A DNA stretch of 64,000 bases from Bacteroidota bacterium (GCA_039111535.1 JBCCIM010000010.1:1-64000); one strand, 5' to 3'; shown: positions 1 through 64,000, numbered from the stretch's first letter. The notes: a model not told the origin generated them from the letters alone. Made by a program: numbers and translations.

Positions 1-741
1 ACAAGTCCACAAGTTGTCACAGGAAGACATAATCCCAGTCCACGGGAAGTCGGGGTCCGACATCGGTTTCCAAAGCGTAAAGAAGCTACCTCCTGCAGCG
101 TCGTACATGGCATTCCAGCCGCCAATTTCGTTAAGCCCAATGAAGGTAACCGCAATTGCACCGCCAATCAGGACAAACATCTGCAGCAGGTCCGTATAAA
201 GTACGGCGCGCAGCCCGCCAAATACGGTGTAAACACCAGTGGCCAGGATGACAATGAGGGCCCCTGTCCAGAAATTGATGCCCATCAGGGTTTCAAAAAC
301 GATCCCGCCGGCGGCAATTGTAATGGAGATTTTGGTCAGAATGTATCCTAAAATCGAAATAATGGCCAGGTACCAGCGCGCGCCTTCGCCGTACCGTCGC
401 TCCAGAAACTCGGGCATGGTGAAGACCCCGCTCTTGAGATAGAACGGGACAAAGACCCAGCCAAGCAATAGCAACATTAACGAGGCGAGAATTTCAAATT
501 GCCCTACAGCAAGGCCGCTGTCAGCGCCTGTACCGGCAAGGCCGATGATGTGCTCTGCACCGATGTTCGACGCAAACAGGGAGGCGCCAATTACAAACCA
601 GCCGACATTCCGGCCGGCAAGAAAGTAGCCGGCTGACGTTTCGTTATTTTTGGCTCGCCGGCCCACGCCAAAGGCAACGGCGAATACTGCGACGAAATAG
701 AGTGCAATGACAACCCAATCCGGGGTACTAATGAATTCCAT
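1..741 (-). CDS. Sodium/solute symporter (SSS family), partial
   Basis: The frame is open from an ATG at 741 (read leftward) to the window edge, giving 247 N-terminal residues; the C-terminus lies outside. The protein begins with a hydrophobic helix (residues about 9-23), then the sequence ETSAGYFLAGR typical of SSS transporters, followed by repeated membrane spans (GWFVIGASLFASNIGAEHI; ILGYILTKISITIAAGG; GALIVIVLTGVYTVFGGLRAV). The family couples Na+ entry to uptake of sugars, amino acids or other solutes across the inner membrane. The N-terminal pattern resembles SglT-type sugar transporters, but the substrate cannot be read from this part. It is divergent from cmoA across a 113-nt gap. Confidence 0.9.
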   Translation of the reverse strand, partial: MEFISTPDWVVIALYFVAVFAVAFGVGRRAKNNETSAGYFLAGRNVGWFVIGASLFASNIGAEHIIGLAGTGADSGLAVGQFEILASLMLLLLGWVFVPFYLKSGVFTMPEFLERRYGEGARWYLAIISILGYILTKISITIAAGGIVFETLMGINFWTGALIVILATGVYTVFGGLRAVLYTDLLQMFVLIGGAIAVTFIGLNEIGGWNAMYDAAGGSFFTLWKPMSDPDFPWTGIMSSCDNLWTC

Positions 742-854
742 GGTCCAAAGAATTTTCTGGTGGGATGGGGGTAGGTGGGAGCCTAATCTACAAGAAAATT
801 CGAAACGATGCGTAGCAGAAGATCGTTTAGCAGGAGTAGAATTGATAAAGAAAC

Positions 855-1634
855 ATGAAGAAGAGGGCCAGTTTGTCCGTTGATTTATCGCCGCGATCAG
901 GAGACAGGAAAGACGATTTGTACGCGCATCCCCGTAGCCAGGTCGCACAGTTTGCGTTTGATCAGGCCGTTGTAGATGTATTCCCCGATATGATTAAACG
1001 CTCTGTCCCCGGTTACACAACGGTGGTAGCCATGACCGGGCTATTTGCGGCCCGGTATGCCGGCGCCGGTGGGGTGTGTTATGATTTGGGATGTTCGCTA
1101 GGCGCCACAACCCTCGCGATGGCATCGGCACTTGTGGGTACAGAGAGCCGCATTGTTGGTGTCGACAATGCGCCGGCTATGATTGCATCGTTCAGGGATA
1201 CCCTCGATAGCCGCAGCCCTGACGTTCCTGTTGAATTGCAGTGCGCAGATATACGCGCTACAGAAATTATAGGGGCATCGGTTGTAGTACTGAACTATAC
1301 CTTGCAGTTCATAGCGCCGGAGGAGCGCGTTGCTTTACTGGCCCGCATTTACGACGGATTGCTGCCGGGAGGGGTTTTGATTTTATCTGAAAAAGTCGTG
1401 TTTGAAGATCCGGGAGAGCAGGAATTGATGACTGCGTTGCATCTCGACTTTAAGCGTGCTAACGGGTACAGTGAGATGGAGATCAGCCAAAAACGATCAG
1501 CGCTGGAGCACGTGCTGATACCGGATTCGTTGCCTGCCCATCAGGACCGGTTACAGACCGCCGGTTTCGAGCGGGCTGCGGTGTGGTTTCAAAGCCTGAA
1601 TTTTGCTTCTTTGCTGGCCATGAAAGCTGTTTAG
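855..1634 (+). CDS. cmoA: Carboxy-SAM synthase CmoA
   Basis: CmoA makes carboxy-S-adenosylmethionine from SAM and prephenate; CmoB uses it to modify uridine 34 in tRNA wobble positions. The 259-residue product shows the family signature FAFDQAVVDVFPDMIKRSVPGY (about residues 33-54), written here only as a described motif with key residues F-P-D-M-I and S-V-P-G-Y, then the SAM-binding loop DLGCSLGATT (about 78-87), the acidic end of strand 2 (GVDNAP), and the CmoA-like NYTLQFI and SEKVVFED segments. Length fits the family (about 245-260). The ATG at 855 is preceded by only a weak ribosome site. cmoB follows 156 nt downstream, the usual partner. The pair is best known from Gammaproteobacteria, so its presence here may reflect transfer or wider distribution. 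Confidence 0.93.
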   Translation: MKKRASLSVDLSPRSGDRKDDLYAHPRSQVAQFAFDQAVVDVFPDMIKRSVPGYTTVVAMTGLFAARYAGAGGVCYDLGCSLGATTLAMASALVGTESRIVGVDNAPAMIASFRDTLDSRSPDVPVELQCADIRATEIIGASVVVLNYTLQFIAPEERVALLARIYDGLLPGGVLILSEKVVFEDPGEQELMTALHLDFKRANGYSEMEISQKRSALEHVLIPDSLPAHQDRLQTAGFERAAVWFQSLNFASLLAMKAV

Positions 1635-1790
1635 TGAATAAAGCTCGGAAAAATCCATAGGATGACGCATCGGTTGGCGGGCTTTCCTATCTTGTGGGCT
1701 GTCTGAAAAGACCCGTTCGACCACCACACATCACCCCCGGCGTACCCACATACGCAAAGTACTATCCCCTGAACATCCCCCATTTGTGAT

Positions 1791-2762
1791 TTGATAGATT
1801 ACACCTCACTGTACGAGCAACTGGCTATCTCTCCGCTGGAGTCATGGTTAGATGTGTTGCCATCGCAGTTACAGCAGGCTTTTGATTCCAGGCGCCACGG
1901 AGATCTGGATCTGTGGCTGTTGACACTCAAAGAATTTCCGAATGTGCAGCCTTCAGCTGTTGATCTCAGCGATTCGGTGATTCGCATTGGCTCACCTGAT
2001 GATATTTCCCCCAAGGACCGAGCGGCGCTAGAGACGGCATTGCAGGTTTTTCATCCCTGGCGCAAAGGGCCGTATGATTTGTTTGGTATTCATATCGACA
2101 CAGAATGGCGCTCTGATCTTAAATGGGACAGGTTGATCGACGCCATTGAGCCTCTTTCCGGCAAACGGGTCCTGGATGTCGGATGCGGGAGTGGGTATCA
2201 TTGTTGGCGAATGCTTGGTGAAGGCGCAAGGCTTGCAGTCGGTATCGACCCATATCTGCTTTTTGTGCTGCAATACCAGGCTGTTCGGAGTTTTATCGGT
2301 GATGTGCCGGCTTACGTGCTACCGCTGGGTATAGAAGCTTTGCCTGAGAATCTTGTTGGATTTGATACTGTGTTTTCGATGGGGGTATTGTACCACCGGA
2401 AATCGCCTTTTGATCACCTGTACAAGCTCAAAGAGTTGTTGCGTGTTGGGGGGGAGTTGGTCCTTGAAACACTCGTAATCGAAGGGGATGAAGGCCAGGT
2501 GCTGGTGCCAAAAGATCGGTACGCCAAAATGCGGAATGTCTGGTTTATCCCTACGCCGGCCGGACTGCAGCAGTGGGTGCAGCGTTGTGGGTACAAAGAT
2601 GTGCAACTTGTTGATGTTGCACTGACCACCGAAGAAGAGCAGCGCAACACGCCATGGATGCGGTTTGAGTCGCTAAAAGATTACCTCGACCCAAACGATA
2701 ACACGCGAACGATCGAGGGATACCCGGCCCCGCGGCGTGCAATAATTACGGCAAAAAGATAG
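1791..2762 (+). CDS. cmoB: tRNA U34 carboxymethyltransferase CmoB (TTG start)
   Basis: CmoB transfers the carboxymethyl group of carboxy-SAM to 5-hydroxyuridine at tRNA position 34, giving cmo5U. The 323-residue protein matches the remembered E. coli CmoB along its length: it begins MIDY, has the central motif WRKGPYDLFGIHIDTEWRSD, the nucleotide loop LDVGCGSGYHCWRM (about residues 126-139), FDTVFSMGVLYHRKSP, LVLETLVIEGDE, and ends with EGYPAPRRA. The only initiation codon that gives this N-terminus is TTG at 1791; the in-frame stop at 1770-1772 excludes an upstream start. It is followed directly by a strong hairpin that begins at the stop codon. Confidence 0.94.
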   Translation: MIDYTSLYEQLAISPLESWLDVLPSQLQQAFDSRRHGDLDLWLLTLKEFPNVQPSAVDLSDSVIRIGSPDDISPKDRAALETALQVFHPWRKGPYDLFGIHIDTEWRSDLKWDRLIDAIEPLSGKRVLDVGCGSGYHCWRMLGEGARLAVGIDPYLLFVLQYQAVRSFIGDVPAYVLPLGIEALPENLVGFDTVFSMGVLYHRKSPFDHLYKLKELLRVGGELVLETLVIEGDEGQVLVPKDRYAKMRNVWFIPTPAGLQQWVQRCGYKDVQLVDVALTTEEEQRNTPWMRFESLKDYLDPNDNTRTIEGYPAPRRAIITAKR

Positions 2763-2816
2763 CCTGCCTGTTGCGTACCCGCAGGCATTACCCTGCGTGT
2801 ACGCAACAGGCAGGCT
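2761..2816. terminator. Long perfect inverted repeat between cmoB and the BLUF genes
   Basis: Arms 2761-2778 and 2799-2816 are an exact 18-bp inverted repeat; inside them 2780-2785 and 2792-2797 form six further pairs around a six-base loop, so the whole folds as a stem of about 24 pairs with one mismatch. It lies between two convergent genes and likely ends transcription from both sides or blocks read-through, although no long T-run follows either arm. Confidence 0.75.
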
Positions 2817-2825
2817 AACCAAGAT

Positions 2826-3323
2826 TTAGGAAATGGTCTGACGCCATTTTCCTTCGCGGAACTCAGACATCACACGACCCAGCGTGCTACCCTCTGTACG
2901 CATTTCTTTCACTGCAAAACCTGGTTTGAAAAAGTCTGCAAAACCAGGGATTTGCTCAAAAAGCTCACGGTCTGTATTCACAAAGCCCATGCTCCAGTTT
3001 TCGAAGCTGCGGTTTTCTACAACCGATTTCAAGAGCAGTCTTACTTCGTCGTGCCGAGGGTCGTCTGCGATCATGTCATAGACCCTGTAAACCTCTTCCT
3101 CAGGGCCTTCTAGCACCTGGAAGAAAGACTTTTCGTGATAGATCAACATACCAGACACGTCTACTTTTGCGTTTTTCTCGCGTGCCTTTTTCAGCAAGTT
3201 GGTCAGGTCTTCAGTTGTAAAATCAACCGAGGCAGCACTGATGTAAATCAACTGCAAGTATTCAACTTTTTCTTCTTCTTCAATCGCCGTGTCAACGGCG
3301 GTATTAGCTGTTTGCGTATCCAT
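2826..3323 (-). CDS. BLUF-domain blue-light sensor (longer copy)
   Basis: BLUF domains bind FAD and shift hydrogen bonding around a Gln when lit with blue light. All key positions are visible in this 165-residue version: Tyr27 (in LIYIS), Asn51 (KNAK), Gln69 (FFQVLEG), and Trp110/Met112 (NWSMGF). An acidic N-terminal tail (TAIEEEEKVEY) precedes the domain and about 40 residues follow it. No output domain is fused, so it is a stand-alone sensor that must act through a partner protein. I chose the ATG at 3323, which has AGG about eight bases upstream, over start codons further up that overlap the preceding gene. It follows the second BLUF gene by 13 nt and is surely co-transcribed. Confidence 0.92.
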   Translation of the reverse strand: MDTQTANTAVDTAIEEEEKVEYLQLIYISAASVDFTTEDLTNLLKKAREKNAKVDVSGMLIYHEKSFFQVLEGPEEEVYRVYDMIADDPRHDEVRLLLKSVVENRSFENWSMGFVNTDRELFEQIPGFADFFKPGFAVKEMRTEGSTLGRVMSEFREGKWRQTIS

Positions 3324-3336
3324 AGCGTTACCTGAT

Positions 3337-3774
3337 CTATACATTAACAATCTGACGAAAAGACATGAGTAGTGTCCATACGGACTGTTTTACTTTAGCC
3401 TGTATTTCATCGGCGATTGCTTGTGATTTGAAAATATTGATATATCCGGGCAGGGCACCTTCCATCTCGCCGGCGCTCAACTGTCTGTATCCCATGCTCC
3501 ACTCCGGAAAGCTGCGCTCGGAGGATCTAAACTCCATTAAGCGAATAATGCCGTGGTGGCGATTATCCTGCTCAATGCGGTGTACAAGATTCATAACCGA
3601 AGCCTCGCTGCCTTCGAGGATTTGAAGGAAATTTCCGTTTGCATAAAGCAGCAAACCTGAGATACCAGATGCTTTATTGTTACATCTGGCTTCATTTAGA
3701 ATTTCCTGAAGCTCTGTTTCATCCAGCTCTTTGTTTGCCGAACTTGCATAAACAATGCTAAAGATGTCTGCCAT
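3337..3774 (-). CDS. BLUF-domain blue-light sensor (shorter copy)
   Basis: This 145-residue protein is a second stand-alone BLUF protein. Flavin-pocket residues are all present: Tyr9 (IVYAS), Asn33 (NNKAS), Gln51 (FLQILEG), and Trp92/Met94 (EWSMGY). It is the promoter-proximal gene of a two-gene unit with the longer BLUF copy. The two differ widely in sequence outside the motif residues, so they look like old paralogues rather than a recent duplication. No EAL, GGDEF or kinase partner lies next door; the target is unknown. A TATAAT-like element lies 43-48 nt upstream of the ATG. Confidence 0.92.
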   Translation of the reverse strand: MADIFSIVYASSANKELDETELQEILNEARCNNKASGISGLLLYANGNFLQILEGSEASVMNLVHRIEQDNRHHGIIRLMEFRSSERSFPEWSMGYRQLSAGEMEGALPGYINIFKSQAIADEIQAKVKQSVWTLLMSFRQIVNV

Positions 3775-3816
3775 AGGCGTGGTGTATAGATTGCTTTCTT
3801 TTGCACCTATTCTTTT

Positions 3817-3822
3817 ATTATA
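3817..3822 (-). promoter_or_regulatory. Candidate -10 box for the BLUF pair
   Basis: On the minus strand the sequence reads TATAAT, 43-48 nt upstream of the first BLUF start codon. A convincing -35 box at 17-18 nt is lacking, so this is only a weak call. Confidence 0.3.
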
Positions 3823-3919
3823 TCGGTTGGATTTCTGATTTCTTAAGCCGGGATTTCGATTGGAGTTTTTTACGCAATTTGTTAGGTTGCTAGCGATGAA
3901 AGATTCTTAATTTCCCCGA

Positions 3920-5176
3920 ATGGATAAGCATATGTTGAAACCCAGTCGCCTCTGCCTGTTGGTTCTTTGCCTCGCACTTTTCACGATTGATGCAGGGGCA
4001 CAGGGGCTGCCTGAAGCTGCGCCAGAAGATGTGGGTATATCGAGCGATCGGCTGGCCCGGGTAGATCAGTTGATGGAGAAGCATGTTGATGCATCGCAAA
4101 TTGCCGGCGCAATATCGCTTGTCGCCCGCAATGGCAAAGTGGTGCATTTTAATGCCTATGGTGCGCGCAATATCGCAACGGGCGAACCCATGACCACCGA
4201 TACAATCGTCCGTATCTATTCCATGAGCAAGCCCATCACCAGTGTTGCACTAATGATGCTGTATGAGGAAGGGGCCTTTCACCTCGACGATCCGGTAGAA
4301 AAGTACATCCCTGCCTTTAAAAATCAGCAAGTTTATGTAGAAGGGCCGGCAGCAAATCCGGTATTGCGGCCAGTAGAAAACAAAATGACTATCCGGCATC
4401 TGCTGACCCATAGCTCGGGACTATCGTATGGCATTTTTAGCAATACTGTAGTCGATTCGCTGTACCGCAAAGAGACGGGCCGCGCCTGGTGGCCAAACCT
4501 GGAAAAACTGGCAACCTCAATGGGCAGCCTGCCCCTGCTTTTTGAGCCTGGCGACCGGTGGTACTATAGCCTGGCCACAGATGTGTTGGGATACCTTGTA
4601 GAGGTATTATCCGGACAGCCATTTGATGAATTCCTCCATGCCCGGATTTTTGATCCGCTCAATATGGTGGATACAGGTTTTTTTGTGCCGGCTGATAAAA
4701 TTAACCGTTTTGCAGCCAACCATGGTATAGACAATACCGGGAAGCTGATGGTCGTGGATCCGCCTAATGGACAATTTAGTCAGAAGCCTGCCTTTCTCTC
4801 TGGTGGTGGTGGGCTGGTTTCTACGGCATCAGACTATGTTCGTTTTGCACAGATGTTGCTCAATGGAGGCGAACTGGATGGTGTGCGAATTCTTGGGCGC
4901 AAAACGGTTGAATACATGACCGTGACCCATATTGACGGCGTCCATGCACCTGGGTACGGATTTGGGCTAGGGTTCAGCGTCCGGCTGGAAGACAAAGCGC
5001 CCGGCGTGATTGGGACACCAGGTACCTATGGCTGGAATGGTGCAGCAAATACCCACTATTTTGCCGATCCTGAAGAACAAGTCATTGGGATCTTCATGAC
5101 ACAGCTAATGCCTTATGGCCGCTATCCGCTGTTGCCTAATTTCAGGGTTGCCTTGTATCAGTCCCTGGTAGACTGA
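3920..5176 (+). CDS. Secreted serine hydrolase, class C beta-lactamase fold
   Basis: A 418-residue exported protein with a signal peptide (hydrophobic core LCLLVLCLALF, cleavage after AGA-Q near residue 28). The nucleophile motif is S101-M-S-K104. The second motif is a Tyr-Ser pair in WYYSLATDVLGY, a form common in EstB-type esterases, and GWNGAAN (near the C-terminus) replaces the KTG triad of true beta-lactamases. The family includes esterases, D-aminopeptidases and peptidoglycan-acting enzymes; the substrate is unknown. There is no evidence for antibiotic resistance. An alternative ATG lies four codons downstream at 3932; either leaves the signal peptide intact. The gene converges on the next one and shares a two-way terminator. 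Confidence 0.88.
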   Translation: MDKHMLKPSRLCLLVLCLALFTIDAGAQGLPEAAPEDVGISSDRLARVDQLMEKHVDASQIAGAISLVARNGKVVHFNAYGARNIATGEPMTTDTIVRIYSMSKPITSVALMMLYEEGAFHLDDPVEKYIPAFKNQQVYVEGPAANPVLRPVENKMTIRHLLTHSSGLSYGIFSNTVVDSLYRKETGRAWWPNLEKLATSMGSLPLLFEPGDRWYYSLATDVLGYLVEVLSGQPFDEFLHARIFDPLNMVDTGFFVPADKINRFAANHGIDNTGKLMVVDPPNGQFSQKPAFLSGGGGLVSTASDYVRFAQMLLNGGELDGVRILGRKTVEYMTVTHIDGVHAPGYGFGLGFSVRLEDKAPGVIGTPGTYGWNGAANTHYFADPEEQVIGIFMTQLMPYGRYPLLPNFRVALYQSLVD

Positions 5177-5210
5177 TGGGTTACAGGTCAGCAAAAAAAA
5201 TCGAATAAAA

Positions 5211-5246
5211 AAACGCGGAACTGAGCGATGTCTCAGTTCCGCGTTT
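5211..5246. terminator. Bidirectional intrinsic terminator
   Basis: A perfect 15-bp stem (arms 5211-5225 and 5232-5246) with a six-base loop. A-rich sequence flanks the left arm and T-rich sequence the right arm, so it can stop transcription from the hydrolase gene (plus) and from the T9SS gene (minus). Confidence 0.9.
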
Positions 5247-5267
5247 CTGCTTTTGGGGCAAGCAAGT

Positions 5268-8200
5268 TTATCTGAACATGGTCATGCTGCCTGTTTGCTG
5301 TTGGTCACCGGCAACAATGCGGTAGAAGTACAGGCCACTTGGCAGTGTTTTGGCGTTTGATGCGCTACGCCATGCAATGTCATGGGTGCCGGCATTGAGT
5401 ATACCTTCGTGTAAGCTTGTCACGCGTCGGCCAAGCGTATCGTACACTTCGATGGCTACGTGTGTTGTTTGTGGCAACGAGAAGCTGATCCGCGTTGTGC
5501 CGTGGAACGGGTTCGGGTAGTTGCCGTGGAGTGCAAGCCGGGTTGGTACCGCAGGCTGATCATCGTTACCAACGGAGGTGTTGCGTTTGCTGAGCGAGAA
5601 ATTAAACTCGTACTGGCCGCTGTTCATGGTGAGCCCGTCAGCAGCATCAACGCTTCGGGCTTCGCCGTTGAACTGGCTCTCAAACCCAACATGCGTAGCC
5701 TTGATACGGTATTCCTGGCCTGGCTGGATCCCCGCCAGTTCGTACATGCCATCCTCAAATGTTTCTGTAGACATCAGGGCGTCACCTGCTTCGTCAACCA
5801 CGTAGACTGTTGCGCCAGCAAGGGGCTCGCCATCCTGGCTGTGCACGCTACCGTAGACGAGGCTCGCCTGGCCCGATACATCTGGCAGGCCGCGTGCGTC
5901 TCCTTCGGCGAAGTCGTAGTAGTAATAGAAAGGCTCCAGCGAGAAGTCGATAGCGGTAGCCGGCGCGTCTTCCGACGTCTCAACCAACTCTGCATTGTCA
6001 GGATCGGAGGTATCATTGAAATACTCGGTGATGTGCATCGGGCCACGGGCAAGGACATAATAGCCGCCATCGGGCAGGTTGCTAAAACGATACGCACCAT
6101 CTTCATCTGCTATCGCTGTGTAATAGGTTGCACCGTCATCCGTAACCGGGATGGCCTTGATGATGCTGACGTCCAGTGGGTCTCCCTGATCATTGACTAC
6201 GCGGCCGGCAATTTCTGCATTGCCATCCTGTTGCGTAACCATGGATACATCGATTTCTGTTATTTCTCCGCCTCGAATTTGGACGTACGAAATTTCTACG
6301 CTGCCCGAGTCCAGTGCTGCAAGATGTGCGTCTTGTGCATAGACCGACACCATGTATTCACCTTCATACAACTGCTCGATACTGAATGCACCAGAAGCAT
6401 CAGTGACGCCATACCAGTCGGAAGGGTAGAACGCAATATCCTGGTCGTAGTCTCTGTAATAGGAGTTCACTTCTACATAAGCCCGCTCAATGGGTACATC
6501 ATTTTCCCGCACCACGCGGCCGGCCAGTGTGCCAAAGTAGGAACGGACGTTCAGTTCAAAATTGATGTCGATCAAGGCCTCCGTTGCGCCGAGGTCTACC
6601 GGGGTGGCATTCACGATATCCGTTGCATTTTCATACCAGGCAAAGCCTGAAGCCCCTTCTTCCCAGTAAGAAGAAAAAAGACGGTAGGTGCCAGCTGGCA
6701 GGTAGTTGAAGGTGTAGTTGCCTTCACTGTCTGTGTAAGTTTGAATTTCGGATACCCAGGGAAAGTCAGGGTTGCCGTTGCCTGTAGAGTCAGAAAAGTC
6801 TACATAAGGCGCGATAGATACCACAGCGCCGGCGAGAACTTCCCCTGTATTGCGGGTAACCTTACCGGAAATTGAAGCATCGCCTAACTGGATATCTAAT
6901 TCAAATTCCACCGAAGGCGGGTTGCTCAAGCCTTCGGCAATCACAACCGGTTCTGCTTCTTCCGCGTATTTAGCATCGGGCCACCACTCCTGCACACATT
7001 CATAGAAGTAGCAGAAAAAGGCTGAGACTACGTATTCGCCATCTGGCAAGCCTTCAATGGTAAACTTGCCTTCGTTATCGGTATTGGCATAGGCCCATAG
7101 ATACACGCCCGTACCATCATCACGGTAGGCATTGTTCAACTGGATGTAAGCGTTCGCAATGGGTTTGCCTTCTGTATTGGTTACGACGCCAGAAATAACG
7201 CCTTCAGCAACAGGGACAACAAAATTGATATCTGTGACCCGCTCGTTTTCTACCACCATAACGGGTGTTGCTTCTTCAGCGTTGTCAGCCTGGTCGTACC
7301 ACATCACGTCATAAAACCAGTTGGTCCAGTATTCTAATACCACGCGGTAGGTACCAACAGGCACATCATCCATGGCGTAGTTGCCATTTTCATCCGGATA
7401 GGCGTAGTCGAAATAGTAGAATCCTGGGGTGTCAATCGATTCTAGTCGTACGATGGCGTTCTGCAGGGGCGCGCCATCTTCGAGACGTAGTGCGCCGGCT
7501 ATACTGCCAAACGCGGTGGGTGACTCGATAACAAAATTGATGTCAGACGTATCTTCACCCAGCGTAACGGGCACCGGCGTTGCTTCCTCAAATGAACCTG
7601 CATTGTCATACCATTTGTTCACATAGTAATTAGGCCCATAATGGTGGACGCCCACTACATAGTCACCATCGCCGAGCCCTGAAACGGTATAACTGCCTGC
7701 GTCGTCTGTAACTGCCCATCCATAAAAATACCCATCGTAGTCGCCGCGTTCACGCAGCGCTGAAACCTGAATGTTTGCACCTGAGATTGGGGCACCGTCA
7801 GCACCTGTTACAGTACCTGAAATGGTGCCGCCCTGGTTCATGGCAAAGTTAATGTCGGATGCCGTTTCCTGGTCAATTACAGCGACCGTTGTGGCATGCT
7901 CAATATTGAGCACACCGTCGTAGAACTGGTTGAAATATCCTTCAGCGTAAGCCTGTACGTAGTACGCGCCGCTTCTGAGTTCGGGGAGTTCGTACGTACC
8001 GTCGTCGTTGGTTTCGGTCCGCATGCTAACAAAAGAATTGTTGGCACTGAATGCATAGACCTGGGCGCCTGCAATGGGCTCGCCTGTATCTTCTGCTATT
8101 ACGCGTCCTGTAATGGCGCCTGCGCCGGATTGCGCGGGCTCCAGGAAAAAGTTGATGCCTTCCGTGATTTCATTGGGGGCCACTTCGACAATCGCTGCTT

Positions 8201-8645
8201 CCCATATATTGTACGCATTGCTGAAGAATTGCGGCATAAAGCCGTCGGCGCCGGCCATGATGAGGTATGATCCGAGATCCAGGCCTGTAATGATGTACTC
8301 ACCCCCTGGCCTTACTTCGCCAAATGCCCATGCCGTAGGATCTTCAAAGAGGTGCGCTGCTACGGCCAGTACCCAGGCGCTACTGTCAGTATCCGCAATG
8401 CCTTCTATGCGTCCGGTGATGCCGCCGGCGTCGAGGGAGTCGTTCGCACTGAACTTGGCTGCACTCAGGGTGTTAAGCAGCGTCGGATGTTTGTGGAGCG
8501 AAGCCTGCATGCCCTGTATTGCATGCAGCACTTGCCGGCGAGCTTCCTGCGATTCGGGCAACTGGGTCTGCTGCGCAAAAACGGCGGGCATAATTGCCAT
8601 GCACCAGAAGAGAAATAGGCTAAACCGGAGTACTTGGTGTTTCAT
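5268..8645 (-). CDS. Large secreted protein of carboxypeptidase-regulatory-like repeats with T9SS sorting domain
   Basis: The 1125-residue product starts with a signal peptide (LFLFWCMAIMPAVFAQ, cleaved near residue 25). From about residue 70 to 1010 it is a chain of about nine beta-sandwich repeats, each opening with a phrase such as ITGRV, ISGTV, IAGAL, ISGVV or LAGRV, then G-x-P-I/L-x-x-A, and continuing with G-x-Y-x-x-x-x-L/V-P-x-G-x-Y. These are CarboxypepD_reg-like domains. Linkers are rich in Tyr, Trp and acidic residues (FNQFYDG, KWYDNA, MWYDQA). The C-terminus holds a FlgD-like T9SS domain beginning GNYPNPF and ending MTMFR. It is thus predicted to be exported by T9SS and attached to the cell surface or released; ligand unknown. 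No catalytic domain is apparent. Confidence 0.9.
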   Translation of the reverse strand: MKHQVLRFSLFLFWCMAIMPAVFAQQTQLPESQEARRQVLHAIQGMQASLHKHPTLLNTLSAAKFSANDSLDAGGITGRIEGIADTDSSAWVLAVAAHLFEDPTAWAFGEVRPGGEYIITGLDLGSYLIMAGADGFMPQFFSNAYNIWEAAIVEVAPNEITEGINFFLEPAQSGAGAITGRVIAEDTGEPIAGAQVYAFSANNSFVSMRTETNDDGTYELPELRSGAYYVQAYAEGYFNQFYDGVLNIEHATTVAVIDQETASDINFAMNQGGTISGTVTGADGAPISGANIQVSALRERGDYDGYFYGWAVTDDAGSYTVSGLGDGDYVVGVHHYGPNYYVNKWYDNAGSFEEATPVPVTLGEDTSDINFVIESPTAFGSIAGALRLEDGAPLQNAIVRLESIDTPGFYYFDYAYPDENGNYAMDDVPVGTYRVVLEYWTNWFYDVMWYDQADNAEEATPVMVVENERVTDINFVVPVAEGVISGVVTNTEGKPIANAYIQLNNAYRDDGTGVYLWAYANTDNEGKFTIEGLPDGEYVVSAFFCYFYECVQEWWPDAKYAEEAEPVVIAEGLSNPPSVEFELDIQLGDASISGKVTRNTGEVLAGAVVSIAPYVDFSDSTGNGNPDFPWVSEIQTYTDSEGNYTFNYLPAGTYRLFSSYWEEGASGFAWYENATDIVNATPVDLGATEALIDINFELNVRSYFGTLAGRVVRENDVPIERAYVEVNSYYRDYDQDIAFYPSDWYGVTDASGAFSIEQLYEGEYMVSVYAQDAHLAALDSGSVEISYVQIRGGEITEIDVSMVTQQDGNAEIAGRVVNDQGDPLDVSIIKAIPVTDDGATYYTAIADEDGAYRFSNLPDGGYYVLARGPMHITEYFNDTSDPDNAELVETSEDAPATAIDFSLEPFYYYYDFAEGDARGLPDVSGQASLVYGSVHSQDGEPLAGATVYVVDEAGDALMSTETFEDGMYELAGIQPGQEYRIKATHVGFESQFNGEARSVDAADGLTMNSGQYEFNFSLSKRNTSVGNDDQPAVPTRLALHGNYPNPFHGTTRISFSLPQTTHVAIEVYDTLGRRVTSLHEGILNAGTHDIAWRSASNAKTLPSGLYFYRIVAGDQQQTGSMTMFR

Positions 8646-8672
8646 GACTAGAACTGTGGATGAGTTGAAGTG

Positions 8673-8691
8673 TTACCGGGTACCCCGGTAA
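8673..8691. repeat. Palindrome upstream of the large T9SS gene
   Basis: Arms 8673-8680 and 8684-8691 are an exact 8-bp inverted repeat around three bases. It lies 28 nt before the start codon of the minus-strand T9SS gene, in a divergent intergenic region, and could be an operator or a leader hairpin. Confidence 0.4.
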
Positions 8692-8822
8692 TTTTATTTG
8701 TGAACACCCTCTAGACATACGCAGGGGTGGACTTATTCCTGATTTTTATTTTTTATTGCAGTCTCCCTGATACAAGGAGGAGAACAAGGCATCTTTAAAA
8801 GGTATTTTAATAAATATAAGTG

Positions 8823-10802
8823 ATGCGAATTTGCTCGATTTTTCTGCTTATTGCTGCTTTGTGCTTTTGTGATATCGTGGACCTCGCCGCGCAGAGTCCG
8901 CATACGAGAAAACGCAACTATCTCACAACGCAGTTTGCTGAAGCTGATCTGCCAGCTTTAATCACCCCGTTGCAAGACTGGCAGCCTTATCCCCGCGCTG
9001 GCGATGCCGGCTGGCAGCAGGTACCTGATGCTGTGCGTGGCGCGCACATCGATGCTGCGGAGCAATTGCTTGGTACAAACTGGCCTGCTTTGCCAGCAAC
9101 AGTATTGCTTGAGTACGTCCGCACAGGCAACCGGAGTACCTATCAGAAGCTGGCGAATACGCGGCGGGAGAAATTGGCGAAGCTCGTTGTTGCTGAAGCC
9201 ATGGAAAACCGTGGCCGGTTTATGGATGATATTCTCAATGGCATCTGGGCCATCAGCGAGGAGACGTATTGGGGGGTGCCGGCACACCTGAGCCTGCAAA
9301 AGGCCGGCTCAGGACTGCCCGATGTAAATGAACCCACCGTTGACCTCTTTGCAGCTGAAACCGGAAGCCTTCTCGCATGGACAGATTACCTGCTCGGCGA
9401 TAAGCTGGATGACCTGTCTCCCTTGATTCGACAGCGGATCAGAAGCGAAGTGGATCGCCGTATTTTATCCCCGAATCTTGCAAGAGAAGACTTTTGGTGG
9501 ATGGGATTTGAAGGCGGACGAATCAACAACTGGAATCCCTGGATTAATTCCAATTGGCTTACCATGGTGCTCTTGCTTGAGGCAGATGAAGCACGCCGGC
9601 AGGCTGCTGTCTACAAAATTATGCGCAGCCTAGATCTGTTTATTAACTCCTATCCGCGAGATGGGGGCTGTGATGAGGGGCCAGGGTACTGGGGCAGGGC
9701 GGCGGGCTCTATGTTCGACACCCTGGAACTCCTGCATAGCGCGTCCGATGGCAAGATTAATATCTTTGACAAACCGCTTATAAGAGCGATGGGCTCGTAT
9801 ATCTACCTCGGCTACATCGCTGACGCGTATTTCATCAACTTTGCCGACGCCAGAGGCAAAATTAATGTTGAGCCGGCCCTCATTTATCGCTATGGGAAAA
9901 TGATTGAAGACGAGCGCATGACGGGCTTTGCTGCATTTGCCGCTGCGCAGCAAAACTTTGGCGCCGGCTTCATCCCCGGAGTGTTTGGCCACCTAAACCG
10001 ACAATTGCCGGCGTTCTTTGTGTTGGATGAACTTGCCGCAACTACACCGTTTGAGCCGCTCTTTGGTGATATCTGGCTTCCTGATATAGAGGTCGTGATG
10101 ACGCGGGAAAAACATGAGTCCCGTGAAGGTTTTTACCTGGCTGTAAAGGGGGGGCACAATGATGAAAGCCACAACCACAATGATATTGGCAGCTTCATGG
10201 TGTACCACAACGGACATCCTGTGTTTGTGGATGCCGGCGTAGGACAGTATACGGCAAAGACATTCAGCAGTGAGCGTTATGACATCTGGAGCATGCAGTC
10301 GGCCTACCACAATTTGCCCACCATCAATGGGGTAATGCAGGAGGCTGGTGCTGCGTTCAAGGCCCGGGATGTGGTGTTCAAAACGTTTGACGAACGGACC
10401 CGTTTTCAAGTAAACCTGCGTAAAGCATATCCAGATACTGCGCAATTAGATTACTGGTTGCGCACCTTTACCCTGATTCGCGATGAACACATTGTGCTGG
10501 ACGAAGAATACGTCCTCCGAGAATTTGTTGAGCCCTACAGCCTTTCTTTTATGACGCCGCGCCAGGTACGCAAGAAAAACGGCACCCTTACCCTCAGGGC
10601 GCAGGATGTAAAAGCTGCGCTACCCGCAGAGGATGTAACCCTGACGTACGATCCGGCGCAATTTGAGGTGGTGATTGAAGAGATACCGCTCGATGATGCC
10701 AGCATGCGGACAGTGTGGGGCCCACAACTAACCCGCATCTTGCTGGTGAGCAGGGCCGAAACGCTAACCGGTGAACACCAACTCTTTATCAAGGCTGATT
10801 GA
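8823..10802 (+). CDS. Heparinase II/III-family polysaccharide lyase, exported
   Basis: The 659-residue protein has an N-terminal signal peptide (ICSIFLLIAALCF) and the two-part layout of heparinase II/III proteins: an alpha-helical toroid in the first 370 residues (with motifs GRFMDDILNGIWAISEETYWG and DGGCDEGPGYWGRAAGSMFD, shortened here to their key Tyr, Trp and Glu residues) and a beta-sheet part with HNDESHNHNDIGSF (about 444-457) and the PVFVDAGVGQYT strand. The family cleaves acidic polysaccharides by beta-elimination and acts in the periplasm or outside. Whether the substrate is a glycosaminoglycan, alginate or ulvan-like glycan cannot be told. I use the ATG at 8823; a GTG is directly before it. 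An AAGGAGG at 8774-8780 is too far upstream to serve it. Confidence 0.88.
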   Translation: MRICSIFLLIAALCFCDIVDLAAQSPHTRKRNYLTTQFAEADLPALITPLQDWQPYPRAGDAGWQQVPDAVRGAHIDAAEQLLGTNWPALPATVLLEYVRTGNRSTYQKLANTRREKLAKLVVAEAMENRGRFMDDILNGIWAISEETYWGVPAHLSLQKAGSGLPDVNEPTVDLFAAETGSLLAWTDYLLGDKLDDLSPLIRQRIRSEVDRRILSPNLAREDFWWMGFEGGRINNWNPWINSNWLTMVLLLEADEARRQAAVYKIMRSLDLFINSYPRDGGCDEGPGYWGRAAGSMFDTLELLHSASDGKINIFDKPLIRAMGSYIYLGYIADAYFINFADARGKINVEPALIYRYGKMIEDERMTGFAAFAAAQQNFGAGFIPGVFGHLNRQLPAFFVLDELAATTPFEPLFGDIWLPDIEVVMTREKHESREGFYLAVKGGHNDESHNHNDIGSFMVYHNGHPVFVDAGVGQYTAKTFSSERYDIWSMQSAYHNLPTINGVMQEAGAAFKARDVVFKTFDERTRFQVNLRKAYPDTAQLDYWLRTFTLIRDEHIVLDEEYVLREFVEPYSLSFMTPRQVRKKNGTLTLRAQDVKAALPAEDVTLTYDPAQFEVVIEEIPLDDASMRTVWGPQLTRILLVSRAETLTGEHQLFIKAD

Positions 10803-11050
10803 GGCCCTGCAAGGGGGGATGGCGTATTAGATCGCCTGGCGGTGTATCTATGAAGCCGCCTGATATGGCTGCAGCAAGCACCGGATTTCCGGTAAGATAC
10901 GGCGTGGGCTAAAAATCCAGCCTGCAGTTGGTCCGCTTAACTTGCTATTCTATGAGCAGACTGCGAATTTAAATGAATTGCATGCGATCGTTCAGTTTTA
11001 CGCGTGTGCCATCTTGATTCGCGCAGCCTTTCAATCCACCATCGTCTGCC

Positions 11051-14000
11051 ATGCAAAACCGTGCGCCCAGGATGAAGCTACCCCTGACTGTTCTGCTACT
11101 GTTTGCTGTTGTGGCAAGTGGTGCTTTCCTGTTTGGGAAGTCTGGCGAACCGGAGCTTCCCGAGATTGTAGATTACAACGAGCACATCAAGCCCCTGCTA
11201 TCTGCAAATTGTTACGTATGCCATGGGCCCGATATCAGCTCTCGGGAAGCCGGACTACGCCTCGATTTACGCGATAGTGCAATGGTTGAACTAGAGGGTG
11301 GCGTGCGTGCCCTGGTGCCGGGCAATAGCAACGAAAGCGCCCTGATTCAGCGTGTTGTTGCCCACGATCCTGAAGAACGAATGCCGCCGCCTGAGCTCAA
11401 AAAAGTGCTATCGGATCACGAAGTGGGCCTGCTGCGAAAATGGATTGACCAGGGGGCGGCGTATAAACCGCATTGGGCACTCGTGCCTCCAGAAAAACAG
11501 CGCCCCCCTCGGGTACGTCGCAGTTGGGAAGTTGAGAATGAAATTGACCGGTTTGTGTTGGCCTCGTTGGAAGACAAGCGGCTCGCGCCGGCGCCAAAAG
11601 CCAGCAAAGAAACGCTAATTCGCCGGCTATCTTTTGTATTAACCGGACTCCCGCCCTCCCCGGAAGGTGTGCAGGCATTTCTTGAAGACGAATCGCCGGA
11701 TGCGTACGATCGCCTGGTTGATCGCCTGTTGGATTCCCCGCATTTTGGAGAGCGTTGGGCCCGGCATTGGATGGACCTTGTCCGGTATGCCAATACGCGC
11801 GGCCATGAGTTTGACTACCCCGTGATTGGTGCCAACACATACCGCGATTACCTGATCCGCGCTTTCAATACCGACTTGCCTTACGACGAACTGGTAAAAG
11901 AGCATCTGGCCGGCGATCTGCTAGAAAAACCGCGCGTGCACCCCGTTGACGGATTTAACGAATCTGCGATTGGCACTGTGTTCTACGGGCTTGGGGAAGG
12001 CAAACACAGTCCTGTTGATACACGCATCGAAGAAAGCGATCGCAACGATATCATTATCGATGTCACCTCGAAGACGTTTCAGGGGCTGACGGTTTCATGC
12101 GCAAAATGCCACGACCACAAATTCGACCCGATTCCAACGACAGATTATTATGCCCTCTACGGGATGATAAGAAGCTCGCGGTACGCTGTACGCGCGAACG
12201 TTACACCTGAAGTCATCGACCAGGCTACAGCGCTTTCCACATTGCATGACGCAGTGCGGCGAACCGTGGCTGATGTGTGGCGCGAACAACCGCTTGCTGA
12301 CGCCATTGCGGTCGAAGCCGTCAAAGAAGTGCTGACAGTACCGGATACGCCGGCCTTTGAAGTGTTGGGAGATTTTACTGCGGGGACTTACGATATGTGG
12401 CGTCCTCAAGGGCTCGCGTTTGAAAGCAAGCCGGTTGCCGGGATGCCTGTGTTTGAAGCTGGCGCATTGTCCGGCCTTGCACCACCATCCGTTTCCAGTG
12501 CTACCCGATCAAGCCGGCTCTTTGGTGCGTTGCGTTCTCCGGATTTTGAACTGAACCACAATTACATCACCGTTCGTGCTGCCGGCCATCAGGCCAGTAT
12601 TCGTGTTATTATGGATAATTTCCAGTTGATCCAGTATCCCATATATGGCGGATTGGAAGCAGCTGTTGATACAACCGTTTTGCAGGACTACGTGTTTGAT
12701 GTGAAGATGTGGAAAGGCAAGAAGGTGTACCTGGAAATGTTGCCGGGGAGCTATAAACGCCAGCATTTTGAAAAGGCTGATACCGCATACATTGAAGCAG
12801 TATATGCGGTGGCACACGATGAAGAATCTCCCGCTTTGCATGCGTTGATCAATACAACGGAGGTTGTTTCGTCAGAGCATATCCGCGCCACCATCAGCAA
12901 CTGGGAGGCGGGCAGTGCAGACGAGGACAATGTGGCATTACTCAACGGATTACTACAGCAGGGTACACTCCCCCGGGTGCATGCAGATACCACGCCGCTG
13001 CTGGCTGATCTGCGTGCCGACATTGCAGCCGCAAAAACGGCACTGCCGGCTTCAAACATTTATATGGGTGTGATTGACGGCGATGGCGCGGATCATCCTG
13101 TGTTTATCCGTGGAGCAGTCGCTTCTCCCAGTGAAACGCTGGTTGCCCGGCGAAGCCTCACGCTCCTCGATAGTTTGCAAACGCCATACGATACCGATGG
13201 CAGCGGCCGGCTACATTTTGCTGAGTCCTTGCTGGCACCCGATAACCCCCTCACCTCCCGCGTGATGGTAAACCGCCTCTGGCACTACGTGTTTGGAAAA
13301 GGCATCGTAGAGACCGTTGACAATTTTGGTGTCCAGGGTAAATACCCCTCACATCCTGCGCTATTGGATAATCTGGCGATTCAGTTTATGCAAGAAGGCT
13401 GGTCGATCAAACAAATGCTCCGACACATGGTGCGGTCCAATACATTCCAGCGCGCAACGGTAGCTTCGTCCAAATCCCAGGAAATAGACCCCGAAAATAT
13501 ATACCTGCAGCACTACCCTGTGCGGCGGATAGAGGCAGAGGCCATTCGAGACGCTATGCTAGTTGCTTCAGGTCGATTTAATCCAGAGATGTTTGGTGAA
13601 GATATTCCCGTTCATCTCACCGAATTTATGGAAGGTCGGGGGCGGCCGGCTGCTTCAGGGCCGCTTGATGGTGATGGACGGCGTAGCATCTACCTGTCTG
13701 TTCGCCGCAACTTCCTCCAGCCGTTTATGCTTGTGTTCGATATGCCCATTCCGTTCACTTCGTTTGGGAAACGCAATACGAGTAATGTGCCGGCGCAATC
13801 GCTCACCCTGCTAAACGATCCTTTTGTATATGATCAGGCCGGGCACTGGGCCAGAGAAATTATTGCGCTAAAAGACCTGGACACAGCGCAGCGAATACGG
13901 TTGATTTATCAACGCGCGTTTGCGCGGGTGCCCACACCTGAGGAAGTTGAAAACGCCCTTGCTTTCCTCCAGGCACAGGCGCGCACCTACGCGTTAGACG

Positions 14001-14101
14001 CAGGGATGATAGATGCTGAAAGTACGCTGAACGATGAACGGTTGTGGCAGGACTTCTGCCATACCATTTTCAATATGAAAGAATTTATTCACCTGGTTTA
14101 G
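11051..14101 (+). CDS. Planctomycete-type cytochrome with DUF1549 and DUF1553 (PSCyt1-PSCyt2-PSD1)
   Basis: The 1016-residue protein carries an N-terminal membrane/signal segment (LPLTVLLLFAVVASGAFLF), then a c-type haem motif C54-YV-C57-H58 (PSCyt1 domain), a DUF1549 region (EIDRFVLASLEDKRLAPAP; RWARHWMDLVRYA) with a second CxxCH at residues 350-354 (C350-AK-C353-H354), a beta-rich insert, and a C-terminal DUF1553/PSD1 region (NPLTSRVMVNRLWHYVFGKG; RIEAEAIRDAML; NVPAQSLTLLNDPFV). These proteins are periplasmic, almost always beside a DUF1501 gene, and are thought to work in redox-linked degradation of complex substrates; the reaction is unknown. The DUF1501 gene follows after 22 nt. An alternative ATG lies seven codons in. 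Confidence 0.93.
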   Translation: MQNRAPRMKLPLTVLLLFAVVASGAFLFGKSGEPELPEIVDYNEHIKPLLSANCYVCHGPDISSREAGLRLDLRDSAMVELEGGVRALVPGNSNESALIQRVVAHDPEERMPPPELKKVLSDHEVGLLRKWIDQGAAYKPHWALVPPEKQRPPRVRRSWEVENEIDRFVLASLEDKRLAPAPKASKETLIRRLSFVLTGLPPSPEGVQAFLEDESPDAYDRLVDRLLDSPHFGERWARHWMDLVRYANTRGHEFDYPVIGANTYRDYLIRAFNTDLPYDELVKEHLAGDLLEKPRVHPVDGFNESAIGTVFYGLGEGKHSPVDTRIEESDRNDIIIDVTSKTFQGLTVSCAKCHDHKFDPIPTTDYYALYGMIRSSRYAVRANVTPEVIDQATALSTLHDAVRRTVADVWREQPLADAIAVEAVKEVLTVPDTPAFEVLGDFTAGTYDMWRPQGLAFESKPVAGMPVFEAGALSGLAPPSVSSATRSSRLFGALRSPDFELNHNYITVRAAGHQASIRVIMDNFQLIQYPIYGGLEAAVDTTVLQDYVFDVKMWKGKKVYLEMLPGSYKRQHFEKADTAYIEAVYAVAHDEESPALHALINTTEVVSSEHIRATISNWEAGSADEDNVALLNGLLQQGTLPRVHADTTPLLADLRADIAAAKTALPASNIYMGVIDGDGADHPVFIRGAVASPSETLVARRSLTLLDSLQTPYDTDGSGRLHFAESLLAPDNPLTSRVMVNRLWHYVFGKGIVETVDNFGVQGKYPSHPALLDNLAIQFMQEGWSIKQMLRHMVRSNTFQRATVASSKSQEIDPENIYLQHYPVRRIEAEAIRDAMLVASGRFNPEMFGEDIPVHLTEFMEGRGRPAASGPLDGDGRRSIYLSVRRNFLQPFMLVFDMPIPFTSFGKRNTSNVPAQSLTLLNDPFVYDQAGHWAREIIALKDLDTAQRIRLIYQRAFARVPTPEEVENALAFLQAQARTYALDAGMIDAESTLNDERLWQDFCHTIFNMKEFIHLV

Positions 14102-14123
14102 CCGGCCCTTTGCGGGAAAAGAC

Positions 14124-15584
14124 ATGTCAAACAACCATCATTTAACCTGCCGGATGACGCGGCGTGAAATGTTGACCCTGTGTCGCAATGGGTTTGGCTC
14201 AATGGCGTTAATGGGTTTGATGGGCAGCACGGCAATGGGATGCCGGCCCGAAGACGCAATCAGGCAAATGGCAGGCGCTGAGATGCCAATGGCGCCGAAA
14301 CTTGCGAACTTCGCGCCGCAGGCACGTAGCGTTATTTTTCTCTATATGGATGGTGGGGTTTCCCAGGTTGATTCATTTGACCCGAAACCGCGGCTCGATC
14401 GTGAGCATGGTGAAAATCCGTATGATAAATTTAAAGTCGACAACACGCAGTTTAACAACGTCGGCAAACTGTTGAAGAGCCCATGGTCTTTTAATCGATA
14501 TGGCGAAAGTGGCATGTCCGTCAGTTCGCTCTTCCCACATATCGCCACGTGTGTAGACGACCTTGCACTGATCCGCTCTATGGTGTCCAGCTTCCCGGAG
14601 CATACCAACGCCAACTACTTTTTGCATACGGGTATAGGCATTCAGGGCCGGCCAAGTATGGGCGCCTGGATGACGTATGGATTGGGGACTGAAAACCAGG
14701 ACTTGCCGGGATATGTAGTGCTTGATGGCGGTCTTATTCCACCCGGGGGGCTCGATAACTTTAACAGCGGTTTCCTGCCGGCATCGTTTCAGGGATCGAT
14801 TTTGCGGGCAAAAGACCAGCCGCTGTCCAATATCCTGCCATTGGAGGCAGATCCGACCCAGCAGTCCAACAAGCTGGCCCTGATGAAGCGCATGGACAAG
14901 ACCCTGATGGGACAGTTGGGGCAAGCGGATCAGGTTGAGGCATCGATAGCAAACTATGAGCTTGCGTTTCGCATGCAAGCCTCTGTACCAGAACTGGCAG
15001 ACCTGAGCAGTGAAACGGCTGCTACGAAAAAGTTATATGGATTTGATGCGCCGTATGAGCATACGCGCGGTTACGCTGCGCAATGTTTGCTGGCGCGCCG
15101 GCTCGTTGAGCGCGGGGTGCGGTTTATCGAGTTAACGTGTCCGAATGTCGGGTATGATCGCTGGGATCAGCATGCTCAACTCAAAAAAGGGCATGAACTC
15201 AACGCATTGGCAGTCGATCAGCCCATTGCCGGGCTAATCAAAGACCTGAAATCTCGCGGCCTGTTTGATCAAACACTCATTGTGTGGGAAGGAGAATTTG
15301 GGCGTACCCCTTTTGCACAAGGTACTGATGGCCGCGATCATAATCCTTCTGCATTCAGCGTGTGGCTTGCCGGCGCAGGCATAAAAGGCGGGATGATTTA
15401 TGGGGCGACAGATGAATACGGATATCGCGTTGTCGAAAATCCTACAACCATCCACGACTTGCATGCAACCATGTTACACCTCCTCGGCGTGGATCATCAG
15501 AATCTGACGTACCACTTCAGCGGCAGGGATATTCGACTTACCGACGTACACGGACACGTCATTCAGCCGATTCTGAAAACCTGA
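14124..15584 (+). CDS. DUF1501 protein (sulfatase-fold), partner of the PSD1 cytochrome
   Basis: A 486-residue protein with an N-terminal export segment containing Thr-Arg-Arg (MTRREML) followed by a hydrophobic stretch ending in MGC, consistent with a Tat signal and possible lipid attachment. The body shows DUF1501 hallmarks: SVIFLYMDGGVSQVDSFDPKP, HTNANYFLHTGIG, GYAAQCLLARRLVERGVRFIE, WDQH, LIVWEGEFGRTPFAQ, DGRDHNPSAFS. The fold is that of alkaline phosphatases/sulfatases, but activity is undefined. It is translated 22 nt after the cytochrome gene and must be its functional partner. Its stop codon is one base away from the stop of the convergent TPR gene. Confidence 0.92.
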   Translation: MSNNHHLTCRMTRREMLTLCRNGFGSMALMGLMGSTAMGCRPEDAIRQMAGAEMPMAPKLANFAPQARSVIFLYMDGGVSQVDSFDPKPRLDREHGENPYDKFKVDNTQFNNVGKLLKSPWSFNRYGESGMSVSSLFPHIATCVDDLALIRSMVSSFPEHTNANYFLHTGIGIQGRPSMGAWMTYGLGTENQDLPGYVVLDGGLIPPGGLDNFNSGFLPASFQGSILRAKDQPLSNILPLEADPTQQSNKLALMKRMDKTLMGQLGQADQVEASIANYELAFRMQASVPELADLSSETAATKKLYGFDAPYEHTRGYAAQCLLARRLVERGVRFIELTCPNVGYDRWDQHAQLKKGHELNALAVDQPIAGLIKDLKSRGLFDQTLIVWEGEFGRTPFAQGTDGRDHNPSAFSVWLAGAGIKGGMIYGATDEYGYRVVENPTTIHDLHATMLHLLGVDHQNLTYHFSGRDIRLTDVHGHVIQPILKT

Positions 15585-15585
15585 G

Positions 15586-16173
15586 TTATTGGCCCGGTGG
15601 GCCTGGTGCTGGCGGGAAGACATTGGATGTACTGGATCGGCCACTGCTCATAATCGCCACAGCAGTTACAGCAAATAGCCCGCTTCCTCCTATCAGCAAC
15701 CAGCGCCTGTTGTTGAGTTTGCGCTCTTCTGCGATGGGTGGCGCCGGCACAAGCTGTAGGTCCAACACCTCTTCATCGCTGTTGATTTCCTGGATGTCAG
15801 CTGCAAAGGCAAGAAACGGCGGCGGTAATGCTTCGGCCATTTCATAGGCCGGCTTCAACTGGTACAACTTTGTCAAGGCATCTGCTGCCTCTGCTCGCTG
15901 CTGGTCTGCAAAATAGACACGCGACAACAACAAATAGATCTCTGCTTTCTCAGCATCCAGCAATAGCCCCGGATCTTCTTCTTCAGCCTTGAGGCATGCA
16001 TTAAGTGTTTCGATGGCTTCGTCGAACACTGCATTGAAAAACAGATGTTCAGCTGCTGCGGTAACCTGTTCACAAACCTCTGTTGTTTGCTGTGCTGCAA
16101 CAGGCTGGCTCAGCATCAAAATGCAGATTGGGAGCAGAAAACGGATTTTTAGTTGGATGCGGGGAAGGGGCAT
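15586..16173 (-). CDS. TPR-containing exported or membrane-anchored protein
   Basis: A 195-residue protein with an N-terminal signal peptide (FLLPICILMLSQPVAAQ), two or three helical TPR-like repeats (AAEHLFFNAVFDEAIETLNACL; AEIYLLLSRVYFADQQRAEAADAL; LKPAYEMA), a long acidic linker, and a second hydrophobic helix (WLLIGGSGLFAVTAVAIM) before a Ser/Pro-rich tail. It is last in a three-gene unit: its ATG is one base after the stop of the pseudokinase gene, so translation is probably coupled. A TPR scaffold working with the kinase-like protein is a reasonable inference; no named family is recognised. Confidence 0.8.
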   Translation of the reverse strand: MPLPRIQLKIRFLLPICILMLSQPVAAQQTTEVCEQVTAAAEHLFFNAVFDEAIETLNACLKAEEEDPGLLLDAEKAEIYLLLSRVYFADQQRAEAADALTKLYQLKPAYEMAEALPPPFLAFAADIQEINSDEEVLDLQLVPAPPIAEERKLNNRRWLLIGGSGLFAVTAVAIMSSGRSSTSNVFPPAPGPPGQ

Positions 16174-16174
16174 C

Positions 16175-18361
16175 TTATTTCCTCTGGAGTTGGAGCTTTA
16201 TAGGTTCTGGTTCTGCGCTGTTGCGCTCGATGAGGCGTGTGATCTGTATGGGCTCATATCCTTCAGCCCTTACCTCAATGGTATGTTTTCCGAGGGGAAG
16301 TTCTATAGTGACGGGAGTAGTTTGCCGTGTATTGTGGCCGTTGATAAAGACCTCGCCGGCCAGTGTTTGCCTGTTGTCATCGTATGCAGCTATGCGAAAC
16401 GCAGCCCGTGCTGTAAAATCAACATCAAAGCTAAGTGGAGCAGCCGCCCCGCGCTCAAGCGCTTGCTCCCACACGCCAAACGAAGGATGTTCAATCGAGA
16501 GGGTGTAGTTCTCTGGTGCGATAAACAGGGTGTCCGTCCCTGATACGCGTTCAGCTACCAGTTCTCCATCCAGGTATACATTGCCCCAGGGGAAAACATT
16601 AAGGATGAGGGGACGATTTTCTGGCAGAAGGTCAAAAAACAGCTCAGTTATCCTGTCGTTCGCCAAATCAATCTGTTCGCGAATAGATTTGTGCCCCGGC
16701 AGGGATAACACAATGTCTACTTGCTCGCTGGTGATGTTCGACAACTGGAAAGGTGTTGTCCCCATTGCTTTGCCTTCAATAGACACCATCGCGCCACCAG
16801 GTTCACTCGTCAGAATCAGGGTACGCCGCGTTGCTGTTGCATCCGCTAATGCCTGCCTGGATGGGCCGCTAGTCACTGGTTCGGTTACGGGTGTTTCTTC
16901 CGCAGTTTCTTCCTGGATCAGTGCAGCTACGGTTGTGGCTTGAAACGGAAGCTGTGTACTGGCTGCTGGTGGCGCTGACTCGGGCGCCTTGTCCTCAACA
17001 ACTTGTGGCTCTTCTGCTGGCGCAACTTCTTCCGGTGTGATTACACGCTCAGCTGTGTTTATGGAAACAGTTGCCTGCTCTTTTGTTAAGGGTGTTGCTT
17101 CAGCTGGAGCCGCCATGGCTTGGGCCGTTTGTTCGAGCACTTCAGCCGGCGTATTTTCTTCAATATCTTGTGTTGTGCCGCCAGCTGGTGAATTGCCGGC
17201 ATTCGCGCTGTCTGGCGTTGATTCAGTTGCGCTGGTTGCCGCGTCTTCAGTGAGCGGGCGCGTTGTTGCGGGCACAGCAGCAGCAGCTTCATTAAGTGGA
17301 CCGGCTGTACGCACCGGGCGCTCTTGTTGAGGTACTGCAGCCGGGTTGAGGGCTTCAAAAGGATTCTGTTTCTGCAGCATCGGCTTGTAGTAGTAGCCGG
17401 CACCCAGCAAGGCCGCGAGGCCTGTCAAAATCAGGACGGTGGCTGGTGACAACCGAAATCGGCGGCGTTTGTGCTGCACGCGTTTGTGATAGACCACATT
17501 GGGCTTTGCTGCTGCCGGTGTCAATTCCTCCAGCGCTTCAAGCATTGCCTCTGCATTGTTGAAACGATGAATGGCGTGGTGCTCGGTTGCTTTCTGTATT
17601 ATTTCTGAGAACTGCTCCGGGACGCCCTTGTTGTGTTGCTTGATAGGCTGGGCCAGCGCTTTGGTCAGATTTTCTTCAACAAAGTAATTGGATTCACTTT
17701 GCCCGCGCGGTGAATGGCCGGTCAGCATTTCATAGCCGAGCAATCCTACTGCATAAATGTCGGAGGCCGCATTTGGGATAATCAAATCCTCCTTTGCCGA
17801 CTCGGGCGCGAGGTAAGGATTTGCATTGTCGCTGACGCTGCTGTCGTCAGACAGCAAACTGTGTTTACGGATAATGAGCTGCACGCCCATGTCTGTTAGT
17901 TTTGCCGTATTGCCGCGTGCGATGACAACATTTTGAGGTGTGGGTACACATTGCATGAAGCCGGCTTCGTGTGCGGCTCCGAGCCCATGTAGCATGTGTT
18001 TCAGAAAACGCAGTACATGTTGCCAATTGATGCCCTGCTTTTGCTGAAGGTACATATCAAGCCGGGTCCCTTCAACGTATTCTTTGACCAGCATACAGCC
18101 ATCCTGGCCGTTTTTAAGGGTAATGACCTGCTGCAGATTGACATGGTTGAGTCGGCTCGCCTGAAAGGCATAGTCTTCCAGCGCCTCAACCATCTGGGGG
18201 TTTTGTGAGACAGCAGTATCAAATACCAGCGCAGAAACCTGTTTGCCAGATGCCTCCTCTGTTGCCTTGTACGTTGTCCAGGCAGCATGTTTGCCCTCTA
18301 TCTCTAACAGCTTGTAGCCATAGAGGGTGGATTCGTGTGTGTGGTGTTCTTGTGGATTCAT
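16175..18361 (-). CDS. Membrane pseudokinase with C-terminal PEGA domains
   Basis: A 728-residue protein. Residues about 13-280 follow the bacterial Ser/Thr kinase pattern (LVKEYVEG hinge, HGLGAAHEAG, LAPES at 184-188, SDIYAVGLLGYEMLTG), but key residues are gone: the Gly-rich loop reads EGKHAAW, the VAIK lysine region is VSALV (42-46, no Lys), and the HRDxKPxN loop reads QCVPTPQN (137-144), with Val in place of the catalytic Asp. The metal-binding Asp of DFG survives as D157-M-G. A transmembrane helix (305-325), a long Ala/Pro/Glu-rich spacer and at least two PEGA-like domains (SEPGGAMVSIEGKAMGTTPF; VFINGHNTRQTTPVTI) follow. It therefore looks like a signal-binding pseudokinase with an external surface-layer-type region. 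ATG 18361 is preferred over GTG 18427, which overlaps the previous gene. Confidence 0.87.
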   Translation of the reverse strand: MNPQEHHTHESTLYGYKLLEIEGKHAAWTTYKATEEASGKQVSALVFDTAVSQNPQMVEALEDYAFQASRLNHVNLQQVITLKNGQDGCMLVKEYVEGTRLDMYLQQKQGINWQHVLRFLKHMLHGLGAAHEAGFMQCVPTPQNVVIARGNTAKLTDMGVQLIIRKHSLLSDDSSVSDNANPYLAPESAKEDLIIPNAASDIYAVGLLGYEMLTGHSPRGQSESNYFVEENLTKALAQPIKQHNKGVPEQFSEIIQKATEHHAIHRFNNAEAMLEALEELTPAAAKPNVVYHKRVQHKRRRFRLSPATVLILTGLAALLGAGYYYKPMLQKQNPFEALNPAAVPQQERPVRTAGPLNEAAAAVPATTRPLTEDAATSATESTPDSANAGNSPAGGTTQDIEENTPAEVLEQTAQAMAAPAEATPLTKEQATVSINTAERVITPEEVAPAEEPQVVEDKAPESAPPAASTQLPFQATTVAALIQEETAEETPVTEPVTSGPSRQALADATATRRTLILTSEPGGAMVSIEGKAMGTTPFQLSNITSEQVDIVLSLPGHKSIREQIDLANDRITELFFDLLPENRPLILNVFPWGNVYLDGELVAERVSGTDTLFIAPENYTLSIEHPSFGVWEQALERGAAAPLSFDVDFTARAAFRIAAYDDNRQTLAGEVFINGHNTRQTTPVTIELPLGKHTIEVRAEGYEPIQITRLIERNSAEPEPIKLQLQRK

Positions 18362-18390
18362 GCGATGACGGTGCACCTGGGTAAGCGAAA

Positions 18391-20421
18391 TTAGCGAATG
18401 AGGGTCATCTTGCGCGTGTGGGTCCACGTTTGGGATTGAAGCCGGTAGAAATAAACACCATTAGCTACGGGGTGTTGGTGCTGATCGAGCCCGTGCCACT
18501 GGACGCGGTGCAGGCCGGCTGCCTGTTCTCCCTGGTAAAGCGTAGTTACATGCCGCCCCATCAAGTCGAAAACCCTCAAGTCAACGTGCTGTGCTTCGGG
18601 TAGGGCATATTCTATGGTCGTGCGCGAGCCAAACGGGTTGGGATAGTTTGGCTTAAGCGAATAAATGCTTGGCTTCAGGCTACGTAAGGCTTCTTCAACG
18701 GCATCGCGGCCACCAACAAGCAGCGTAAACGGGGTGACCTGCTCTTCCAGATGGAGGGTGGGTAATGGGTCGTCTTTTAAACGGTAATGTTGGGTGTCGA
18801 GGCGATTTACCAGAACTACATCTTCATCAAACGTACCGGAGAGTTGGAGTGTGACCGGTCCTGCTTCGGGAGCGGTTAGTTCGAGGTCGTATAGCTGTGC
18901 CTCATTCGAGGTGCTTCTGGCTTCAACTGCAAGTTTCTGTTGGGCAAAGTCTGGATGCGCCGGCGCGATTAGCAGCGAAAACGCATCAAAATAGACGGGT
19001 GGCGCATATTTGTCGCGACCGTCAAAACCGTCTTCTGCTTCCGGCGCGTGTACAATCTGTACACCAGCTGATGCGCTGGACGGGCCATGCGTGGCTTCGA
19101 GTATGATTGCCGGCTGCTGAATGCCCGTAGCCTGTTGCCCGTAGCGTGTCTCGCTTTTGCTTGCAGCCGCTGTCTGAAACGAATAGGGCAGCTTTAGACT
19201 TTCGAGACCTTCAACATTGTTAAAGTAAAATGCCTCGGCTTCGTTGAGTGTTGAATAAAACGTATTGACGACGCGATATCCCTGTTTCCAGCGCCAGATA
19301 TCCTGAGAAACGCCGTTGTATGCTGCTACAATTGACCAGGGAATATTCTGATCAAGCGGATTTGAGATAATATTCCAGCCTGCTCGTAGTGGGATTTCAA
19401 AAACGCCTTCACTGGTTAACGGAACCGTCTCTACGATAACTTCGCGTTGCTCCCAGTCTGATTTACTGAGCAGCCAAAGCCCTGAGCCTGGATTCAGGAC
19501 AAAGCTGGGTGACCGCTCAAAGGGCACAAGTCGGCCCGTATTCGAGGTGTCCGGTGCATATGCAACCCAGTCTTTATTAGCGTCACCCTCGATGAGGTTA
19601 CCAAGGAAAATGGACTGGTTGCCAGGAAGGGCCAGGAGCCGGTAATTGCCCTGGTCCCGGTAGTCGCCAAACGTAATGCCGATGTCAACCGCCATGGTTG
19701 CGGGGTAACCGAGAATCACTTCTACAGCAAATGTCGCCAGTAGAATGCCGCCATTTTGGTCATTCGCAGACAGTGAGATTCTTGTCTCTCCGGGTTGGCC
19801 GGGGTTGAGTTGCAAGGTCTCATCGTTAATCTCAACTGTTGCAATTTCATTGTCCTCAGATTCAGCGGCATAAACAAGGTTGTCACCGTCTGGGTCGATA
19901 AAGAGGCCAGACAGGTCGATAGCCGTTGGCTCTGCGTTAGATACCAGCACCTGTTTGTTGAATTCAGCTTCAGGCGCAAAAGAAGGGGGCTGGTTGCTGT
20001 TTATGATCAGCGTAAAGGTATCATCTGCTTTGCCGTTGTCGTTGTCTCTTGCTGTAGCGCGAATCCGGCAACTGCCAAGCGAAAGGGGCGTCACGGTGAG
20101 GATATTGCCAGCAACCTCTGTTGTGGCAACGTTGCGATTGTTGGAGATCGCTGAGAAACTGAGGGCACCACCATCGGTGTCTTCAAAAACTTCAGTCAGA
20201 TTGATGGTGAAAGAGCCGGCCGTAAGGCTGTAGGCAATGTCAGGCAGAGAATTGACGACAACAGGCGTTTGAGTAGCTGTTGGCGTAGTTGTTTTTGGGT
20301 CTTCTGTGTTTGTTACCGGAGGGGCCGCAGTGTGAGAAACGAAATGCCATGCGGGCGCAGCGGCCCTGGCTGCAAAGCCAGGCACACAAAGCAAAGAAGC
20401 CAGGAGAAGAGGGCGCAACAT
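18391..20421 (-). CDS. T9SS-sorted surface protein with cadherin-like repeats
   Basis: A 676-residue protein with a signal peptide (LRPLLLASLLCVPGFAARA). Residues about 55-235 contain two dystroglycan/cadherin-like repeats: each has DTDGG or DPDGDNLVY, later N-x-x-I/V-A-T-V/T-E and a closing T-L/V-x-x-x-P-G/S. The middle part (RAGWNIISNPLDQNIPW; GSGLWLL) resembles a region common in T9SS cargo of unknown role. The C-terminus is a T9SS sorting domain starting NYPNPFGSRTTIEYAL and ending KMTLIR. It is the first gene of a minus-strand unit with the pseudokinase and the TPR protein, 29 nt before the kinase start, which suggests that the three work together at the envelope. Confidence 0.88.
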   Translation of the reverse strand: MLRPLLLASLLCVPGFAARAAAPAWHFVSHTAAPPVTNTEDPKTTTPTATQTPVVVNSLPDIAYSLTAGSFTINLTEVFEDTDGGALSFSAISNNRNVATTEVAGNILTVTPLSLGSCRIRATARDNDNGKADDTFTLIINSNQPPSFAPEAEFNKQVLVSNAEPTAIDLSGLFIDPDGDNLVYAAESEDNEIATVEINDETLQLNPGQPGETRISLSANDQNGGILLATFAVEVILGYPATMAVDIGITFGDYRDQGNYRLLALPGNQSIFLGNLIEGDANKDWVAYAPDTSNTGRLVPFERSPSFVLNPGSGLWLLSKSDWEQREVIVETVPLTSEGVFEIPLRAGWNIISNPLDQNIPWSIVAAYNGVSQDIWRWKQGYRVVNTFYSTLNEAEAFYFNNVEGLESLKLPYSFQTAAASKSETRYGQQATGIQQPAIILEATHGPSSASAGVQIVHAPEAEDGFDGRDKYAPPVYFDAFSLLIAPAHPDFAQQKLAVEARSTSNEAQLYDLELTAPEAGPVTLQLSGTFDEDVVLVNRLDTQHYRLKDDPLPTLHLEEQVTPFTLLVGGRDAVEEALRSLKPSIYSLKPNYPNPFGSRTTIEYALPEAQHVDLRVFDLMGRHVTTLYQGEQAAGLHRVQWHGLDQHQHPVANGVYFYRLQSQTWTHTRKMTLIR

Positions 20422-20685
20422 GGAGACGTGATGAAACTGAATACAACAACGAATGTGGATCGTTTGCCAGGTTTGACTTCAGGAATTGCAACTAGCAAGG
20501 TAGTTGGCTTGGTCTGCATCATACCCGATGGGTAGATGCAGATCCTGGCATCAAACAAAAAAAGCAACAACCGGGATTTGTTGGTACGTATCCAGTCACG
20601 ATGGCTATGTGCTTTTGGCGCATAATCTGGTTGGCCATAAAGCGTAGCTGCCGCGCTCAGGGTGTCCGTAAAGAGAAGTGGTTAG

Positions 20686-21060
20686 TTAATAAGGTAATCT
20701 TTTTTTAGCCCATCGATCCTCAAAATGTAGGAAGTCGGATGTGTCTTCAGACAGATCTGCCAGCCGACGTTGCAAACTGGTTAGCAAGTTGAAGAGATAG
20801 CTATCCAGTGGCTTTTTTGATGATCGTTCGTTTAGCTTTTTGATGGCTTTTTTGATGATGCGCTGCTCATTCCGCGCATCTTTTTTTCGCTTGTAGAGGA
20901 TGGCAAGGCGTTCATACGGAAATAGTGTGTAGGCACCTTCGTCAATGTTGGCTTCATACATTCGAATGGCATCTTCAAATTTCCCTTCACTTTCTTTCTG
21001 CTCGCCAATTGCATTGCGCTTGAACCAGCGCTCGTATTTTTCGGTAAGGGGGTTCTTCAT
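20686..21060 (-). CDS. Small TPR-like protein of unknown function
   Basis: A 124-residue, highly charged, helical protein without signal peptide. The stretch EQKESEGKFEDAIRMYEANI and the following YERLAILYKRKKD have the spacing of one and a half TPR units. Lys-rich segments (KKAIKKLNERSSKK) suggest it binds nucleic acid or acidic partners, but this is speculation. ATG 21060 is chosen; a TTG sits directly upstream. It is not recognised as a named family and stands alone between two longer intergenic gaps. Confidence 0.65.
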   Translation of the reverse strand: MKNPLTEKYERWFKRNAIGEQKESEGKFEDAIRMYEANIDEGAYTLFPYERLAILYKRKKDARNEQRIIKKAIKKLNERSSKKPLDSYLFNLLTSLQRRLADLSEDTSDFLHFEDRWAKKRLPY

Positions 21061-21459
21061 CAAGGTGGTTTTGCGGGATAAAAGAACTTGGTTTCAGGCA
21101 AACAGACTTGCTGAAGCAGGCATTGGGGGCCGTATATGCCAGAATAAGCGCTTGTTTGAATTGATTTTGGCGGAAAAGAAGGCCAGGCGCGCCCTAAGGT
21201 TTTTCATTCTGGCTGACGGCGCTAAAGTTAGCGGGGTTTCAGCAAATCAGACTATGTATGGACTATATCGACTAACTATTGCAAAACTTAAGGGGCGGAA
21301 CAGATTACCATCAATTTTATTGATGCCGACAACTGTCAATCACGAAGTCTAAATGAACCGATGTGATTTAATGATTCCATAACACGCATCCATTGCAGTA
21401 GGCACTAACTTTTGTGCGAAATCGCTCGCGGTCTGTCCAACTAACAATCCGATACTACA
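21061..21459. other. Intergenic region before phoB-like gene
   Basis: About 400 nt between a minus-strand small gene and the plus-strand response regulator. I see no RNA gene, no strong hairpin and no obvious Pho-box direct repeats. It must hold the divergent promoters. Confidence 0.5.
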
Positions 21460-22188
21460 TTGGCATCTTCCAATACCCACAAAGGACAACCTGGTCTCGA
21501 AGAGGGACATTCTATTCTGATTGTCGATGATGAAGACGATATCATTGAACTACTCCAGTATAACCTTGAGCAGGAGGGGTTTAAAACGGCCGCTGCTACA
21601 AATGGTATCGAAGGAATTGAATTGGCGCGCAACATGAAGCCGGATCTTGTGATTCTGGATATCATGATGCCTGGCATGGATGGCATAGAAGTATGTCGCC
21701 GGCTGCGCCAGGATGCGTACCTGATGCATACCCCGATTCTGATGCTCACGGCGCGTACAGAAGAAGAAATTCAGGTGCAGGGACTGGATGTTGGCGCTGA
21801 TATTTATTTTTCCAAGCCGATATCCATCCCCGTACTCTTTAGCCAGATTCGTGCCCTGTTGCGTGGTGCAAATCGTAACGACACGAAACCTCAGCAGCTT
21901 TCTATACACAACTTGCAAATTGATCGAGATCGATACCTGGTCAATATGCACGAAGAGGGAGGCAGCCAGGAAATTCGGTTGCCCCGGAAAGAATTTGAAC
22001 TACTCTATTTCATTGCATCCCACCCGGGCAAGGTTTTTTCCCGTCAGGAATTGCTCGATCAGGTATGGGGACACGAAGTTTATGTAGTCGACCGTACGGT
22101 AGATGTGCACGTGCGGAAGATTAGGGAAAAGCTCGGAAATGATTATATTGAAACCGTAAAAGGCGTCGGTTATAAGTTTCTGGCTTAA
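21460..22188 (+). CDS. OmpR/PhoB-family response regulator (TTG start)
   Basis: A 242-residue transcription factor. The receiver (about residues 18-135) has acidic pocket D23/D24, phospho-acceptor D67 (LVILDIMMPGMDG), T98 and K119 (YFSKP). A winged-helix DNA-binding domain follows (about 145-242) with EFELLYFIASHPGKVFSRQELLDQVWG and VDVHVRKIREKLG. The only plausible start is TTG at 21460, which gives a 16-residue polar tail before the first strand. The histidine kinase starts three bases after its stop, so the two form a cognate pair. Similarity of both to PhoB/PhoR of Bacteroidota suggests phosphate control, but this is inference. Confidence 0.92.
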   Translation: MASSNTHKGQPGLEEGHSILIVDDEDDIIELLQYNLEQEGFKTAAATNGIEGIELARNMKPDLVILDIMMPGMDGIEVCRRLRQDAYLMHTPILMLTARTEEEIQVQGLDVGADIYFSKPISIPVLFSQIRALLRGANRNDTKPQQLSIHNLQIDRDRYLVNMHEEGGSQEIRLPRKEFELLYFIASHPGKVFSRQELLDQVWGHEVYVVDRTVDVHVRKIREKLGNDYIETVKGVGYKFLA

Positions 22189-22191
22189 CAG

Positions 22192-23286
22192 ATGGACCGT
22201 AATCTCAAGCGTAAAAATGTACGGCGGCGGTTCCGGTTTAGCCGACTTTCGCTGAAGCTTGCGAGCTGGATTGGTCTGGTCGCTTTCGTTGTTTCAATGC
22301 TGGTGCATCTTATTGCAGATGCGTATCCGGTTTGGAGTCACATCGTTTTTCCACTGCTGCTAGCCGGCGCTGCCTATTGGATTTCCCATCAACTCCTGGT
22401 AACCCGTATCACGCTGGCACGAACGACCCTCAAGCAGGTTCGGAAACACAAATTTGAGAACCTTGAAAAGGCACACTTGCCGCGGGGAGATGAGCTGAAT
22501 GCGCTGAACTGGCAGGTCTATCGTACCGGCCTCGCGATGGAAAAGGAGTTGAACGAGCTCAAAAAGATTGAAGATTATCGCCGGGAGTTCCTCGGCAATG
22601 TCTCGCACGAACTAAAAACACCCATCTTTACAATTCAAGGGTTTGCCGAAACACTGTTGGATGGCGCGCTTACAGACGACCGTGTCAACGAACGCTTTCT
22701 CACCAAGATTCTGGCAAATACCAAGCGGCTTCGCAATCTGGCAAACGACCTTGTGGAGATTTCTCGCATCGAAACTGGCGAACTGGAAATGGTGATGCGT
22801 CCTTTTCGGCTCTCGGATGTTGTTAATGAAGTGTCAGATGAGCTCGAACAATTTGCTGAATCAAAAAATGTAACCCTTTACCATAAAATTCCTGCTACAC
22901 TGCCGAAGATTTTGGGTGATAAAGCAAGAATTAGCCAGGTAATGATTAATTTGGTTGACAATGCAATCAAGTATAGCAACCCCGCCGGCTCTGTTGAAAT
23001 TGTTGCGAGGGCTACTGCTGGAGGGCGCATCAAAGTGACCGTTGCTGACGATGGCATTGGCATTGCACCGCAACATGTCCCACGTTTGACTGAACGGTTT
23101 TATCGGGTGGATAAAAGCCGGTCGCGCGAGCAGGGTGGTACAGGTTTGGGTCTGGCGATTGTAAAGCATATCTTGGGAGCCCACGGGTCGGAAATGGTCA
23201 TCGACAGTAAACAGAATGCAGGCTCTACGTTTGGTTTTACCTTGCAGCCTGTTGAAACAGAGCCGGCCGCTCCTGTCTCCAACTAA
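22192..23286 (+). CDS. PhoR-like membrane sensor histidine kinase
   Basis: A 364-residue kinase with two transmembrane helices near the N-terminus (about 23-43 and 48-70) and almost no periplasmic loop between them. HisKA follows with phospho-acceptor H139 (FLGNVSHELKTPI), then HATPase_c with N box (MINLVDNAIKYS), G1 (VADDGIGIA), and G2 (GGTGLGLAIVKHI). The GFAETLLDGA stretch after the His box is typical of the Bacteroidota PhoR group. The short loop means it senses through the membrane or by a partner (as PhoR does with PhoU/Pst), not by an external ligand domain. No phosphate-transport genes lie nearby. Confidence 0.92.
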   Translation: MDRNLKRKNVRRRFRFSRLSLKLASWIGLVAFVVSMLVHLIADAYPVWSHIVFPLLLAGAAYWISHQLLVTRITLARTTLKQVRKHKFENLEKAHLPRGDELNALNWQVYRTGLAMEKELNELKKIEDYRREFLGNVSHELKTPIFTIQGFAETLLDGALTDDRVNERFLTKILANTKRLRNLANDLVEISRIETGELEMVMRPFRLSDVVNEVSDELEQFAESKNVTLYHKIPATLPKILGDKARISQVMINLVDNAIKYSNPAGSVEIVARATAGGRIKVTVADDGIGIAPQHVPRLTERFYRVDKSRSREQGGTGLGLAIVKHILGAHGSEMVIDSKQNAGSTFGFTLQPVETEPAAPVSN

Positions 23287-23307
23287 CCTCCGTATTCCAG
23301 AAGTGTA

Positions 23308-24057
23308 ATGATGCGCCAAGCTTACGTACTGAGTCGGCCGCAAAAGTTGTTTGTGGTGTGTGCTGCTGTGTTTCTGACAGCCCTAGTGGTTGCTGAGGCT
23401 ACGGCCAGCAAGTTTTTTACGGCGTTTGAACTGCCTTTCACCATCAATATTCTCGGGCAGGAATTTACATCTGTAATCATGACTGCCGGCGTGATCGCCT
23501 TCCCCATCACGTTCATCGTTACCGACCTGATGAACGAGTACTTTGGCAAGAAGGGGATCAAGTTTGTGACGTTGATCGGGATGGTGATGATTATCTTCGA
23601 ATTTGCGCTCCTGCAAATTGCGATGGCGGTCCCTACATCTTCTATTTCACCAGTGCCGGATGAGGCCTTTAATGTGGTATTTGGCGCATCGGGCCGCGTG
23701 ATTTTTGGCAGCCTGGTTGCCTACGGCATAGGGCAGTTTGCAGACATCACGCTGTTTCATTGGCTGCGTAAGCTTACAAAGGGAAAGCACCTCTGGCTCC
23801 GTGCTACCGGGTCTACTTTTGGCTCACAGTTCCTTGATACATTTATTGTATTACTGGTCGCATTTGCGGGGCAACTGTCTTTCCAGGAAATTGTGGCCAT
23901 CACGCTTTTCAATTACAGCTACAAGTTCATCATAGCCATTCTGATCACCCCCGTCATTTATGCAGCACATTGGGTGATGGATCGGTACCTTGGGGCTGAG
24001 ACGGCCAATGAATTGATTGCGCAGGCGGAAGGTCGAGAAGAAGAAGTAGAGTCTTGA
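23308..24057 (+). CDS. yhhQ: Queuosine precursor transporter (YhhQ/VUT family)
   Basis: A 249-residue inner-membrane protein with about six hydrophobic helices. Family marks include ATASKFF near the N-terminus, FPITFIVTDLMNEYFG (about 71-86, key residues D78, N81, E82), IGQFADITLFHWLR and GSTFGSQFLDTFIVLL, then NYSYKFIIAILITPVIY. YhhQ-type proteins import queuosine precursors such as preQ0/preQ1 for tRNA position 34. The gene follows the PhoR-like kinase by 21 nt and could share its transcript. With cmoA/cmoB it is the second wobble-base gene in this window. Start: two ATGs in a row; the first is used. Confidence 0.9.
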   Translation: MMRQAYVLSRPQKLFVVCAAVFLTALVVAEATASKFFTAFELPFTINILGQEFTSVIMTAGVIAFPITFIVTDLMNEYFGKKGIKFVTLIGMVMIIFEFALLQIAMAVPTSSISPVPDEAFNVVFGASGRVIFGSLVAYGIGQFADITLFHWLRKLTKGKHLWLRATGSTFGSQFLDTFIVLLVAFAGQLSFQEIVAITLFNYSYKFIIAILITPVIYAAHWVMDRYLGAETANELIAQAEGREEEVES

Positions 24058-24124
24058 GGAGCAGATGCCTTACGGCGAGGGCTATTGAAATGCCCGCGCC
24101 GATTAAGCAATATAGGGATGTAAC

Positions 24125-25051
24125 CTAAATTGAGGGTACTGGAAACTTGACGGGAGTCATCCAGCCATGTGGATCGACGCCTTTCTCTACCAGATCGAAA
24201 AACGCCCGCTGTAACTTTGCTGTTACTGGTCCGCGACTACCACTACCGATGGTGTGATGATCTACTGAACGAATAGGGGTAACTTCCGCAGCTGTACCTG
24301 TGAAAAAGAGTTCATCAGCAAGGTACAACGCTTCCCGGGGAATAAGCTGTTCGCGGATAGAATAACCCATGTCGCGGGCAAATGTCATAATGGAATCACG
24401 CGTAATACCAGGCAGAATAGAAAGGCTGCTAGGCGCTGTATAGATGACGTTGTCGCGGATCAGGAACAGGTTCTCACCACTGCCTTCTCCGACATAGCCC
24501 TGTGTGTTTAGCATGATGCCTTCATTGAAGCCATTCAGGATCGCGTCCATTTTTACGAGGGAGGCATTCAGGTAATTGCCGCCGGCTTTCGCAAGCGATG
24601 GGAAGGTGTTTGGCGCCATACGGCTCCAGGAAGCTACCTGTACATCTACACCCTGTTCAAGCGCTTCGGGGCCAAGGTATGCACCCCATTTCCATACAGC
24701 TATAACCGTATCCACCTCATTCTTCAACGGGTTTACGCCCATGCCACCCATACCGCGAAACACAACCGGGCGAATGTAGCAAGACTTCAGACCGCTTTCT
24801 ACGATTGTCTCTACCGTAGCAGCTTCAAGTTCTTCAAGGGAGAAAGGAATCTCCATCCGATATATTTTGGCAGAATCGTAAAGACGCTGCAGGTGCTCAC
24901 GAAGACGTAAGATCCCGGATCCCTTTTCGGTTTCATAACAGCGAATACCTTCAAAAACAGAAGAACCGTAGTGAACTACATGGGATAGCACGTGGATATT
25001 GGCATCTTCATGAGGTACAAGTTTTCCATTGAACCAGATGTCGTGCTGCAT
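24125..25051 (-). CDS. ilvE: Branched-chain amino acid aminotransferase
   Basis: A PLP enzyme that interconverts Leu, Ile, Val and their 2-oxo acids with glutamate. The 308-residue length equals that of E. coli IlvE. Motifs: [13 protein letters not shown] (27-39), [24 protein letters not shown] with Schiff-base lysine K155, [14 protein letters not shown], and [10 protein letters not shown], then [16 protein letters not shown]. It is cytoplasmic and part of amino acid synthesis and breakdown. It converges with yhhQ and has no other ilv gene beside it, so it is likely a single-gene unit. Confidence 0.95.
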
Positions 25052-25213
25052 AATATATTTGCTGGGTTTATGACGTGTAAACGTTGGGGTTCTGATTTCC
25101 GCAGAACATCACATCGGCGGAAAACAACAAACGGCATGCACCTTGAAATGTTCGACCCGGGAATGGGCGAAATGCTGGTAGGTATCCCTCAAAAAAGTAG
25201 CGGCGAGAAGACT

Positions 25214-25948
25214 TTAGGTAGCGGCCTGAATACGTTCTTTCATTACCAATGAGGCACGCTGGCTGGTAGCGAGGGCATAGTAAGCGATGGTCCAGAGGAT
25301 TTTGAAAGATGCTTTCAGGGTACCTGAGACGGTGCCAGTAATTTTAGAGACACCAACACGCTTGCGATAGGAGACGGGGACTTCTTTATATCTGATTTCA
25401 GCTTTGAGGGCTTTAATTTGCATCTCGATGGTCCACCCATAGGTTTTATCCTGCATGTCGAGTGCCATCAGGTGGGTATATCGGATAGCCCGAAATGGGC
25501 CAAGGTCGGTGAATTGCCCGTTCCAGAAGAACTTCATGAGTCCGCATGCAATACGGTTGCCTATGAGTGCCTGGGGCAACATAGCGCCGGCTTCTCGTTT
25601 CCCAACCATTCGCGAGCCAAGCACAAAATCTGCTTCATTGTCGCGAATCGGGTTGAGGAGCGTTACAATTTCTTCCGGATGGTCGCTGTAATCGCCATCC
25701 AGGAAAACAATAACGTCAGGCTCTTTGGTTTTTGCGTACGCGATACCGCGCAGGCAGGCCCATCCGTATCCTTTGTTGCTTTCCCTGATTACTGTAGCGC
25801 CGGCGGCTTTGGCATTGGCTTCAGTTTCGTCTGTGGACGCGTTGTTGACTACAACAACTTCTTCGACGAGGTCTTTGGGGAGGTCACCAATAACTTTGCC
25901 GATAGACCGGGCTTCATTGAATGCCGGAATGATTACAATAACTCGCAT
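25214..25948 (-). CDS. GT2-family glycosyltransferase (DPM1/DPG synthase-like)
   Basis: A 244-residue GT-A glycosyltransferase with the family order VIIPAFNEARSIG (3-16), VVVVNNASTDET (about 34-45), and VIFLDGDYSDHPEEI holding the DxD-like metal site DGD. GYGWACLRGI and the segment FTDLGPFRAIRY resemble polyprenyl-phosphate glycosyltransferases, but no membrane anchor is seen except a possible C-terminal hydrophobic stretch (ILWTIAYYALATS). It likely moves a sugar from a nucleotide donor to a lipid carrier. The ATG at 25948 is used because the longer reading frame would run through the acetyltransferase gene in another frame. It follows that gene by 16 nt. Confidence 0.87.
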   Translation of the reverse strand: MRVIVIIPAFNEARSIGKVIGDLPKDLVEEVVVVNNASTDETEANAKAAGATVIRESNKGYGWACLRGIAYAKTKEPDVIVFLDGDYSDHPEEIVTLLNPIRDNEADFVLGSRMVGKREAGAMLPQALIGNRIACGLMKFFWNGQFTDLGPFRAIRYTHLMALDMQDKTYGWTIEMQIKALKAEIRYKEVPVSYRKRVGVSKITGTVSGTLKASFKILWTIAYYALATSQRASLVMKERIQAAT

Positions 25949-25964
25949 GGTCGGTTTATACGTC

Positions 25965-26456
25965 TTATGCAGCTTCCGGTGCACCCATTTGTTGCAGGGC
26001 GTCGCCGGCAAGTCGCATTGTGGTCCAGTCTGCCATGGGCTTGGCGCCGAGCTTTTCATAAAAGTCGATTGCCAACTGGTTCCAGTCGAGTACGTTCCAA
26101 TCCAGGCGCTCGCAGTTATGGGCAACTGCGACGCGGGCCAATGCCTTCAGGAGCGCAAACCCTGTGCCTGTACCCCGGAAGTCTGGTAAAACAAACAAGT
26201 CTTCCAGGAAAATATTCCACCGGGTAAGGAACGTAGAATAATTGAAGAAATAGAGGGCCATCCCGATCACTTCACCATCTTGCTCAGCCACAAGTGCATG
26301 GCACCGGGGTTGGGCATCGGGAGAAAGGTGCCGGGCAAGTGCTGCTGCATCCGGATTTGATTCGTGCGATAAATGCTCGTAATCAGCCAGTGCATTGATC
26401 AAGAAGGAGAGCCGCCCAGCATCTGCCGGCGTGGCTTCGCGTATTTGCAATGACAT
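25965..26456 (-). CDS. GNAT N-acetyltransferase, diamine acetyltransferase-like
   Basis: A 163-residue GNAT enzyme. IREATPADAGRLSFLI marks the first strand and helix; LEDLFVLPDFRGTGTGFALL is the acetyl-CoA loop (R-x-x-G-x-G/A form); LDWNVLDWNQLAIDFYEKLGA is the last beta-helix unit, whose WN...A..FY..LGA form is typical of the spermidine/spermine acetyltransferase branch. A polyamine or similar small amine is a likely acceptor. ATG 26456 is chosen over TTG 26486, which would put the start inside a terminator hairpin. It is followed by the GT2 gene, and the two are probably co-transcribed. Confidence 0.85.
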   Translation of the reverse strand: MSLQIREATPADAGRLSFLINALADYEHLSHESNPDAAALARHLSPDAQPRCHALVAEQDGEVIGMALYFFNYSTFLTRWNIFLEDLFVLPDFRGTGTGFALLKALARVAVAHNCERLDWNVLDWNQLAIDFYEKLGAKPMADWTTMRLAGDALQQMGAPEAA

Positions 26457-26484
26457 AGTACAGGTTACCGAAGGGCCAGTCAGC

Positions 26485-26520
26485 AAAACGGCTCAGGTAT
26501 GTGTTTACCTGAGCCGTTTT
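26485..26520. terminator. Intrinsic terminator of the AAA ATPase gene
   Basis: Arms 26485-26499 and 26506-26520 form a perfect 15-bp stem with a six-base loop, with A- and T-runs at the stem base. It begins four bases past the stop codon of the minus-strand ATPase gene. Confidence 0.9.
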
Positions 26521-26523
26521 CCG

Positions 26524-28053
26524 TTACCGGTAATTGCCATAAAAATCATCTTCATCAAAATCATCATCGTCCTTGATCGGACCAATAGAGGATAACATCG
26601 ACCCCATCATGTCCGTGTAGGTAGCATTTGCATCTGCAAAATCTTTCCCAAGCATTGAGTACTGATGCAGGGCATCAAGGATGAATTCCATCGCTGTAGC
26701 AGCTTCTGCAACGTCTTTGGGTTTGGTGTATTTGTTGATGATTGCCTCAAGTCCTTTTACAGACTTCAGCATTTTGTGGTAAGCCTCAAATTTCAGGTCG
26801 TTACTCAGCCTGAGTTCATTCCCTTTAGAGAACCAGGTGATAACTTCCTGGTATGGCGAGCGGCCTTCTTTTTTGTCGTCTGGGTCGGGGAAATAGTGGG
26901 TGAAAACTGACTTGATGGCGCGGCCAATCAGGAGTCGGGCGACATTCTGTGCGCCTTCCTGCTCTCCTTCATATACGAGTTCTACCTTACCGGTAACCGC
27001 CGGCTCAACTGAAATCAGATCCGACATCCGGACAGTAGTCTCAGACTCATCGTTCAAGAGGGCCCGTTGCTCTGCAGACGAAATCAGGTCTTCCAGCGCT
27101 GCACGCGTCATACGTACGGAAACACCGGATTTCTGGTCAACATATTCGCTATTTCGTGCTTCAACAGCGACTTGCTCGATGATTTCCCGGAAGTAATAGG
27201 GAATATTTACCTTAACCGCGTCTTCGCCATCTCGCTCGTCCCAGGCTTCTTGCCGTGTAATCTCTACGCCAATCTCAATGGTTTTTGGGTAATGTGTGAT
27301 GATCTGGCTGTCGATCCGGTCTTTGAGCGGTGTGATAATGTTACCGCGGTTGGTATAGTCTTCCGGGTTAGCGGAGAAGATCATCATGATGTCCAGCGGA
27401 AACCGGATGTTGAACCCGCGAATCTGGATATCCTGCTCTTCCATAATATTCAGCAAGCCGACCTGTATCCGTGGCTGCAAATCGGGCAGCTCATTGATCG
27501 CGAAAATGCCGCGATGTGTACGAGGAATGATGCCGAAATGGATCACTTCCTCGTCAGCATAGGTCAGTCGTAAGTTGGCTGCTTTGATGGGATCAATGTC
27601 GCCGATAAGGTCCGCGATGGTTGTATCAGGTGTCGCCAGTTTTTCTGCGTACCGCTTGTTACGATGGAGCCAGTCAATGGGGGTGTCGTCCCCTTGCTCA
27701 GCGATGAGGTCGCGCGCGTATTTGGAGATCGGAGAAAGCGGATCATCATTGATCTCACTGCCGGCTACCACCGGTATGTATTCATCAAGCAACTGCGGCA
27801 GCAACCGGATAATCCGGCTTTTTGCCTGGCCGCGTAGCCCGAGCAGAATGAAATCGTGCCGGCCCAGCACCGCATTCTGTATCTGTGGGATAACGGTCTG
27901 ATCGTAGCCCAGGATACCCTGAAAAACAGAAGTACCCGATTTGAGCCTTGTAATCAAGTTGCTACGCATTTCGTCCTTTATTGACCGAGGCGCATAACCT
28001 GATGCTTTGAGTTGGCCGAGCGTATTAATTTTGTTCACAGAAGATGCATTCAT
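26524..28053 (-). CDS. MoxR/magnesium-chelatase-type AAA+ ATPase
   Basis: A 509-residue cytoplasmic ATPase. Walker A is G72-LRGQAKS79. The Walker B strand reads IFAINELPDL, with Asn where many AAA+ proteins have Asp; as I recall this NELP form is normal for one large branch annotated as magnesium chelatase. RIQVGLLNIMEEQDIQIRG and IFSANPEDYTNRGNIITPLKDRI (sensor 1 and Arg finger region) follow. The C-terminal half is helical, ending in an acidic tail DDDDFDEDDF. MoxR-type ATPases usually remodel a partner that has a VWA domain; no such gene is adjacent here. It is not linked to chlorophyll genes, so a true chelatase role is unlikely. Confidence 0.85.
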   Translation of the reverse strand: MNASSVNKINTLGQLKASGYAPRSIKDEMRSNLITRLKSGTSVFQGILGYDQTVIPQIQNAVLGRHDFILLGLRGQAKSRIIRLLPQLLDEYIPVVAGSEINDDPLSPISKYARDLIAEQGDDTPIDWLHRNKRYAEKLATPDTTIADLIGDIDPIKAANLRLTYADEEVIHFGIIPRTHRGIFAINELPDLQPRIQVGLLNIMEEQDIQIRGFNIRFPLDIMMIFSANPEDYTNRGNIITPLKDRIDSQIITHYPKTIEIGVEITRQEAWDERDGEDAVKVNIPYYFREIIEQVAVEARNSEYVDQKSGVSVRMTRAALEDLISSAEQRALLNDESETTVRMSDLISVEPAVTGKVELVYEGEQEGAQNVARLLIGRAIKSVFTHYFPDPDDKKEGRSPYQEVITWFSKGNELRLSNDLKFEAYHKMLKSVKGLEAIINKYTKPKDVAEAATAMEFILDALHQYSMLGKDFADANATYTDMMGSMLSSIGPIKDDDDFDEDDFYGNYR

Positions 28054-28210
28054 GTATCAAAATCCTGGGCAGTTTTACGAAGGGTAGCACGCGACCGGGA
28101 TGAAGCAGTTCCCAGGGACGAATTTCTGTCCTTTTGCAGCGGAGGGGAGGTATGGCTGGGGCGTATTGGGGCGTGCTAATGCCGTAGCATCAGGCACAGG
28201 AATACTACGC

Positions 28211-29269
28211 TTATTTGTAAGGGGCAAACTGATAGAGGGCCAGTTTAGGCTCAGGCTCTATAAAGATAACGGCAAGTTCAACCGTGCTGTCAGCTTTAAC
28301 GCGTACGTCCAGGTCAACGGGGCGAAATTCCTTGCTAAACAGCGGCGTATCCTGTACGAGCCTTTTTGTCAGTTGGCCGTTTCTGTCAAATTGGTCTATA
28401 CGCAGCCAGCCGGGGCGGATGTTAAGCGCATAGAGGTGTTTGTCTGTTACAGCAGCCGAAGGCATGAGTAGGGGTGGTTCGTCAACGTCTCCCAGCATGA
28501 AAGCACGGCTGCGTGGCAGCATGGGGGAATCAAATCCGTTAAGGTTAAGGGTGTCAACCCGGCCGTCAGGCAGGACGATGTCTGCAATCGGACGGTAACC
28601 ACAAAGGCTGATCAGGGAATCGCCCCAGATGCGCAACATGCCGGCATGGCGCCACAACGGGCCTTCGAGCATGCTTTTTTCGACAACCCTGCCCTCCATG
28701 TCGAGTTTTGCAATGTAGCCGTCAAAGCCTTCGCCAATTACTTTGAAGTAGACGTTGTCCCCTGCTGCAGTGGCATACTGCAACCGTTGTTCGGATGGCG
28801 CATCGGGTGGCGTTGGAATTTGGAAAACTGAGCGATCTTCGTAGAAAAAATCGATTCTTTGGGCGTCAGGATTTAACACCAATAGCGTATCACCTTTAAC
28901 CCCGGCCAGGTAGGGGAAGGAAAAGAGGGTAGACTCGACCGTTTGGTTGAGGACGCCGGTTGGCAGGAATTCGTAGACTACATTTTGCTGGACATCGCTG
29001 ACATAAATTTGGTCATCATCGCCAAAAAGGACGGTGCGTGGGTATTGCAGCGGTTGATCTGCGTTGCCGGCAGTTTCCCATACCAGGCTCAATGTGTCGA
29101 CAGGTGTGCTTTCTGCGAGTCTGCGGGAAAGGGAATCTGCGGGAAATAGCGCCCGTGATTCACGGCGTTGACACGCTGTTGGAAAGCAGCCCGATACAAA
29201 AAGGAGCAGAATAAGCAGGAGTAACGGGCTATTATGAATTCTGCTGTAGAGAGGACGCAGCGGGGACAT
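28211..29269 (-). CDS. Lipoprotein with six-bladed beta-propeller (NHL/BF3164-like)
   Basis: A 352-residue protein with a lipoprotein signal (LLLLILLLFVSGC, lipidated Cys28). The body shows repeats of strand-turn-strand units such as YPRTVLFGDDDQIYVSDVQQNVVYEF, GDNVYFKVI, WGDSLISLCGY and TDKHLYALNI, as found in six-bladed propellers common in Bacteroidota. Such proteins bind ligands or partners at the envelope; no enzyme motif is seen. It stands as a single minus-strand gene between the ATPase and the DegQ-like protease. Confidence 0.75.
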   Translation of the reverse strand: MSPLRPLYSRIHNSPLLLLILLLFVSGCFPTACQRRESRALFPADSLSRRLAESTPVDTLSLVWETAGNADQPLQYPRTVLFGDDDQIYVSDVQQNVVYEFLPTGVLNQTVESTLFSFPYLAGVKGDTLLVLNPDAQRIDFFYEDRSVFQIPTPPDAPSEQRLQYATAAGDNVYFKVIGEGFDGYIAKLDMEGRVVEKSMLEGPLWRHAGMLRIWGDSLISLCGYRPIADIVLPDGRVDTLNLNGFDSPMLPRSRAFMLGDVDEPPLLMPSAAVTDKHLYALNIRPGWLRIDQFDRNGQLTKRLVQDTPLFSKEFRPVDLDVRVKADSTVELAVIFIEPEPKLALYQFAPYK

Positions 29270-29487
29270 ATCCTATGACCTGGGAGATATGATTAAGGGG
29301 TGATAAGAAGCTGTGCTGATAGAAATTCTCGCACGCGTAATTGTGGTCCTTTATGTCCTGGCACCGCAAACCCTGTCCGCAAACTTGGTTGCAGTGCCCT
29401 AAACGTCATCGTCCCTGACAAAGAGGACGACGGATTATTTGCCCTTAATATATGAAAATCCTGCGTTTAGGTTGCTGGAAGAAATGG

Positions 29488-30645
29488 TTAACCTTGCCGC
29501 CCAATTTCCATGCTCAGATTGACCATGCGGGCATCGCGCAGCACTTCGAGCTTAACGGTGTCGCCCGGGCGGAAGTCATAAAGCCGGCCAGCGAGGTCGA
29601 TCTGGTTGTCAATTTCTTCACCTTCAAAGGACAGAATGACATCATAGGGCCTGAAGCCAGCGCGTTCAGCTGGTGAGTCGGGGTCTACGTCGCGCACAAT
29701 AAAGCCGCGGGCCTGTGCAAGGCCTAGCGCACGCGCAATTCGGTCGTTGACATCTAGCCCACGAAGACCAGTATAGTACGACCTGTCAACTTCGCCGTTG
29801 GTGCGTAGCTCGTTGACAATGTCCCGTGCTTTGTGCGCAGGTACCGCAAAGCCCAACCCGATAGAGCCCGTGCTGCCTCTTGCTGTGTAGATAAAAGTAT
29901 TTACGCCAATAACTTCGCCCAATGCATTGATAAGCGGGCCGCCTGAGTTGCCCTGGTTGATGGCGGCATCCGTTTGAATCATGTCTCTGTAGACGCGGTT
30001 TTCCTGGGGTTGAAAGTCGCGACCCACGCCGCTAATAACGCCAACGGTTACTGTTGGCTCTGCGGCCTCAAAAAGGCCAAACGGATTTCCCAACGCGATG
30101 GCCCATTCACCAGGGATCGGATTGGTTGATTCTGAGAAGTTGAGGTGGGGTAGCGCCATGGACGTATCCACTTTTAACAACGCAAGGTCTGTCGCTTCAT
30201 CCCGGCCCACCAGTTCAGCTTCTAGCGTTGCCCCATCCATAAAAGCGACGGTGATTTGGGCGGCGTTGTGTGCTACGTGTTCATTGGTCACGATATAGCC
30301 GTCTGAGGAAATAACAAATCCAGATCCGACAGCCTGTACTTGCCGCTCGTAGACCCGTGATCGTCGCCGGCCAAAAAAGTATTCCATCCAGGGGTCACCG
30401 GCAAAGGGGTCGGTATACTGTACGCGCTCTACTCCTATTACGTTTACGCTTACCACAGCCGGACTCGCCTTCTCAACAGCATAGGTGATGGCATTTTGCC
30501 GGCTCAACATAACCTGTGTATTGGCTTCCGCAACGCTGGCAAAGTCTGTTGCAGCGGACTGCGGTTCATTGGGCTCCTGAGATTGAGCTTGCTGATTGCA
30601 AGACATCAGGCAGCATGTGGCAATAAACAGGGCGAGACGTACCAT
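29488..30645 (-). CDS. DegQ/HtrA-type periplasmic serine protease with one PDZ domain
   Basis: A 385-residue envelope protease. An N-terminal lipobox-like LMSC places Cys16 for possible lipid attachment. The trypsin-like domain has H123 (VTNEHVAHN), D153 (EATDLALLKVD) and S234 (NQGNSGGPLIN), and a loop YFFGRRRSRVYERQVQAVGSGFV. A single C-terminal PDZ domain (about 290-375; ARGFIVRDVDPDSPAERAGFRPYDVILS) follows, so the layout is like DegS rather than two-PDZ DegP. It degrades or senses misfolded envelope proteins. It is divergent from the H-NOX operon across 259 nt. Confidence 0.93.
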   Translation of the reverse strand: MVRLALFIATCCLMSCNQQAQSQEPNEPQSAATDFASVAEANTQVMLSRQNAITYAVEKASPAVVSVNVIGVERVQYTDPFAGDPWMEYFFGRRRSRVYERQVQAVGSGFVISSDGYIVTNEHVAHNAAQITVAFMDGATLEAELVGRDEATDLALLKVDTSMALPHLNFSESTNPIPGEWAIALGNPFGLFEAAEPTVTVGVISGVGRDFQPQENRVYRDMIQTDAAINQGNSGGPLINALGEVIGVNTFIYTARGSTGSIGLGFAVPAHKARDIVNELRTNGEVDRSYYTGLRGLDVNDRIARALGLAQARGFIVRDVDPDSPAERAGFRPYDVILSFEGEEIDNQIDLAGRLYDFRPGDTVKLEVLRDARMVNLSMEIGRQG

Positions 30646-30904
30646 AAACCAGGCTAATGCTAAATTGGATGATTTGATGATACCTACGTGAGGAATACGC
30701 GCTAGTTTCTTTTTTACGTGTGATTAGCAATTCTTCGCGCTGGCCTGACCATTGTTGCTGTGTCCCGTTTTTTTGATCAGAATCCCTGTCACATCTCTTT
30801 AAGCTAACAGATCGAAAAGCCGATACCAGATGGAGGACTTCTGCTGTCTTTTGGCAGCACCTGGATATGGAGTTCACATTTTCAGAGATAGCAAAGGCGT
30901 ACTG

Positions 30905-31291
30905 ATGGCTAAAATTCTCATTGTTGAGGACGAAGACGAACTGCGAAACGCAATTCGTCGCACGCTGGAAATAAACGGCTACGAAGTTACAACAGCTGAG
31001 GAAGGCCGCAAAGCCCTGCTGCTAATTGAAGAAGACCGTCCAGACCTTGTATTAACCGATATTTTCATGCCTGGCATGGAAGGCCTTGAAACAATTCAAC
31101 GGCTGGCAGGGGCACACCCAGGTTTGCCTATTGTGGTTATGACAGGCTCGCTTGATCGTCTTTTCCTTGATCTCGGGCTCAAATTTGGTGCAGTTCATGG
31201 CCTCAACAAGCCATTCAGTACCGATGAATTGCTTATTGCGATAAGTGAATCACTGGAATCTAGCGCAGACACATCCGCGCACTCAGCCTGA
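30905..31291 (+). CDS. Single-domain response regulator, first gene of the H-NOX operon
   Basis: A 128-residue receiver with nothing attached. Acidic pocket E8-D9-E10, phospho-acceptor D52 (LVLTDIFMPGMEG), Thr in VMTGS and Lys in LNKPF are all present. The ATG at 30905 gives the standard start MAKILIVEDE; an upstream start at 30830 would add 25 residues unlike any receiver. It lies 31 nt before the H-NOX gene and probably takes phosphate from the kinase of this operon, acting as a phosphate sink or through protein contact. Confidence 0.9.
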   Translation: MAKILIVEDEDELRNAIRRTLEINGYEVTTAEEGRKALLLIEEDRPDLVLTDIFMPGMEGLETIQRLAGAHPGLPIVVMTGSLDRLFLDLGLKFGAVHGLNKPFSTDELLIAISESLESSADTSAHSA

Positions 31292-31322
31292 AGAAATTTC
31301 AATAACCAAATAAGCTGGCATC

Positions 31323-31868
31323 ATGAAAGGAGTTGTTTTTACAGAGTTTTTAGAGATGGTGGAGGATACGTTCTCCCCGGAAGTCGCTGATGAAATGATT
31401 GTTTCTTCCAAGCTGGAGTCACAAGGATTTTATACGGCCGTTGGCACATACGATCACCGCGAAATGGTAGAGATGGTCACCCAGTTGAGTAGCATGACCG
31501 GTGTACCAATTGGTGATCTGCTTGAAAAGTATGGCGTCTACCTCTTTCAAAAGTTGATCGAAAGCTATCCTGGCTTTCTTGACGGCATTGACGGCGCTTT
31601 TGATTTTCTGAAAACAATCGACAACCACATTCACGTGGAAGTTCAGAAGCTGTACCCACAGGCTGAACTGCCAAAGTTTGATTACGAAGTGGTTGATGAT
31701 CGTACGCTAATCATGAAGTATGCCTCGCCGCGTGGTTTTGCCGCCTTTGCTTATGGTATGATGACCGGTTGTATTGCCTATTTCAAAGAAGACATCCATG
31801 TAGCGCAGAAAGATCTTTCTGACGGCACAGGTAAAGTCGCTGAATTTACCCTTACAAAGCAAGGCTAA
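31323..31868 (+). CDS. H-NOX haem-nitric oxide sensor protein
   Basis: A 181-residue stand-alone H-NOX protein. It begins MKGVVFTEFLEMVED, as the family does. The haem-ligand His is H104 in NHIHVEVQKLYPQAELP, and the haem-propionate motif Y-x-S-x-R is Y133-A-S135-P-R137. Five residues after that Arg, where the O2-binding Tyr140 sits in the Thermoanaerobacter protein, is Phe142, which points to an NO (and CO) sensor that excludes O2. The soluble histidine kinase starts two bases after its stop, so NO binding is expected to control kinase activity, as in Shewanella and Vibrio H-NOX/HnoK pairs. Confidence 0.95.
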   Translation: MKGVVFTEFLEMVEDTFSPEVADEMIVSSKLESQGFYTAVGTYDHREMVEMVTQLSSMTGVPIGDLLEKYGVYLFQKLIESYPGFLDGIDGAFDFLKTIDNHIHVEVQKLYPQAELPKFDYEVVDDRTLIMKYASPRGFAAFAYGMMTGCIAYFKEDIHVAQKDLSDGTGKVAEFTLTKQG

Positions 31869-31870
31869 AC

Positions 31871-33526
31871 ATGAGCAATGTTGAGATGATGCAAAGGCGC
31901 CTGGAGCGGGAGCGGCAGGCGCGCAAAGCTGCAGAAAAGCTGCTTGAAGAGAAGAGCCGCGAGATTTTCGAGATCAATCGTAAACTCTCGCAGGTAGCCT
32001 TGTTTGCAGATCTCAGCCCGAATCCTGTCTTGCGGTTTGACACGGAGGGGGCCTTGCTGCTTGCCAACGAGCGGGCAAAAAATGTATTGGGAGAACAGGT
32101 GTTTATGGGTAACACGCTGAGTAGCATGTTGCCCCAGTTTGCTGATCTCAATATCAAACAAATTGTAGAGGGTAGCGAAATATTTCAAGCTACCACTCAG
32201 ATGGAGGCCAGTCATTACCAGTTTACATTCAAAGGGATAGCGCCACACGGTTTTGTCAATGTGTATGCCAGTGATGTTACCCAACAGGAACTGGCGAAAA
32301 AAATGATTGAAGCTTCGCACCGGGAAACGGAGCAAATGCTTGCGTCGATATCTTCGATTCTTGTTGGAGTGGATAAAGATCGGAAAATTACCCGCTGGAA
32401 TGAGATGGCCAGCAATACCCTTGGGCTTACAGGTGAAGCGGTGCTCGGCCGTGATCTCAACGCTTGCGAAATACCCTGGTCTCTGGGGTCGCTGGAAGGG
32501 TACATGGCTGAAAGCAAATACGTTGACCATGCGATGGTCCCTGAGATTCCTTTTACAGCAGCAAACGGGAAAGAAGGTTTTTTAAGCGTGGTTGTTAACG
32601 TTGTATACGATGCCAACAACAGTTTTAACGGCTACCTGATTCTTGCGATCGATATTACAGACCGGAAGGTATTGGAAGGGCAGTTGATGCAGGCACAGAA
32701 GCTCGAGTCTCTTGGGCAACTTGCCGCCGGCATTGCGCATGAAATAAACACGCCAATTCAATTTATTGGCGACAATACACGCTTCCTCGGGGTAGCTTTT
32801 GAGCGCCTGAATACGGTCATCGAAAAAGGTCAGCAGTTGCTGAATGAAGTCCAGGGCGGAACGGGCATGATGGTCCAGGCGATCAGTGAAATGGAAGAGG
32901 CCGTGAAAAAGGGGAAGCTCAAATACATGGCTGCAGAAATTCCGTTTGCCATAGAGGAGACCCTCGGCGGTGTGGATCAGGTTGCATCTATTGTTCGCTC
33001 GATGAAGCAATTCTCTCATCCGGGGTCAAAGCAGAAAGTGCTCTCCAACATAAACGAGGCCATCCTGAGTACCATTAATGTGGCCCGTAATGAGTGGAAA
33101 TATATCGCTGAGCTAACGACAAATCTCGCCGAAGATCTTCCTGAAGTCCCCTGTTTTCAGAGCGAGCTCAACCAGGTTGTGTTGAACATGATCGTGAATG
33201 CAGCGCATGCAATTGAGGACAAAAACAAGGAGACCAAAGCCCATGGCCAGATTACGATTACAACAAGGTATACCGAAACGGATGCTGAAATTTTAATCTC
33301 GGATACAGGCGCCGGCATACCGGATCACGTGGTCTCCAAAATTTTTGACCCGTTCTACACAACCAAAGAAGTGGGCAAAGGCTCGGGCCAGGGGCTGGCA
33401 GTGGCTTATAACGTCATTTATGAAAAGCATGGTGGTGCGATTGACGTCGATACAACGCCGGGTGAAGGTACCACGTTCACCATTCGTATTCCGCTGAATG
33501 AAGAGACTGAGGAGGTAGCTGTATGA
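31871..33526 (+). CDS. Soluble PAS histidine kinase, partner of H-NOX
   Basis: A 551-residue cytoplasmic kinase without membrane helices. A coiled coil (residues 5-40) leads into two PAS domains (about 42-140 and 155-268; the second ends LAIDITDRK). The phospho-acceptor is H290 in GIAHEINTPIQFIGDN, a HisKA form typical of HK4-type kinases. HATPase_c shows NMIVNAAHAIED, ISDTGAGIPD, and GKGSGQGLAVAYNVI. Location between H-NOX and two receiver-output genes indicates it is the H-NOX-controlled kinase (HnoK-like) that phosphorylates up to three receivers in the operon. Its end overlaps the next gene by four bases (ATGA). Confidence 0.92.
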   Translation: MSNVEMMQRRLERERQARKAAEKLLEEKSREIFEINRKLSQVALFADLSPNPVLRFDTEGALLLANERAKNVLGEQVFMGNTLSSMLPQFADLNIKQIVEGSEIFQATTQMEASHYQFTFKGIAPHGFVNVYASDVTQQELAKKMIEASHRETEQMLASISSILVGVDKDRKITRWNEMASNTLGLTGEAVLGRDLNACEIPWSLGSLEGYMAESKYVDHAMVPEIPFTAANGKEGFLSVVVNVVYDANNSFNGYLILAIDITDRKVLEGQLMQAQKLESLGQLAAGIAHEINTPIQFIGDNTRFLGVAFERLNTVIEKGQQLLNEVQGGTGMMVQAISEMEEAVKKGKLKYMAAEIPFAIEETLGGVDQVASIVRSMKQFSHPGSKQKVLSNINEAILSTINVARNEWKYIAELTTNLAEDLPEVPCFQSELNQVVLNMIVNAAHAIEDKNKETKAHGQITITTRYTETDAEILISDTGAGIPDHVVSKIFDPFYTTKEVGKGSGQGLAVAYNVIYEKHGGAIDVDTTPGEGTTFTIRIPLNEETEEVAV

Positions 33527-34740
33527 AATGTCACATCCTCTTTGTAGACGACCAACCAGAAGTCTTGCGCGGGACGCGCCGGATGCTGTTCAATGTCGAT
33601 AGCGAATGGGATATAGATTTTGCCACCGATGCCGAGGAGGCGCTCGAGAAAATCAGGGCAGAGCCGTACGACATGATTGTGTCGGATATCAAGATGCCTG
33701 GTATGGATGGCACAGAACTTCTACAGCATGTCGCAGATGAGTTTCCGAACATGATCAGGATGGTGCTGTCTGGTTATCCGGATAGCGATCTGGTGATGAA
33801 AGCGGCTGAAAATGCACATCAATTTTTATCCAAGCCAACAAAGCAAGGAGAGTTGGTGGAGGTGTTGAGTCGATCGCTTTCATTACGGGAGCTGTTGCAA
33901 GACAAGCGCTTGTCAAAAATTGTAGCCGGCCTGGATTCCATTCCAAGCTTGCCCAATGTGTACATGGAATTGATGGACATCCTGAATTCACCGGACGGCT
34001 CTATGCAGGCCATTGGCAAGGTGATTTCGAAAGATATCGCGATGTCCGCCAAAATCATGCAAATGGTCAATTCTGCATTTTTTGGTCTTCCTGTTGAGGT
34101 TAAGAACCCGGTACACGCAACCAATCTCTTGGGCATTGAAGTGATCAAAGCGCTTGTGATGACGGTGCACGTATTCAAGAGCTTCAATAGCAACGGATCC
34201 AAGCGGTTTTCGCTAGAGAAATTTACCAACCACTGCCTGGCTGTAGGCGCGCTGGCAAAAACAGTTGCCAAGTTTGAAGGGCAGCCTCAGGACATTGTAG
34301 ACGACGCGTTTATTTCAGGGATGATGCACGATGTGGGCAAGTTGATTGTTGTAGCGAACTTCCCGGAGTATTACGACCAGAGCACAATTTATGCAGAGTC
34401 GCATGGGTTGACCTATGCACTTGGCGAGGAGGCCGTTTACAATACCACCCATGCAGAAATTGGCGCCTATTTGCTTGGCTTGTGGGGCTTCCGGGATAAC
34501 ATTGTAGAGGCGGTGGCTTTCCATCACCGTCCGGAAGACTGCAAGGGGACAACGTTCTCTCCACTCACTGCAGTACACATTGCGGACGCGCTGGAAAACG
34601 AATATGGCGATCCTAATTGCAGGGCATTGCCAATCATCCACATGGACTACCTCAATAACCTAGGATTAACAGAAAAGTTGGGAGACTGGCGGCAAGTTTG
34701 TCTCGAAACGCAACATTCCTTGATGCAAAATGATGAATAA
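33523..34740 (+). CDS. Response regulator with HDOD output domain
   Basis: A 405-residue protein: receiver (1-125) with D9/D10, phospho-acceptor D55 (MIVSDIKMPGMDG) and K in LSKPT, then an HDOD domain (about 132-330): IPSLPNVYMELMDIL, VISKDIAMSAKIMQMVNSAFFGLP, GMMHDVGKLIV, and later EAVAFHHRPEDCK. HDOD proteins are non-catalytic or weakly understood HD-related outputs in signalling. The start overlaps the kinase stop by four bases, so translation is coupled. It is likely a direct phosphate receiver in the NO pathway. Confidence 0.92.
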   Translation: MKCHILFVDDQPEVLRGTRRMLFNVDSEWDIDFATDAEEALEKIRAEPYDMIVSDIKMPGMDGTELLQHVADEFPNMIRMVLSGYPDSDLVMKAAENAHQFLSKPTKQGELVEVLSRSLSLRELLQDKRLSKIVAGLDSIPSLPNVYMELMDILNSPDGSMQAIGKVISKDIAMSAKIMQMVNSAFFGLPVEVKNPVHATNLLGIEVIKALVMTVHVFKSFNSNGSKRFSLEKFTNHCLAVGALAKTVAKFEGQPQDIVDDAFISGMMHDVGKLIVVANFPEYYDQSTIYAESHGLTYALGEEAVYNTTHAEIGAYLLGLWGFRDNIVEAVAFHHRPEDCKGTTFSPLTAVHIADALENEYGDPNCRALPIIHMDYLNNLGLTEKLGDWRQVCLETQHSLMQNDE

Positions 34741-35875
34741 AATACTTTTTGTCGACGACGAGCCGGCCATCCTGCGGAGCTATCAGCGTTATATCGGTCT
34801 TGATTATGAAGTAGATACCGCGTTGGGTGGCGAGAAAGGCCTGGAAATGCTCGAAGCAAACGGCCCGTATGGGGTTGTTGTATCTGATATGCGCATGCCT
34901 GGTATGAACGGGGCAGAGTTTCTTTCTGTTGTCAGACAGAACTTCCCGGAAAGCGTTCGGATGCTGCTCACAGGTCAGGCTGACATGTCAGATACCATTG
35001 ATGCAGTAAACAACGGCCGTATCTATCGCTTCCTAACCAAACCGTGCCCGCCTGAAACCCTCGGGCAGGCGCTGGATGAAGGCCTGGAAATCTACCGCCT
35101 CAGGAGTGCTGAGAAGCAGCTTCTCGAGCAGACATTGAAAGGGACCATCAAGTTGCTTGGTGACATCCTCTCAATCGTTAGTCCCGAATTGTTCAGTCGT
35201 TCTGCCCGGGTTAGGGATCTCTCCAAGCAACTCGCCGATCAGCTTGAGCTGGACAACGTCTGGAAAGTAGAAGTTGCTGCAATGTTAGCGCAGATTGGGT
35301 GTATTACCATTCCAAAAGATGTGCTTACAAAACGGTTTTCGGGGCAACAGCTGGATGACACCGAAAGCTTTACGTTCTTCAAACACTTGAAGGCCGGCAA
35401 AGAGTTGCTGGGTAACATCCCGCGCCTCGAAGAAATTGCCGAAGCCGTTGCGTACCAGGAAAAACACTTCAATGGCGGCGGACATCCACGTGATGATGTT
35501 TATGGAAATAGCATTCCAATCATTTCACGTATCCTCAAAGTTGCCAACGATTACGAACTCGAAAAGTCACTGGACAAGTCGCATACAGCGGCGCTTGGTC
35601 AGTTGCTGGCCGTCTCTGATCACTATGATCCGGATGTTCTTGAAGCGCTTAAAAAAGTGTTCAGTGGCGTTGAAGCAGAATATGTGGTGAAGGAAATTCG
35701 GGCCAAGCACGTAGTTACAGGCATGCTGTTGGCTGAAGGTGTACGCACAAAAAGTGACTTACTGCTGGTTTCCGAAAAACAGGAAATTTCAGACGCCATG
35801 ATGATGTGTATCCACAACTTCGCGGAAAACAGAAATATCATCGAGCCGGTACGCATTCTGATAAAAGCTACCTGA
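34730..35875 (+). CDS. Response regulator with degenerate HD-GYP domain
   Basis: A 381-residue RpfG-like protein. The receiver has D53 (VVVSDMRMPGMNG) and K in LTKPC. The second half keeps the HD-GYP frame (LLGDILSIVSPELFSRSARVRDLSKQLA; IPKDVLTK; GNSIPIISRILKVANDYE) but lacks catalytic residues: LLHDIG is replaced by MLAQIG (A187-Q188), the HHE site by AYQEKHF, and GYP by G251-H252-P253. It should not cleave cyclic-di-GMP. In Shewanella an inactive HD-GYP protein (HnoD) tunes the EAL enzyme of the H-NOX network; this may be an analogue, although no EAL gene is here. It overlaps the HDOD gene by 11 bases. Confidence 0.88.
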   Translation: MMNKILFVDDEPAILRSYQRYIGLDYEVDTALGGEKGLEMLEANGPYGVVVSDMRMPGMNGAEFLSVVRQNFPESVRMLLTGQADMSDTIDAVNNGRIYRFLTKPCPPETLGQALDEGLEIYRLRSAEKQLLEQTLKGTIKLLGDILSIVSPELFSRSARVRDLSKQLADQLELDNVWKVEVAAMLAQIGCITIPKDVLTKRFSGQQLDDTESFTFFKHLKAGKELLGNIPRLEEIAEAVAYQEKHFNGGGHPRDDVYGNSIPIISRILKVANDYELEKSLDKSHTAALGQLLAVSDHYDPDVLEALKKVFSGVEAEYVVKEIRAKHVVTGMLLAEGVRTKSDLLLVSEKQEISDAMMMCIHNFAENRNIIEPVRILIKAT

Positions 35876-35962
35876 GTCGACAAATAGTTTGACGGGAAGG
35901 TTGGGTGCCTGGCAGGGCGGTGTTATTTTGTACCGCTTCTAAAAATCCAGCCCTGTTCTGTC

Positions 35963-37186
35963 ATGCGAATCAATGCAACCCGACTTCAGCAAAAACTGGC
36001 AGACCTGGCCACAATCGGACAAATTCCGGGTGGCGGGGTCTGCCGGCTTGCGTTTACAGCAGAAGACCTTGCCGGCCGTACCTTTGTCGCTGAGCAGATG
36101 GCGCTGTTGGGGCTCGATGTGCAAATCGATGCCGTGGGCAACTTGTTGGGTATCCGCAAGGGCCAACAAGATGGGCCACTCATACTCACTGGCTCCCATA
36201 CCGACACCGTGAAAACCGGGGGGCGATTCGACGGCAGCTTGGGCGTGCTTGCTGGCCTGGAAGTTATTGCGTCCTTAAACGATGCGGGCCTGCAAACCGC
36301 GTTGCCGATTGGGGTGATTTCCTTTGTAAATGAAGAAGGCGCCCGGTTTATGCCGGATATGATGGGCAGTCTCTACCAGGTTGACGCGTTGTCTCTCGAT
36401 ACAATTCGCTTGATTGAAGGGATAGACGGCACAACGATTGGCGAAAATCTGGACAGTTTGCAATATGCAGGTACAGCGGATTTTCGAGACCTGGAAATCG
36501 GTCACTTTGTCGAACTGCATATCGAGCAGGGGCCCTGGCTCGAACGTGAGGGGGTTACCATTGGCGCTGTTGAGCGCGTCCAGGGAATTCGCTGGCTCGA
36601 ATACAAGTTCACGGGTGTAGCAAATCATGCCGGCGCAACACCCATGTCGATGCGGCACGATGCGGGGTATGCTGTCGCAGCGCTTGCCCACGCCGTACGC
36701 GAAATTGCAACGGACATGGGTTCCGGTCAGCGGGCTACAACAGGGGCCATCCAGCTATTTCCAAATCTCATCAATGTTATAGCAGCAACAGGCGAAGTAA
36801 CCGTTGATCTGCGAAATCCCGATCCAGCGCAGCTAGCGATCGCTGCGCGCAAAGTAGAAGCAGCAGCAGGTCAGATCGCTGAGGCAGAGGGACTGTCCTA
36901 CACTGTGCGCTCACTTGCTGAAGTGGCGCCGGTCACGTTCAACGCAGAAACAGTGGAGGCCGTCGAAACAGCAGCAGCAGCGCTTGGCTATTCGTGCAGG
37001 CGCATGATCAGCGGTGCCGCACATGACGCACAAATACTGGCGCGCCGCTATCCGGCGGCTATGATTTTTGTGCCTAGCCGCGATGGTGTCAGCCACAATG
37101 TTCGCGAATACACGCGCCCTGAAGATGTTGAGGCGGGTGCAGATGTATTATTGCATACCGTGCTACAGCTTGCAGGGGGGCGTTAA
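35963..37186 (+). CDS. M20-family N-carbamoyl amino acid / allantoate amidohydrolase
   Basis: A 407-residue cytoplasmic metal-dependent amidase of the hydantoinase/carbamoylase branch. Metal-site motifs: GSHTDTV (H79), GRFDGSLGVLAG (D90), FVNEEGARF (E124/E125), ELHIEQGP (His near 185), and near the end SHNVREYT. The substrate could be N-carbamoyl-amino acids, allantoate or ureidoglycine; there is no hydantoinase, allantoinase or uricase gene nearby to decide. Its last four bases overlap the stop codon of the convergent small gene. Confidence 0.9.
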   Translation: MRINATRLQQKLADLATIGQIPGGGVCRLAFTAEDLAGRTFVAEQMALLGLDVQIDAVGNLLGIRKGQQDGPLILTGSHTDTVKTGGRFDGSLGVLAGLEVIASLNDAGLQTALPIGVISFVNEEGARFMPDMMGSLYQVDALSLDTIRLIEGIDGTTIGENLDSLQYAGTADFRDLEIGHFVELHIEQGPWLEREGVTIGAVERVQGIRWLEYKFTGVANHAGATPMSMRHDAGYAVAALAHAVREIATDMGSGQRATTGAIQLFPNLINVIAATGEVTVDLRNPDPAQLAIAARKVEAAAGQIAEAEGLSYTVRSLAEVAPVTFNAETVEAVETAAAALGYSCRRMISGAAHDAQILARRYPAAMIFVPSRDGVSHNVREYTRPEDVEAGADVLLHTVLQLAGGR

Positions 37187-37419
37187 AACGAGGTGCGCCG
37201 GATGGCGCCTTGCTGGATTTTTAATAAACCGTTGACGCGCTTTAATTCGGTCTCTGCTTTGGTTTTTTCGCGTTTCAGCCGGGTGATTTCTGCTTCCATC
37301 CAGTCGATATGATGAAGCAGTTTTTCAACGTCGTGACTGGGCATGAGGCGGTATATGTCGAGAATGTCTTTTTCAAGACGGATCGGTACGGAACCGAGGG
37401 TGTTTTCCGTTCCTGTCAT
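37183..37419 (-). CDS. Small coiled-coil protein of unknown function
   Basis: A 78-residue protein without signal peptide. Residues about 30-65 form a charged coiled coil (HHIDWMEAEITRLKREKTKA, then ETELKRVNGLL). It is not recognised as a named family. The stop overlaps the end of the M20 amidase gene by four bases. The regular heptad pattern and clean start support it being real. Confidence 0.6.
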   Translation of the reverse strand: MTGTENTLGSVPIRLEKDILDIYRLMPSHDVEKLLHHIDWMEAEITRLKREKTKAETELKRVNGLLKIQQGAIRRTSF

Positions 37420-37841
37420 GATATGAATGTGCTAGGGCCGTAAGGCGGTCGGTAAGTGTGTCTTCGTTCCCTGGAAGTCGAGTATGAAAGGCAGCGCAGT
37501 AACAGGAAATGTAGACAAAAGATAGGGTTCAGAAGGCAAATATCCTACCCGCTTTGGAGGGTGTAAAAAAGCTTGATTGGGTTGCCCTGGGTGGCAACAT
37601 AGGCCGGCGCAGAAAGGCAACTATAGGAGGGAGCCGGAAAAACTTTCAACATTTGTTATGGCTTGTTATAGAATTGTGATACAAAGCAACAGCGCTTACC
37701 CCCATCTTTGAAGCCGTCATCTCTCATTAGCGGATGTGGGCATGATTCTTCTGCGATAAGCGCAGACAATTATGCAACTGTACTGTCAGGCACTTTACCT
37801 CAAAGCAAAGCACAGATTATCAGAATCAATCAATTTCTATC
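37420..37841. other. Intergenic leader region before the spondin gene
   Basis: 422 nt between a minus-strand small gene and the spondin gene. It holds two small hairpins: one near 37576-37595 (GTTGCC / GGCAAC) and one at 37750-37766 (TCTGCG / CGCAGA, five-base loop). One GCCGGC lies at about 37602. I see no RNA gene. The rightmost 150 nt are probably promoter and 5' leader for the spondin gene. Confidence 0.45.
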
Positions 37842-40781
37842 ATGAAAAAAATTACTACGCTATTGGCGTTGTTGCTGTTGGGTGTAACCTCTTCATTTGC
37901 CCAGAGCACGCGATTCCAGGTAACCATTGAAAACGTGGGTGCGGAATTGCCGGTACTCAAAAAGGGTATCTTCAACACGCCCGTTGGCGCTTCTGACCCT
38001 GGCCCGATTGGCCCAGGACAGTCTTATGAATTCAGCTTTACAGCCGGCCCCGGGAATTACTTGTCGCTGGCTACGATGTTTATCCAGTCCAACGACCTTT
38101 TCTATACCTTTGAAGGTACCGGGCTTGCATTGTTTGACGAATTGGGCGCGCCAGTAACAGGCGACGTTACCAACAGTGTTTTCCTGTATGATGCAGGTAC
38201 TGAAGTTAACCAGGAGCCTGGTGTAGGTGCTGATCAGGCCCCACGTCAGGGAGGACCTGATACAGGTGCTGCTGAAAATGGCACACTATCTCGGATTACG
38301 GATGGTGCAATGGGCATTGGCGGATACACCTATCCCAATGTAGCGGATGTTATCCAGGTATCGCTGGCACACGATGGTGGTACCGAGTTCACGGTTACCA
38401 TTGCCAACGTTTCAGTGGAAAATGGACTCACCACCTCCACCGGTGCCGTGACCATTCCGCTTTCGCCAGGTGTATGGGCTGTGCACTCAAATGCAATTGC
38501 CTTTTTTGAGTCGGGCACCGAGGCGCCTGCAGGTATCGAAGCCATTGCAGAAGATGGCAACGCCGGCGTTTATGATGCAGCGCTTGAGCCTCTTACAGGT
38601 GTTCAGGTACCCCTCGCACCTGGTGCATGGGCAGTACATTCACCTACGGTTAATTTCTTCGAAGCAGGCGCTGCTGCCGGCGCAGGTATCGAAGCCATTG
38701 CAGAAGATGGTAACCCGGGAATCCAGGCTGATGCGCTCGTTGGCGTTGAGGGGGTAGGCAGTGCTGGCGTATTTAACACGCCTGATGGCGCTGCGGGCCC
38801 TGGTCCGATCGGTCCAGGTGGTAGCTACTCATTCTATGTGGATGCAGAGCCAGGCTATGGTCTTTCATTTGCAACCATGTTTATTCAGTCCAATGACCTT
38901 TTCTACGCGCCGGCTGGTGCTGGTATGCCGCTGTTTGATGGTGATACACCGGTATCAGGCGACGTCACGGCTTCTGTAGCCCTCTGGGATGCAGGAACTG
39001 AAGTAGACGAAGAGCCCGGCGTTGGGCCTAACCAGGCACCACGCCAGAGTGGCCCCAACACAGGTGTCGATGAAAATGGCGTTATCGTAGAAGTCGACGG
39101 CGAAAATGACGGTTTCACGTATGTTGCTGTTAACGAAGTCGTTCGCGTTACCGTGACCCCGCTTGAGCCGGTTACCTTCTATGCCCGTATAGAAAATGTA
39201 GGTGCTGCAGACGCTGTTGCTTCCGCTGATGGCGAGGGCCAGGCTGTACCGTTTGCACCAGGCGTTTGGGCTGTTCACAATGCGCCAGACCCGCTCTTTA
39301 CCGTAGGCGCACCAGACCGCGGTGATGGCCTTGAGGGACTTGCTGAAGATGGTGCTACAACTGATTTGGCGGCTGCACTCGAAACAACAGCTGGTGTACT
39401 TTCTTCTGGCGTATTCAACACGCCTGTAGGCGCTGAAGCACCAGGCCCGATTGGCCCGGGTGGCGTTTATGAATTCAGCTTTGAAGCATTGCCAGGAGAC
39501 TACCTGTCATTTGCAACGATGTTTATCCAGTCAAATGACCTGTTCTATGCACCAGACGGCAATGGTATTCCGCTGTTTGATGCAGAAGGTATGGCGCGCC
39601 GCGCTAACATCACCCACTATGTTGATCTGTGGGATGGTGGCACAGAAGTGAACGAAGAGCCAGGTCTCGGTGCAAACCAGGCGCCGCGTCAGGCTGGTCC
39701 CAATACTGGAGATGATGAGGGCGGTAACGTTGTGCTGATTGCTGATGGCGAAATGGGGCCTGGTGGCTTCACTTATCCAACAGTAGCCAGCCAGATCCGC
39801 GTGACAATTTCTCAAACACCTGTGACGCCTTTCCGCGTCCTTGTTGAGAACTTGTCGGACGAGAACTCGGTTGCCGGCAAAGCCCGCGCAGCTGTACCGC
39901 TCGCCCCAGGTGTATGGGCTGTGCACACATCGGGAGATCCACTCTTTACCGTTGATGCACCAGACCGTGGCGAAGGCCTTGAGGCACTCGCAGAAGACGG
40001 TAGTCCAGGTGAACTCGCAACATCACTCTCAACCCTTAGCGGCGTAGTTTCAAGCGACTACTTCAATACGCCAATCGGCGCAGACGCACCTGGGCCAATT
40101 TTCCCAGGCGAAGGCTATGAGTTTACCGTATATGCAGTACCAGGAGACTACCTGTCGCTGGCAACCATGTTTGTACAGTCCAACGACTTGTTCTACGCAC
40201 CGGACGGCAATGGCATCCCGCTGTTCGATGGCGAAACGCCAATAGACGGCGACGTTACCAGCCAGATCCTCTTGTGGGATGGTGGGACGGAAGTGAACGA
40301 AGAGCCAGGACTTGGTGCAAACCAGGCGCCACGGCAGTCGGGTCCGAATACAGGTGATGATGAAAACGGACCTGTAGTACTGATTGCAGATGGCACAATG
40401 GGCCCTGGTGGTTTTTCTTACCCAAATGTTGCTGACGTAATCAGAGTAACCATCAACGGTGGTACAGCAGTGTCAACCGAAGATGCTTTTGAAGTGCCGG
40501 ACGGCTTCACGCTGCACAACAACTATCCGAATCCATTTAACCCAACCACTACCATTCGCTACGAAATTCAGCAGGGTGGAAACGTGGGGCTTGCAATTTT
40601 CAACGTCCTCGGGCAAAAAGTTGCTGAACTGGTTAGTGGTTCACAGACAGCTGGTGTGTATGAAGTTAACTGGGATGGTCGTGACCTGAGTGGTCAAACT
40701 GCTGCCTCTGGAGTCTACCTCTACCGGTTGACATACAACGGTCAGCAGAGCCAGTCTAAAATCATGACCCTGCTCAAGTAA
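37842..40781 (+). CDS. T9SS-exported protein of four spondin-N-like repeats
   Basis: A 979-residue protein with a signal peptide (KKITTLLALLLLGVTSSFAQ). Four copies of a spondin_N-like unit start near residues 44, 309, 523 and 740; each has FNTPxGA, PGPIGPG, Y-x-F, LSxATMFIQSNDLFY, PLFD, a DVT...LWDAGTEVxEEPGxGxNQAPRQ segment and GPNTG. Between them lies a second motif PGVWAVHSxxxxxF...GLExLAEDG, itself duplicated after the first copy. The C-terminus is a T9SS domain beginning NYPNPFNPTTTIRYEI and ending SKIMTLLK. Spondin_N domains are known from extracellular adhesion proteins. A surface adhesin or matrix protein is the likely role. Confidence 0.92.
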   Translation: MKKITTLLALLLLGVTSSFAQSTRFQVTIENVGAELPVLKKGIFNTPVGASDPGPIGPGQSYEFSFTAGPGNYLSLATMFIQSNDLFYTFEGTGLALFDELGAPVTGDVTNSVFLYDAGTEVNQEPGVGADQAPRQGGPDTGAAENGTLSRITDGAMGIGGYTYPNVADVIQVSLAHDGGTEFTVTIANVSVENGLTTSTGAVTIPLSPGVWAVHSNAIAFFESGTEAPAGIEAIAEDGNAGVYDAALEPLTGVQVPLAPGAWAVHSPTVNFFEAGAAAGAGIEAIAEDGNPGIQADALVGVEGVGSAGVFNTPDGAAGPGPIGPGGSYSFYVDAEPGYGLSFATMFIQSNDLFYAPAGAGMPLFDGDTPVSGDVTASVALWDAGTEVDEEPGVGPNQAPRQSGPNTGVDENGVIVEVDGENDGFTYVAVNEVVRVTVTPLEPVTFYARIENVGAADAVASADGEGQAVPFAPGVWAVHNAPDPLFTVGAPDRGDGLEGLAEDGATTDLAAALETTAGVLSSGVFNTPVGAEAPGPIGPGGVYEFSFEALPGDYLSFATMFIQSNDLFYAPDGNGIPLFDAEGMARRANITHYVDLWDGGTEVNEEPGLGANQAPRQAGPNTGDDEGGNVVLIADGEMGPGGFTYPTVASQIRVTISQTPVTPFRVLVENLSDENSVAGKARAAVPLAPGVWAVHTSGDPLFTVDAPDRGEGLEALAEDGSPGELATSLSTLSGVVSSDYFNTPIGADAPGPIFPGEGYEFTVYAVPGDYLSLATMFVQSNDLFYAPDGNGIPLFDGETPIDGDVTSQILLWDGGTEVNEEPGLGANQAPRQSGPNTGDDENGPVVLIADGTMGPGGFSYPNVADVIRVTINGGTAVSTEDAFEVPDGFTLHNNYPNPFNPTTTIRYEIQQGGNVGLAIFNVLGQKVAELVSGSQTAGVYEVNWDGRDLSGQTAASGVYLYRLTYNGQQSQSKIMTLLK

Positions 40782-40851
40782 GCGCTAAAAGAGCACCAAC
40801 GTGACGCTGGCTGAGGCTAGCCCCCAGCAAACCCACGTTGCAAGCATAGAG

Positions 40852-40898
40852 AAGCTGCAGCCTGTATATCCGGCAAGATCGGAAGCAGGCTGCAGCTT
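40852..40898 (+). terminator. Terminator after the spondin gene
   Basis: Arms 40852-40864 and 40886-40898 form a perfect 13-bp stem with a 21-base loop, followed by a T-rich run (TTTTTAATTTT). It lies 71 nt past the stop codon and may also face the convergent M20 gene. Confidence 0.8.
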
Positions 40899-40916
40899 TT
40901 TAATTTTAGCAATAGT

Positions 40917-42146
40917 TCAGCCTGGAACAGAGGTGTCTGGCGTCATGCTTGTAACCCTGGCCGGCCAATGTCGGGATAATGCTTCATAGATTGAAAGCGC
41001 CTCTTCTACCTGTGAAACAGGAATCCGCTCATCTATGGTATGGGCAAGTTTATCGTCGCCGGGCCCAATTCCGATACAGGTAGCACCTTGTTTTACAAAA
41101 TGGCCGGCATCCGTTGCAAAATTCCAGATACCAGCTGGCATGGGGCGTTGCATCGAATTTTGTAGGACATCTATGGCAGCGAGGAGCACGGTATCATCTG
41201 CCCGGGTAACAAAAGATGGCGCATTCGCAGGGATTTCCATTTGATACCCGGTGTAACACGTTTTTATGGTCCGAGGGAGTGCGACAGATGCCGAGGCTCC
41301 GGATTGTAAATTTGCTTCCAGGACAGTTTGCAGCTTGGTGATGATATCCGCTTCAGATTCGGCCGGCACATTACGCCAGTCCAGTGTAAGCCATGCTTCA
41401 GCAGGAATTACATTGGTACTGATTTGGTCTGTTTTGATAATTGTTTTTGCCACGGTGCTGGTGCCAAGGTCCACGTCATGCGCCATATCCATGTGCTCCA
41501 TGGCTAGAATGAAGGCCGCGATACTATCCAGAGGGTTTATCCCCAGGTGGGGTACGCTGGCATGGGCACTTTTGCCTTTGGCATGTACCATTATTTCCAG
41601 CCGGCCACGGTGTCCACGTCGTAACGCATTGCCGCTTGGTTCACCAATGACTACAAGCTCCGGACACAAGTGTGTTGCCATGTGCCGGGCGCCCAGACCA
41701 CCGAGTTCTTCGAAAACGACAGCTGTTACGTACACATCACCGGGAGGACGGTTGCTATCATTGAGCAAGCGTGCACCAGCATAGACCTGTGAGGCAAGCG
41801 GCCCTTTGATGTCTACAGCACCGCGGCCCCAAATTTGCGCATCGTGAACCTTGCCCTCGAACGGCGGAAAAGGCCATGCTGAATGATCACCTACATCAAC
41901 GTGATCCAGGTGGGTGTTCAGCATCATGGCTGGGGCTTCCCCGCTGCCATGTATATGGCCGATTACGTTGCCAGCGTCGTCGATGTAGACGTTGTCGTAA
42001 TCCAGGTTTGTCATCTCTTGCACTACGAGTTGCGCAATTTGACTTTCTTTACCGGGTAAACTGGGTGTTTGAATGAGTCGTTGTAAAAACGAAACACAGG
42101 CGGCAAGTTCATGCATGAGGGAGGCCTGGTTGGGTGAGGGATACAT
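40917..42146 (-). CDS. M20-family peptidase/deacylase (ArgE/DapE/LysK-like)
   Basis: A 409-residue zinc-dependent hydrolase. Metal-site residues are H79 and D81 (NTHLDHVD), D112 (GRGAVDIKGPLA), E146/E147 (VFEELGG), and His in DDKLAHTIDERI near the C-terminus. EPSGNALRRGHRG and KGKSAHASVPHLG mark the lid domain. The pattern LAHTIDERI and TDAGHFVKQGAT resembles the YgeY/LysK/ArgE group that removes acyl groups from amino acids; substrate unknown. ATG 42146 is used with AAAGGG about ten bases upstream; a GTG at 42158 lies on top of that ribosome site and is unlikely. Confidence 0.87.
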   Translation of the reverse strand: MYPSPNQASLMHELAACVSFLQRLIQTPSLPGKESQIAQLVVQEMTNLDYDNVYIDDAGNVIGHIHGSGEAPAMMLNTHLDHVDVGDHSAWPFPPFEGKVHDAQIWGRGAVDIKGPLASQVYAGARLLNDSNRPPGDVYVTAVVFEELGGLGARHMATHLCPELVVIGEPSGNALRRGHRGRLEIMVHAKGKSAHASVPHLGINPLDSIAAFILAMEHMDMAHDVDLGTSTVAKTIIKTDQISTNVIPAEAWLTLDWRNVPAESEADIITKLQTVLEANLQSGASASVALPRTIKTCYTGYQMEIPANAPSFVTRADDTVLLAAIDVLQNSMQRPMPAGIWNFATDAGHFVKQGATCIGIGPGDDKLAHTIDERIPVSQVEEALSIYEALSRHWPARVTSMTPDTSVPG

Positions 42147-42248
42147 ATATAACAACACCCTTTATGCGAGAAACGGGTCATGACACCGCCATTATTTACA
42201 ACTACGTAACAATGACGTGCATACAGCGCGCATTTCTAGGGCTGGTTA

Positions 42249-42278
42249 TTGGCAGATGTACACACAAAATGTTATATA
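42249..42278 (+). promoter_or_regulatory. Candidate promoter of the dodecin gene
   Basis: TTGGCA at 42249-42254 and TATATA at 42273-42278 are separated by 18 bases, a sigma-70-like layout. The -10 box ends about 45 nt upstream of the dodecin start codon. Confidence 0.35.
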
Positions 42279-42323
42279 TGAGGGCTTATTGAATTAATTC
42301 ACCAACAAACAATAGAGAGACAT

Positions 42324-42521
42324 ATGTCCGTAGCAAAAGTGATTGAAGTCATTGCAGAAGGCAATACCGTAGAAAATGCAATCAAAAATGCCGCATCAGA
42401 GGCGTCCAAAACGCTGAAAAACGTGCGTGGTGTATATGCTGAAGGCATTCAGGCAATAGTCGAAGACGGCAAAGTGACTTCTTTTCGGGTAAACTGCAAA
42501 GTGACCTTTGTTATTAGCTAG
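42324..42521 (+). CDS. Dodecin, small flavin-binding protein
   Basis: A 65-residue protein of the dodecin family: VAKVIEVIAEGNTVENAIKN, then ASEASKTLKNVRGVYAEGIQAIVEDGKV and a final strand SFRVNCKVTFVI. Dodecins form hollow twelve-subunit spheres that store flavins (FMN, riboflavin or lumichrome) and buffer free flavin. This length is the family norm. A single-gene unit with its own terminator. In a cell with two BLUF photosensors it could help protect from flavin photochemistry, though that is only suggestive. Confidence 0.93.
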   Translation: MSVAKVIEVIAEGNTVENAIKNAASEASKTLKNVRGVYAEGIQAIVEDGKVTSFRVNCKVTFVIS

Positions 42522-42553
42522 GCAGGATTTGACCTGGTGAAGACCAAAAAAGC

Positions 42554-42595
42554 ACTGCGTTCCGGGCAAATCAGGCCCATCTCTCGGAACGCAGT
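42554..42595 (+). terminator. Terminator after dodecin
   Basis: Arms 42554-42564 and 42585-42595 form a perfect 11-bp stem with a T6 run at the right edge and an A-run on the left. It follows the dodecin stop by about 30 nt. Confidence 0.85.
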
Positions 42596-42710
42596 TTTTT
42601 CATATACCCGAAAGTTGAAGTGAGTACACAGGATGAGGAGCACGTAAAGGCGCAGTGCCTACGTGAAAATGTTCTATCAGCAGGGTAATTATGTGCTTGA
42701 GACGCCTTCG

Positions 42711-44375
42711 TTAGGGCAGGAATACCTGCTGGTATGCCTTGTGGTCGCCTAACATCTCGATTGCGGATGCATATTGCGGGTCAACGGCAAGCGCAGCCTC
42801 GGTTTGGGCGGCGTCGCCATGGTAGCGGGCAAGAATCTGGACGCGTAGCCGTTCTTGGAGGCGTACTTTGTGTCGTTCAAAGTCGGTTGCTTTTTCCTCT
42901 CTAATGGCCTCCTGAAGGGCTGACATTTCATCTGCAACCGCTGCGTATCCTATATCTTCAAGGTTGCTGCCCAATTGCTCCGCAGCCATTTCTGCCCGGG
43001 TGCGATATGAAAAGTCTTGTGTGTTCAGCCAGGCCCGAAACGCGTCATAAAGTTTGTCGTCGATTACAAAATCTGTGTTGATTGTAGGCTGGCTGGCAGC
43101 AAAGTGGTTGGCAAAAAAGAAAAATGCAGCGCGCCTGATCAACGCCTGTTCCAGTTCGCTGGACGCACCAAGGGAAACAGGGAGATCCGGTTCGATACCG
43201 CGCCCGTCTTTTACAAGCCGTCCAGCAGCTGTTTTAAATGTGCGCCGCAGCGAATCGGGGATTTCGGAGAATGCGCCGTCATGGAGTTTGTAGTCAATTG
43301 CTTGTATGCTTCTTCCGCTAGGCGTGAAGTACTGCGAGGTGGTGATTTTCAGGGACGTGTTATACGGCAGCGGTTTAACTATCTGTACGAGCCCTTTACC
43401 GAATGATGTGCTGCCTATAATGACGCCGCGGTCAAGATCTTGTAATGCACCGGCGACAATTTCACTCGCGGAAGCACTCATGTCATTGATAAGTACCACA
43501 ACGGGCAAGTCTGGGAAAATAGGCGTGACCTTGCTGCGATAGGTGTTTTCCGTTTGAGGTAAGCGGCCTCGAGTAGACACAATAACAGATCCTTTGGGCA
43601 CAAAGAACTGGGCAATGGAAACAGCTTCATCCAGCAGGCCGCCCCTGTTGTCGCGCAGGTCAAGGATGAGACCTTTTACCTGCGATTCTTTTTGCATTTG
43701 CTCTATGGCTTCTTTGACCTCTTTGCTTGCATCACGGGTAAAACGGGCGAGTTTGACGTATCCTACGCCGGCCTCTTTACCTTCGCCAATGAAGCCTGCA
43801 TGGGTGACGTTTTTCAACTGGATCTCTTCGCGGGTTAGCAGGAAATCGAGTGGCTCCGGTATGCCTTCGCGGCTCAGCGAAATTTCTACGGCTGTCCCAG
43901 GCTCTCCGCGCAAGATATTGCGAACATCAGAGAAAGACAGTCCACTTGTAGGCTGCCCGGCAACCTCGATAAGAATATCGCCGGTGCGTACTCCTTGCAA
44001 ATAACCGCTTGTGCCTTCAGTCGGAGAGATGACCGTCATCTTTCCATTCCGCATACCTACGTTGAGGCCAACACCGCCGTACCGACCACGCGTCATAATC
44101 TCAATGTCACCGTTGTCTGCTTCATCGAAAAAGTTGGTGTACGGGTCGAGGTTTGTGAGCATGGCGTCAATCCCGGTACGCATGAGCGTTTCCGGATTTA
44201 GATCATCTACATAGTCGGTAACCAGTTGCTCGTAGAGGGCGCCAAAAATCTGAAAGTTTTTACGAAGCGCAAAGTACTTGTCGTCATCATCGTGCATCCA
44301 GAATCCTGCAAGGAATCCAACGCTGAGCACACAGAGAAAAGAGAAGACGAGTGCCGTTTGTTTATTTATTCTCAT
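42711..44375 (-). CDS. C-terminal processing protease CtpA-like (S41 family)
   Basis: A 554-residue exported protease with one N-terminal membrane anchor (TALVFSFLCVLSVGFLAGFW). A PDZ domain (about 95-180; GRYGGVGLNVG, GVRTGDILIEVAG) precedes the S41 catalytic domain with LILDLRDNRGGLLDEAV, SASASE (300-305, containing the nucleophile) and lysine K327 (TSFGKGLVQ). The last 150 residues are helical and extend beyond a minimal Ctp. CtpA trims C-termini of envelope proteins and controls peptidoglycan hydrolases in Gram-negatives. It lies downstream of tatC, separated by 242 nt with hairpins. Confidence 0.93.
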   Translation of the reverse strand: MRINKQTALVFSFLCVLSVGFLAGFWMHDDDDKYFALRKNFQIFGALYEQLVTDYVDDLNPETLMRTGIDAMLTNLDPYTNFFDEADNGDIEIMTRGRYGGVGLNVGMRNGKMTVISPTEGTSGYLQGVRTGDILIEVAGQPTSGLSFSDVRNILRGEPGTAVEISLSREGIPEPLDFLLTREEIQLKNVTHAGFIGEGKEAGVGYVKLARFTRDASKEVKEAIEQMQKESQVKGLILDLRDNRGGLLDEAVSIAQFFVPKGSVIVSTRGRLPQTENTYRSKVTPIFPDLPVVVLINDMSASASEIVAGALQDLDRGVIIGSTSFGKGLVQIVKPLPYNTSLKITTSQYFTPSGRSIQAIDYKLHDGAFSEIPDSLRRTFKTAAGRLVKDGRGIEPDLPVSLGASSELEQALIRRAAFFFFANHFAASQPTINTDFVIDDKLYDAFRAWLNTQDFSYRTRAEMAAEQLGSNLEDIGYAAVADEMSALQEAIREEKATDFERHKVRLQERLRVQILARYHGDAAQTEAALAVDPQYASAIEMLGDHKAYQQVFLP

Positions 44376-44500
44376 GATGATAAAGGGCTTTGGGGTCGTA
44401 TTTGCGCAGAGATTTGAGAGTATCGAAGTATTCCAAAGGAACAGTTAGGCACGGACAACAATCAGGAAAGGAACAGCAGTTCACAATTGCCTTGAAAAGA

Positions 44501-44616
44501 GGCACTACCTGAAAAGGTAGGGAAGCTGATATAGTGACGTGTTGAAAGGAGGGACGTTCCTGTCTGGTTTATACAAACAGCAGTCCCGATTGAGATTGTA
44601 CGTTACAGGTAGTGCC
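44501..44616. repeat. Overlapping inverted repeats between tatC and ctpA
   Basis: 44501-44511 and 44606-44616 are an exact 11-bp inverted repeat 94 nt apart. The first arm also takes part in a local hairpin (44505-44510 with 44515-44520, loop GAAA), so the two pairings exclude each other. The right copy ends two bases before the stop codon of tatC. It may be a terminator/antiterminator or processing site, but no clear T-run is present. Confidence 0.45.
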
Positions 44617-44617
44617 G

Positions 44618-45511
44618 TTATTTCAGGGCTTCATTCATCTCGCGTTCGCGCTTGCGGGTTACATATGCTGAAACGTAGATAGATGCTTCGTACAGCAGTA
44701 ACAGCGGCATGGCCACCAGAATCTGAGAAAACGGATCTGGAGGTGTGAAGAATGCGCCTACAATGAGGCAGCCAAGCAAGGCATACTTACGCGAGGCACG
44801 CAGTGCTTCAGGTGTTGCAATACCGATCTTCGCCAGGAAGTAGATGACAACTGGCAATTCAAACAGGATACCTGTACCGAGAGACCAGAACGTCACCATT
44901 GAAAAATACTTGGTGATATCGAAGTCATTGACAATCATCGATGAAATCTGATAGCTCGAGAAGAACTGGATGGCCATCGGTGTGATGATGAGATAGCCGA
45001 AAGCAATGCCGAGCATAAAGAAAAAGGTAGCAAAAACGGCTGCAAACCTGAGCCCCTTTTTTTCGTTTTTGTACAGCCCGGGCTCAATAAAGCGCCAGAG
45101 CGAGTAAATAAAAATGGGAGACCCAACAACGATGCCTACGGAGAGGATGACACCGATGTGTACAAAGAACTGGCCTGTTAGTACACGGTTTTGAAGCTGC
45201 AGGGTATTGGCTTCGATGCCGAGCAATTCGTAGATGAAAAAGTCACTTTGCGCCGGCCCCAGCAGGAGGACGTCAATAATCCAGGTACTGAAAAAACTGA
45301 GGATAATGGTAGCGCCAAGAATGCCACCAAGTCCGAGGAATAGCGTTTTTCTCAGTTCTTCGAGGTGATCCAAAAAGCCCATTTCGGCCATTTCCTCGTC
45401 CGTAGGGGGCGGGGCGACGTTGTTAGAGGCACCATCGCCACCAGGCAAGCTTGCAGCTGTTTTACCCAGCTTGGCAAGCGTTCCCAGCGATTTGAGTCCA
45501 AAAAGCTTCAT
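44618..45511 (-). CDS. tatC: Twin-arginine translocase subunit TatC
   Basis: TatC is the receptor for twin-arginine signal peptides in the inner membrane and exports folded proteins. The 297-residue protein has about 45 extra N-terminal residues, then the family mark MGFLDHLEELRKTLF (44-58), six hydrophobic helices, the periplasmic segment FIYSLWRFIEPGLYKNEKKGL, the FFMLGIAFGY helix and FELPVVIYFLAKIGI. At least two products in this window (the DUF1501 protein and the serine hydrolase at 62.7 kb) carry Arg-Arg export signals and could be its substrates. No tatA/tatB gene is seen here. Confidence 0.96.
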   Translation of the reverse strand: MKLFGLKSLGTLAKLGKTAASLPGGDGASNNVAPPPTDEEMAEMGFLDHLEELRKTLFLGLGGILGATIILSFFSTWIIDVLLLGPAQSDFFIYELLGIEANTLQLQNRVLTGQFFVHIGVILSVGIVVGSPIFIYSLWRFIEPGLYKNEKKGLRFAAVFATFFFMLGIAFGYLIITPMAIQFFSSYQISSMIVNDFDITKYFSMVTFWSLGTGILFELPVVIYFLAKIGIATPEALRASRKYALLGCLIVGAFFTPPDPFSQILVAMPLLLLYEASIYVSAYVTRKREREMNEALK

Positions 45512-45547
45512 TGGATTGTGTATGGCAGGTGAGGCTTGTACAGGGTA

Positions 45548-46150
45548 TCAAGGAGAGTGGGCATTGTCGCGCAAGTTCAAGTCGAGCAGCGAATCAACCC
45601 AGAGGCCTTCTGCTTCTACGCGGGTACGGCCTCCGCTCCAGGTAAAGTTAAACAGTGTTGTGAGGCCGGCCACTTCAAACCCATCGCGTTGCAGGAGGCC
45701 GATGGCGCGTACTGCGCTGCGGCCACTGTTCAGGATGTCATCCAGCAATACAACTGGCTTAGTCCGGTCGAGTGGGCCTTCAACAAGCCGGCGGCGTCCG
45801 TGGGTTTTGCGTTGGTCGCGGATAAATCCGCCTTTGAAAGCTGGCGTGCCTGATGCAGACAGTACCGCACAGACAAGAGAGTATGCGCCAAACCCGTAGC
45901 CGGCAATCTGTTCAATGCCTTTGGATTTCAGGCGCTCTCCCAGCACTGCGCCTACTTCCTGGAAAATGTCTGCATCCAGCATCGGAATCCGTGTGTCGAG
46001 CAACCATCCTATGGGTTGTCCCCGGGGATCCGTGATCATTTCTTTGTCACGGCGTACGAGGGACATCTCATATAAACGACGGCCCAGCTCCACAAGATCG
46101 GAGTAGGTCGTAGTCGGAAGGGTGGAAGTACTAGACGTCGTTTGATTCAT
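45548..46150 (-). CDS. Orotate phosphoribosyltransferase-like protein
   Basis: A 200-residue type I phosphoribosyltransferase. The PRPP-binding loop reads VVLLDDILNSGRSA (133-146), and the segment GFIRDQRKTHGRRRLVEGPL has the Lys-x-His-Gly and Glu-Gly pattern of PyrE. The N-terminal 80 residues (WLLDTRIPMLDADIFQEVGAVL) differ from standard PyrE, so it may be a PyrE variant or a related enzyme. If PyrE, it makes OMP from orotate and PRPP in pyrimidine synthesis. It lies between glyA and tatC on the same strand with short gaps, suggesting a shared transcript. Confidence 0.75.
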   Translation of the reverse strand: MNQTTSSTSTLPTTTYSDLVELGRRLYEMSLVRRDKEMITDPRGQPIGWLLDTRIPMLDADIFQEVGAVLGERLKSKGIEQIAGYGFGAYSLVCAVLSASGTPAFKGGFIRDQRKTHGRRRLVEGPLDRTKPVVLLDDILNSGRSAVRAIGLLQRDGFEVAGLTTLFNFTWSGGRTRVEAEGLWVDSLLDLNLRDNAHSP

Positions 46151-46225
46151 TCGACTGGATTCATGCTAGGTGCCAAACATGGCCGAGGGTTTGTTACGAA
46201 CCTCATTTTTTGCGATCCGTTCCGA

Positions 46226-47533
46226 TCAGGCTATAACAAAATCATAGAGCGGAAATTCTTTGCAGAGTGCATGGACTTCCGATTTGACCTTTTCGATCGC
46301 ATTTACATCGTCTGGCGCGGAGAGTACGCGGTCGATCAAATCAACAACTGTTTCGAATTCTGCCTCCTTGAAGCCCCGGGTAGACATCGCTGGTGTACCA
46401 ATTCGGATCCCACTTGTGACAAATGGACTTTTGTCGTCAAATGGTACCATGTTTTTATTGACCGTGATCTCAGCAGCCTGCAACGCAGCTTCAGCTTTTT
46501 TGCCAGAGACATGCTTGTTTCTGAGATCGATAAGCATCAGGTGGTTGTCTGTACCGCCCGATACGAGGTTGTAGCCTTTTTCGGTAAAACGATTGGCCAT
46601 AGCCTTGGCATTTTTAACTACCTGGGCTGAATATGTCGCAAATTCAGGTTTGAGTGCTTCCCCAAAAGCAACAGCCTTTGAGGCAATGACATGCATCAGC
46701 GGACCACCCTGGGTGCCGGGGAAGACGGCTGCGTCAAAGAGTTCACTCATGTTTTTGACGCGCCCGCTTTTGGGAGCAACTTTACCCAGGGTATTTTCAC
46801 TGTCAGATCCAACAAGGATCATGCCTCCGCGAGGACCGCGCAAGGTTTTATGGGTTGTTGTTGTGACAACGTGTGCATGCGGGAGGGGATTTTTCAGTGC
46901 ACCGGTAGCGATGAGGCCGGCTGTATGGGCCATATCCATCCACAGAAACGCTCCCACTTTATCTGCAATGTCACGAAACGCTTCGTAATCAAAATCGCGG
47001 GGGTAAGCGCTCGCCCCGATCGAAATCATTTTCGGTTTAATTTTCTTTGCCGTATCCCACACCTTGTTCATGTCGATGCGGCCGGCATTGGGGCCGTCGG
47101 GCTCCACGCCATAAAATTCTGCATTGTAGATAATGCCTGAGAAATTAACGTGGCTGCCATGGGTGAGATGGCCGCCATGCGCAAGGTCCAGGCCGAGCAG
47201 CGTATCGCCGGGTTTCAGGAGCGTCAGGTACACCGCAGCATTGGCCTGGGCACCTGAATGAGGCTGGACGTTCACCCAATCGCAGTTGAACAGGGCTTTG
47301 GCGCGTGTTCTGGCCAAATCCTCTGCTACATCAACAAACTGGCAGCCGCCGTAATATCTTTTGCCCGGCAGGCCTTCTGCATATTTGTTCGTCAGGGGCG
47401 ATCCCATGGCCTCCATGACTGCTCGGGTGACAAAGTTCTCCGATGCAATGAGTTCAAGGCCTTCGTTCTGCCGGGTTACCTCGGCCTCAATGGCTGCATA
47501 CACTTCCGGGTCGTTAAACTGCAACTCGCTCAT
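46226..47533 (-). CDS. glyA: Serine hydroxymethyltransferase
   Basis: GlyA converts serine and tetrahydrofolate into glycine and 5,10-methylene-THF. The 435-residue protein carries the expected motifs: [19 protein letters not shown] (27-45), [40 protein letters not shown], and [15 protein letters not shown] with PLP lysine K229, the same number as in E. coli. [14 protein letters not shown] sits near the C-terminus. It is the first gene of the minus-strand group glyA-PRTase-tatC. Confidence 0.97.
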
Positions 47534-47639
47534 AAGCGGTATCTATGAAAGAATCGTATGGAAAGAATAATCAACGATGCCCCTTCGATTCATGGAATTG
47601 TGGATGGCATCTGGGAAAGGGTATAAGATAGTCCAAAAG

Positions 47640-47668
47640 CTAACAAGTAATGCCACCAAAAGTGTCAA
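47640..47668 (-). promoter_or_regulatory. Candidate promoter of glyA
   Basis: On the minus strand TTGACA (47663-47668) is followed after 17 bases by TGTTAG (47640-47645), and by TAGCTTTTG, which resembles the Bacteroidota TAnnTTTG box. The -10 match is poor, so this is weak; the start codon is 107 nt downstream. Confidence 0.3.
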
Positions 47669-47839
47669 TTTCTGCAAAGAAATCTGTAAACAAAATACGG
47701 GCACGAGGCCCGGATGTGTGGTAGATCACAAATCAGAAAGGTGAGGGTGCGGTTGACACAACGCAGCATGGGCTCCCGGTATACTAAATCAGGAGCCGGC
47801 GCGCATGATACCGCATCGTAGTGGGGCACAAAGAAAGCT

Positions 47840-47870
47840 TGCGCTCCTGCCATTAAACGACAGGAGCGCA
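47840..47870. terminator. Hairpin downstream of the small membrane gene
   Basis: Arms 47840-47849 and 47861-47870 form a perfect 10-bp stem with an 11-base loop. It lies about 10 nt past the stop of the minus-strand gene at 47881. The T-run on that strand is broken (GCTTTCTTTG), so it is a moderate terminator. Confidence 0.65.
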
Positions 47871-47880
47871 TCCTGTCACA

Positions 47881-48231
47881 TTAAGGTTGTGCTGCATGTG
47901 CAGTCATGTTTTCCGATTCGCCAATCTGGAAAAACATGGTTGCAATACCCAGGTATTTCCCAACTTCTTCGTCCTGGAAGTCGTTGGTCAGGGTGATGCG
48001 ATAAATGCTGAAGAAAAAGAAGTTGTTTCGTTCGGTGTTGTAGCCAGTAGGCTGCTGTTCAGCAGTGGTTGTGTCAGCATTAAACATACGGTCAGTTAAT
48101 GCCGTACGCTCCTGCTGAAACTGAGACTGCTGTGTAGACTTCTCCAGGTAGGTCTTGAAATCATCAAGCTCCGGATTGTAAACAAACAGTGATACAACGA
48201 CCACGAAGATGAAGATTAAAAAAGTACGCAT
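47881..48231 (-). CDS. Small membrane-anchored protein, DUF4359-like
   Basis: A 116-residue protein with an N-terminal hydrophobic helix (TFLIFIFVVVVSLFVY) followed by NPELDDFKTYLEKS, an arrangement like DUF4359 proteins (membrane anchor, then N-P-x-x-x-x-F/Y). The C-terminal part RNNFFFFSIYRITLTNDFQD and KYLGIATMFFQIG looks like a beta-hairpin domain. Function unknown; probably faces the periplasm. Confidence 0.7.
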   Translation of the reverse strand: MRTFLIFIFVVVVSLFVYNPELDDFKTYLEKSTQQSQFQQERTALTDRMFNADTTTAEQQPTGYNTERNNFFFFSIYRITLTNDFQDEEVGKYLGIATMFFQIGESENMTAHAAQP

Positions 48232-48808
48232 TGGACGCTAGATGTGTTAAATAGTTATCCAACAAATACACAATAGCAAAACGGGATTTTGCTTCCATCA
48301 ATACGGGATACTGTAAAGTAGCGCATAATGTTACGCCACTACAACAGGCAGGCTCCCTTACAGGCTGCTTCCGCACACATTGCGCTAAAAACTTAATGTA
48401 ACAGGAGCCAGAAGCGCAAATCAACATGCAACTACCGCGCCAATCTTAGCAGATCATTACTTTACCGGATGATGTGCTGACAAGCCAGGACCCATTGCAT
48501 GACACACGCTCATTTCATTAGACGAACTACGTAGCATACAGGTTCTGGTTGTTTGCCCTGCAACGTGCTGCGTGGCTGCGACCAGCGCTCGCGCAATCTT
48601 TAAATGCGTCACGCATAACACTGAAAGGTTGTATTTGATGCGATTTAAAGGTTGGAAGCATGATCCAGTTTTTTTCGTGTTATTGTGTTTTCGTGCTTCC
48701 GTTTTGCACTGTTGCGGCGCAGGTAGCACTGCTGTTGTATGCGTCTTTATCAAAACAAGAACAACCACTTCGTATTCGCCACCCGACAATCTGCATTAAA
48801 CGCAACGC
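48232..48808. other. 577-nt region without a convincing gene
   Basis: Short frames exist on both strands but none has a family pattern, good start region or conserved composition. I see no tRNA, riboswitch or clear terminator. It must contain promoters for the small membrane gene at its left end. It could also hide a small RNA or a decayed gene. Confidence 0.5.
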
Positions 48809-49987
48809 TTAATTCTCGCCTCTTAGCAAACTGATCTGGTGCTGGGCAAACGCGTCGTCCGGATTTATCTCCAGGCATTTCTGATAATTTTTAATGGCGT
48901 TCTGCTTTTCGTCTAGCGCAGCATAAGCTGTACCCAGTTGTTGAAACGCGTTGGATGAATTTGGGTAGTTCACCGTATTCAATGTCAACAAAGCGATGGC
49001 GCCGGCTTGTACCTGCGGATCATCACTTCTCAACATAGCAACACCCGCTCGCTGGGCCAGTGATTCTGGTGGCAGGAAATTAAAAGATAGCCGGTCTGAG
49101 ATTGTGTTATAATGAGCCGTCAGTTGTTCGGGTGATTTAACGTCCCGATACGTCAATCCATAGCCTTCGAACATCGCAGCGATGCCGTTATAAAATGCGA
49201 TCAACGGTATAGAGCCATGATGCTCATCTTCGTAATACGTGAGTTTTGCCCTGAATTGTGGTGCCGGGTTTTTTTTGTTCAAAGCTTCGTAGAATCGTAC
49301 GTGCCGGTCACGGTTTCTGAGATTTCTCGTCCCCCAGTTTGCGGTTGCGATATAGAGGAATCGGTCAAAGGATTTGTTTGTTGTAGCCTCCACTTTTTGA
49401 TCCATCGTTGCCACATCCCATGTTCCAAAGCTTGGATCAATAGCCACGAAGGCATTGAATGCTGTGTCCTCTTTCATGTAAACGTGAGATGCAAACAAGC
49501 CGCCTAGCGAATGCCCAACCAATATGTTGTACGGTGCAACGCGGTACTTGTCTTGTAAAACAGGTAGAAGCTCTTGCTCGAGGAAACTGAGGAACTGGTC
49601 TGCGCCGCCGGTATCATTCTTTCGTGTGGTAACAATTTTGTCGGGCGTAAAATCCCGCTCCCGGTTGGTACTTGGAATGCCAACAACAATCATCTCAGGA
49701 ACGCGCCGGCCGCCACCCCAGGGAGCATCCATAAACCGCAGGGCACCCGATAACGGGCGAAAATGGGAATGTCCATCCAGGATGATGAGCACTGGATACG
49801 TTTTGTGTGTTTGTGCGTCGTCGTTGTAAAACCTGGGGAGGCTTACCCAGTACTCGCGCGCCTCATCGAGCTGCTCCGAGTTAATGTAATACTTGTTGCC
49901 AATGACAATTTCTCCTCCAGACTGCGCGTATCCCGGAAGCGCCGGCAAAAGCAGGAGGCATAGAACAATAAGGACTGGATTATACAT
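48809..49987 (-). CDS. Exported alpha/beta-hydrolase esterase with C-terminal TPR
   Basis: A 392-residue protein with a signal peptide (LIVLCLLLLPALPGYAQ). The first 270 residues are an esterase-D/Fes-like hydrolase: YPVLIILDGHSHF, IVVGIPSTNRERDFTP, nucleophile in VGHSLGGLFA, and catalytic His in EDEHHGSIP. The family includes siderophore and feruloyl esterases. The last 60 residues hold a TPR pair (AFQQLGTAYAALDEKQNAIK; NYQKCLEINPDDAFAQHQISL). Fusion to TPR is seen in some Bacteroidota esterases and may hold a partner. Substrate unknown. Confidence 0.85.
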   Translation of the reverse strand: MYNPVLIVLCLLLLPALPGYAQSGGEIVIGNKYYINSEQLDEAREYWVSLPRFYNDDAQTHKTYPVLIILDGHSHFRPLSGALRFMDAPWGGGRRVPEMIVVGIPSTNRERDFTPDKIVTTRKNDTGGADQFLSFLEQELLPVLQDKYRVAPYNILVGHSLGGLFASHVYMKEDTAFNAFVAIDPSFGTWDVATMDQKVEATTNKSFDRFLYIATANWGTRNLRNRDRHVRFYEALNKKNPAPQFRAKLTYYEDEHHGSIPLIAFYNGIAAMFEGYGLTYRDVKSPEQLTAHYNTISDRLSFNFLPPESLAQRAGVAMLRSDDPQVQAGAIALLTLNTVNYPNSSNAFQQLGTAYAALDEKQNAIKNYQKCLEINPDDAFAQHQISLLRGEN

Positions 49988-50111
49988 TGGGATTGTGCTA
50001 CTGGGTCTTTAGGGGCTATTTGTTTGGTAGAAGACCCGCACCCAACTGCTTTGTTGTCATTTCGATGGAAAGCAGCATCAGGATTGTAGCTGTGTCGCTA
50101 TTACATCGTAC

Positions 50112-50780
50112 CTATTGCATCATGGCGTAAGCCAGGATGTTAACCCCCATGCGCAGGGCATTGAGTCTTTTGTCTTCAGGGATATTGTGCACGGCTTCTG
50201 GCTCCCAACCATCGCCGAGGTCGCTTTCGTACGAATAGAAAACAACAAGGCGGCCCTCGTGAAAGAGGCCAAAGCCTTGTGGCGCCTTGCCATCATGCTC
50301 GTGTACTTTGGGCAGGCCATTGGGGAATTTGAAATGGGTGTGGTAAATGGAGTGGCTAAACGGAATTTCTACAAACTCCTGCTCTGGAAAAACCTTTTTC
50401 ATCTCTCTCCGGATATGGCGATCAAGGCCATAATTGTCATCAACATGCAGAAAGCCGCCGCCTTCCAAATAACGTCGCAAGCGCTGGGCTTCACTTGAAG
50501 TGAACCGTACGTTGCCGTGGCCAGTCAGGTAGAGATAGGGATAGGTGAAAACTTTATCGCTACCGAGTTCTACTACTTCTTCGCGTGGGGCTACGTCAAT
50601 CAGGGTTTGTGCGCGCGTATATTTGAGAAGCTCTACGAGCGATTGGTCATCGCTGTACCAGTCGCCTCCACCACCGTATTTGATGCGTGCAATCTGAACA
50701 GTATGGGCATCCTGGCTGTGGGCCGTGGGTGCGGGCAGCACAAGGAGGATGATAAAGAACGTGAACAGCGCGCGTATCAT
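50112..50780 (-). CDS. DUF4159 exported protein
   Basis: A 222-residue protein with signal peptide (RALFTFFIILLVLPAPTAHS). The DUF4159 pattern is clear: IARIKYGGGGDWYSD, FTYPYLYLTGHGNVRFT, LRRYLEGGGFLHVDDNYGLDRHIRREM, and a C-terminal LRMGVNILAYAM. The fold is like class I glutamine amidotransferases without a nucleophile. In other genomes these genes often lie with MoxR ATPase, DUF58 and VWA genes; here the MoxR-like gene is 22 kb away. Function unknown. Confidence 0.88.
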   Translation of the reverse strand: MIRALFTFFIILLVLPAPTAHSQDAHTVQIARIKYGGGGDWYSDDQSLVELLKYTRAQTLIDVAPREEVVELGSDKVFTYPYLYLTGHGNVRFTSSEAQRLRRYLEGGGFLHVDDNYGLDRHIRREMKKVFPEQEFVEIPFSHSIYHTHFKFPNGLPKVHEHDGKAPQGFGLFHEGRLVVFYSYESDLGDGWEPEAVHNIPEDKRLNALRMGVNILAYAMMQ

Positions 50781-50840
50781 TATTTATGCGGTAAAGTTGT
50801 ATTCTGTAGCCGATCAGGCCGGGGCGAATAGCGTCCGGCT

Positions 50841-51653
50841 ATGGACCAGACTCATTCGATTTCAATGCTTCAGTTTCGTTTATACGTCAATACCGTTGCC
50901 GGTTTCATGCTGGCAGGAATTCTAATTGTTGCAACAGCTTGTGCGCCGGCTGAATCTGTAACTGAAGCGGCCTCCCGCATTCGGGTTATGGAAGAGATGG
51001 CACTTGCGGACGCAGCAGAGGCTGCTGGCGGCGACGTGTTGAATGTGGGATTTGTCGTATTGGAAGGTGTTTACAATTCCGAACTGATGGCCCCGTACGA
51101 CGTGATCCAGCATAGCATTTTTCGGGACTCGCTTCGTTATATGCAGCCATTTATTGTGGCGCCATCGCTGGACCCTGTGGTAACCTTCGAAGGCATAGAA
51201 GTCGTGCCACATTTCACCTTTGATACCCATCCCGATATCGATGTACTCATTGTGCCGAGTACCGTGAACAGCATGACTGCAGATCTTGAAGACAAAGTAT
51301 TCATGAGCTGGCTGACTGAAACGGTTGATGCTGCCAGGTACGTCATAACCGTTTGTGACGGCGCTTTCCCTCTGGCAGCTACAGGTGTGTTGGATGGACG
51401 GATTGCTACTACATTCCCTGGAGACCGAGACCGGTTTGCGGCGATGTTTCCGTCCATTGATGTGCGGTATGAGGAACGATTTGTTGTAGATGGAAAGTAC
51501 ATCACTTCAGTAGGCGGAGCGATGAGTTACGAGCCGGCTTTCTATTTGGTAGAACACGTCTATTCAAAATCACATGCTGATAAAACAGCCAGCGGCCTGG
51601 TATGGGGCTGGGATCTCGAACAGGTCCCGCACTTGATCGTAGAATCCCCATAG
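50841..51653 (+). CDS. DJ-1/PfpI-fold lipoprotein
   Basis: A 270-residue protein with an N-terminal lipobox region (GFMLAGILIVATAC, Cys34). The body is a DJ-1/PfpI domain: VLNVGFVVLEGVYNSELMAPYDVIQ (about 66-90), IDVLIVPS, and nucleophile-elbow Cys172 in YVITVCDGAFPLAATGVLDG, then TTFPGD and the C-terminal TSVGGAMSYEPAFYLVEHV. An exported DJ-1-like protein is uncommon; most are cytoplasmic. It may be a glutamine amidotransferase-like regulator or a hydrolase/isonitrile hydratase relative. It is divergent from the DUF4159 gene by 60 nt and followed by a small gene on the same strand. Confidence 0.85.
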   Translation: MDQTHSISMLQFRLYVNTVAGFMLAGILIVATACAPAESVTEAASRIRVMEEMALADAAEAAGGDVLNVGFVVLEGVYNSELMAPYDVIQHSIFRDSLRYMQPFIVAPSLDPVVTFEGIEVVPHFTFDTHPDIDVLIVPSTVNSMTADLEDKVFMSWLTETVDAARYVITVCDGAFPLAATGVLDGRIATTFPGDRDRFAAMFPSIDVRYEERFVVDGKYITSVGGAMSYEPAFYLVEHVYSKSHADKTASGLVWGWDLEQVPHLIVESP

Positions 51654-51702
51654 ATGGGCTAAAGGTCCGAAATGCTAAACTTGTAAACCTGTAAGTTCTG
51701 AT

Positions 51703-51891
51703 ATGTCCAAACTCTTTCGCGCATTGATTATTTCTGCAGTGGCAACAGGCGCAGCGGCAGTCATTATTAACGCAGTTCAACAGCGCGCCAGTAAAGATGA
51801 AGCCAGAGATGATAGCAACTTTGTTGACGCGGAGAAGCTTTCACAAGAAGAACGCGCTATGCTGACAGATGAATTGAACGCCATGTTGTAG
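51703..51891 (+). CDS. Small single-span membrane protein
   Basis: A 62-residue protein: a hydrophobic helix (FRALIISAVATGAAAVIINAV) then a charged tail (ASKDEARDDSNFVDAEKLSQ) and an amphipathic end (EERAMLTDELNAML). It has no named family. It follows the DJ-1-like gene by 49 nt on the same strand. The clean layout of anchor plus helical tail supports a real gene. Confidence 0.6.
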   Translation: MSKLFRALIISAVATGAAAVIINAVQQRASKDEARDDSNFVDAEKLSQEERAMLTDELNAML

Positions 51892-52232
51892 CCATACACG
51901 TCAAGCGATACCCTGACGAACAAGCGGCGGTGTCCCATATTTTTTGCCCTGTTTCTACGTACAACAAAACGAAGATCCTTTCGTACGCCCGAGAGATGTG
52001 CCGTTTAGAATTGGGTTGGTACTGCCACTGATCCCGCCTTTTTATTGCCTGATGGCATGTCGTTGTTATCCCATTCTTGCGTGTTTATGTATAAATGCAA
52101 TACACAAAATTGCACGCAAGATGGTAACCCCTCTTCTCTTTTACCAGGTGTAGTTGTACAGCTTGTTGGTGCCGACCTGTGAGAAGTGCTTTCTGAAAAA
52201 TAACTCTGAAAAATAACAAGGAGACTTATTGC
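51892..52232. other. Intergenic region before the M16 protease gene
   Basis: 341 nt with no believable gene. A tandem 12-bp repeat lies at 52193-52217 (CTGAAAAATAAC twice with one base between), directly before the ribosome site AAGGAG at 52220-52225. A TTGTTA-TATGTA pair with 17-nt spacing near 52065 is a weak promoter guess. Confidence 0.5.
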
Positions 52233-54992
52233 ATGCGGATACTTGCTCACGTCTTGACACTCTTTCTCATCAGCTTGCCGGCGTTTGCACAGGATACGAA
52301 TCCCGTTGCTTCCCCTGAAGCTTCCAAGAGCCCGATCGAGATTCCCTACGAAAAATTTGTGCTGGATAACGGGTTAACCGTTATCGTGCACCAGGATGCC
52401 AAAGCGCCCATTGTTGCGGTTAACCTCTGGTATCATGTCGGATCAAAAAATGAGAACAAAGGCAAAACTGGTTTTGCTCACCTGTTTGAACACCTGATGT
52501 TCAACGGCTCAGAAAATTTCAATGACGACTACTTCCAGGTCCTCGAAAAAGTTGGCGCTACCGACTTGAACGGTACCACCAATAAAGACCGGACCAACTA
52601 TTTCCAGAATGTGCCTGTTAATGCACTCGACCTGGCGCTTTGGATGGAGTCGGATCGTATGGGGCACCTGCTTGGTGCTATTGACCAGGGCAAGCTCGAC
52701 GAACAGCGTGGTGTTGTTCAGAATGAAAAACGACAGGGCGAAAACCAGCCTTACGGCAAAGTATGGACGACCATCGCAGAAAATACCTATCCCGAAGGCC
52801 ATCCTTACTCGTGGAGCGTTATTGGTTCGATGGAAGACCTGAATGCAGCATCGCTTGAAGATGTACAGGAATGGTTTAAGACCTACTACGGCCCGAACAA
52901 TGCTACCCTCGTGATTGCCGGCGATATCGACCCACAGGCGGCACGCGAAAAAGTAGAAAAGTACTTTGGCGACATCGAACCGGGACCACCCATTGCCAAG
53001 AAAGAAGCCTGGATTGCGCGACGCACCGGTGAAACCCGGATGACGATGGAAGACCGCGTACCGCAGGCGCGTATCTACAAAGTTTGGAACGTTCCTGAGC
53101 GTGGTCACATTGACCTGGATCATCTCAACCTGGTTTCAGATGTACTCGGTTCTGGCAAAACGTCCAGGCTATATGAGCGGCTTGTATACAACGACCAGAT
53201 TGCAACTGCTGCTGCTGCGTACATCTCCACCGGTGAAATTGGTAGCCAATTCCAGATTCAGGTAACTGCAAAGCCTGGCGTTGACCTGGCAACTGTTGAA
53301 GCTACTGTAGAGGAAGAACTGCAGCGATTGCTCGAAGACGGCATCGAGGCAACCGAGTTACGTCGTGTGAAAACGCAGTACGTCGCCAGCTTCATCCGTG
53401 GTGCTGAGCGTATTGGTGGTTTTGGTGGTAAGTCGGATATTCTCGCACAGAACGAAGTGTACGCCAGTACGCCAGATTTCTATCAGGTAGGTCTGGAGCG
53501 CGTACAGCGCGCAACTGAAGACGATCTGTTGCAGGCTGCGCGTGAGTGGTTGTCAGATGGTGTCTTCTCGCTTGAAGTACATCCATACCCTGAACTTGCT
53601 GCCACGGGTGAAGGTGTTGACCGCTCTGTAATGCCTGAGGTTGAAAATCCGCCAAACGCGGTTTTTCCGACCATGCAGAAGACAACGCTGAAAAATGGCC
53701 TGAATGTGGTGTTGGTTGAACGGGATGCTGTACCGGTTGTGAACTTCCGCCTTGTCTTCGACGCCGGCTATGCGGCTGACCAGTTTGCGAAGCCAGGTAC
53801 GGCCGGCCTGGCGTTGAGCATGCTCGACGAAGGGACCAAGGATAAAACGGCACTCGAAATCAGTGAAGAACTTGCACTGCTCGGTGCCAGCATTGGCGCA
53901 TTTTCGGGCCTTGATGCTTCGTCTGTAACGCTCTCATCCCTGAAGTCAGAACTCGGAGCTTCGCTCGACTTGTATGCGGATGTTGTGTTGAATCCTTCTT
54001 TTCCGGAAGCTGACTTTAACCGGCTAAAACAGCAGAGACTTGTGGGCATCCAACGTGAAAAAGTAACGCCTGTTCAGATGGCGCTTCGCGTTTTTCCTGG
54101 CCTGCTTTACGGTAGCGATCATGCATATGGTCTGCCACTCACGGGATCTGGAACAACTGAGTCGGTTACGTCCATTGAGCGCGATGACCTGATGAAATTC
54201 CACGATACCTGGTTCAAGCCAAACAATGCTACAATGATTGTTGTTGGCGATGTTTCGATGAACGAACTCAAGCCTATGCTGGAAGGCGCTTTTTCCAAGT
54301 GGAAAAAAGGCAAAGTGCCACAGAAGAACATCAATGAAGTAGCGCACCGGCCGGGTAGCAGCGTTTACATTATGGATCGTCCGGGCTCACAGCAGTCCAT
54401 CATTTTTGCCGGCCACATTGCGCCGCCAAAAGGCAACCCAAATGAAATCGCAATTGAGACGATGAACACCATCCTTGGTGGCGCCTTCATTTCGCGCATC
54501 AACATGAACTTGCGCGAAGACAAAGGTTGGTCCTATGGTGCTCAAAGCCTCATTTGGGACGCAAAAGGCCAGCGCCCTTTCCTCGTCTACGCACCCGTGC
54601 AAACCGACAAAACGAAAGAGTCGATGCAGGAAGTTGTCATGGAGCTGAAAGGTATCCTCGACAACAACCCTGTGACGCCGGAAGAAGTTGACCGTGCAAA
54701 GCGCAACCAGACCCTTACACTGGCCGGCCGCTGGGAAACCAATGGTGCTGTGATGAGCTCGGTAGCCGAAATGGTGCAGTACGATCTGCCTGACGATTAT
54801 AACGATACGTACACGAGCCAGGTGCGCTCATTGAGTATCGATAAAATCGCAAGCGCTGCTGAAACGGTGCTCAAGCCAGACAACCTGGTATGGGTTATCG
54901 TAGGCGATCGTGCGAAGATTGAAGCTGGTATTCGTGACCTCGATTTGGGTGACATTTACCTGCTCGACGAGAACGGAGAAGTGATGGACTAA
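52233..54992 (+). CDS. M16-family zinc metalloprotease, exported, double-domain
   Basis: A 919-residue protein with signal peptide (ILAHVLTLFLISLPAFAQ). The N-terminal half has the inverted zinc site H83-LFE-H87 and the downstream Glu near 165 (RGVVQNEKRQGE). The C-terminal half repeats the fold without zinc ligands but has the substrate-binding segment INMNLREDKGWSYGAQ. This active-plus-inactive pair is the one-chain M16 clamp, which degrades peptides in the periplasm. The AAGGAG ribosome site lies about eight bases before the ATG. A strong terminator follows. Confidence 0.95.
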   Translation: MRILAHVLTLFLISLPAFAQDTNPVASPEASKSPIEIPYEKFVLDNGLTVIVHQDAKAPIVAVNLWYHVGSKNENKGKTGFAHLFEHLMFNGSENFNDDYFQVLEKVGATDLNGTTNKDRTNYFQNVPVNALDLALWMESDRMGHLLGAIDQGKLDEQRGVVQNEKRQGENQPYGKVWTTIAENTYPEGHPYSWSVIGSMEDLNAASLEDVQEWFKTYYGPNNATLVIAGDIDPQAAREKVEKYFGDIEPGPPIAKKEAWIARRTGETRMTMEDRVPQARIYKVWNVPERGHIDLDHLNLVSDVLGSGKTSRLYERLVYNDQIATAAAAYISTGEIGSQFQIQVTAKPGVDLATVEATVEEELQRLLEDGIEATELRRVKTQYVASFIRGAERIGGFGGKSDILAQNEVYASTPDFYQVGLERVQRATEDDLLQAAREWLSDGVFSLEVHPYPELAATGEGVDRSVMPEVENPPNAVFPTMQKTTLKNGLNVVLVERDAVPVVNFRLVFDAGYAADQFAKPGTAGLALSMLDEGTKDKTALEISEELALLGASIGAFSGLDASSVTLSSLKSELGASLDLYADVVLNPSFPEADFNRLKQQRLVGIQREKVTPVQMALRVFPGLLYGSDHAYGLPLTGSGTTESVTSIERDDLMKFHDTWFKPNNATMIVVGDVSMNELKPMLEGAFSKWKKGKVPQKNINEVAHRPGSSVYIMDRPGSQQSIIFAGHIAPPKGNPNEIAIETMNTILGGAFISRINMNLREDKGWSYGAQSLIWDAKGQRPFLVYAPVQTDKTKESMQEVVMELKGILDNNPVTPEEVDRAKRNQTLTLAGRWETNGAVMSSVAEMVQYDLPDDYNDTYTSQVRSLSIDKIASAAETVLKPDNLVWVIVGDRAKIEAGIRDLDLGDIYLLDENGEVMD

Positions 54993-55102
54993 GGCATGTA
55001 ACGTTCTGCTGGCTGCATCTACAAACCCATATCATTGTTTGGTGGTGCGCTGCCAGCACCCAATGTTGCCTCCAATGTGGTCAGGCTGTAAGTGATTGCC
55101 TG

Positions 55103-55137
55103 AAGACTGGCGCTCAACTGAGCGCCAGTCTTTTTTT
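55103..55137 (+). terminator. Strong intrinsic terminator after the M16 gene
   Basis: Arms 55103-55115 and 55120-55132 form a perfect 13-bp stem with a four-base AACT loop, followed by T residues up to 55137. It lies about 110 nt past the stop codon. Confidence 0.93.
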
Positions 55138-55158
55138 GTGGGCAAATTTTAGGATCGC

Positions 55159-55614
55159 TTACCGCTGTGCGTAAATGCTGGTCTGGCCATTTTTATTGAA
55201 AGCCATCACATTGTAGCGATCTGCAGGACGGCCTTCCACCTCCATGCCCGGACTTCCAATGGGCATACCAGGGACGGAAATGCCGGCTATATCTGGCTTC
55301 TCACGCAGCATTTTCTCGACAACATCAGCCGGCACATGGCCCTCTACAATGTATCCGTCGACAACAGCTGTATGGCAAGACCGCAGCTTCTGTGGAACGC
55401 CAAACTGCGTTTTGATGTCGCTCAGGTCATCCAGGTCAGTTGTTTTTACAGTGAAGCCCGCCGTTTCAAGGTGCGTAACCCATTTTTTGCAGCACCCACA
55501 GGTAGGTGTTTTATAGACGACCATATTAGGCCGAGGTTGGCTGTTGCTGGGCGTGCATGCAGAGACCAGGAATAGGCCCAGCAGGCTAAAAAACGTGTAG
55601 CGAAGGAGTTTCAT
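55159..55614 (-). CDS. DUF411 metal-binding lipoprotein (CopG-like)
   Basis: A 151-residue lipoprotein (lipobox LVSAC, Cys20). A thioredoxin-like DUF411 domain follows with VYKTPTCGCCKKWVTHLETAGF (Cys39, Cys41, Cys42 visible as CGCC), LRSCHTAVVDGYIVEGHVPADVV, and PGMPIGSPGMEV. In Proteobacteria DUF411/CopG proteins protect the periplasm from copper and other metals. No copper-efflux genes are adjacent. It stands alone, opposite the M16 gene. Confidence 0.9.
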   Translation of the reverse strand: MKLLRYTFFSLLGLFLVSACTPSNSQPRPNMVVYKTPTCGCCKKWVTHLETAGFTVKTTDLDDLSDIKTQFGVPQKLRSCHTAVVDGYIVEGHVPADVVEKMLREKPDIAGISVPGMPIGSPGMEVEGRPADRYNVMAFNKNGQTSIYAQR

Positions 55615-55882
55615 GTTGCGAGAAGAGGTTTGTTTGCAGGCACTGTATTATCGCAATACGGCTAAAGACGGCTTGTGTTCTTTTAGACCCCGGCTTGCCT
55701 ACGATCACGTAATTTCTTTTGATGGAACTGATCTGTTGTAGGTAGGAAATCCGATCGTTGTGTAAAAGATATACATAAATCTGTTTGTCTGTTGCGTGCA
55801 GGACTTGCATTCGCTCTGCGAACTTGCTAGCCTATGCTGATAAATTGCTCATATTGGAACTGCTTATTTTCAAGTGCACATC

Positions 55883-56533
55883 ATGAAGGAAAAACTATAC
55901 GAGTATGCTGGTGAAGAAGTCACTGTGTCATATGACCTCAAACGTTGTATACATGCGGCAGCATGTGTGAAGGGATTGCCTGGTGTATTTGATCCGGCCA
56001 AAAAGCCATGGGTTTCACCAGATGAGGCGGCAACTGACACCGTTGCGGAGGTCATTCTGCAATGCCCGACCGGTGCCCTGAAGTATACCTTGTCTGATGG
56101 CAAAACGGCGGAAGTGCCTGAGGAGAACACGGTTGATGTTGTTGCGGATGGACCGCTTTACGTTCGTGGCAATATGGAAATTACAGGTGCAGAAGGTACG
56201 GTTGTCTTGAAAGATACCCGTGTGGCGTTGTGTCGCTGTGGCGCTTCAGAAAACAAACCCCTTTGTGATGGCCGGCACAACAAGGTAGGATTTGCTGATG
56301 CCGCGGGTTTTGAAAATCCAAAGGTGAAGCCGGCTGGTGAAGATGCTTCAGCCGGACTCACGATTCGCCTCGCTGAAAACGGTCCGTTGTTGGTCGAAGG
56401 GGTTCACACGGTGTATACAGCTGGCCGCGCAGAACACGTTGAAGGAGAAAAGTGCGCGTTGTGTCGTTGCGGTGCCTCCAAAAACAAACCGTTTTGCGAC
56501 GGTGCACACAAAGCAATTGGTTTTACGGGCTAA
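55883..56533 (+). CDS. Ferredoxin-like (Fer4_19) protein fused to two CDGSH iron-sulfur domains
   Basis: A 216-residue cytoplasmic Fe-S protein. The N-terminal 75 residues match the divergent Fer4_19 domain with conserved Cys22, Cys28 and Cys61 (DLKRCIHAAACVKGLPGVFD; LQCPTGALKY). Two CDGSH [2Fe-2S] motifs follow: C117-x-C119...C128-D-G-x-H132 and C194-x-C196...C205-D-G-x-H209. The three-domain chain could carry three clusters and act in electron transfer or cluster delivery. ATG 55883 is used; GTG 55874 lies three codons upstream. It stands alone on the plus strand. Confidence 0.92.
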   Translation: MKEKLYEYAGEEVTVSYDLKRCIHAAACVKGLPGVFDPAKKPWVSPDEAATDTVAEVILQCPTGALKYTLSDGKTAEVPEENTVDVVADGPLYVRGNMEITGAEGTVVLKDTRVALCRCGASENKPLCDGRHNKVGFADAAGFENPKVKPAGEDASAGLTIRLAENGPLLVEGVHTVYTAGRAEHVEGEKCALCRCGASKNKPFCDGAHKAIGFTG

Positions 56534-56599
56534 ACATTGCCGGCAAAACACCACAGGGAGTAAAACTGCAGGGAGTAATACTGCAGGATGGGGTGCAGC

Positions 56600-57361
56600 C
56601 TACGTCAACTGCAGCCGCGTATACTCACGCAATGCTTGCTGAATAAAAGGCGTCTGAGGGAAGCCACCGCCTTTGTGCTGGAGGAATGCTTCTGCGTATT
56701 CGCTGCCCATTTTGGGGCCCAGCTTTCTGTCGTGGTCATCCAGCATGTTTTCCACAAACTGGTCTTTACCAAACATCTGCCGGATAACTTCAACCTGTGA
56801 GTGGTGTGCGGCAATCATTTTGCGTTTGGTGTCGATTACGCTGCTAATGTCGACGTAGAAATTGGGTGCGTACGGCGTGCCAAGGTGGCCCATCAGGTGC
56901 AACGGGGTGGTGTGATAGAGGATGGGTGTTTCTTTCAATGGCTCCATCTTGCTCGGTACGTTCTGCAGGGTTGCAAGCAAGGTTGCGGATTCAACGATAG
57001 AACTGGTTGCCCTGTGGTCGGGGTGGTAGTCATTGGGAAGATGGGTGAGCACCACATCAGCCCTCTCCCGGCGGATTAAGTCAGTTGTTTCGATGCGCAT
57101 TTCTGGGCTGTCAAAGAGGTAGCCGTCACGCTGATCCATACAGATATAAGCGGCATCAATTACAGCTGCTGCAGCGGCCCCTTCTCCTTTGCGGGTTAGC
57201 GCGGTGGTTGCTTCATCCATGCCAACACCACCCATGCCGCCCGACGTCATGGTTGTAATAACAATGCGATGCCCTTTTTCACTGAGAAGGGCGAGGGTAC
57301 CGCCACAAAAAATTTCTGCGTCGTCTGGGTGGGCCTGGATAACCAGGATGGTTTTTGACAT
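56600..57361 (-). CDS. PIG-L-family zinc deacetylase
   Basis: A 253-residue LmbE/PIG-L enzyme. The zinc motif AHPDDAE is at 10-16 and the second site YHPDHRA near 112-118. VITTMTSGGMGGVGM and RADVVLTHLPNDY match the family, which removes N-acetyl groups from glucosamine conjugates (as in BshB, MshB) or related compounds. It could be a bacillithiol-pathway BshB, but no bshA/bshC gene is present here. RidA follows 30 nt upstream on the same strand and is probably co-transcribed. Confidence 0.9.
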   Translation of the reverse strand: MSKTILVIQAHPDDAEIFCGGTLALLSEKGHRIVITTMTSGGMGGVGMDEATTALTRKGEGAAAAAVIDAAYICMDQRDGYLFDSPEMRIETTDLIRRERADVVLTHLPNDYHPDHRATSSIVESATLLATLQNVPSKMEPLKETPILYHTTPLHLMGHLGTPYAPNFYVDISSVIDTKRKMIAAHHSQVEVIRQMFGKDQFVENMLDDHDRKLGPKMGSEYAEAFLQHKGGGFPQTPFIQQALREYTRLQLT

Positions 57362-57390
57362 GTTGGGTGGGTTGTTCGTTTTGGTATGGA

Positions 57391-57780
57391 TTACTCAGGA
57401 ATGATCGCGTCTGCCTCGATTTCCACGAGCATGTCGGGATTAATGAGCCGGCTGACTTCAACCATCGTAGCTACGGGCAAAATGTCGCCGAACACTTCGC
57501 CATGCGCCCGGCCAACATCTTCCCACAAGGAAATATCTGTAACGTAGATCCGCGTCCGTACGACGTCTTGCAGGCGCGCTTCCGTAGCCCGCAGCGCCGA
57601 ATCGATGATACGGAGAATTTGTTTAGTCTGGGCATAAGCATCATCTTTACCCACCACTTTCCCTAGCGGATCAGTGGCCGTGGTGCCGGCGATACTTACC
57701 ATGTTACCTACGCGGACTGCGCGGGAATAACCAACAATGGGCTCCCAGGGTGAACCTGTAGTGACTGTCTGACGCTGCAT
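57391..57780 (-). CDS. RidA/YjgF-family protein
   Basis: A 129-residue Rid-family protein. Marks: YSRAVRVGNMVSIAGTTATDPLGKVV, AQTKQILRIIDSAL, and the conserved Arg in VVRTRIYVTD that binds the carboxylate of imine substrates; VEVSRLINPDMLVEIEADAI closes the domain. Rid proteins hydrolyse reactive enamine/imine intermediates made by PLP enzymes (such as threonine dehydratase) and so limit damage. First gene of a two-gene unit with the PIG-L deacetylase. Confidence 0.93.
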   Translation of the reverse strand: MQRQTVTTGSPWEPIVGYSRAVRVGNMVSIAGTTATDPLGKVVGKDDAYAQTKQILRIIDSALRATEARLQDVVRTRIYVTDISLWEDVGRAHGEVFGDILPVATMVEVSRLINPDMLVEIEADAIIPE

Positions 57781-57858
57781 ATGTATGGATGGTTATTGGG
57801 TTTAACGCTGCAAATATACAACCCTTTGATGAGCTTTTAATGCAATCTGCAGCACACA

Positions 57859-57888
57859 TTACAATTCCTGCGTTACTTTTTGTATACT
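57859..57888 (+). promoter_or_regulatory. Candidate sigma-70-like promoter upstream of the hybrid kinase
   Basis: TTACAA (57859-57864) and TATACT (57883-57888) with an 18-base spacer. It lies five bases before the ATG of a short frame and 367 nt before the kinase start, so the transcript would either be leaderless for the short frame or have a long leader. Confidence 0.4.
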
Positions 57889-57893
57889 GAAAC

Positions 57894-58010
57894 ATGAAAG
57901 CAGCTCTGCTGTTTGAAAAAAATCCGGCTTATCCAATAGATCTACATCTCTTGGGGGTTAGGTCCTGTGTGCGTTCTTTCTTGCTGATCACTATTCAGTT
58001 AACGCCATAA
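57894..58010 (+). CDS. Possible 38-residue small protein or remnant
   Basis: An ATG frame of 38 residues starting MKAALLFEKNPAYPIDLHLL. The first five residues recall the start of medium-chain dehydrogenases, but nothing beyond supports that. There is no ribosome site; the -10 box is five bases upstream. It may be chance, a leader peptide or a gene remnant. Confidence 0.2.
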   Translation: MKAALLFEKNPAYPIDLHLLGVRSCVRSFLLITIQLTP

Positions 58011-58255
58011 CTAGACAAAACGGGCGTATTCTTTTTGATGGTTGCACGCCTCTCGGAATACGTGTCTTTTTTACCACCCCTTCTTTTTCATGCTGTCTGC
58101 GTCAAGGCAGATAGGCTACCAACCACCTTGTGTTGCTTTCGTAGGACACAGTTATTTTGGTAGACCTCAGGTTATGCCTTCGCGTGCCCTCGCCGGCTTG
58201 TGGACGACTTTTTCGGCGAACATGAAAAGGATCTTTACTAAGCATCTCTTAAGCC

Positions 58256-60190
58256 ATGAAGATGCCCCATGCTTTTCTTGTAGTCCTGGGAGTCATTCTT
58301 GCGGGATTTATTCTGCTGGTGGACATGTTGACCACCAGTCAGGGTCTCAATTCTGAAGAATTCTCTTACGTAGTGGGCGGTGTCCCCTATGTTGCGGTTG
58401 TTCTCACCACGCTCTGGATGCCTGGTCGATCGTACACGGTTATTTTTGCTATTCTTTCCAGTTTCCTTACGCTGGCTGTCCTTTTCTTTCAGGCAACGTC
58501 GTTACCGAGTTTTCCCTGGGTCGACATTGTCTGGCAACCTGAGATTCAGCCCGGTAATGAATTTAGTGTACCCGTCATCAATCGCATTATTGCAGTTTTT
58601 GCAATCTGGATAACGGCAACACTAACCATTCAGCGGAAATCATCTGAAGAACGCAGTACCCATTTGAGCGCTATTGTAGAATCGTCGGATGATGCCATTA
58701 TTGGCAAATCGCTCGACGGCATCATTACAAGCTGGAATGGTGGCGCCACGCGTATTTATCTGTACGAAGCGCGGGAAGCGCTGGGCAGGCATATCAGTAT
58801 TCTTTGGCCCAAAGGTGCTACCGGGCAGGCGGAAGCTGAAATTTTGCGCCGTATTCGTGCGGGCCGGCAAATTGAGCCGTTCGAAACACTGCGCCGGCGT
58901 AAAGATGGAACGCTGGTCAACGTTTCCATTACGTTTTCGCCAACAAAAGACGAAGCCGGCGAGATGGTCGGGCTCGCTGAAATTGCACGTGATATAACAG
59001 ACCGCAAAAAGTTTGAGCAGGCCCTCATCGAGGCCAAAGAGAATGCAGAGCGGATGAGCCGCTTGAAGTCCTCTTTCCTCACAAACATGAGCCATGAAAT
59101 TCGCACCCCGCTGTCGGGTATCCTGGGTTTTGCATCAATTCTGGCGCAAGATGCCAATCCGGAGCAGTACGAACTGGCACAACTGATCGAAAAAAGCGGC
59201 CGGCGTCTCCTCGACACCATCAACTCTGTGCTCGATCTTTCCATGCTCGAGTCAGACAGTTTCTCGTTGCATCCCAAGCCTGTTGACATGGCAACTGAGG
59301 TCAAAGAGAAAGTAGCTTTGCTGCAGCCTCTTGCAGAAAGAAGCAACCTGTATCTGAACGCCATTGTGCCCCATACAAAATGCGTTACCAAAATTGATAC
59401 GGCTTGCCTGGATCGAATTCTAAATAACCTGATTGGCAATGCCATCAAATTTACCAATGAGGGGGGCGTAACCGTCAAGGTAGAGACCACGCTGAATGCG
59501 GTTGTTGTGCAAGTGATTGATACGGGCATCGGGATAAGCAGTGATTTCAGAAGCCGGCTCTTCCACGAGTTTGAACAGGAAAGCAGTGGCATGGCCCGTC
59601 TTTACGAAGGATCAGGACTTGGGCTTTCCATTACCAAACGCCTTGTCGACTTGATGGGCGGCAAAATTCAGGTTGACTCAGTACAGGGCAAAGGTAGCCA
59701 GTTCACCGTGAGCTTCCCCTTGTCAGATGAAGAGGTTGTTGAGCAGCCGCGGTATCGCCGCAAGCGTGCCCCTAACCGCACACCGCGACGCAATGGGAAA
59801 GCAAATATCCTTGTTGTAGATGATGATCCGCGTATGCGGACCCTGTTGCGCCTCATGTTGCAATCTTTTTGCACGCTTGATATGGCGGAAGATGAACATA
59901 AAGCCATAGACCTTGCGCGGAGCAACAAATACGACATGATCTTTCAGGATGTGAACATGGGCCGCGCCCGGTCGGGCATTGATGTATTGCGTGAGTTTAG
60001 AAAATTGCCGCAATACGAGAAGGTGCCTGTGGTTGCGCTCACGGCCTATGCGTTGCCCAAAGACCGCGAACACTTGCTGCAAGCCGGCTTTGACGAGTAT
60101 CTGAGCAAACCGATTTCAGAAGAAGAGCTTCGCGCTGTTATCGATGGGGTGTTCAAAGAAGAGTTTATCAACGGCCACGCCAAGAAATAA
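58256..60190 (+). CDS. Hybrid histidine kinase with PAS and receiver domains
   Basis: A 644-residue membrane kinase. Three or four N-terminal hydrophobic helices (FLVVLGVILAGFILLVDML; VPYVAVVLTTLWM; VIFAILSSFLTLAVLFF; IAVFAIWITATL) lead to a PAS domain (about 140-260; AIVESSDDAIIGKSLDGIIT, EIARDITDRKKFE), HisKA (LTNMSHEIRTPLSGI), HATPase_c (NNLIGNAIKFTN; DTGIGISSD; GSGLGLSITKRL) and a C-terminal receiver with D in DMIFQDVNMG and K in LSKPIS. No separate output protein is adjacent, so the signal may pass to a distant phosphotransfer protein. Start is ATG 58256; a second ATG is two codons on. Confidence 0.93.
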   Translation: MKMPHAFLVVLGVILAGFILLVDMLTTSQGLNSEEFSYVVGGVPYVAVVLTTLWMPGRSYTVIFAILSSFLTLAVLFFQATSLPSFPWVDIVWQPEIQPGNEFSVPVINRIIAVFAIWITATLTIQRKSSEERSTHLSAIVESSDDAIIGKSLDGIITSWNGGATRIYLYEAREALGRHISILWPKGATGQAEAEILRRIRAGRQIEPFETLRRRKDGTLVNVSITFSPTKDEAGEMVGLAEIARDITDRKKFEQALIEAKENAERMSRLKSSFLTNMSHEIRTPLSGILGFASILAQDANPEQYELAQLIEKSGRRLLDTINSVLDLSMLESDSFSLHPKPVDMATEVKEKVALLQPLAERSNLYLNAIVPHTKCVTKIDTACLDRILNNLIGNAIKFTNEGGVTVKVETTLNAVVVQVIDTGIGISSDFRSRLFHEFEQESSGMARLYEGSGLGLSITKRLVDLMGGKIQVDSVQGKGSQFTVSFPLSDEEVVEQPRYRRKRAPNRTPRRNGKANILVVDDDPRMRTLLRLMLQSFCTLDMAEDEHKAIDLARSNKYDMIFQDVNMGRARSGIDVLREFRKLPQYEKVPVVALTAYALPKDREHLLQAGFDEYLSKPISEEELRAVIDGVFKEEFINGHAKK

Positions 60191-60196
60191 CGTGTG

Positions 60197-61513
60197 ATGC
60201 TGAGAAGGCTGGGAATGGCTACGGTGTTTGTGTTTGGAGGGCTGTTGGTGCAGCCGGCGACCGCTTCCTCGTCTATCCCATGCGACGAGGCAGAGACCCT
60301 TGCTGCGCTGATTGCCTGTGTGCTTGAGGGCATGCCACGAGCGGACACGGAAGGGTTTGTGATACCGGATCCAGCATTGTCCACTGCATGGCATGCAGTT
60401 GTTGCAGCCATGCGGTCAGGCGCGTGTAATGCTGCTGACCTGCCAGCTGTGTTGGCAGATGCCGGATATATCCTCACAGACTTTGTTAGCGATACAGCAG
60501 CATACTGCGTGCTGTACGAAGGCTCGGATACAAATTTGGATGGAAGTGTTGATCGGGGCTGGGGGACGTTGATCGTAAATTTGCAACCACGCCGCCTTGT
60601 TGACATACAGATTGCCCATCCCTTGAACGATTCAAATACGGGTACACAAGGCATCTCGCTTTTTGAACGGACGGGCGCAAGGGCGTTTCTGATGGCCGGC
60701 ACCCACCGGCGCGCCAACGCAGCCACCAGTACGTGCCAGTCTTCTTTTAAAATTGCCGACGCCGCTCACAATACCAACCTGCCTTTCCATTGGATTGCAG
60801 CTGCAATGCAAGCAGAAGACAGTACACGCAATGTCGTTGCTACCAGCCTACAATTTCATGGTATGGCTTCATCCAGTTGTGTCGGCGTGGATGTATACCT
60901 GACACAAGGATCGGGCACGCTGGCTTTGGATACTGCCGGGGCGCTTATGGGTTTGCAAACTGCGCTTGTAGATAAGTGGTCAACGTGGCAGGTAACCATT
61001 CCCGGGGATGCGCCAACCTGTAATCTCTCTGGTGGCAGCAATGTGCAGGGCCGGCTCAAAAACGGGGTGCCGGCAGAACAGGTCTGCACGCAAGCAGCTG
61101 TTGTAAGTGATATCAGCGGTACCTTTATCCATATTGAGCAGAAAATAGCATTCCGGGATCCCCTTGATTGGGTAGGTGCTTTGGAAGAGGTCTTTCCAGA
61201 AGTTCAACAGGTGGCTATTGAGCAACCTGGTGAGGTTGCTGAAGCCATGTCGCAGGAAGTGTTTGGTAGCGTTTATCCCAATCCTTTTGGATCGCAAACC
61301 ACTATTTTTGTTGAAACGCACCGGTCTCAAACGATAGTGCTTACGCTGTACGACCTCCTCGGACGCCAGCGCCGTGTTGTACATGAAGGGTGGTTACGCG
61401 CCGGCGAGCCCCTTCGCATTCCTTTCTATCAGACAGATTTGCCGGCCGGGTTTTATGTATTACATATAGTTGGCGAGCGCCAACATCATTTGCTGCCTTT
61501 GCTTGCGAGGTGA
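60197..61513 (+). CDS. T9SS-exported protein of unknown function
   Basis: A 438-residue protein with a signal peptide (LGMATVFVFGGLLVQPATA). The middle part (WGTLIVNLQPRRLVDIQIAH; FERTGARAFLMAGTHRRAN) resembles no family I can name. The C-terminus has a T9SS sorting domain from about residue 350 (VFGSVYPNPFGSQTTIFVE; LYDLLGRQRRVVHEG; LPAGFYVLHIVG). Cys residues are unusually many for a surface protein of this group (for example CDEAETLAALIAC and CNAADL). It begins seven bases after the kinase stop, so it may be co-transcribed with it. Its 3' end overlaps the convergent terpene-synthase-like gene by 28 nt. Confidence 0.82.
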   Translation: MLRRLGMATVFVFGGLLVQPATASSSIPCDEAETLAALIACVLEGMPRADTEGFVIPDPALSTAWHAVVAAMRSGACNAADLPAVLADAGYILTDFVSDTAAYCVLYEGSDTNLDGSVDRGWGTLIVNLQPRRLVDIQIAHPLNDSNTGTQGISLFERTGARAFLMAGTHRRANAATSTCQSSFKIADAAHNTNLPFHWIAAAMQAEDSTRNVVATSLQFHGMASSSCVGVDVYLTQGSGTLALDTAGALMGLQTALVDKWSTWQVTIPGDAPTCNLSGGSNVQGRLKNGVPAEQVCTQAAVVSDISGTFIHIEQKIAFRDPLDWVGALEEVFPEVQQVAIEQPGEVAEAMSQEVFGSVYPNPFGSQTTIFVETHRSQTIVLTLYDLLGRQRRVVHEGWLRAGEPLRIPFYQTDLPAGFYVLHIVGERQHHLLPLLAR

Positions 61514-62502
61514 TATAACATAACCAGATCCAGGCCGGCCACATAGTCTGGTATACCGACCGATTGTACTTTCTGCCCAATTTTTAGCACAATGTCGCGG
61601 CAATTGCTCCACGACTCAAACAAGCCGGCTTCAATATTCAAGGCATTAATCTTTTGACAGGTTGTGGCGTGTACCTCCGTGCTTGCCAGAATCTCATCAA
61701 TGGTGAGGACACCCTGACTAATCCCCCAATTCAAGACGCCCGACGAAACATCCTTTTCTCCTAGCTCTCGCTCCCAGGTTGTAACCCAGTTGCCAATCCG
61801 TGTCATCTGCTGGGCATACCAAAAAATCTCACGTAAGCTTGTGTATTCAGTTTTGCGCTCAACAGCTGGTGAGAAGGCGAGATCAACGCCACCAAAAAGG
61901 TAAAACATCATATTATGGGCGCTATACACACTGTTCTCGGAATGGTTGATGATTTCCGGGTGGCGATGCAGCATGTCGGCATAGTCAAAAGCATTCCAGA
62001 CCTGCTTCATGTCGTACATGAAAATCTCCTCATTGGCTTGCCAGCATGGTGCCTTCCTTAGCAAATTAAATGCAGTATCCAGTAATTCATTCAAAAGGTT
62101 TATGGCGAAATATCGCATACCGTCGAAGTGGTCGGGAAGCGCATGGTTGCCGAATGGTATTTTAAGCATCACGTCCAGTAAGTCGCGGTCGTGCAGTTTG
62201 TCGGCGACATCGTCTACAATGGTGACGGCCATAACGAGTAGCGCTTTAATCAGCGCTACAGTCTTCCTGTCAGTTTCTGGTACGGAGGATAACATGAAGC
62301 CGGGATTCCTGGCATAGGTCAGGTGCCAGACCCAGTGCCATAGAAAGCGATTCCTGCTCCAGCTGATTTTTTCATAGGCTTCCGCAAAGTGCTGCAATTC
62401 CTCTGGTAGTTGTAGCGCATGCAATTCTTCCATGATTTGCTGCTGGCGTACGCTACTTTGTGCAATGATGTGCGCAATACTGGGTACGATGGGTTCTTGC
62501 AT
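61486..62502 (-). CDS. Putative class I terpene synthase
   Basis: A 338-residue, helical, cytoplasmic protein of about the size of bacterial class I terpene synthases. The first metal site would be V-D97-D98-V-A-D101 in a hydrophobic helix (LLVMAVTIVDDVADKLHDRD), matching DDxxD. The second, NSE-type site would be N238-WVT-T242-WER-E246, which has Asn, Thr and Glu at the canonical 0/+4/+8 spacing. An Arg close to the expected pyrophosphate sensor is not clear, and no RY pair is seen near the C-terminus. The call rests on two motifs and length; an alternative is a related isoprenoid-fold enzyme. No isoprenoid genes lie next to it. Confidence 0.6.
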   Translation of the reverse strand: MQEPIVPSIAHIIAQSSVRQQQIMEELHALQLPEELQHFAEAYEKISWSRNRFLWHWVWHLTYARNPGFMLSSVPETDRKTVALIKALLVMAVTIVDDVADKLHDRDLLDVMLKIPFGNHALPDHFDGMRYFAINLLNELLDTAFNLLRKAPCWQANEEIFMYDMKQVWNAFDYADMLHRHPEIINHSENSVYSAHNMMFYLFGGVDLAFSPAVERKTEYTSLREIFWYAQQMTRIGNWVTTWERELGEKDVSSGVLNWGISQGVLTIDEILASTEVHATTCQKINALNIEAGLFESWSNCRDIVLKIGQKVQSVGIPDYVAGLDLVMLYHLASKGSK

Positions 62503-62718
62503 GTGGGTATAATCAGGCCAAATAGAAAAAGGATATTTTACGTCACGCGTTACCTTGAATGCGCGATTTTCGACGCGGATACGTCATGTGCTTCCATCAA
62601 TGTTCTGTGTAGTTTTTGGCGTAAGCGATTGTTATTGTCTGGCTGTGTAACATTTTTTACTTGAAATGCGCTTTGACAGGTATATTACATTCTTTCACAG
62701 CTACAAGTAAGGCGCGAT

Positions 62719-63990
62719 ATGGCACAACATTTTTTATCCGAGCATATGCTATCTGCAGGGTTTACGGCTTCGTCACGTTTGTCGTGCTCTCGCCGGCAAT
62801 TTGGAAAAGTGCTCAGCGCTGGGCTCCTCGGAGCCATGATGGGTTGCCAGGCAACCGAGGAAAAAACAGGGGTACCCATTGACGTGCAACTGGCGGAGCT
62901 TTTTGCCGGCGATCCCATGCCTGGCGGGTTAGCTGCTGCTGCAGTTCGGGGAGAGAAGCTTGTATGGTCCGGCGGGTTTGGGCATGCTGATATTGGTGGA
63001 GGTATACCGATGAGTCCTGACCACATTCAAAATATTGGCTCCATATCGAAGACGGTTACTGCAACGGCCATCATGCAGTTGTGGGAGCAGGGGGCGTTTA
63101 AACTGGATGACGACATTAATGCCTATCTCCCGTACAGCGTGAGAAATCCGCGATTCCCGGACGCACCGATTACTTTTCGGCAATTGCTGGCGCACCGATC
63201 ATCGATTAATGACGGGCCGTCGTACGATGAATCATATGCTTGCGGTGACCCCGCTGTGTCGCTTGCAGAATGGATTGAAGGATACTTCACCGAAGGGGGG
63301 GCTTATTACGATGCTGAAGCAAATTTTCATACCTGGATACCGGGTACTACCAATCCGCCTGAGTCCCCGCGCGCATATAGTAATGTTGCTTATGGCCTTC
63401 TCGGAGTGCTCGTTGAGCAGATCGCCGGCGGATTGTTTTCTGATTATTGCCGGCAGCATATTTTTGAGCCTCTACGGATGGACAAGACGGGATGGCATCT
63501 CTCTGAAATAGATCAAAGCCAACATGCTATGCTGTACAGCGGTGTGCCTGAAGAAGCAGGTGAAACACTATATCTCCCTGCTGACGGGACGCGCGAATCA
63601 CTTGTAGTTGATGGCGTCTATCCCCACTGTTTGTACAGTTTCTACAACTACCCGGATGGGCTGGTACGGACGAGTGTGAATGGGCTGTCCCGTTTCCTGC
63701 GGGCCTACATGAATGGCGGTGCACTTGAAGGTGGGCGCATTTTGAAAGCTGAGACCATCCAGACCATGTTATCTGACCAGCACTTTGAACGCGGTTTGTG
63801 CTGGGACACGTATGGCGATGAAGATGACGTGTGGGGGCATGACGGAGGGGATCCGGGTGTAGCAACGTTTATGGGCTACACGCCGGCTGAAAACCTTGGC
63901 GTTGTCCTGTTCTTCAATGCCGGCAATTTCAGTGACAATACCAATGAGATGGTTTCTGCACTGTTTGAGGCTGCACGAACCGCTGCTTGA
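62719..63990 (+). CDS. Tat-type exported serine hydrolase, class C beta-lactamase fold
   Basis: A 423-residue protein with an Arg-Arg export signal (S24-R-R-Q-F-G-K, then a hydrophobic core) ending in M-G-C43, so it is likely a Tat-exported lipoprotein. All three family motifs are present: S108-IS-K111, Tyr-Ser-Asn in AYSNVAYGLLG, and HDGGDPG in place of KTG. It is closer to a true class C pattern than the hydrolase at 3.9 kb, but members of this group are mostly esterases and peptidases. AAGG lies about eight bases before the ATG. The gene ends ten bases before the window does. Confidence 0.9.
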   Translation: MAQHFLSEHMLSAGFTASSRLSCSRRQFGKVLSAGLLGAMMGCQATEEKTGVPIDVQLAELFAGDPMPGGLAAAAVRGEKLVWSGGFGHADIGGGIPMSPDHIQNIGSISKTVTATAIMQLWEQGAFKLDDDINAYLPYSVRNPRFPDAPITFRQLLAHRSSINDGPSYDESYACGDPAVSLAEWIEGYFTEGGAYYDAEANFHTWIPGTTNPPESPRAYSNVAYGLLGVLVEQIAGGLFSDYCRQHIFEPLRMDKTGWHLSEIDQSQHAMLYSGVPEEAGETLYLPADGTRESLVVDGVYPHCLYSFYNYPDGLVRTSVNGLSRFLRAYMNGGALEGGRILKAETIQTMLSDQHFERGLCWDTYGDEDDVWGHDGGDPGVATFMGYTPAENLGVVLFFNAGNFSDNTNEMVSALFEAARTAA

Positions 63991-64000
63991 TCACGTGTTA

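Follow-up and report, generated by a model that had tools for sequence, protein, structure and literature searches.

Bacterial H-NOX signalling has mostly been studied through changes in c-di-GMP, other outputs being HnoC and quorum-sensing kinases. What, then, could an H-NOX operon control if its output genes encode an HDOD protein and a degenerate HD-GYP protein, in a genome that yields no match to GGDEF, EAL or PilZ domains? The locus that raises this question lies in a 64,000-nucleotide stretch of a draft Bacteroidota genome, here called the window, and consists of five genes, which are listed below with their neighbours and with one segment of the kinase.

29488..30645, minus strand: HtrA/DegQ-like protease, upstream of the operon (judged by eye)
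30905..31291, plus strand: single-domain receiver (REC), phospho-Asp D52 (Pfam Response_reg 2.3e-27; L071 ortholog, 44% identical)
31323..31868, plus strand: H-NOX haem sensor, 181 aa (Pfam HNOB 3.6e-40; pocket mapping)
31871..33526, plus strand: predicted soluble PAS-PAS histidine kinase, 551 aa, phospho-His H290 (Pfam; catalytic boxes, hydropathy)
31871..31999, plus strand: N-terminal helix of the kinase, RRLERERQARKAAEKLLEEKSREIF, proposed H-NOX docking element (HMM A4 1.9e-18)
33523..34740, plus strand: REC-HDOD response regulator, phospho-Asp D55 (Pfam HDOD 3.2e-51 and Response_reg)
34730..35875, plus strand: REC-pseudo-HD-GYP response regulator, phospho-Asp D53 (Pfam HD_5 6e-36 and Response_reg)
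35963..37186: M20 peptidase gene, next after the operon (Pfam)

An intact operon with a dead HD-GYP protein

The gene order proposed in the first-pass annotation, namely REC, H-NOX, PAS kinase, REC-HDOD and REC-pseudo-HD-GYP, all on the plus strand, is borne out by a Pfam search of the five proteins (Response_reg; HNOB; PAS/HisKA/HATPase_c; Response_reg-HDOD; Response_reg-HD_5). All frames are open and intact, and the spacing given there (31 and 2 nt between genes, then overlaps of 4 and 11 nt) agrees with the ORF coordinates; an alternative upstream start at 30830 is possible for the REC frame (153 aa). The acidic pair, the phospho-Asp, the T/S and the Lys are kept in all three receivers (D52, D55 and D53). 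A scan for promoters and terminators gave no signal in the operon above the shuffled expectation, so that the limits of the operon are based on spacing only. The flanking M20 peptidase and HtrA/DegQ-like genes have no tie to the H-NOX circuit.

The same five genes, in unchanged order, are found in a sister genome of the same family (locus L071, which is genome G412, the HD_5 match coordinates being in agreement). Identity between the two operons is 66% for the HD-GYP-like protein, 61% for the H-NOX, 51% for the kinase, 44% for the REC and 41% for the HDOD protein. The best-conserved product is thus the one that, as had been noticed earlier, has lost its HD, HHE and GYP residues: HD has become AQ (LAQIG), HHE has become YQE and the GYP region reads GGGHP, whereas in an alignment the HD-GYPs from the window genome's order retain HD and, in most cases, HHE. 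The protein lacks the residues of a c-di-GMP phosphodiesterase and retains the HD-GYP fold, with Foldseek matches to DvhD (9rbz) and 4mcw. Its conservation between the sister operons implies that the dead HD-GYP is under selection; judging from the sequences, the most constrained protein of the operon is one incapable of HD-GYP catalysis. Decay of the five genes into pseudogenes is ruled out by this conservation and by the intact frames.

The best NCBIfam model for the pseudo-HD-GYP is NosR (NF053512; 1.4e-76), although the score of 258 bits is below the curated cut-off of 400. Eight pseudo-HD-GYPs, either linked to such operons or encoded on another contig of the window genome (C44, see below), form one clade with support of 100/100, in which an LSQIG-like motif replaces HDIGK and which spans Rhodothermota, Alpha- and Gammaproteobacteria and Planctomycetota.

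The sensor and its kinase

The H-NOX protein matches the HNOB family with 138 bits (Pfam cut-off 25.5) and carries the haem motif. When it is mapped on Tt H-NOX (1u4h, the sequence used matching the PDB entry end to end), the pocket residues named in the first-pass annotation fall into place: proximal H104 corresponds to Tt H102, Y133-x-S135-x-R137 to Y131, S133 and R135, and Phe142 to the position of Tyr140, the distal Tyr of O2-binding H-NOX; in addition, P117 corresponds to Tt P115, and the distal W9 and N74 are replaced by F and L. A Tyr at the 140 position occurs in only 2 of the 113 H-NOX sequences compared. Given that equivalents of Tyr140, Trp9 and Asn74 are all missing, stable O2 binding is not expected, which agrees with the earlier suggestion of NO rather than O2 sensing; these residues point to the window H-NOX as a likely NO sensor. 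The closest solved structures, 6ocv and 6bde/6bdd (aligned along the entire domain, with E 1e-40 to 1e-46; the latter pair is Kordia algicida-type H-NOX), also have Phe at this position, but are uninformative on the outputs of the operon.

The kinase yields Pfam matches to PAS_8, PAS_4, HATPase_c (2.1e-23) and HisKA (7.4e-6; at 26.4 bits slightly below the cut-off of 26.9), and H290, the N box and the G box are present. It has two PAS regions, the second of which had been omitted in the earlier description. Pfam shows no membrane domain and the maximal 19-residue hydropathy is 0.97, so the kinase looks soluble, as had been proposed. Nor does Pfam detect an HNOBA domain, which sets this protein apart from the HNOBA-type H-NOX kinases. 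A kinase of that type is the partner of a second H-NOX in the window genome (L039); there, too, the H-NOX gene is directly upstream of the kinase gene, but the HNOBA domain takes the place of the helix discussed below and no HDOD or HD-GYP genes adjoin. Because the second H-NOX uses an HNOBA kinase, the two pathways should be kept apart at the level of the sensor. The genome further encodes two kinases of the window-kinase class.

A helix that marks H-NOX partners

The first gene product after H-NOX, be it a kinase, a hybrid kinase or a GGDEF-EAL protein, begins with a common N-terminal helix of 43 residues, with the consensus RRLxRExxARxxAExLLExKSxELYxAN. A search with a strict pattern detects the helix in 72 of 104 H-NOX partners, many of the misses being variants, compared with 4 of 1691 other frames, and HNOBA is present in all eight helix-less partners that were checked. 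In the window genome the helix HMM (A4) has a single match, the window kinase (1.9e-18), whose R13, R18 and E22 are among the conserved positions. Across 395 genomes of the phylum there are 12 strong matches, all within the 26 genomes that have H-NOX (Fisher p 4e-16) and all directly after an H-NOX gene, starting 56-71 nt past the end of the H-NOX domain; beyond these, a weak match adjoins one more H-NOX and a marginal one lies elsewhere. The HMM was built partly from 4 of the 12 strong matches, and the absence elsewhere is independent of model training. Outside Bacteroidota, a search of 46 named H-NOX genomes gave 50 matches in 45 genomes, most of them known partners by construction. There are five second copies: three lie next to another H-NOX, and the remaining two, which do not, are candidate unlinked H-NOX clients. 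We propose that the helix is an H-NOX docking element, although it could be a dimerisation element instead.

No detected c-di-GMP enzymes, and a second cassette

HMM searches of the window genome, a draft of 355 contigs that is 97.6% complete, detect no GGDEF, EAL, PilZ or FIST (the NosP sensor domain) match, whereas the GGDEF, EAL and PilZ searches produce matches in 5-8 of 14 control genomes; two relatives in the family likewise lack a GGDEF match, although within the order 27 of 114 genomes have one. Together, these absences make the usual c-di-GMP output very unlikely, and the cell is apparently devoid of c-di-GMP, as far as a draft of this completeness can tell, although a divergent cyclase could have been missed. 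The zero EAL matches are in line with the earlier proposal that HDOD, not EAL, serves as an output.

The window genome contains two HD_5 proteins only, the other being encoded on contig C44, where genes for an MHYT-kinase, a PAS-kinase, a REC-HDOD and a REC-pseudo-HD-GYP protein stand in a row; these kinases and outputs share 34-51% identity with their window counterparts over the aligned parts. This paralogous row suggests that the kinase, the HDOD protein and the pseudo-HD-GYP form a cassette that can be placed under different sensors. A PilT-like ATPase gene adjoins the C44 cassette, a weak hint at targets.

Distribution and origin

The cassette is not confined to this lineage, for which the first-pass annotation had suggested it. 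When the 80 closest H-NOX loci of GTDB genomes are compared, H-NOX and kinase genes followed by REC-HDOD and REC-HD-GYP occur in L071, the second Rhodothermaceae genome, in two Alphaproteobacteria (L107, L141) and in a member of the Planctomycetota (L108). Variants are seen in a gammaproteobacterial endosymbiont (L134, with the HD-GYP gene on the opposite strand) and in two further Planctomycetota (L081 and the partial L150), and on a Pseudoalteromonas plasmid (L069) the REC-HDOD gene overlaps H-NOX. Within the phylum, where H-NOX was found in 26 of the 395 genomes examined, the other H-NOX genomes have no HDOD or HD-GYP genes beside H-NOX; a single-domain REC upstream of H-NOX is common, being found at 16 of the other loci.

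The H-NOX tree scatters the cluster-bearing loci, while the linked HD-GYPs stay one clade. On the H-NOX tree we reject the idea that the entire operon arose only once: seven label changes are counted, at least four of which are forced by well-supported branches; sensor and cassette must therefore have been joined or split repeatedly.

Comparison with known NO circuits

In Shewanella and Vibrio, a soluble kinase under H-NOX control serves several response regulators, and HnoD inhibits the HnoB phosphodiesterase allosterically, neither making nor breaking c-di-GMP (PMC8846402, PMC8738867). The HnoX-HnoK-HnoB-HnoD(-HnoC) systems of Shewanella oneidensis and Vibrio cholerae resemble the window in the arrangement and residues of the H-NOX/kinase pair and the degenerate regulator. 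They differ in that the window genome gives no EAL, GGDEF or PilZ match, adds an HDOD regulator and holds the kinase and the outputs in a single operon. The c-di-GMP network with which the first-pass annotation compared the locus is thus a misleading guide, and the restriction to one lineage is not supported; the expected NO sensing, the degenerate HD-GYP and the HDOD output of that interpretation are supported.

The NosR-NosP-NosK operon of Burkholderia is likewise made up of an NO sensor, a kinase and a degenerate REC-HD-GYP protein. NosR, with the motif HG-GTP, is phosphorylated by its kinase (PMC12570481). In the window, however, the sensor is an H-NOX, not FIST/NosP, and the HDOD partner is extra. 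A NosP link is ruled against by the lack of a FIST match in the window genome, and no annotated FIST gene lies within about 5 kb of similar plasmid HD-GYPs.

Adaptors or enzymes?

We consider it reasonably probable that the H-NOX senses NO and controls the kinase, and that the kinase in turn phosphorylates response regulators which act as adaptors, with c-di-GMP playing no part. In this scheme, NO would bind the H-NOX haem held by H104, and the NO-bound protein would contact residues 1-43 of the kinase, the helix, and so alter autophosphorylation. By analogy with the H-NOX/kinase pairs that have been studied, where inhibition of the kinase by NO-H-NOX is usual (PMC8846402), Caulobacter being an exception (PMC12329717), autophosphorylation of H290 would be switched down; both the ligand and the direction of control are inferred from homologues. 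Phosphate would then pass from H290 to D53, D55 and D52, and gene linkage and the intact phospho-sites make it plausible that one kinase drives all three receivers. Once phosphorylated, the pseudo-HD-GYP and the HDOD protein would act by binding to target proteins and not by hydrolysis of a cyclic dinucleotide, a step suggested by the lost active sites and by the lack of matches to c-di-GMP enzymes. The free receiver may drain off phosphate or serve as one more adaptor.

The main challenge to this scheme comes from the HDOD protein, which could be a catalytic output whose substrate is some nucleotide besides c-di-GMP, such as cGAMP, pGpG or an alarmone, with the pseudo-HD-GYP regulating it as HnoD regulates HnoB. 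The protein is an HDOD family member (174 bits, cut-off 22.9) with an AlphaFold model of mean pLDDT 87.7 and pTM 0.89 and with Foldseek matches to 3hc1, 3p3q and SadB (9qzk). It carries the full HD-type set of metal ligands (H237, H269-D270, H310, H334-H335 and D355), also matches the general HD family (1.6e-8) and may still be an enzyme; the seven residues are likewise complete in L134 and L081, the C44 paralogue keeps six, and regulation of a catalytic partner has its precedent in the inhibition of HnoB by HnoD (PMC8846402). Yet none of the seven is left in the L071 ortholog, so the circuit does not need hydrolysis, and most are lost in L107, L141 and L069. The loss in the sister operon weakens the HD-type site as the key activity and, combined with the pseudoenzyme clade of HD-GYPs, argues that the outputs are adaptors rather than enzymes; moreover, GsmR, a characterised HDOD regulator, has been reported, as cited in PMC4114195, to have neither phosphatase nor phosphodiesterase activity. 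We therefore regard a catalytic HDOD output as unlikely, though less so than a sensor for redox, CO or O2 instead of NO. The sequence cannot prove the ligand, and the H-NOX of Caulobacter binds NO without inhibition of the kinase and responds to oxidation, not NO (PMC12329717). But C150 is the only Cys, so that a Cys-zinc redox switch of the kind built on the motif described in PMC12329717 is not expected, and the distal Tyr, Trp and Asn are all absent; we deem such a sensor distinctly improbable. An ordinary HnoX/HnoK/HnoB/HnoD c-di-GMP network with the EAL partner encoded elsewhere would explain the degenerate HD-GYP and the H-NOX/kinase pairing known from Shewanella and Vibrio (PMC8846402, PMC8738867), but is largely refuted by the lack of EAL, GGDEF and PilZ matches in a nearly complete genome and of a GGDEF match in two family relatives, and retains very little probability.

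Implications

Circuits that pair H-NOX with a kinase are already known, and so are degenerate HD-GYP partners. The accessible literature, which covers few subscription papers, appears to contain no description of the HDOD/pseudo-HD-GYP pair in a genome where c-di-GMP enzymes were not detected, of the occurrence of this pair in several phyla, or of a helix that marks H-NOX partners. We found no paper there treating H-NOX and HDOD together; neither did we find an earlier description of the helix, the hydrogen-exchange interface-mapping papers being outside that scope. A broader generalisation, which we offer tentatively and hold to be somewhat less than an even bet, is that the kinase/HDOD/pseudo-HD-GYP cassette relays gas signals by protein contacts, with no cyclic dinucleotide, one copy being under H-NOX and one under the MHYT kinase, and that the helix is a general H-NOX client code for any type of output.

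An H-NOX operon with a conserved dead HD-GYP, set in an apparently c-di-GMP-free background, would isolate the non-enzymatic role of degenerate HD-GYP and HDOD proteins that is masked by c-di-GMP chemistry in Shewanella, Vibrio and Burkholderia. The helix of the H-NOX partners, in turn, provides a mutable hypothesis for how H-NOX chooses its kinase or cyclase, and may offer a means to locate unlinked H-NOX clients in genomes.

H-NOX signalling genes elsewhere in the genome and in other bacteria

The genome that contains the window encodes a second H-NOX and, on another contig, a cassette paralogous to the window operon:
C14:26452-26928 (L039:9339-10019), minus strand, second H-NOX
L039:7221-9290, minus strand, HNOBA-HisKA-HATPase kinase following this H-NOX
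L153:2890-9259 (contig C44), paralogous cassette of MHYT-kinase, PAS-PAS-kinase, REC-HDOD and REC-pseudo-HD-GYP
L153:9267-10577, minus strand, PilT/T2SSE-like ATPase, convergent with the cassette

The C14 kinase carries a C-terminal receiver that by eye appears degenerate. The sensor pairing of the C44 cassette recurs on a Burkholderia pyrrocinia megaplasmid (L165:4911-8177), where a REC-HD-GYP-like gene adjoins a kinase with an N-terminus that is MHYT-like by eye. In Pseudoalteromonas (plasmid locus L069:4279-6793 and L166:4971-7378), the REC-HD-GYP-like gene adjoins hemH (ferrochelatase), possibly a haem-supply link. Plasmid p319 of Vibrio coralliilyticus (L164:5983-12736 and L068:8001-9527) combines an HDOD-REC-CheC-kinase-EAL-HD-Hpt cluster with an H-NOX/kinase pair located about 5 kb away.

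The window also encodes a repeat protein:
37842-40781, 979-aa secreted-looking protein

Read by eye, its interior holds about five copies of a repeat (FNTPxGAxxPGPIGPG...ATMFIQSNDLFY), and it ends in a C-terminal sorting tail of the Bacteroidota type.

The H-NOX partner helix

The N-terminal helix of the window kinase (31871-31999) is conserved and common to H-NOX partner genes in other loci, where the outputs of the helix-bearing proteins are kinase, hybrid kinase or GGDEF-EAL, and is seen almost only next to H-NOX genes. Two soluble PAS kinases possess the helix without an adjoining H-NOX:
L212:2617-3933, helix-bearing PAS kinase
L214:3004-4371, helix-bearing PAS kinase

Both genomes have an H-NOX elsewhere, and these kinases are candidate unlinked H-NOX clients.
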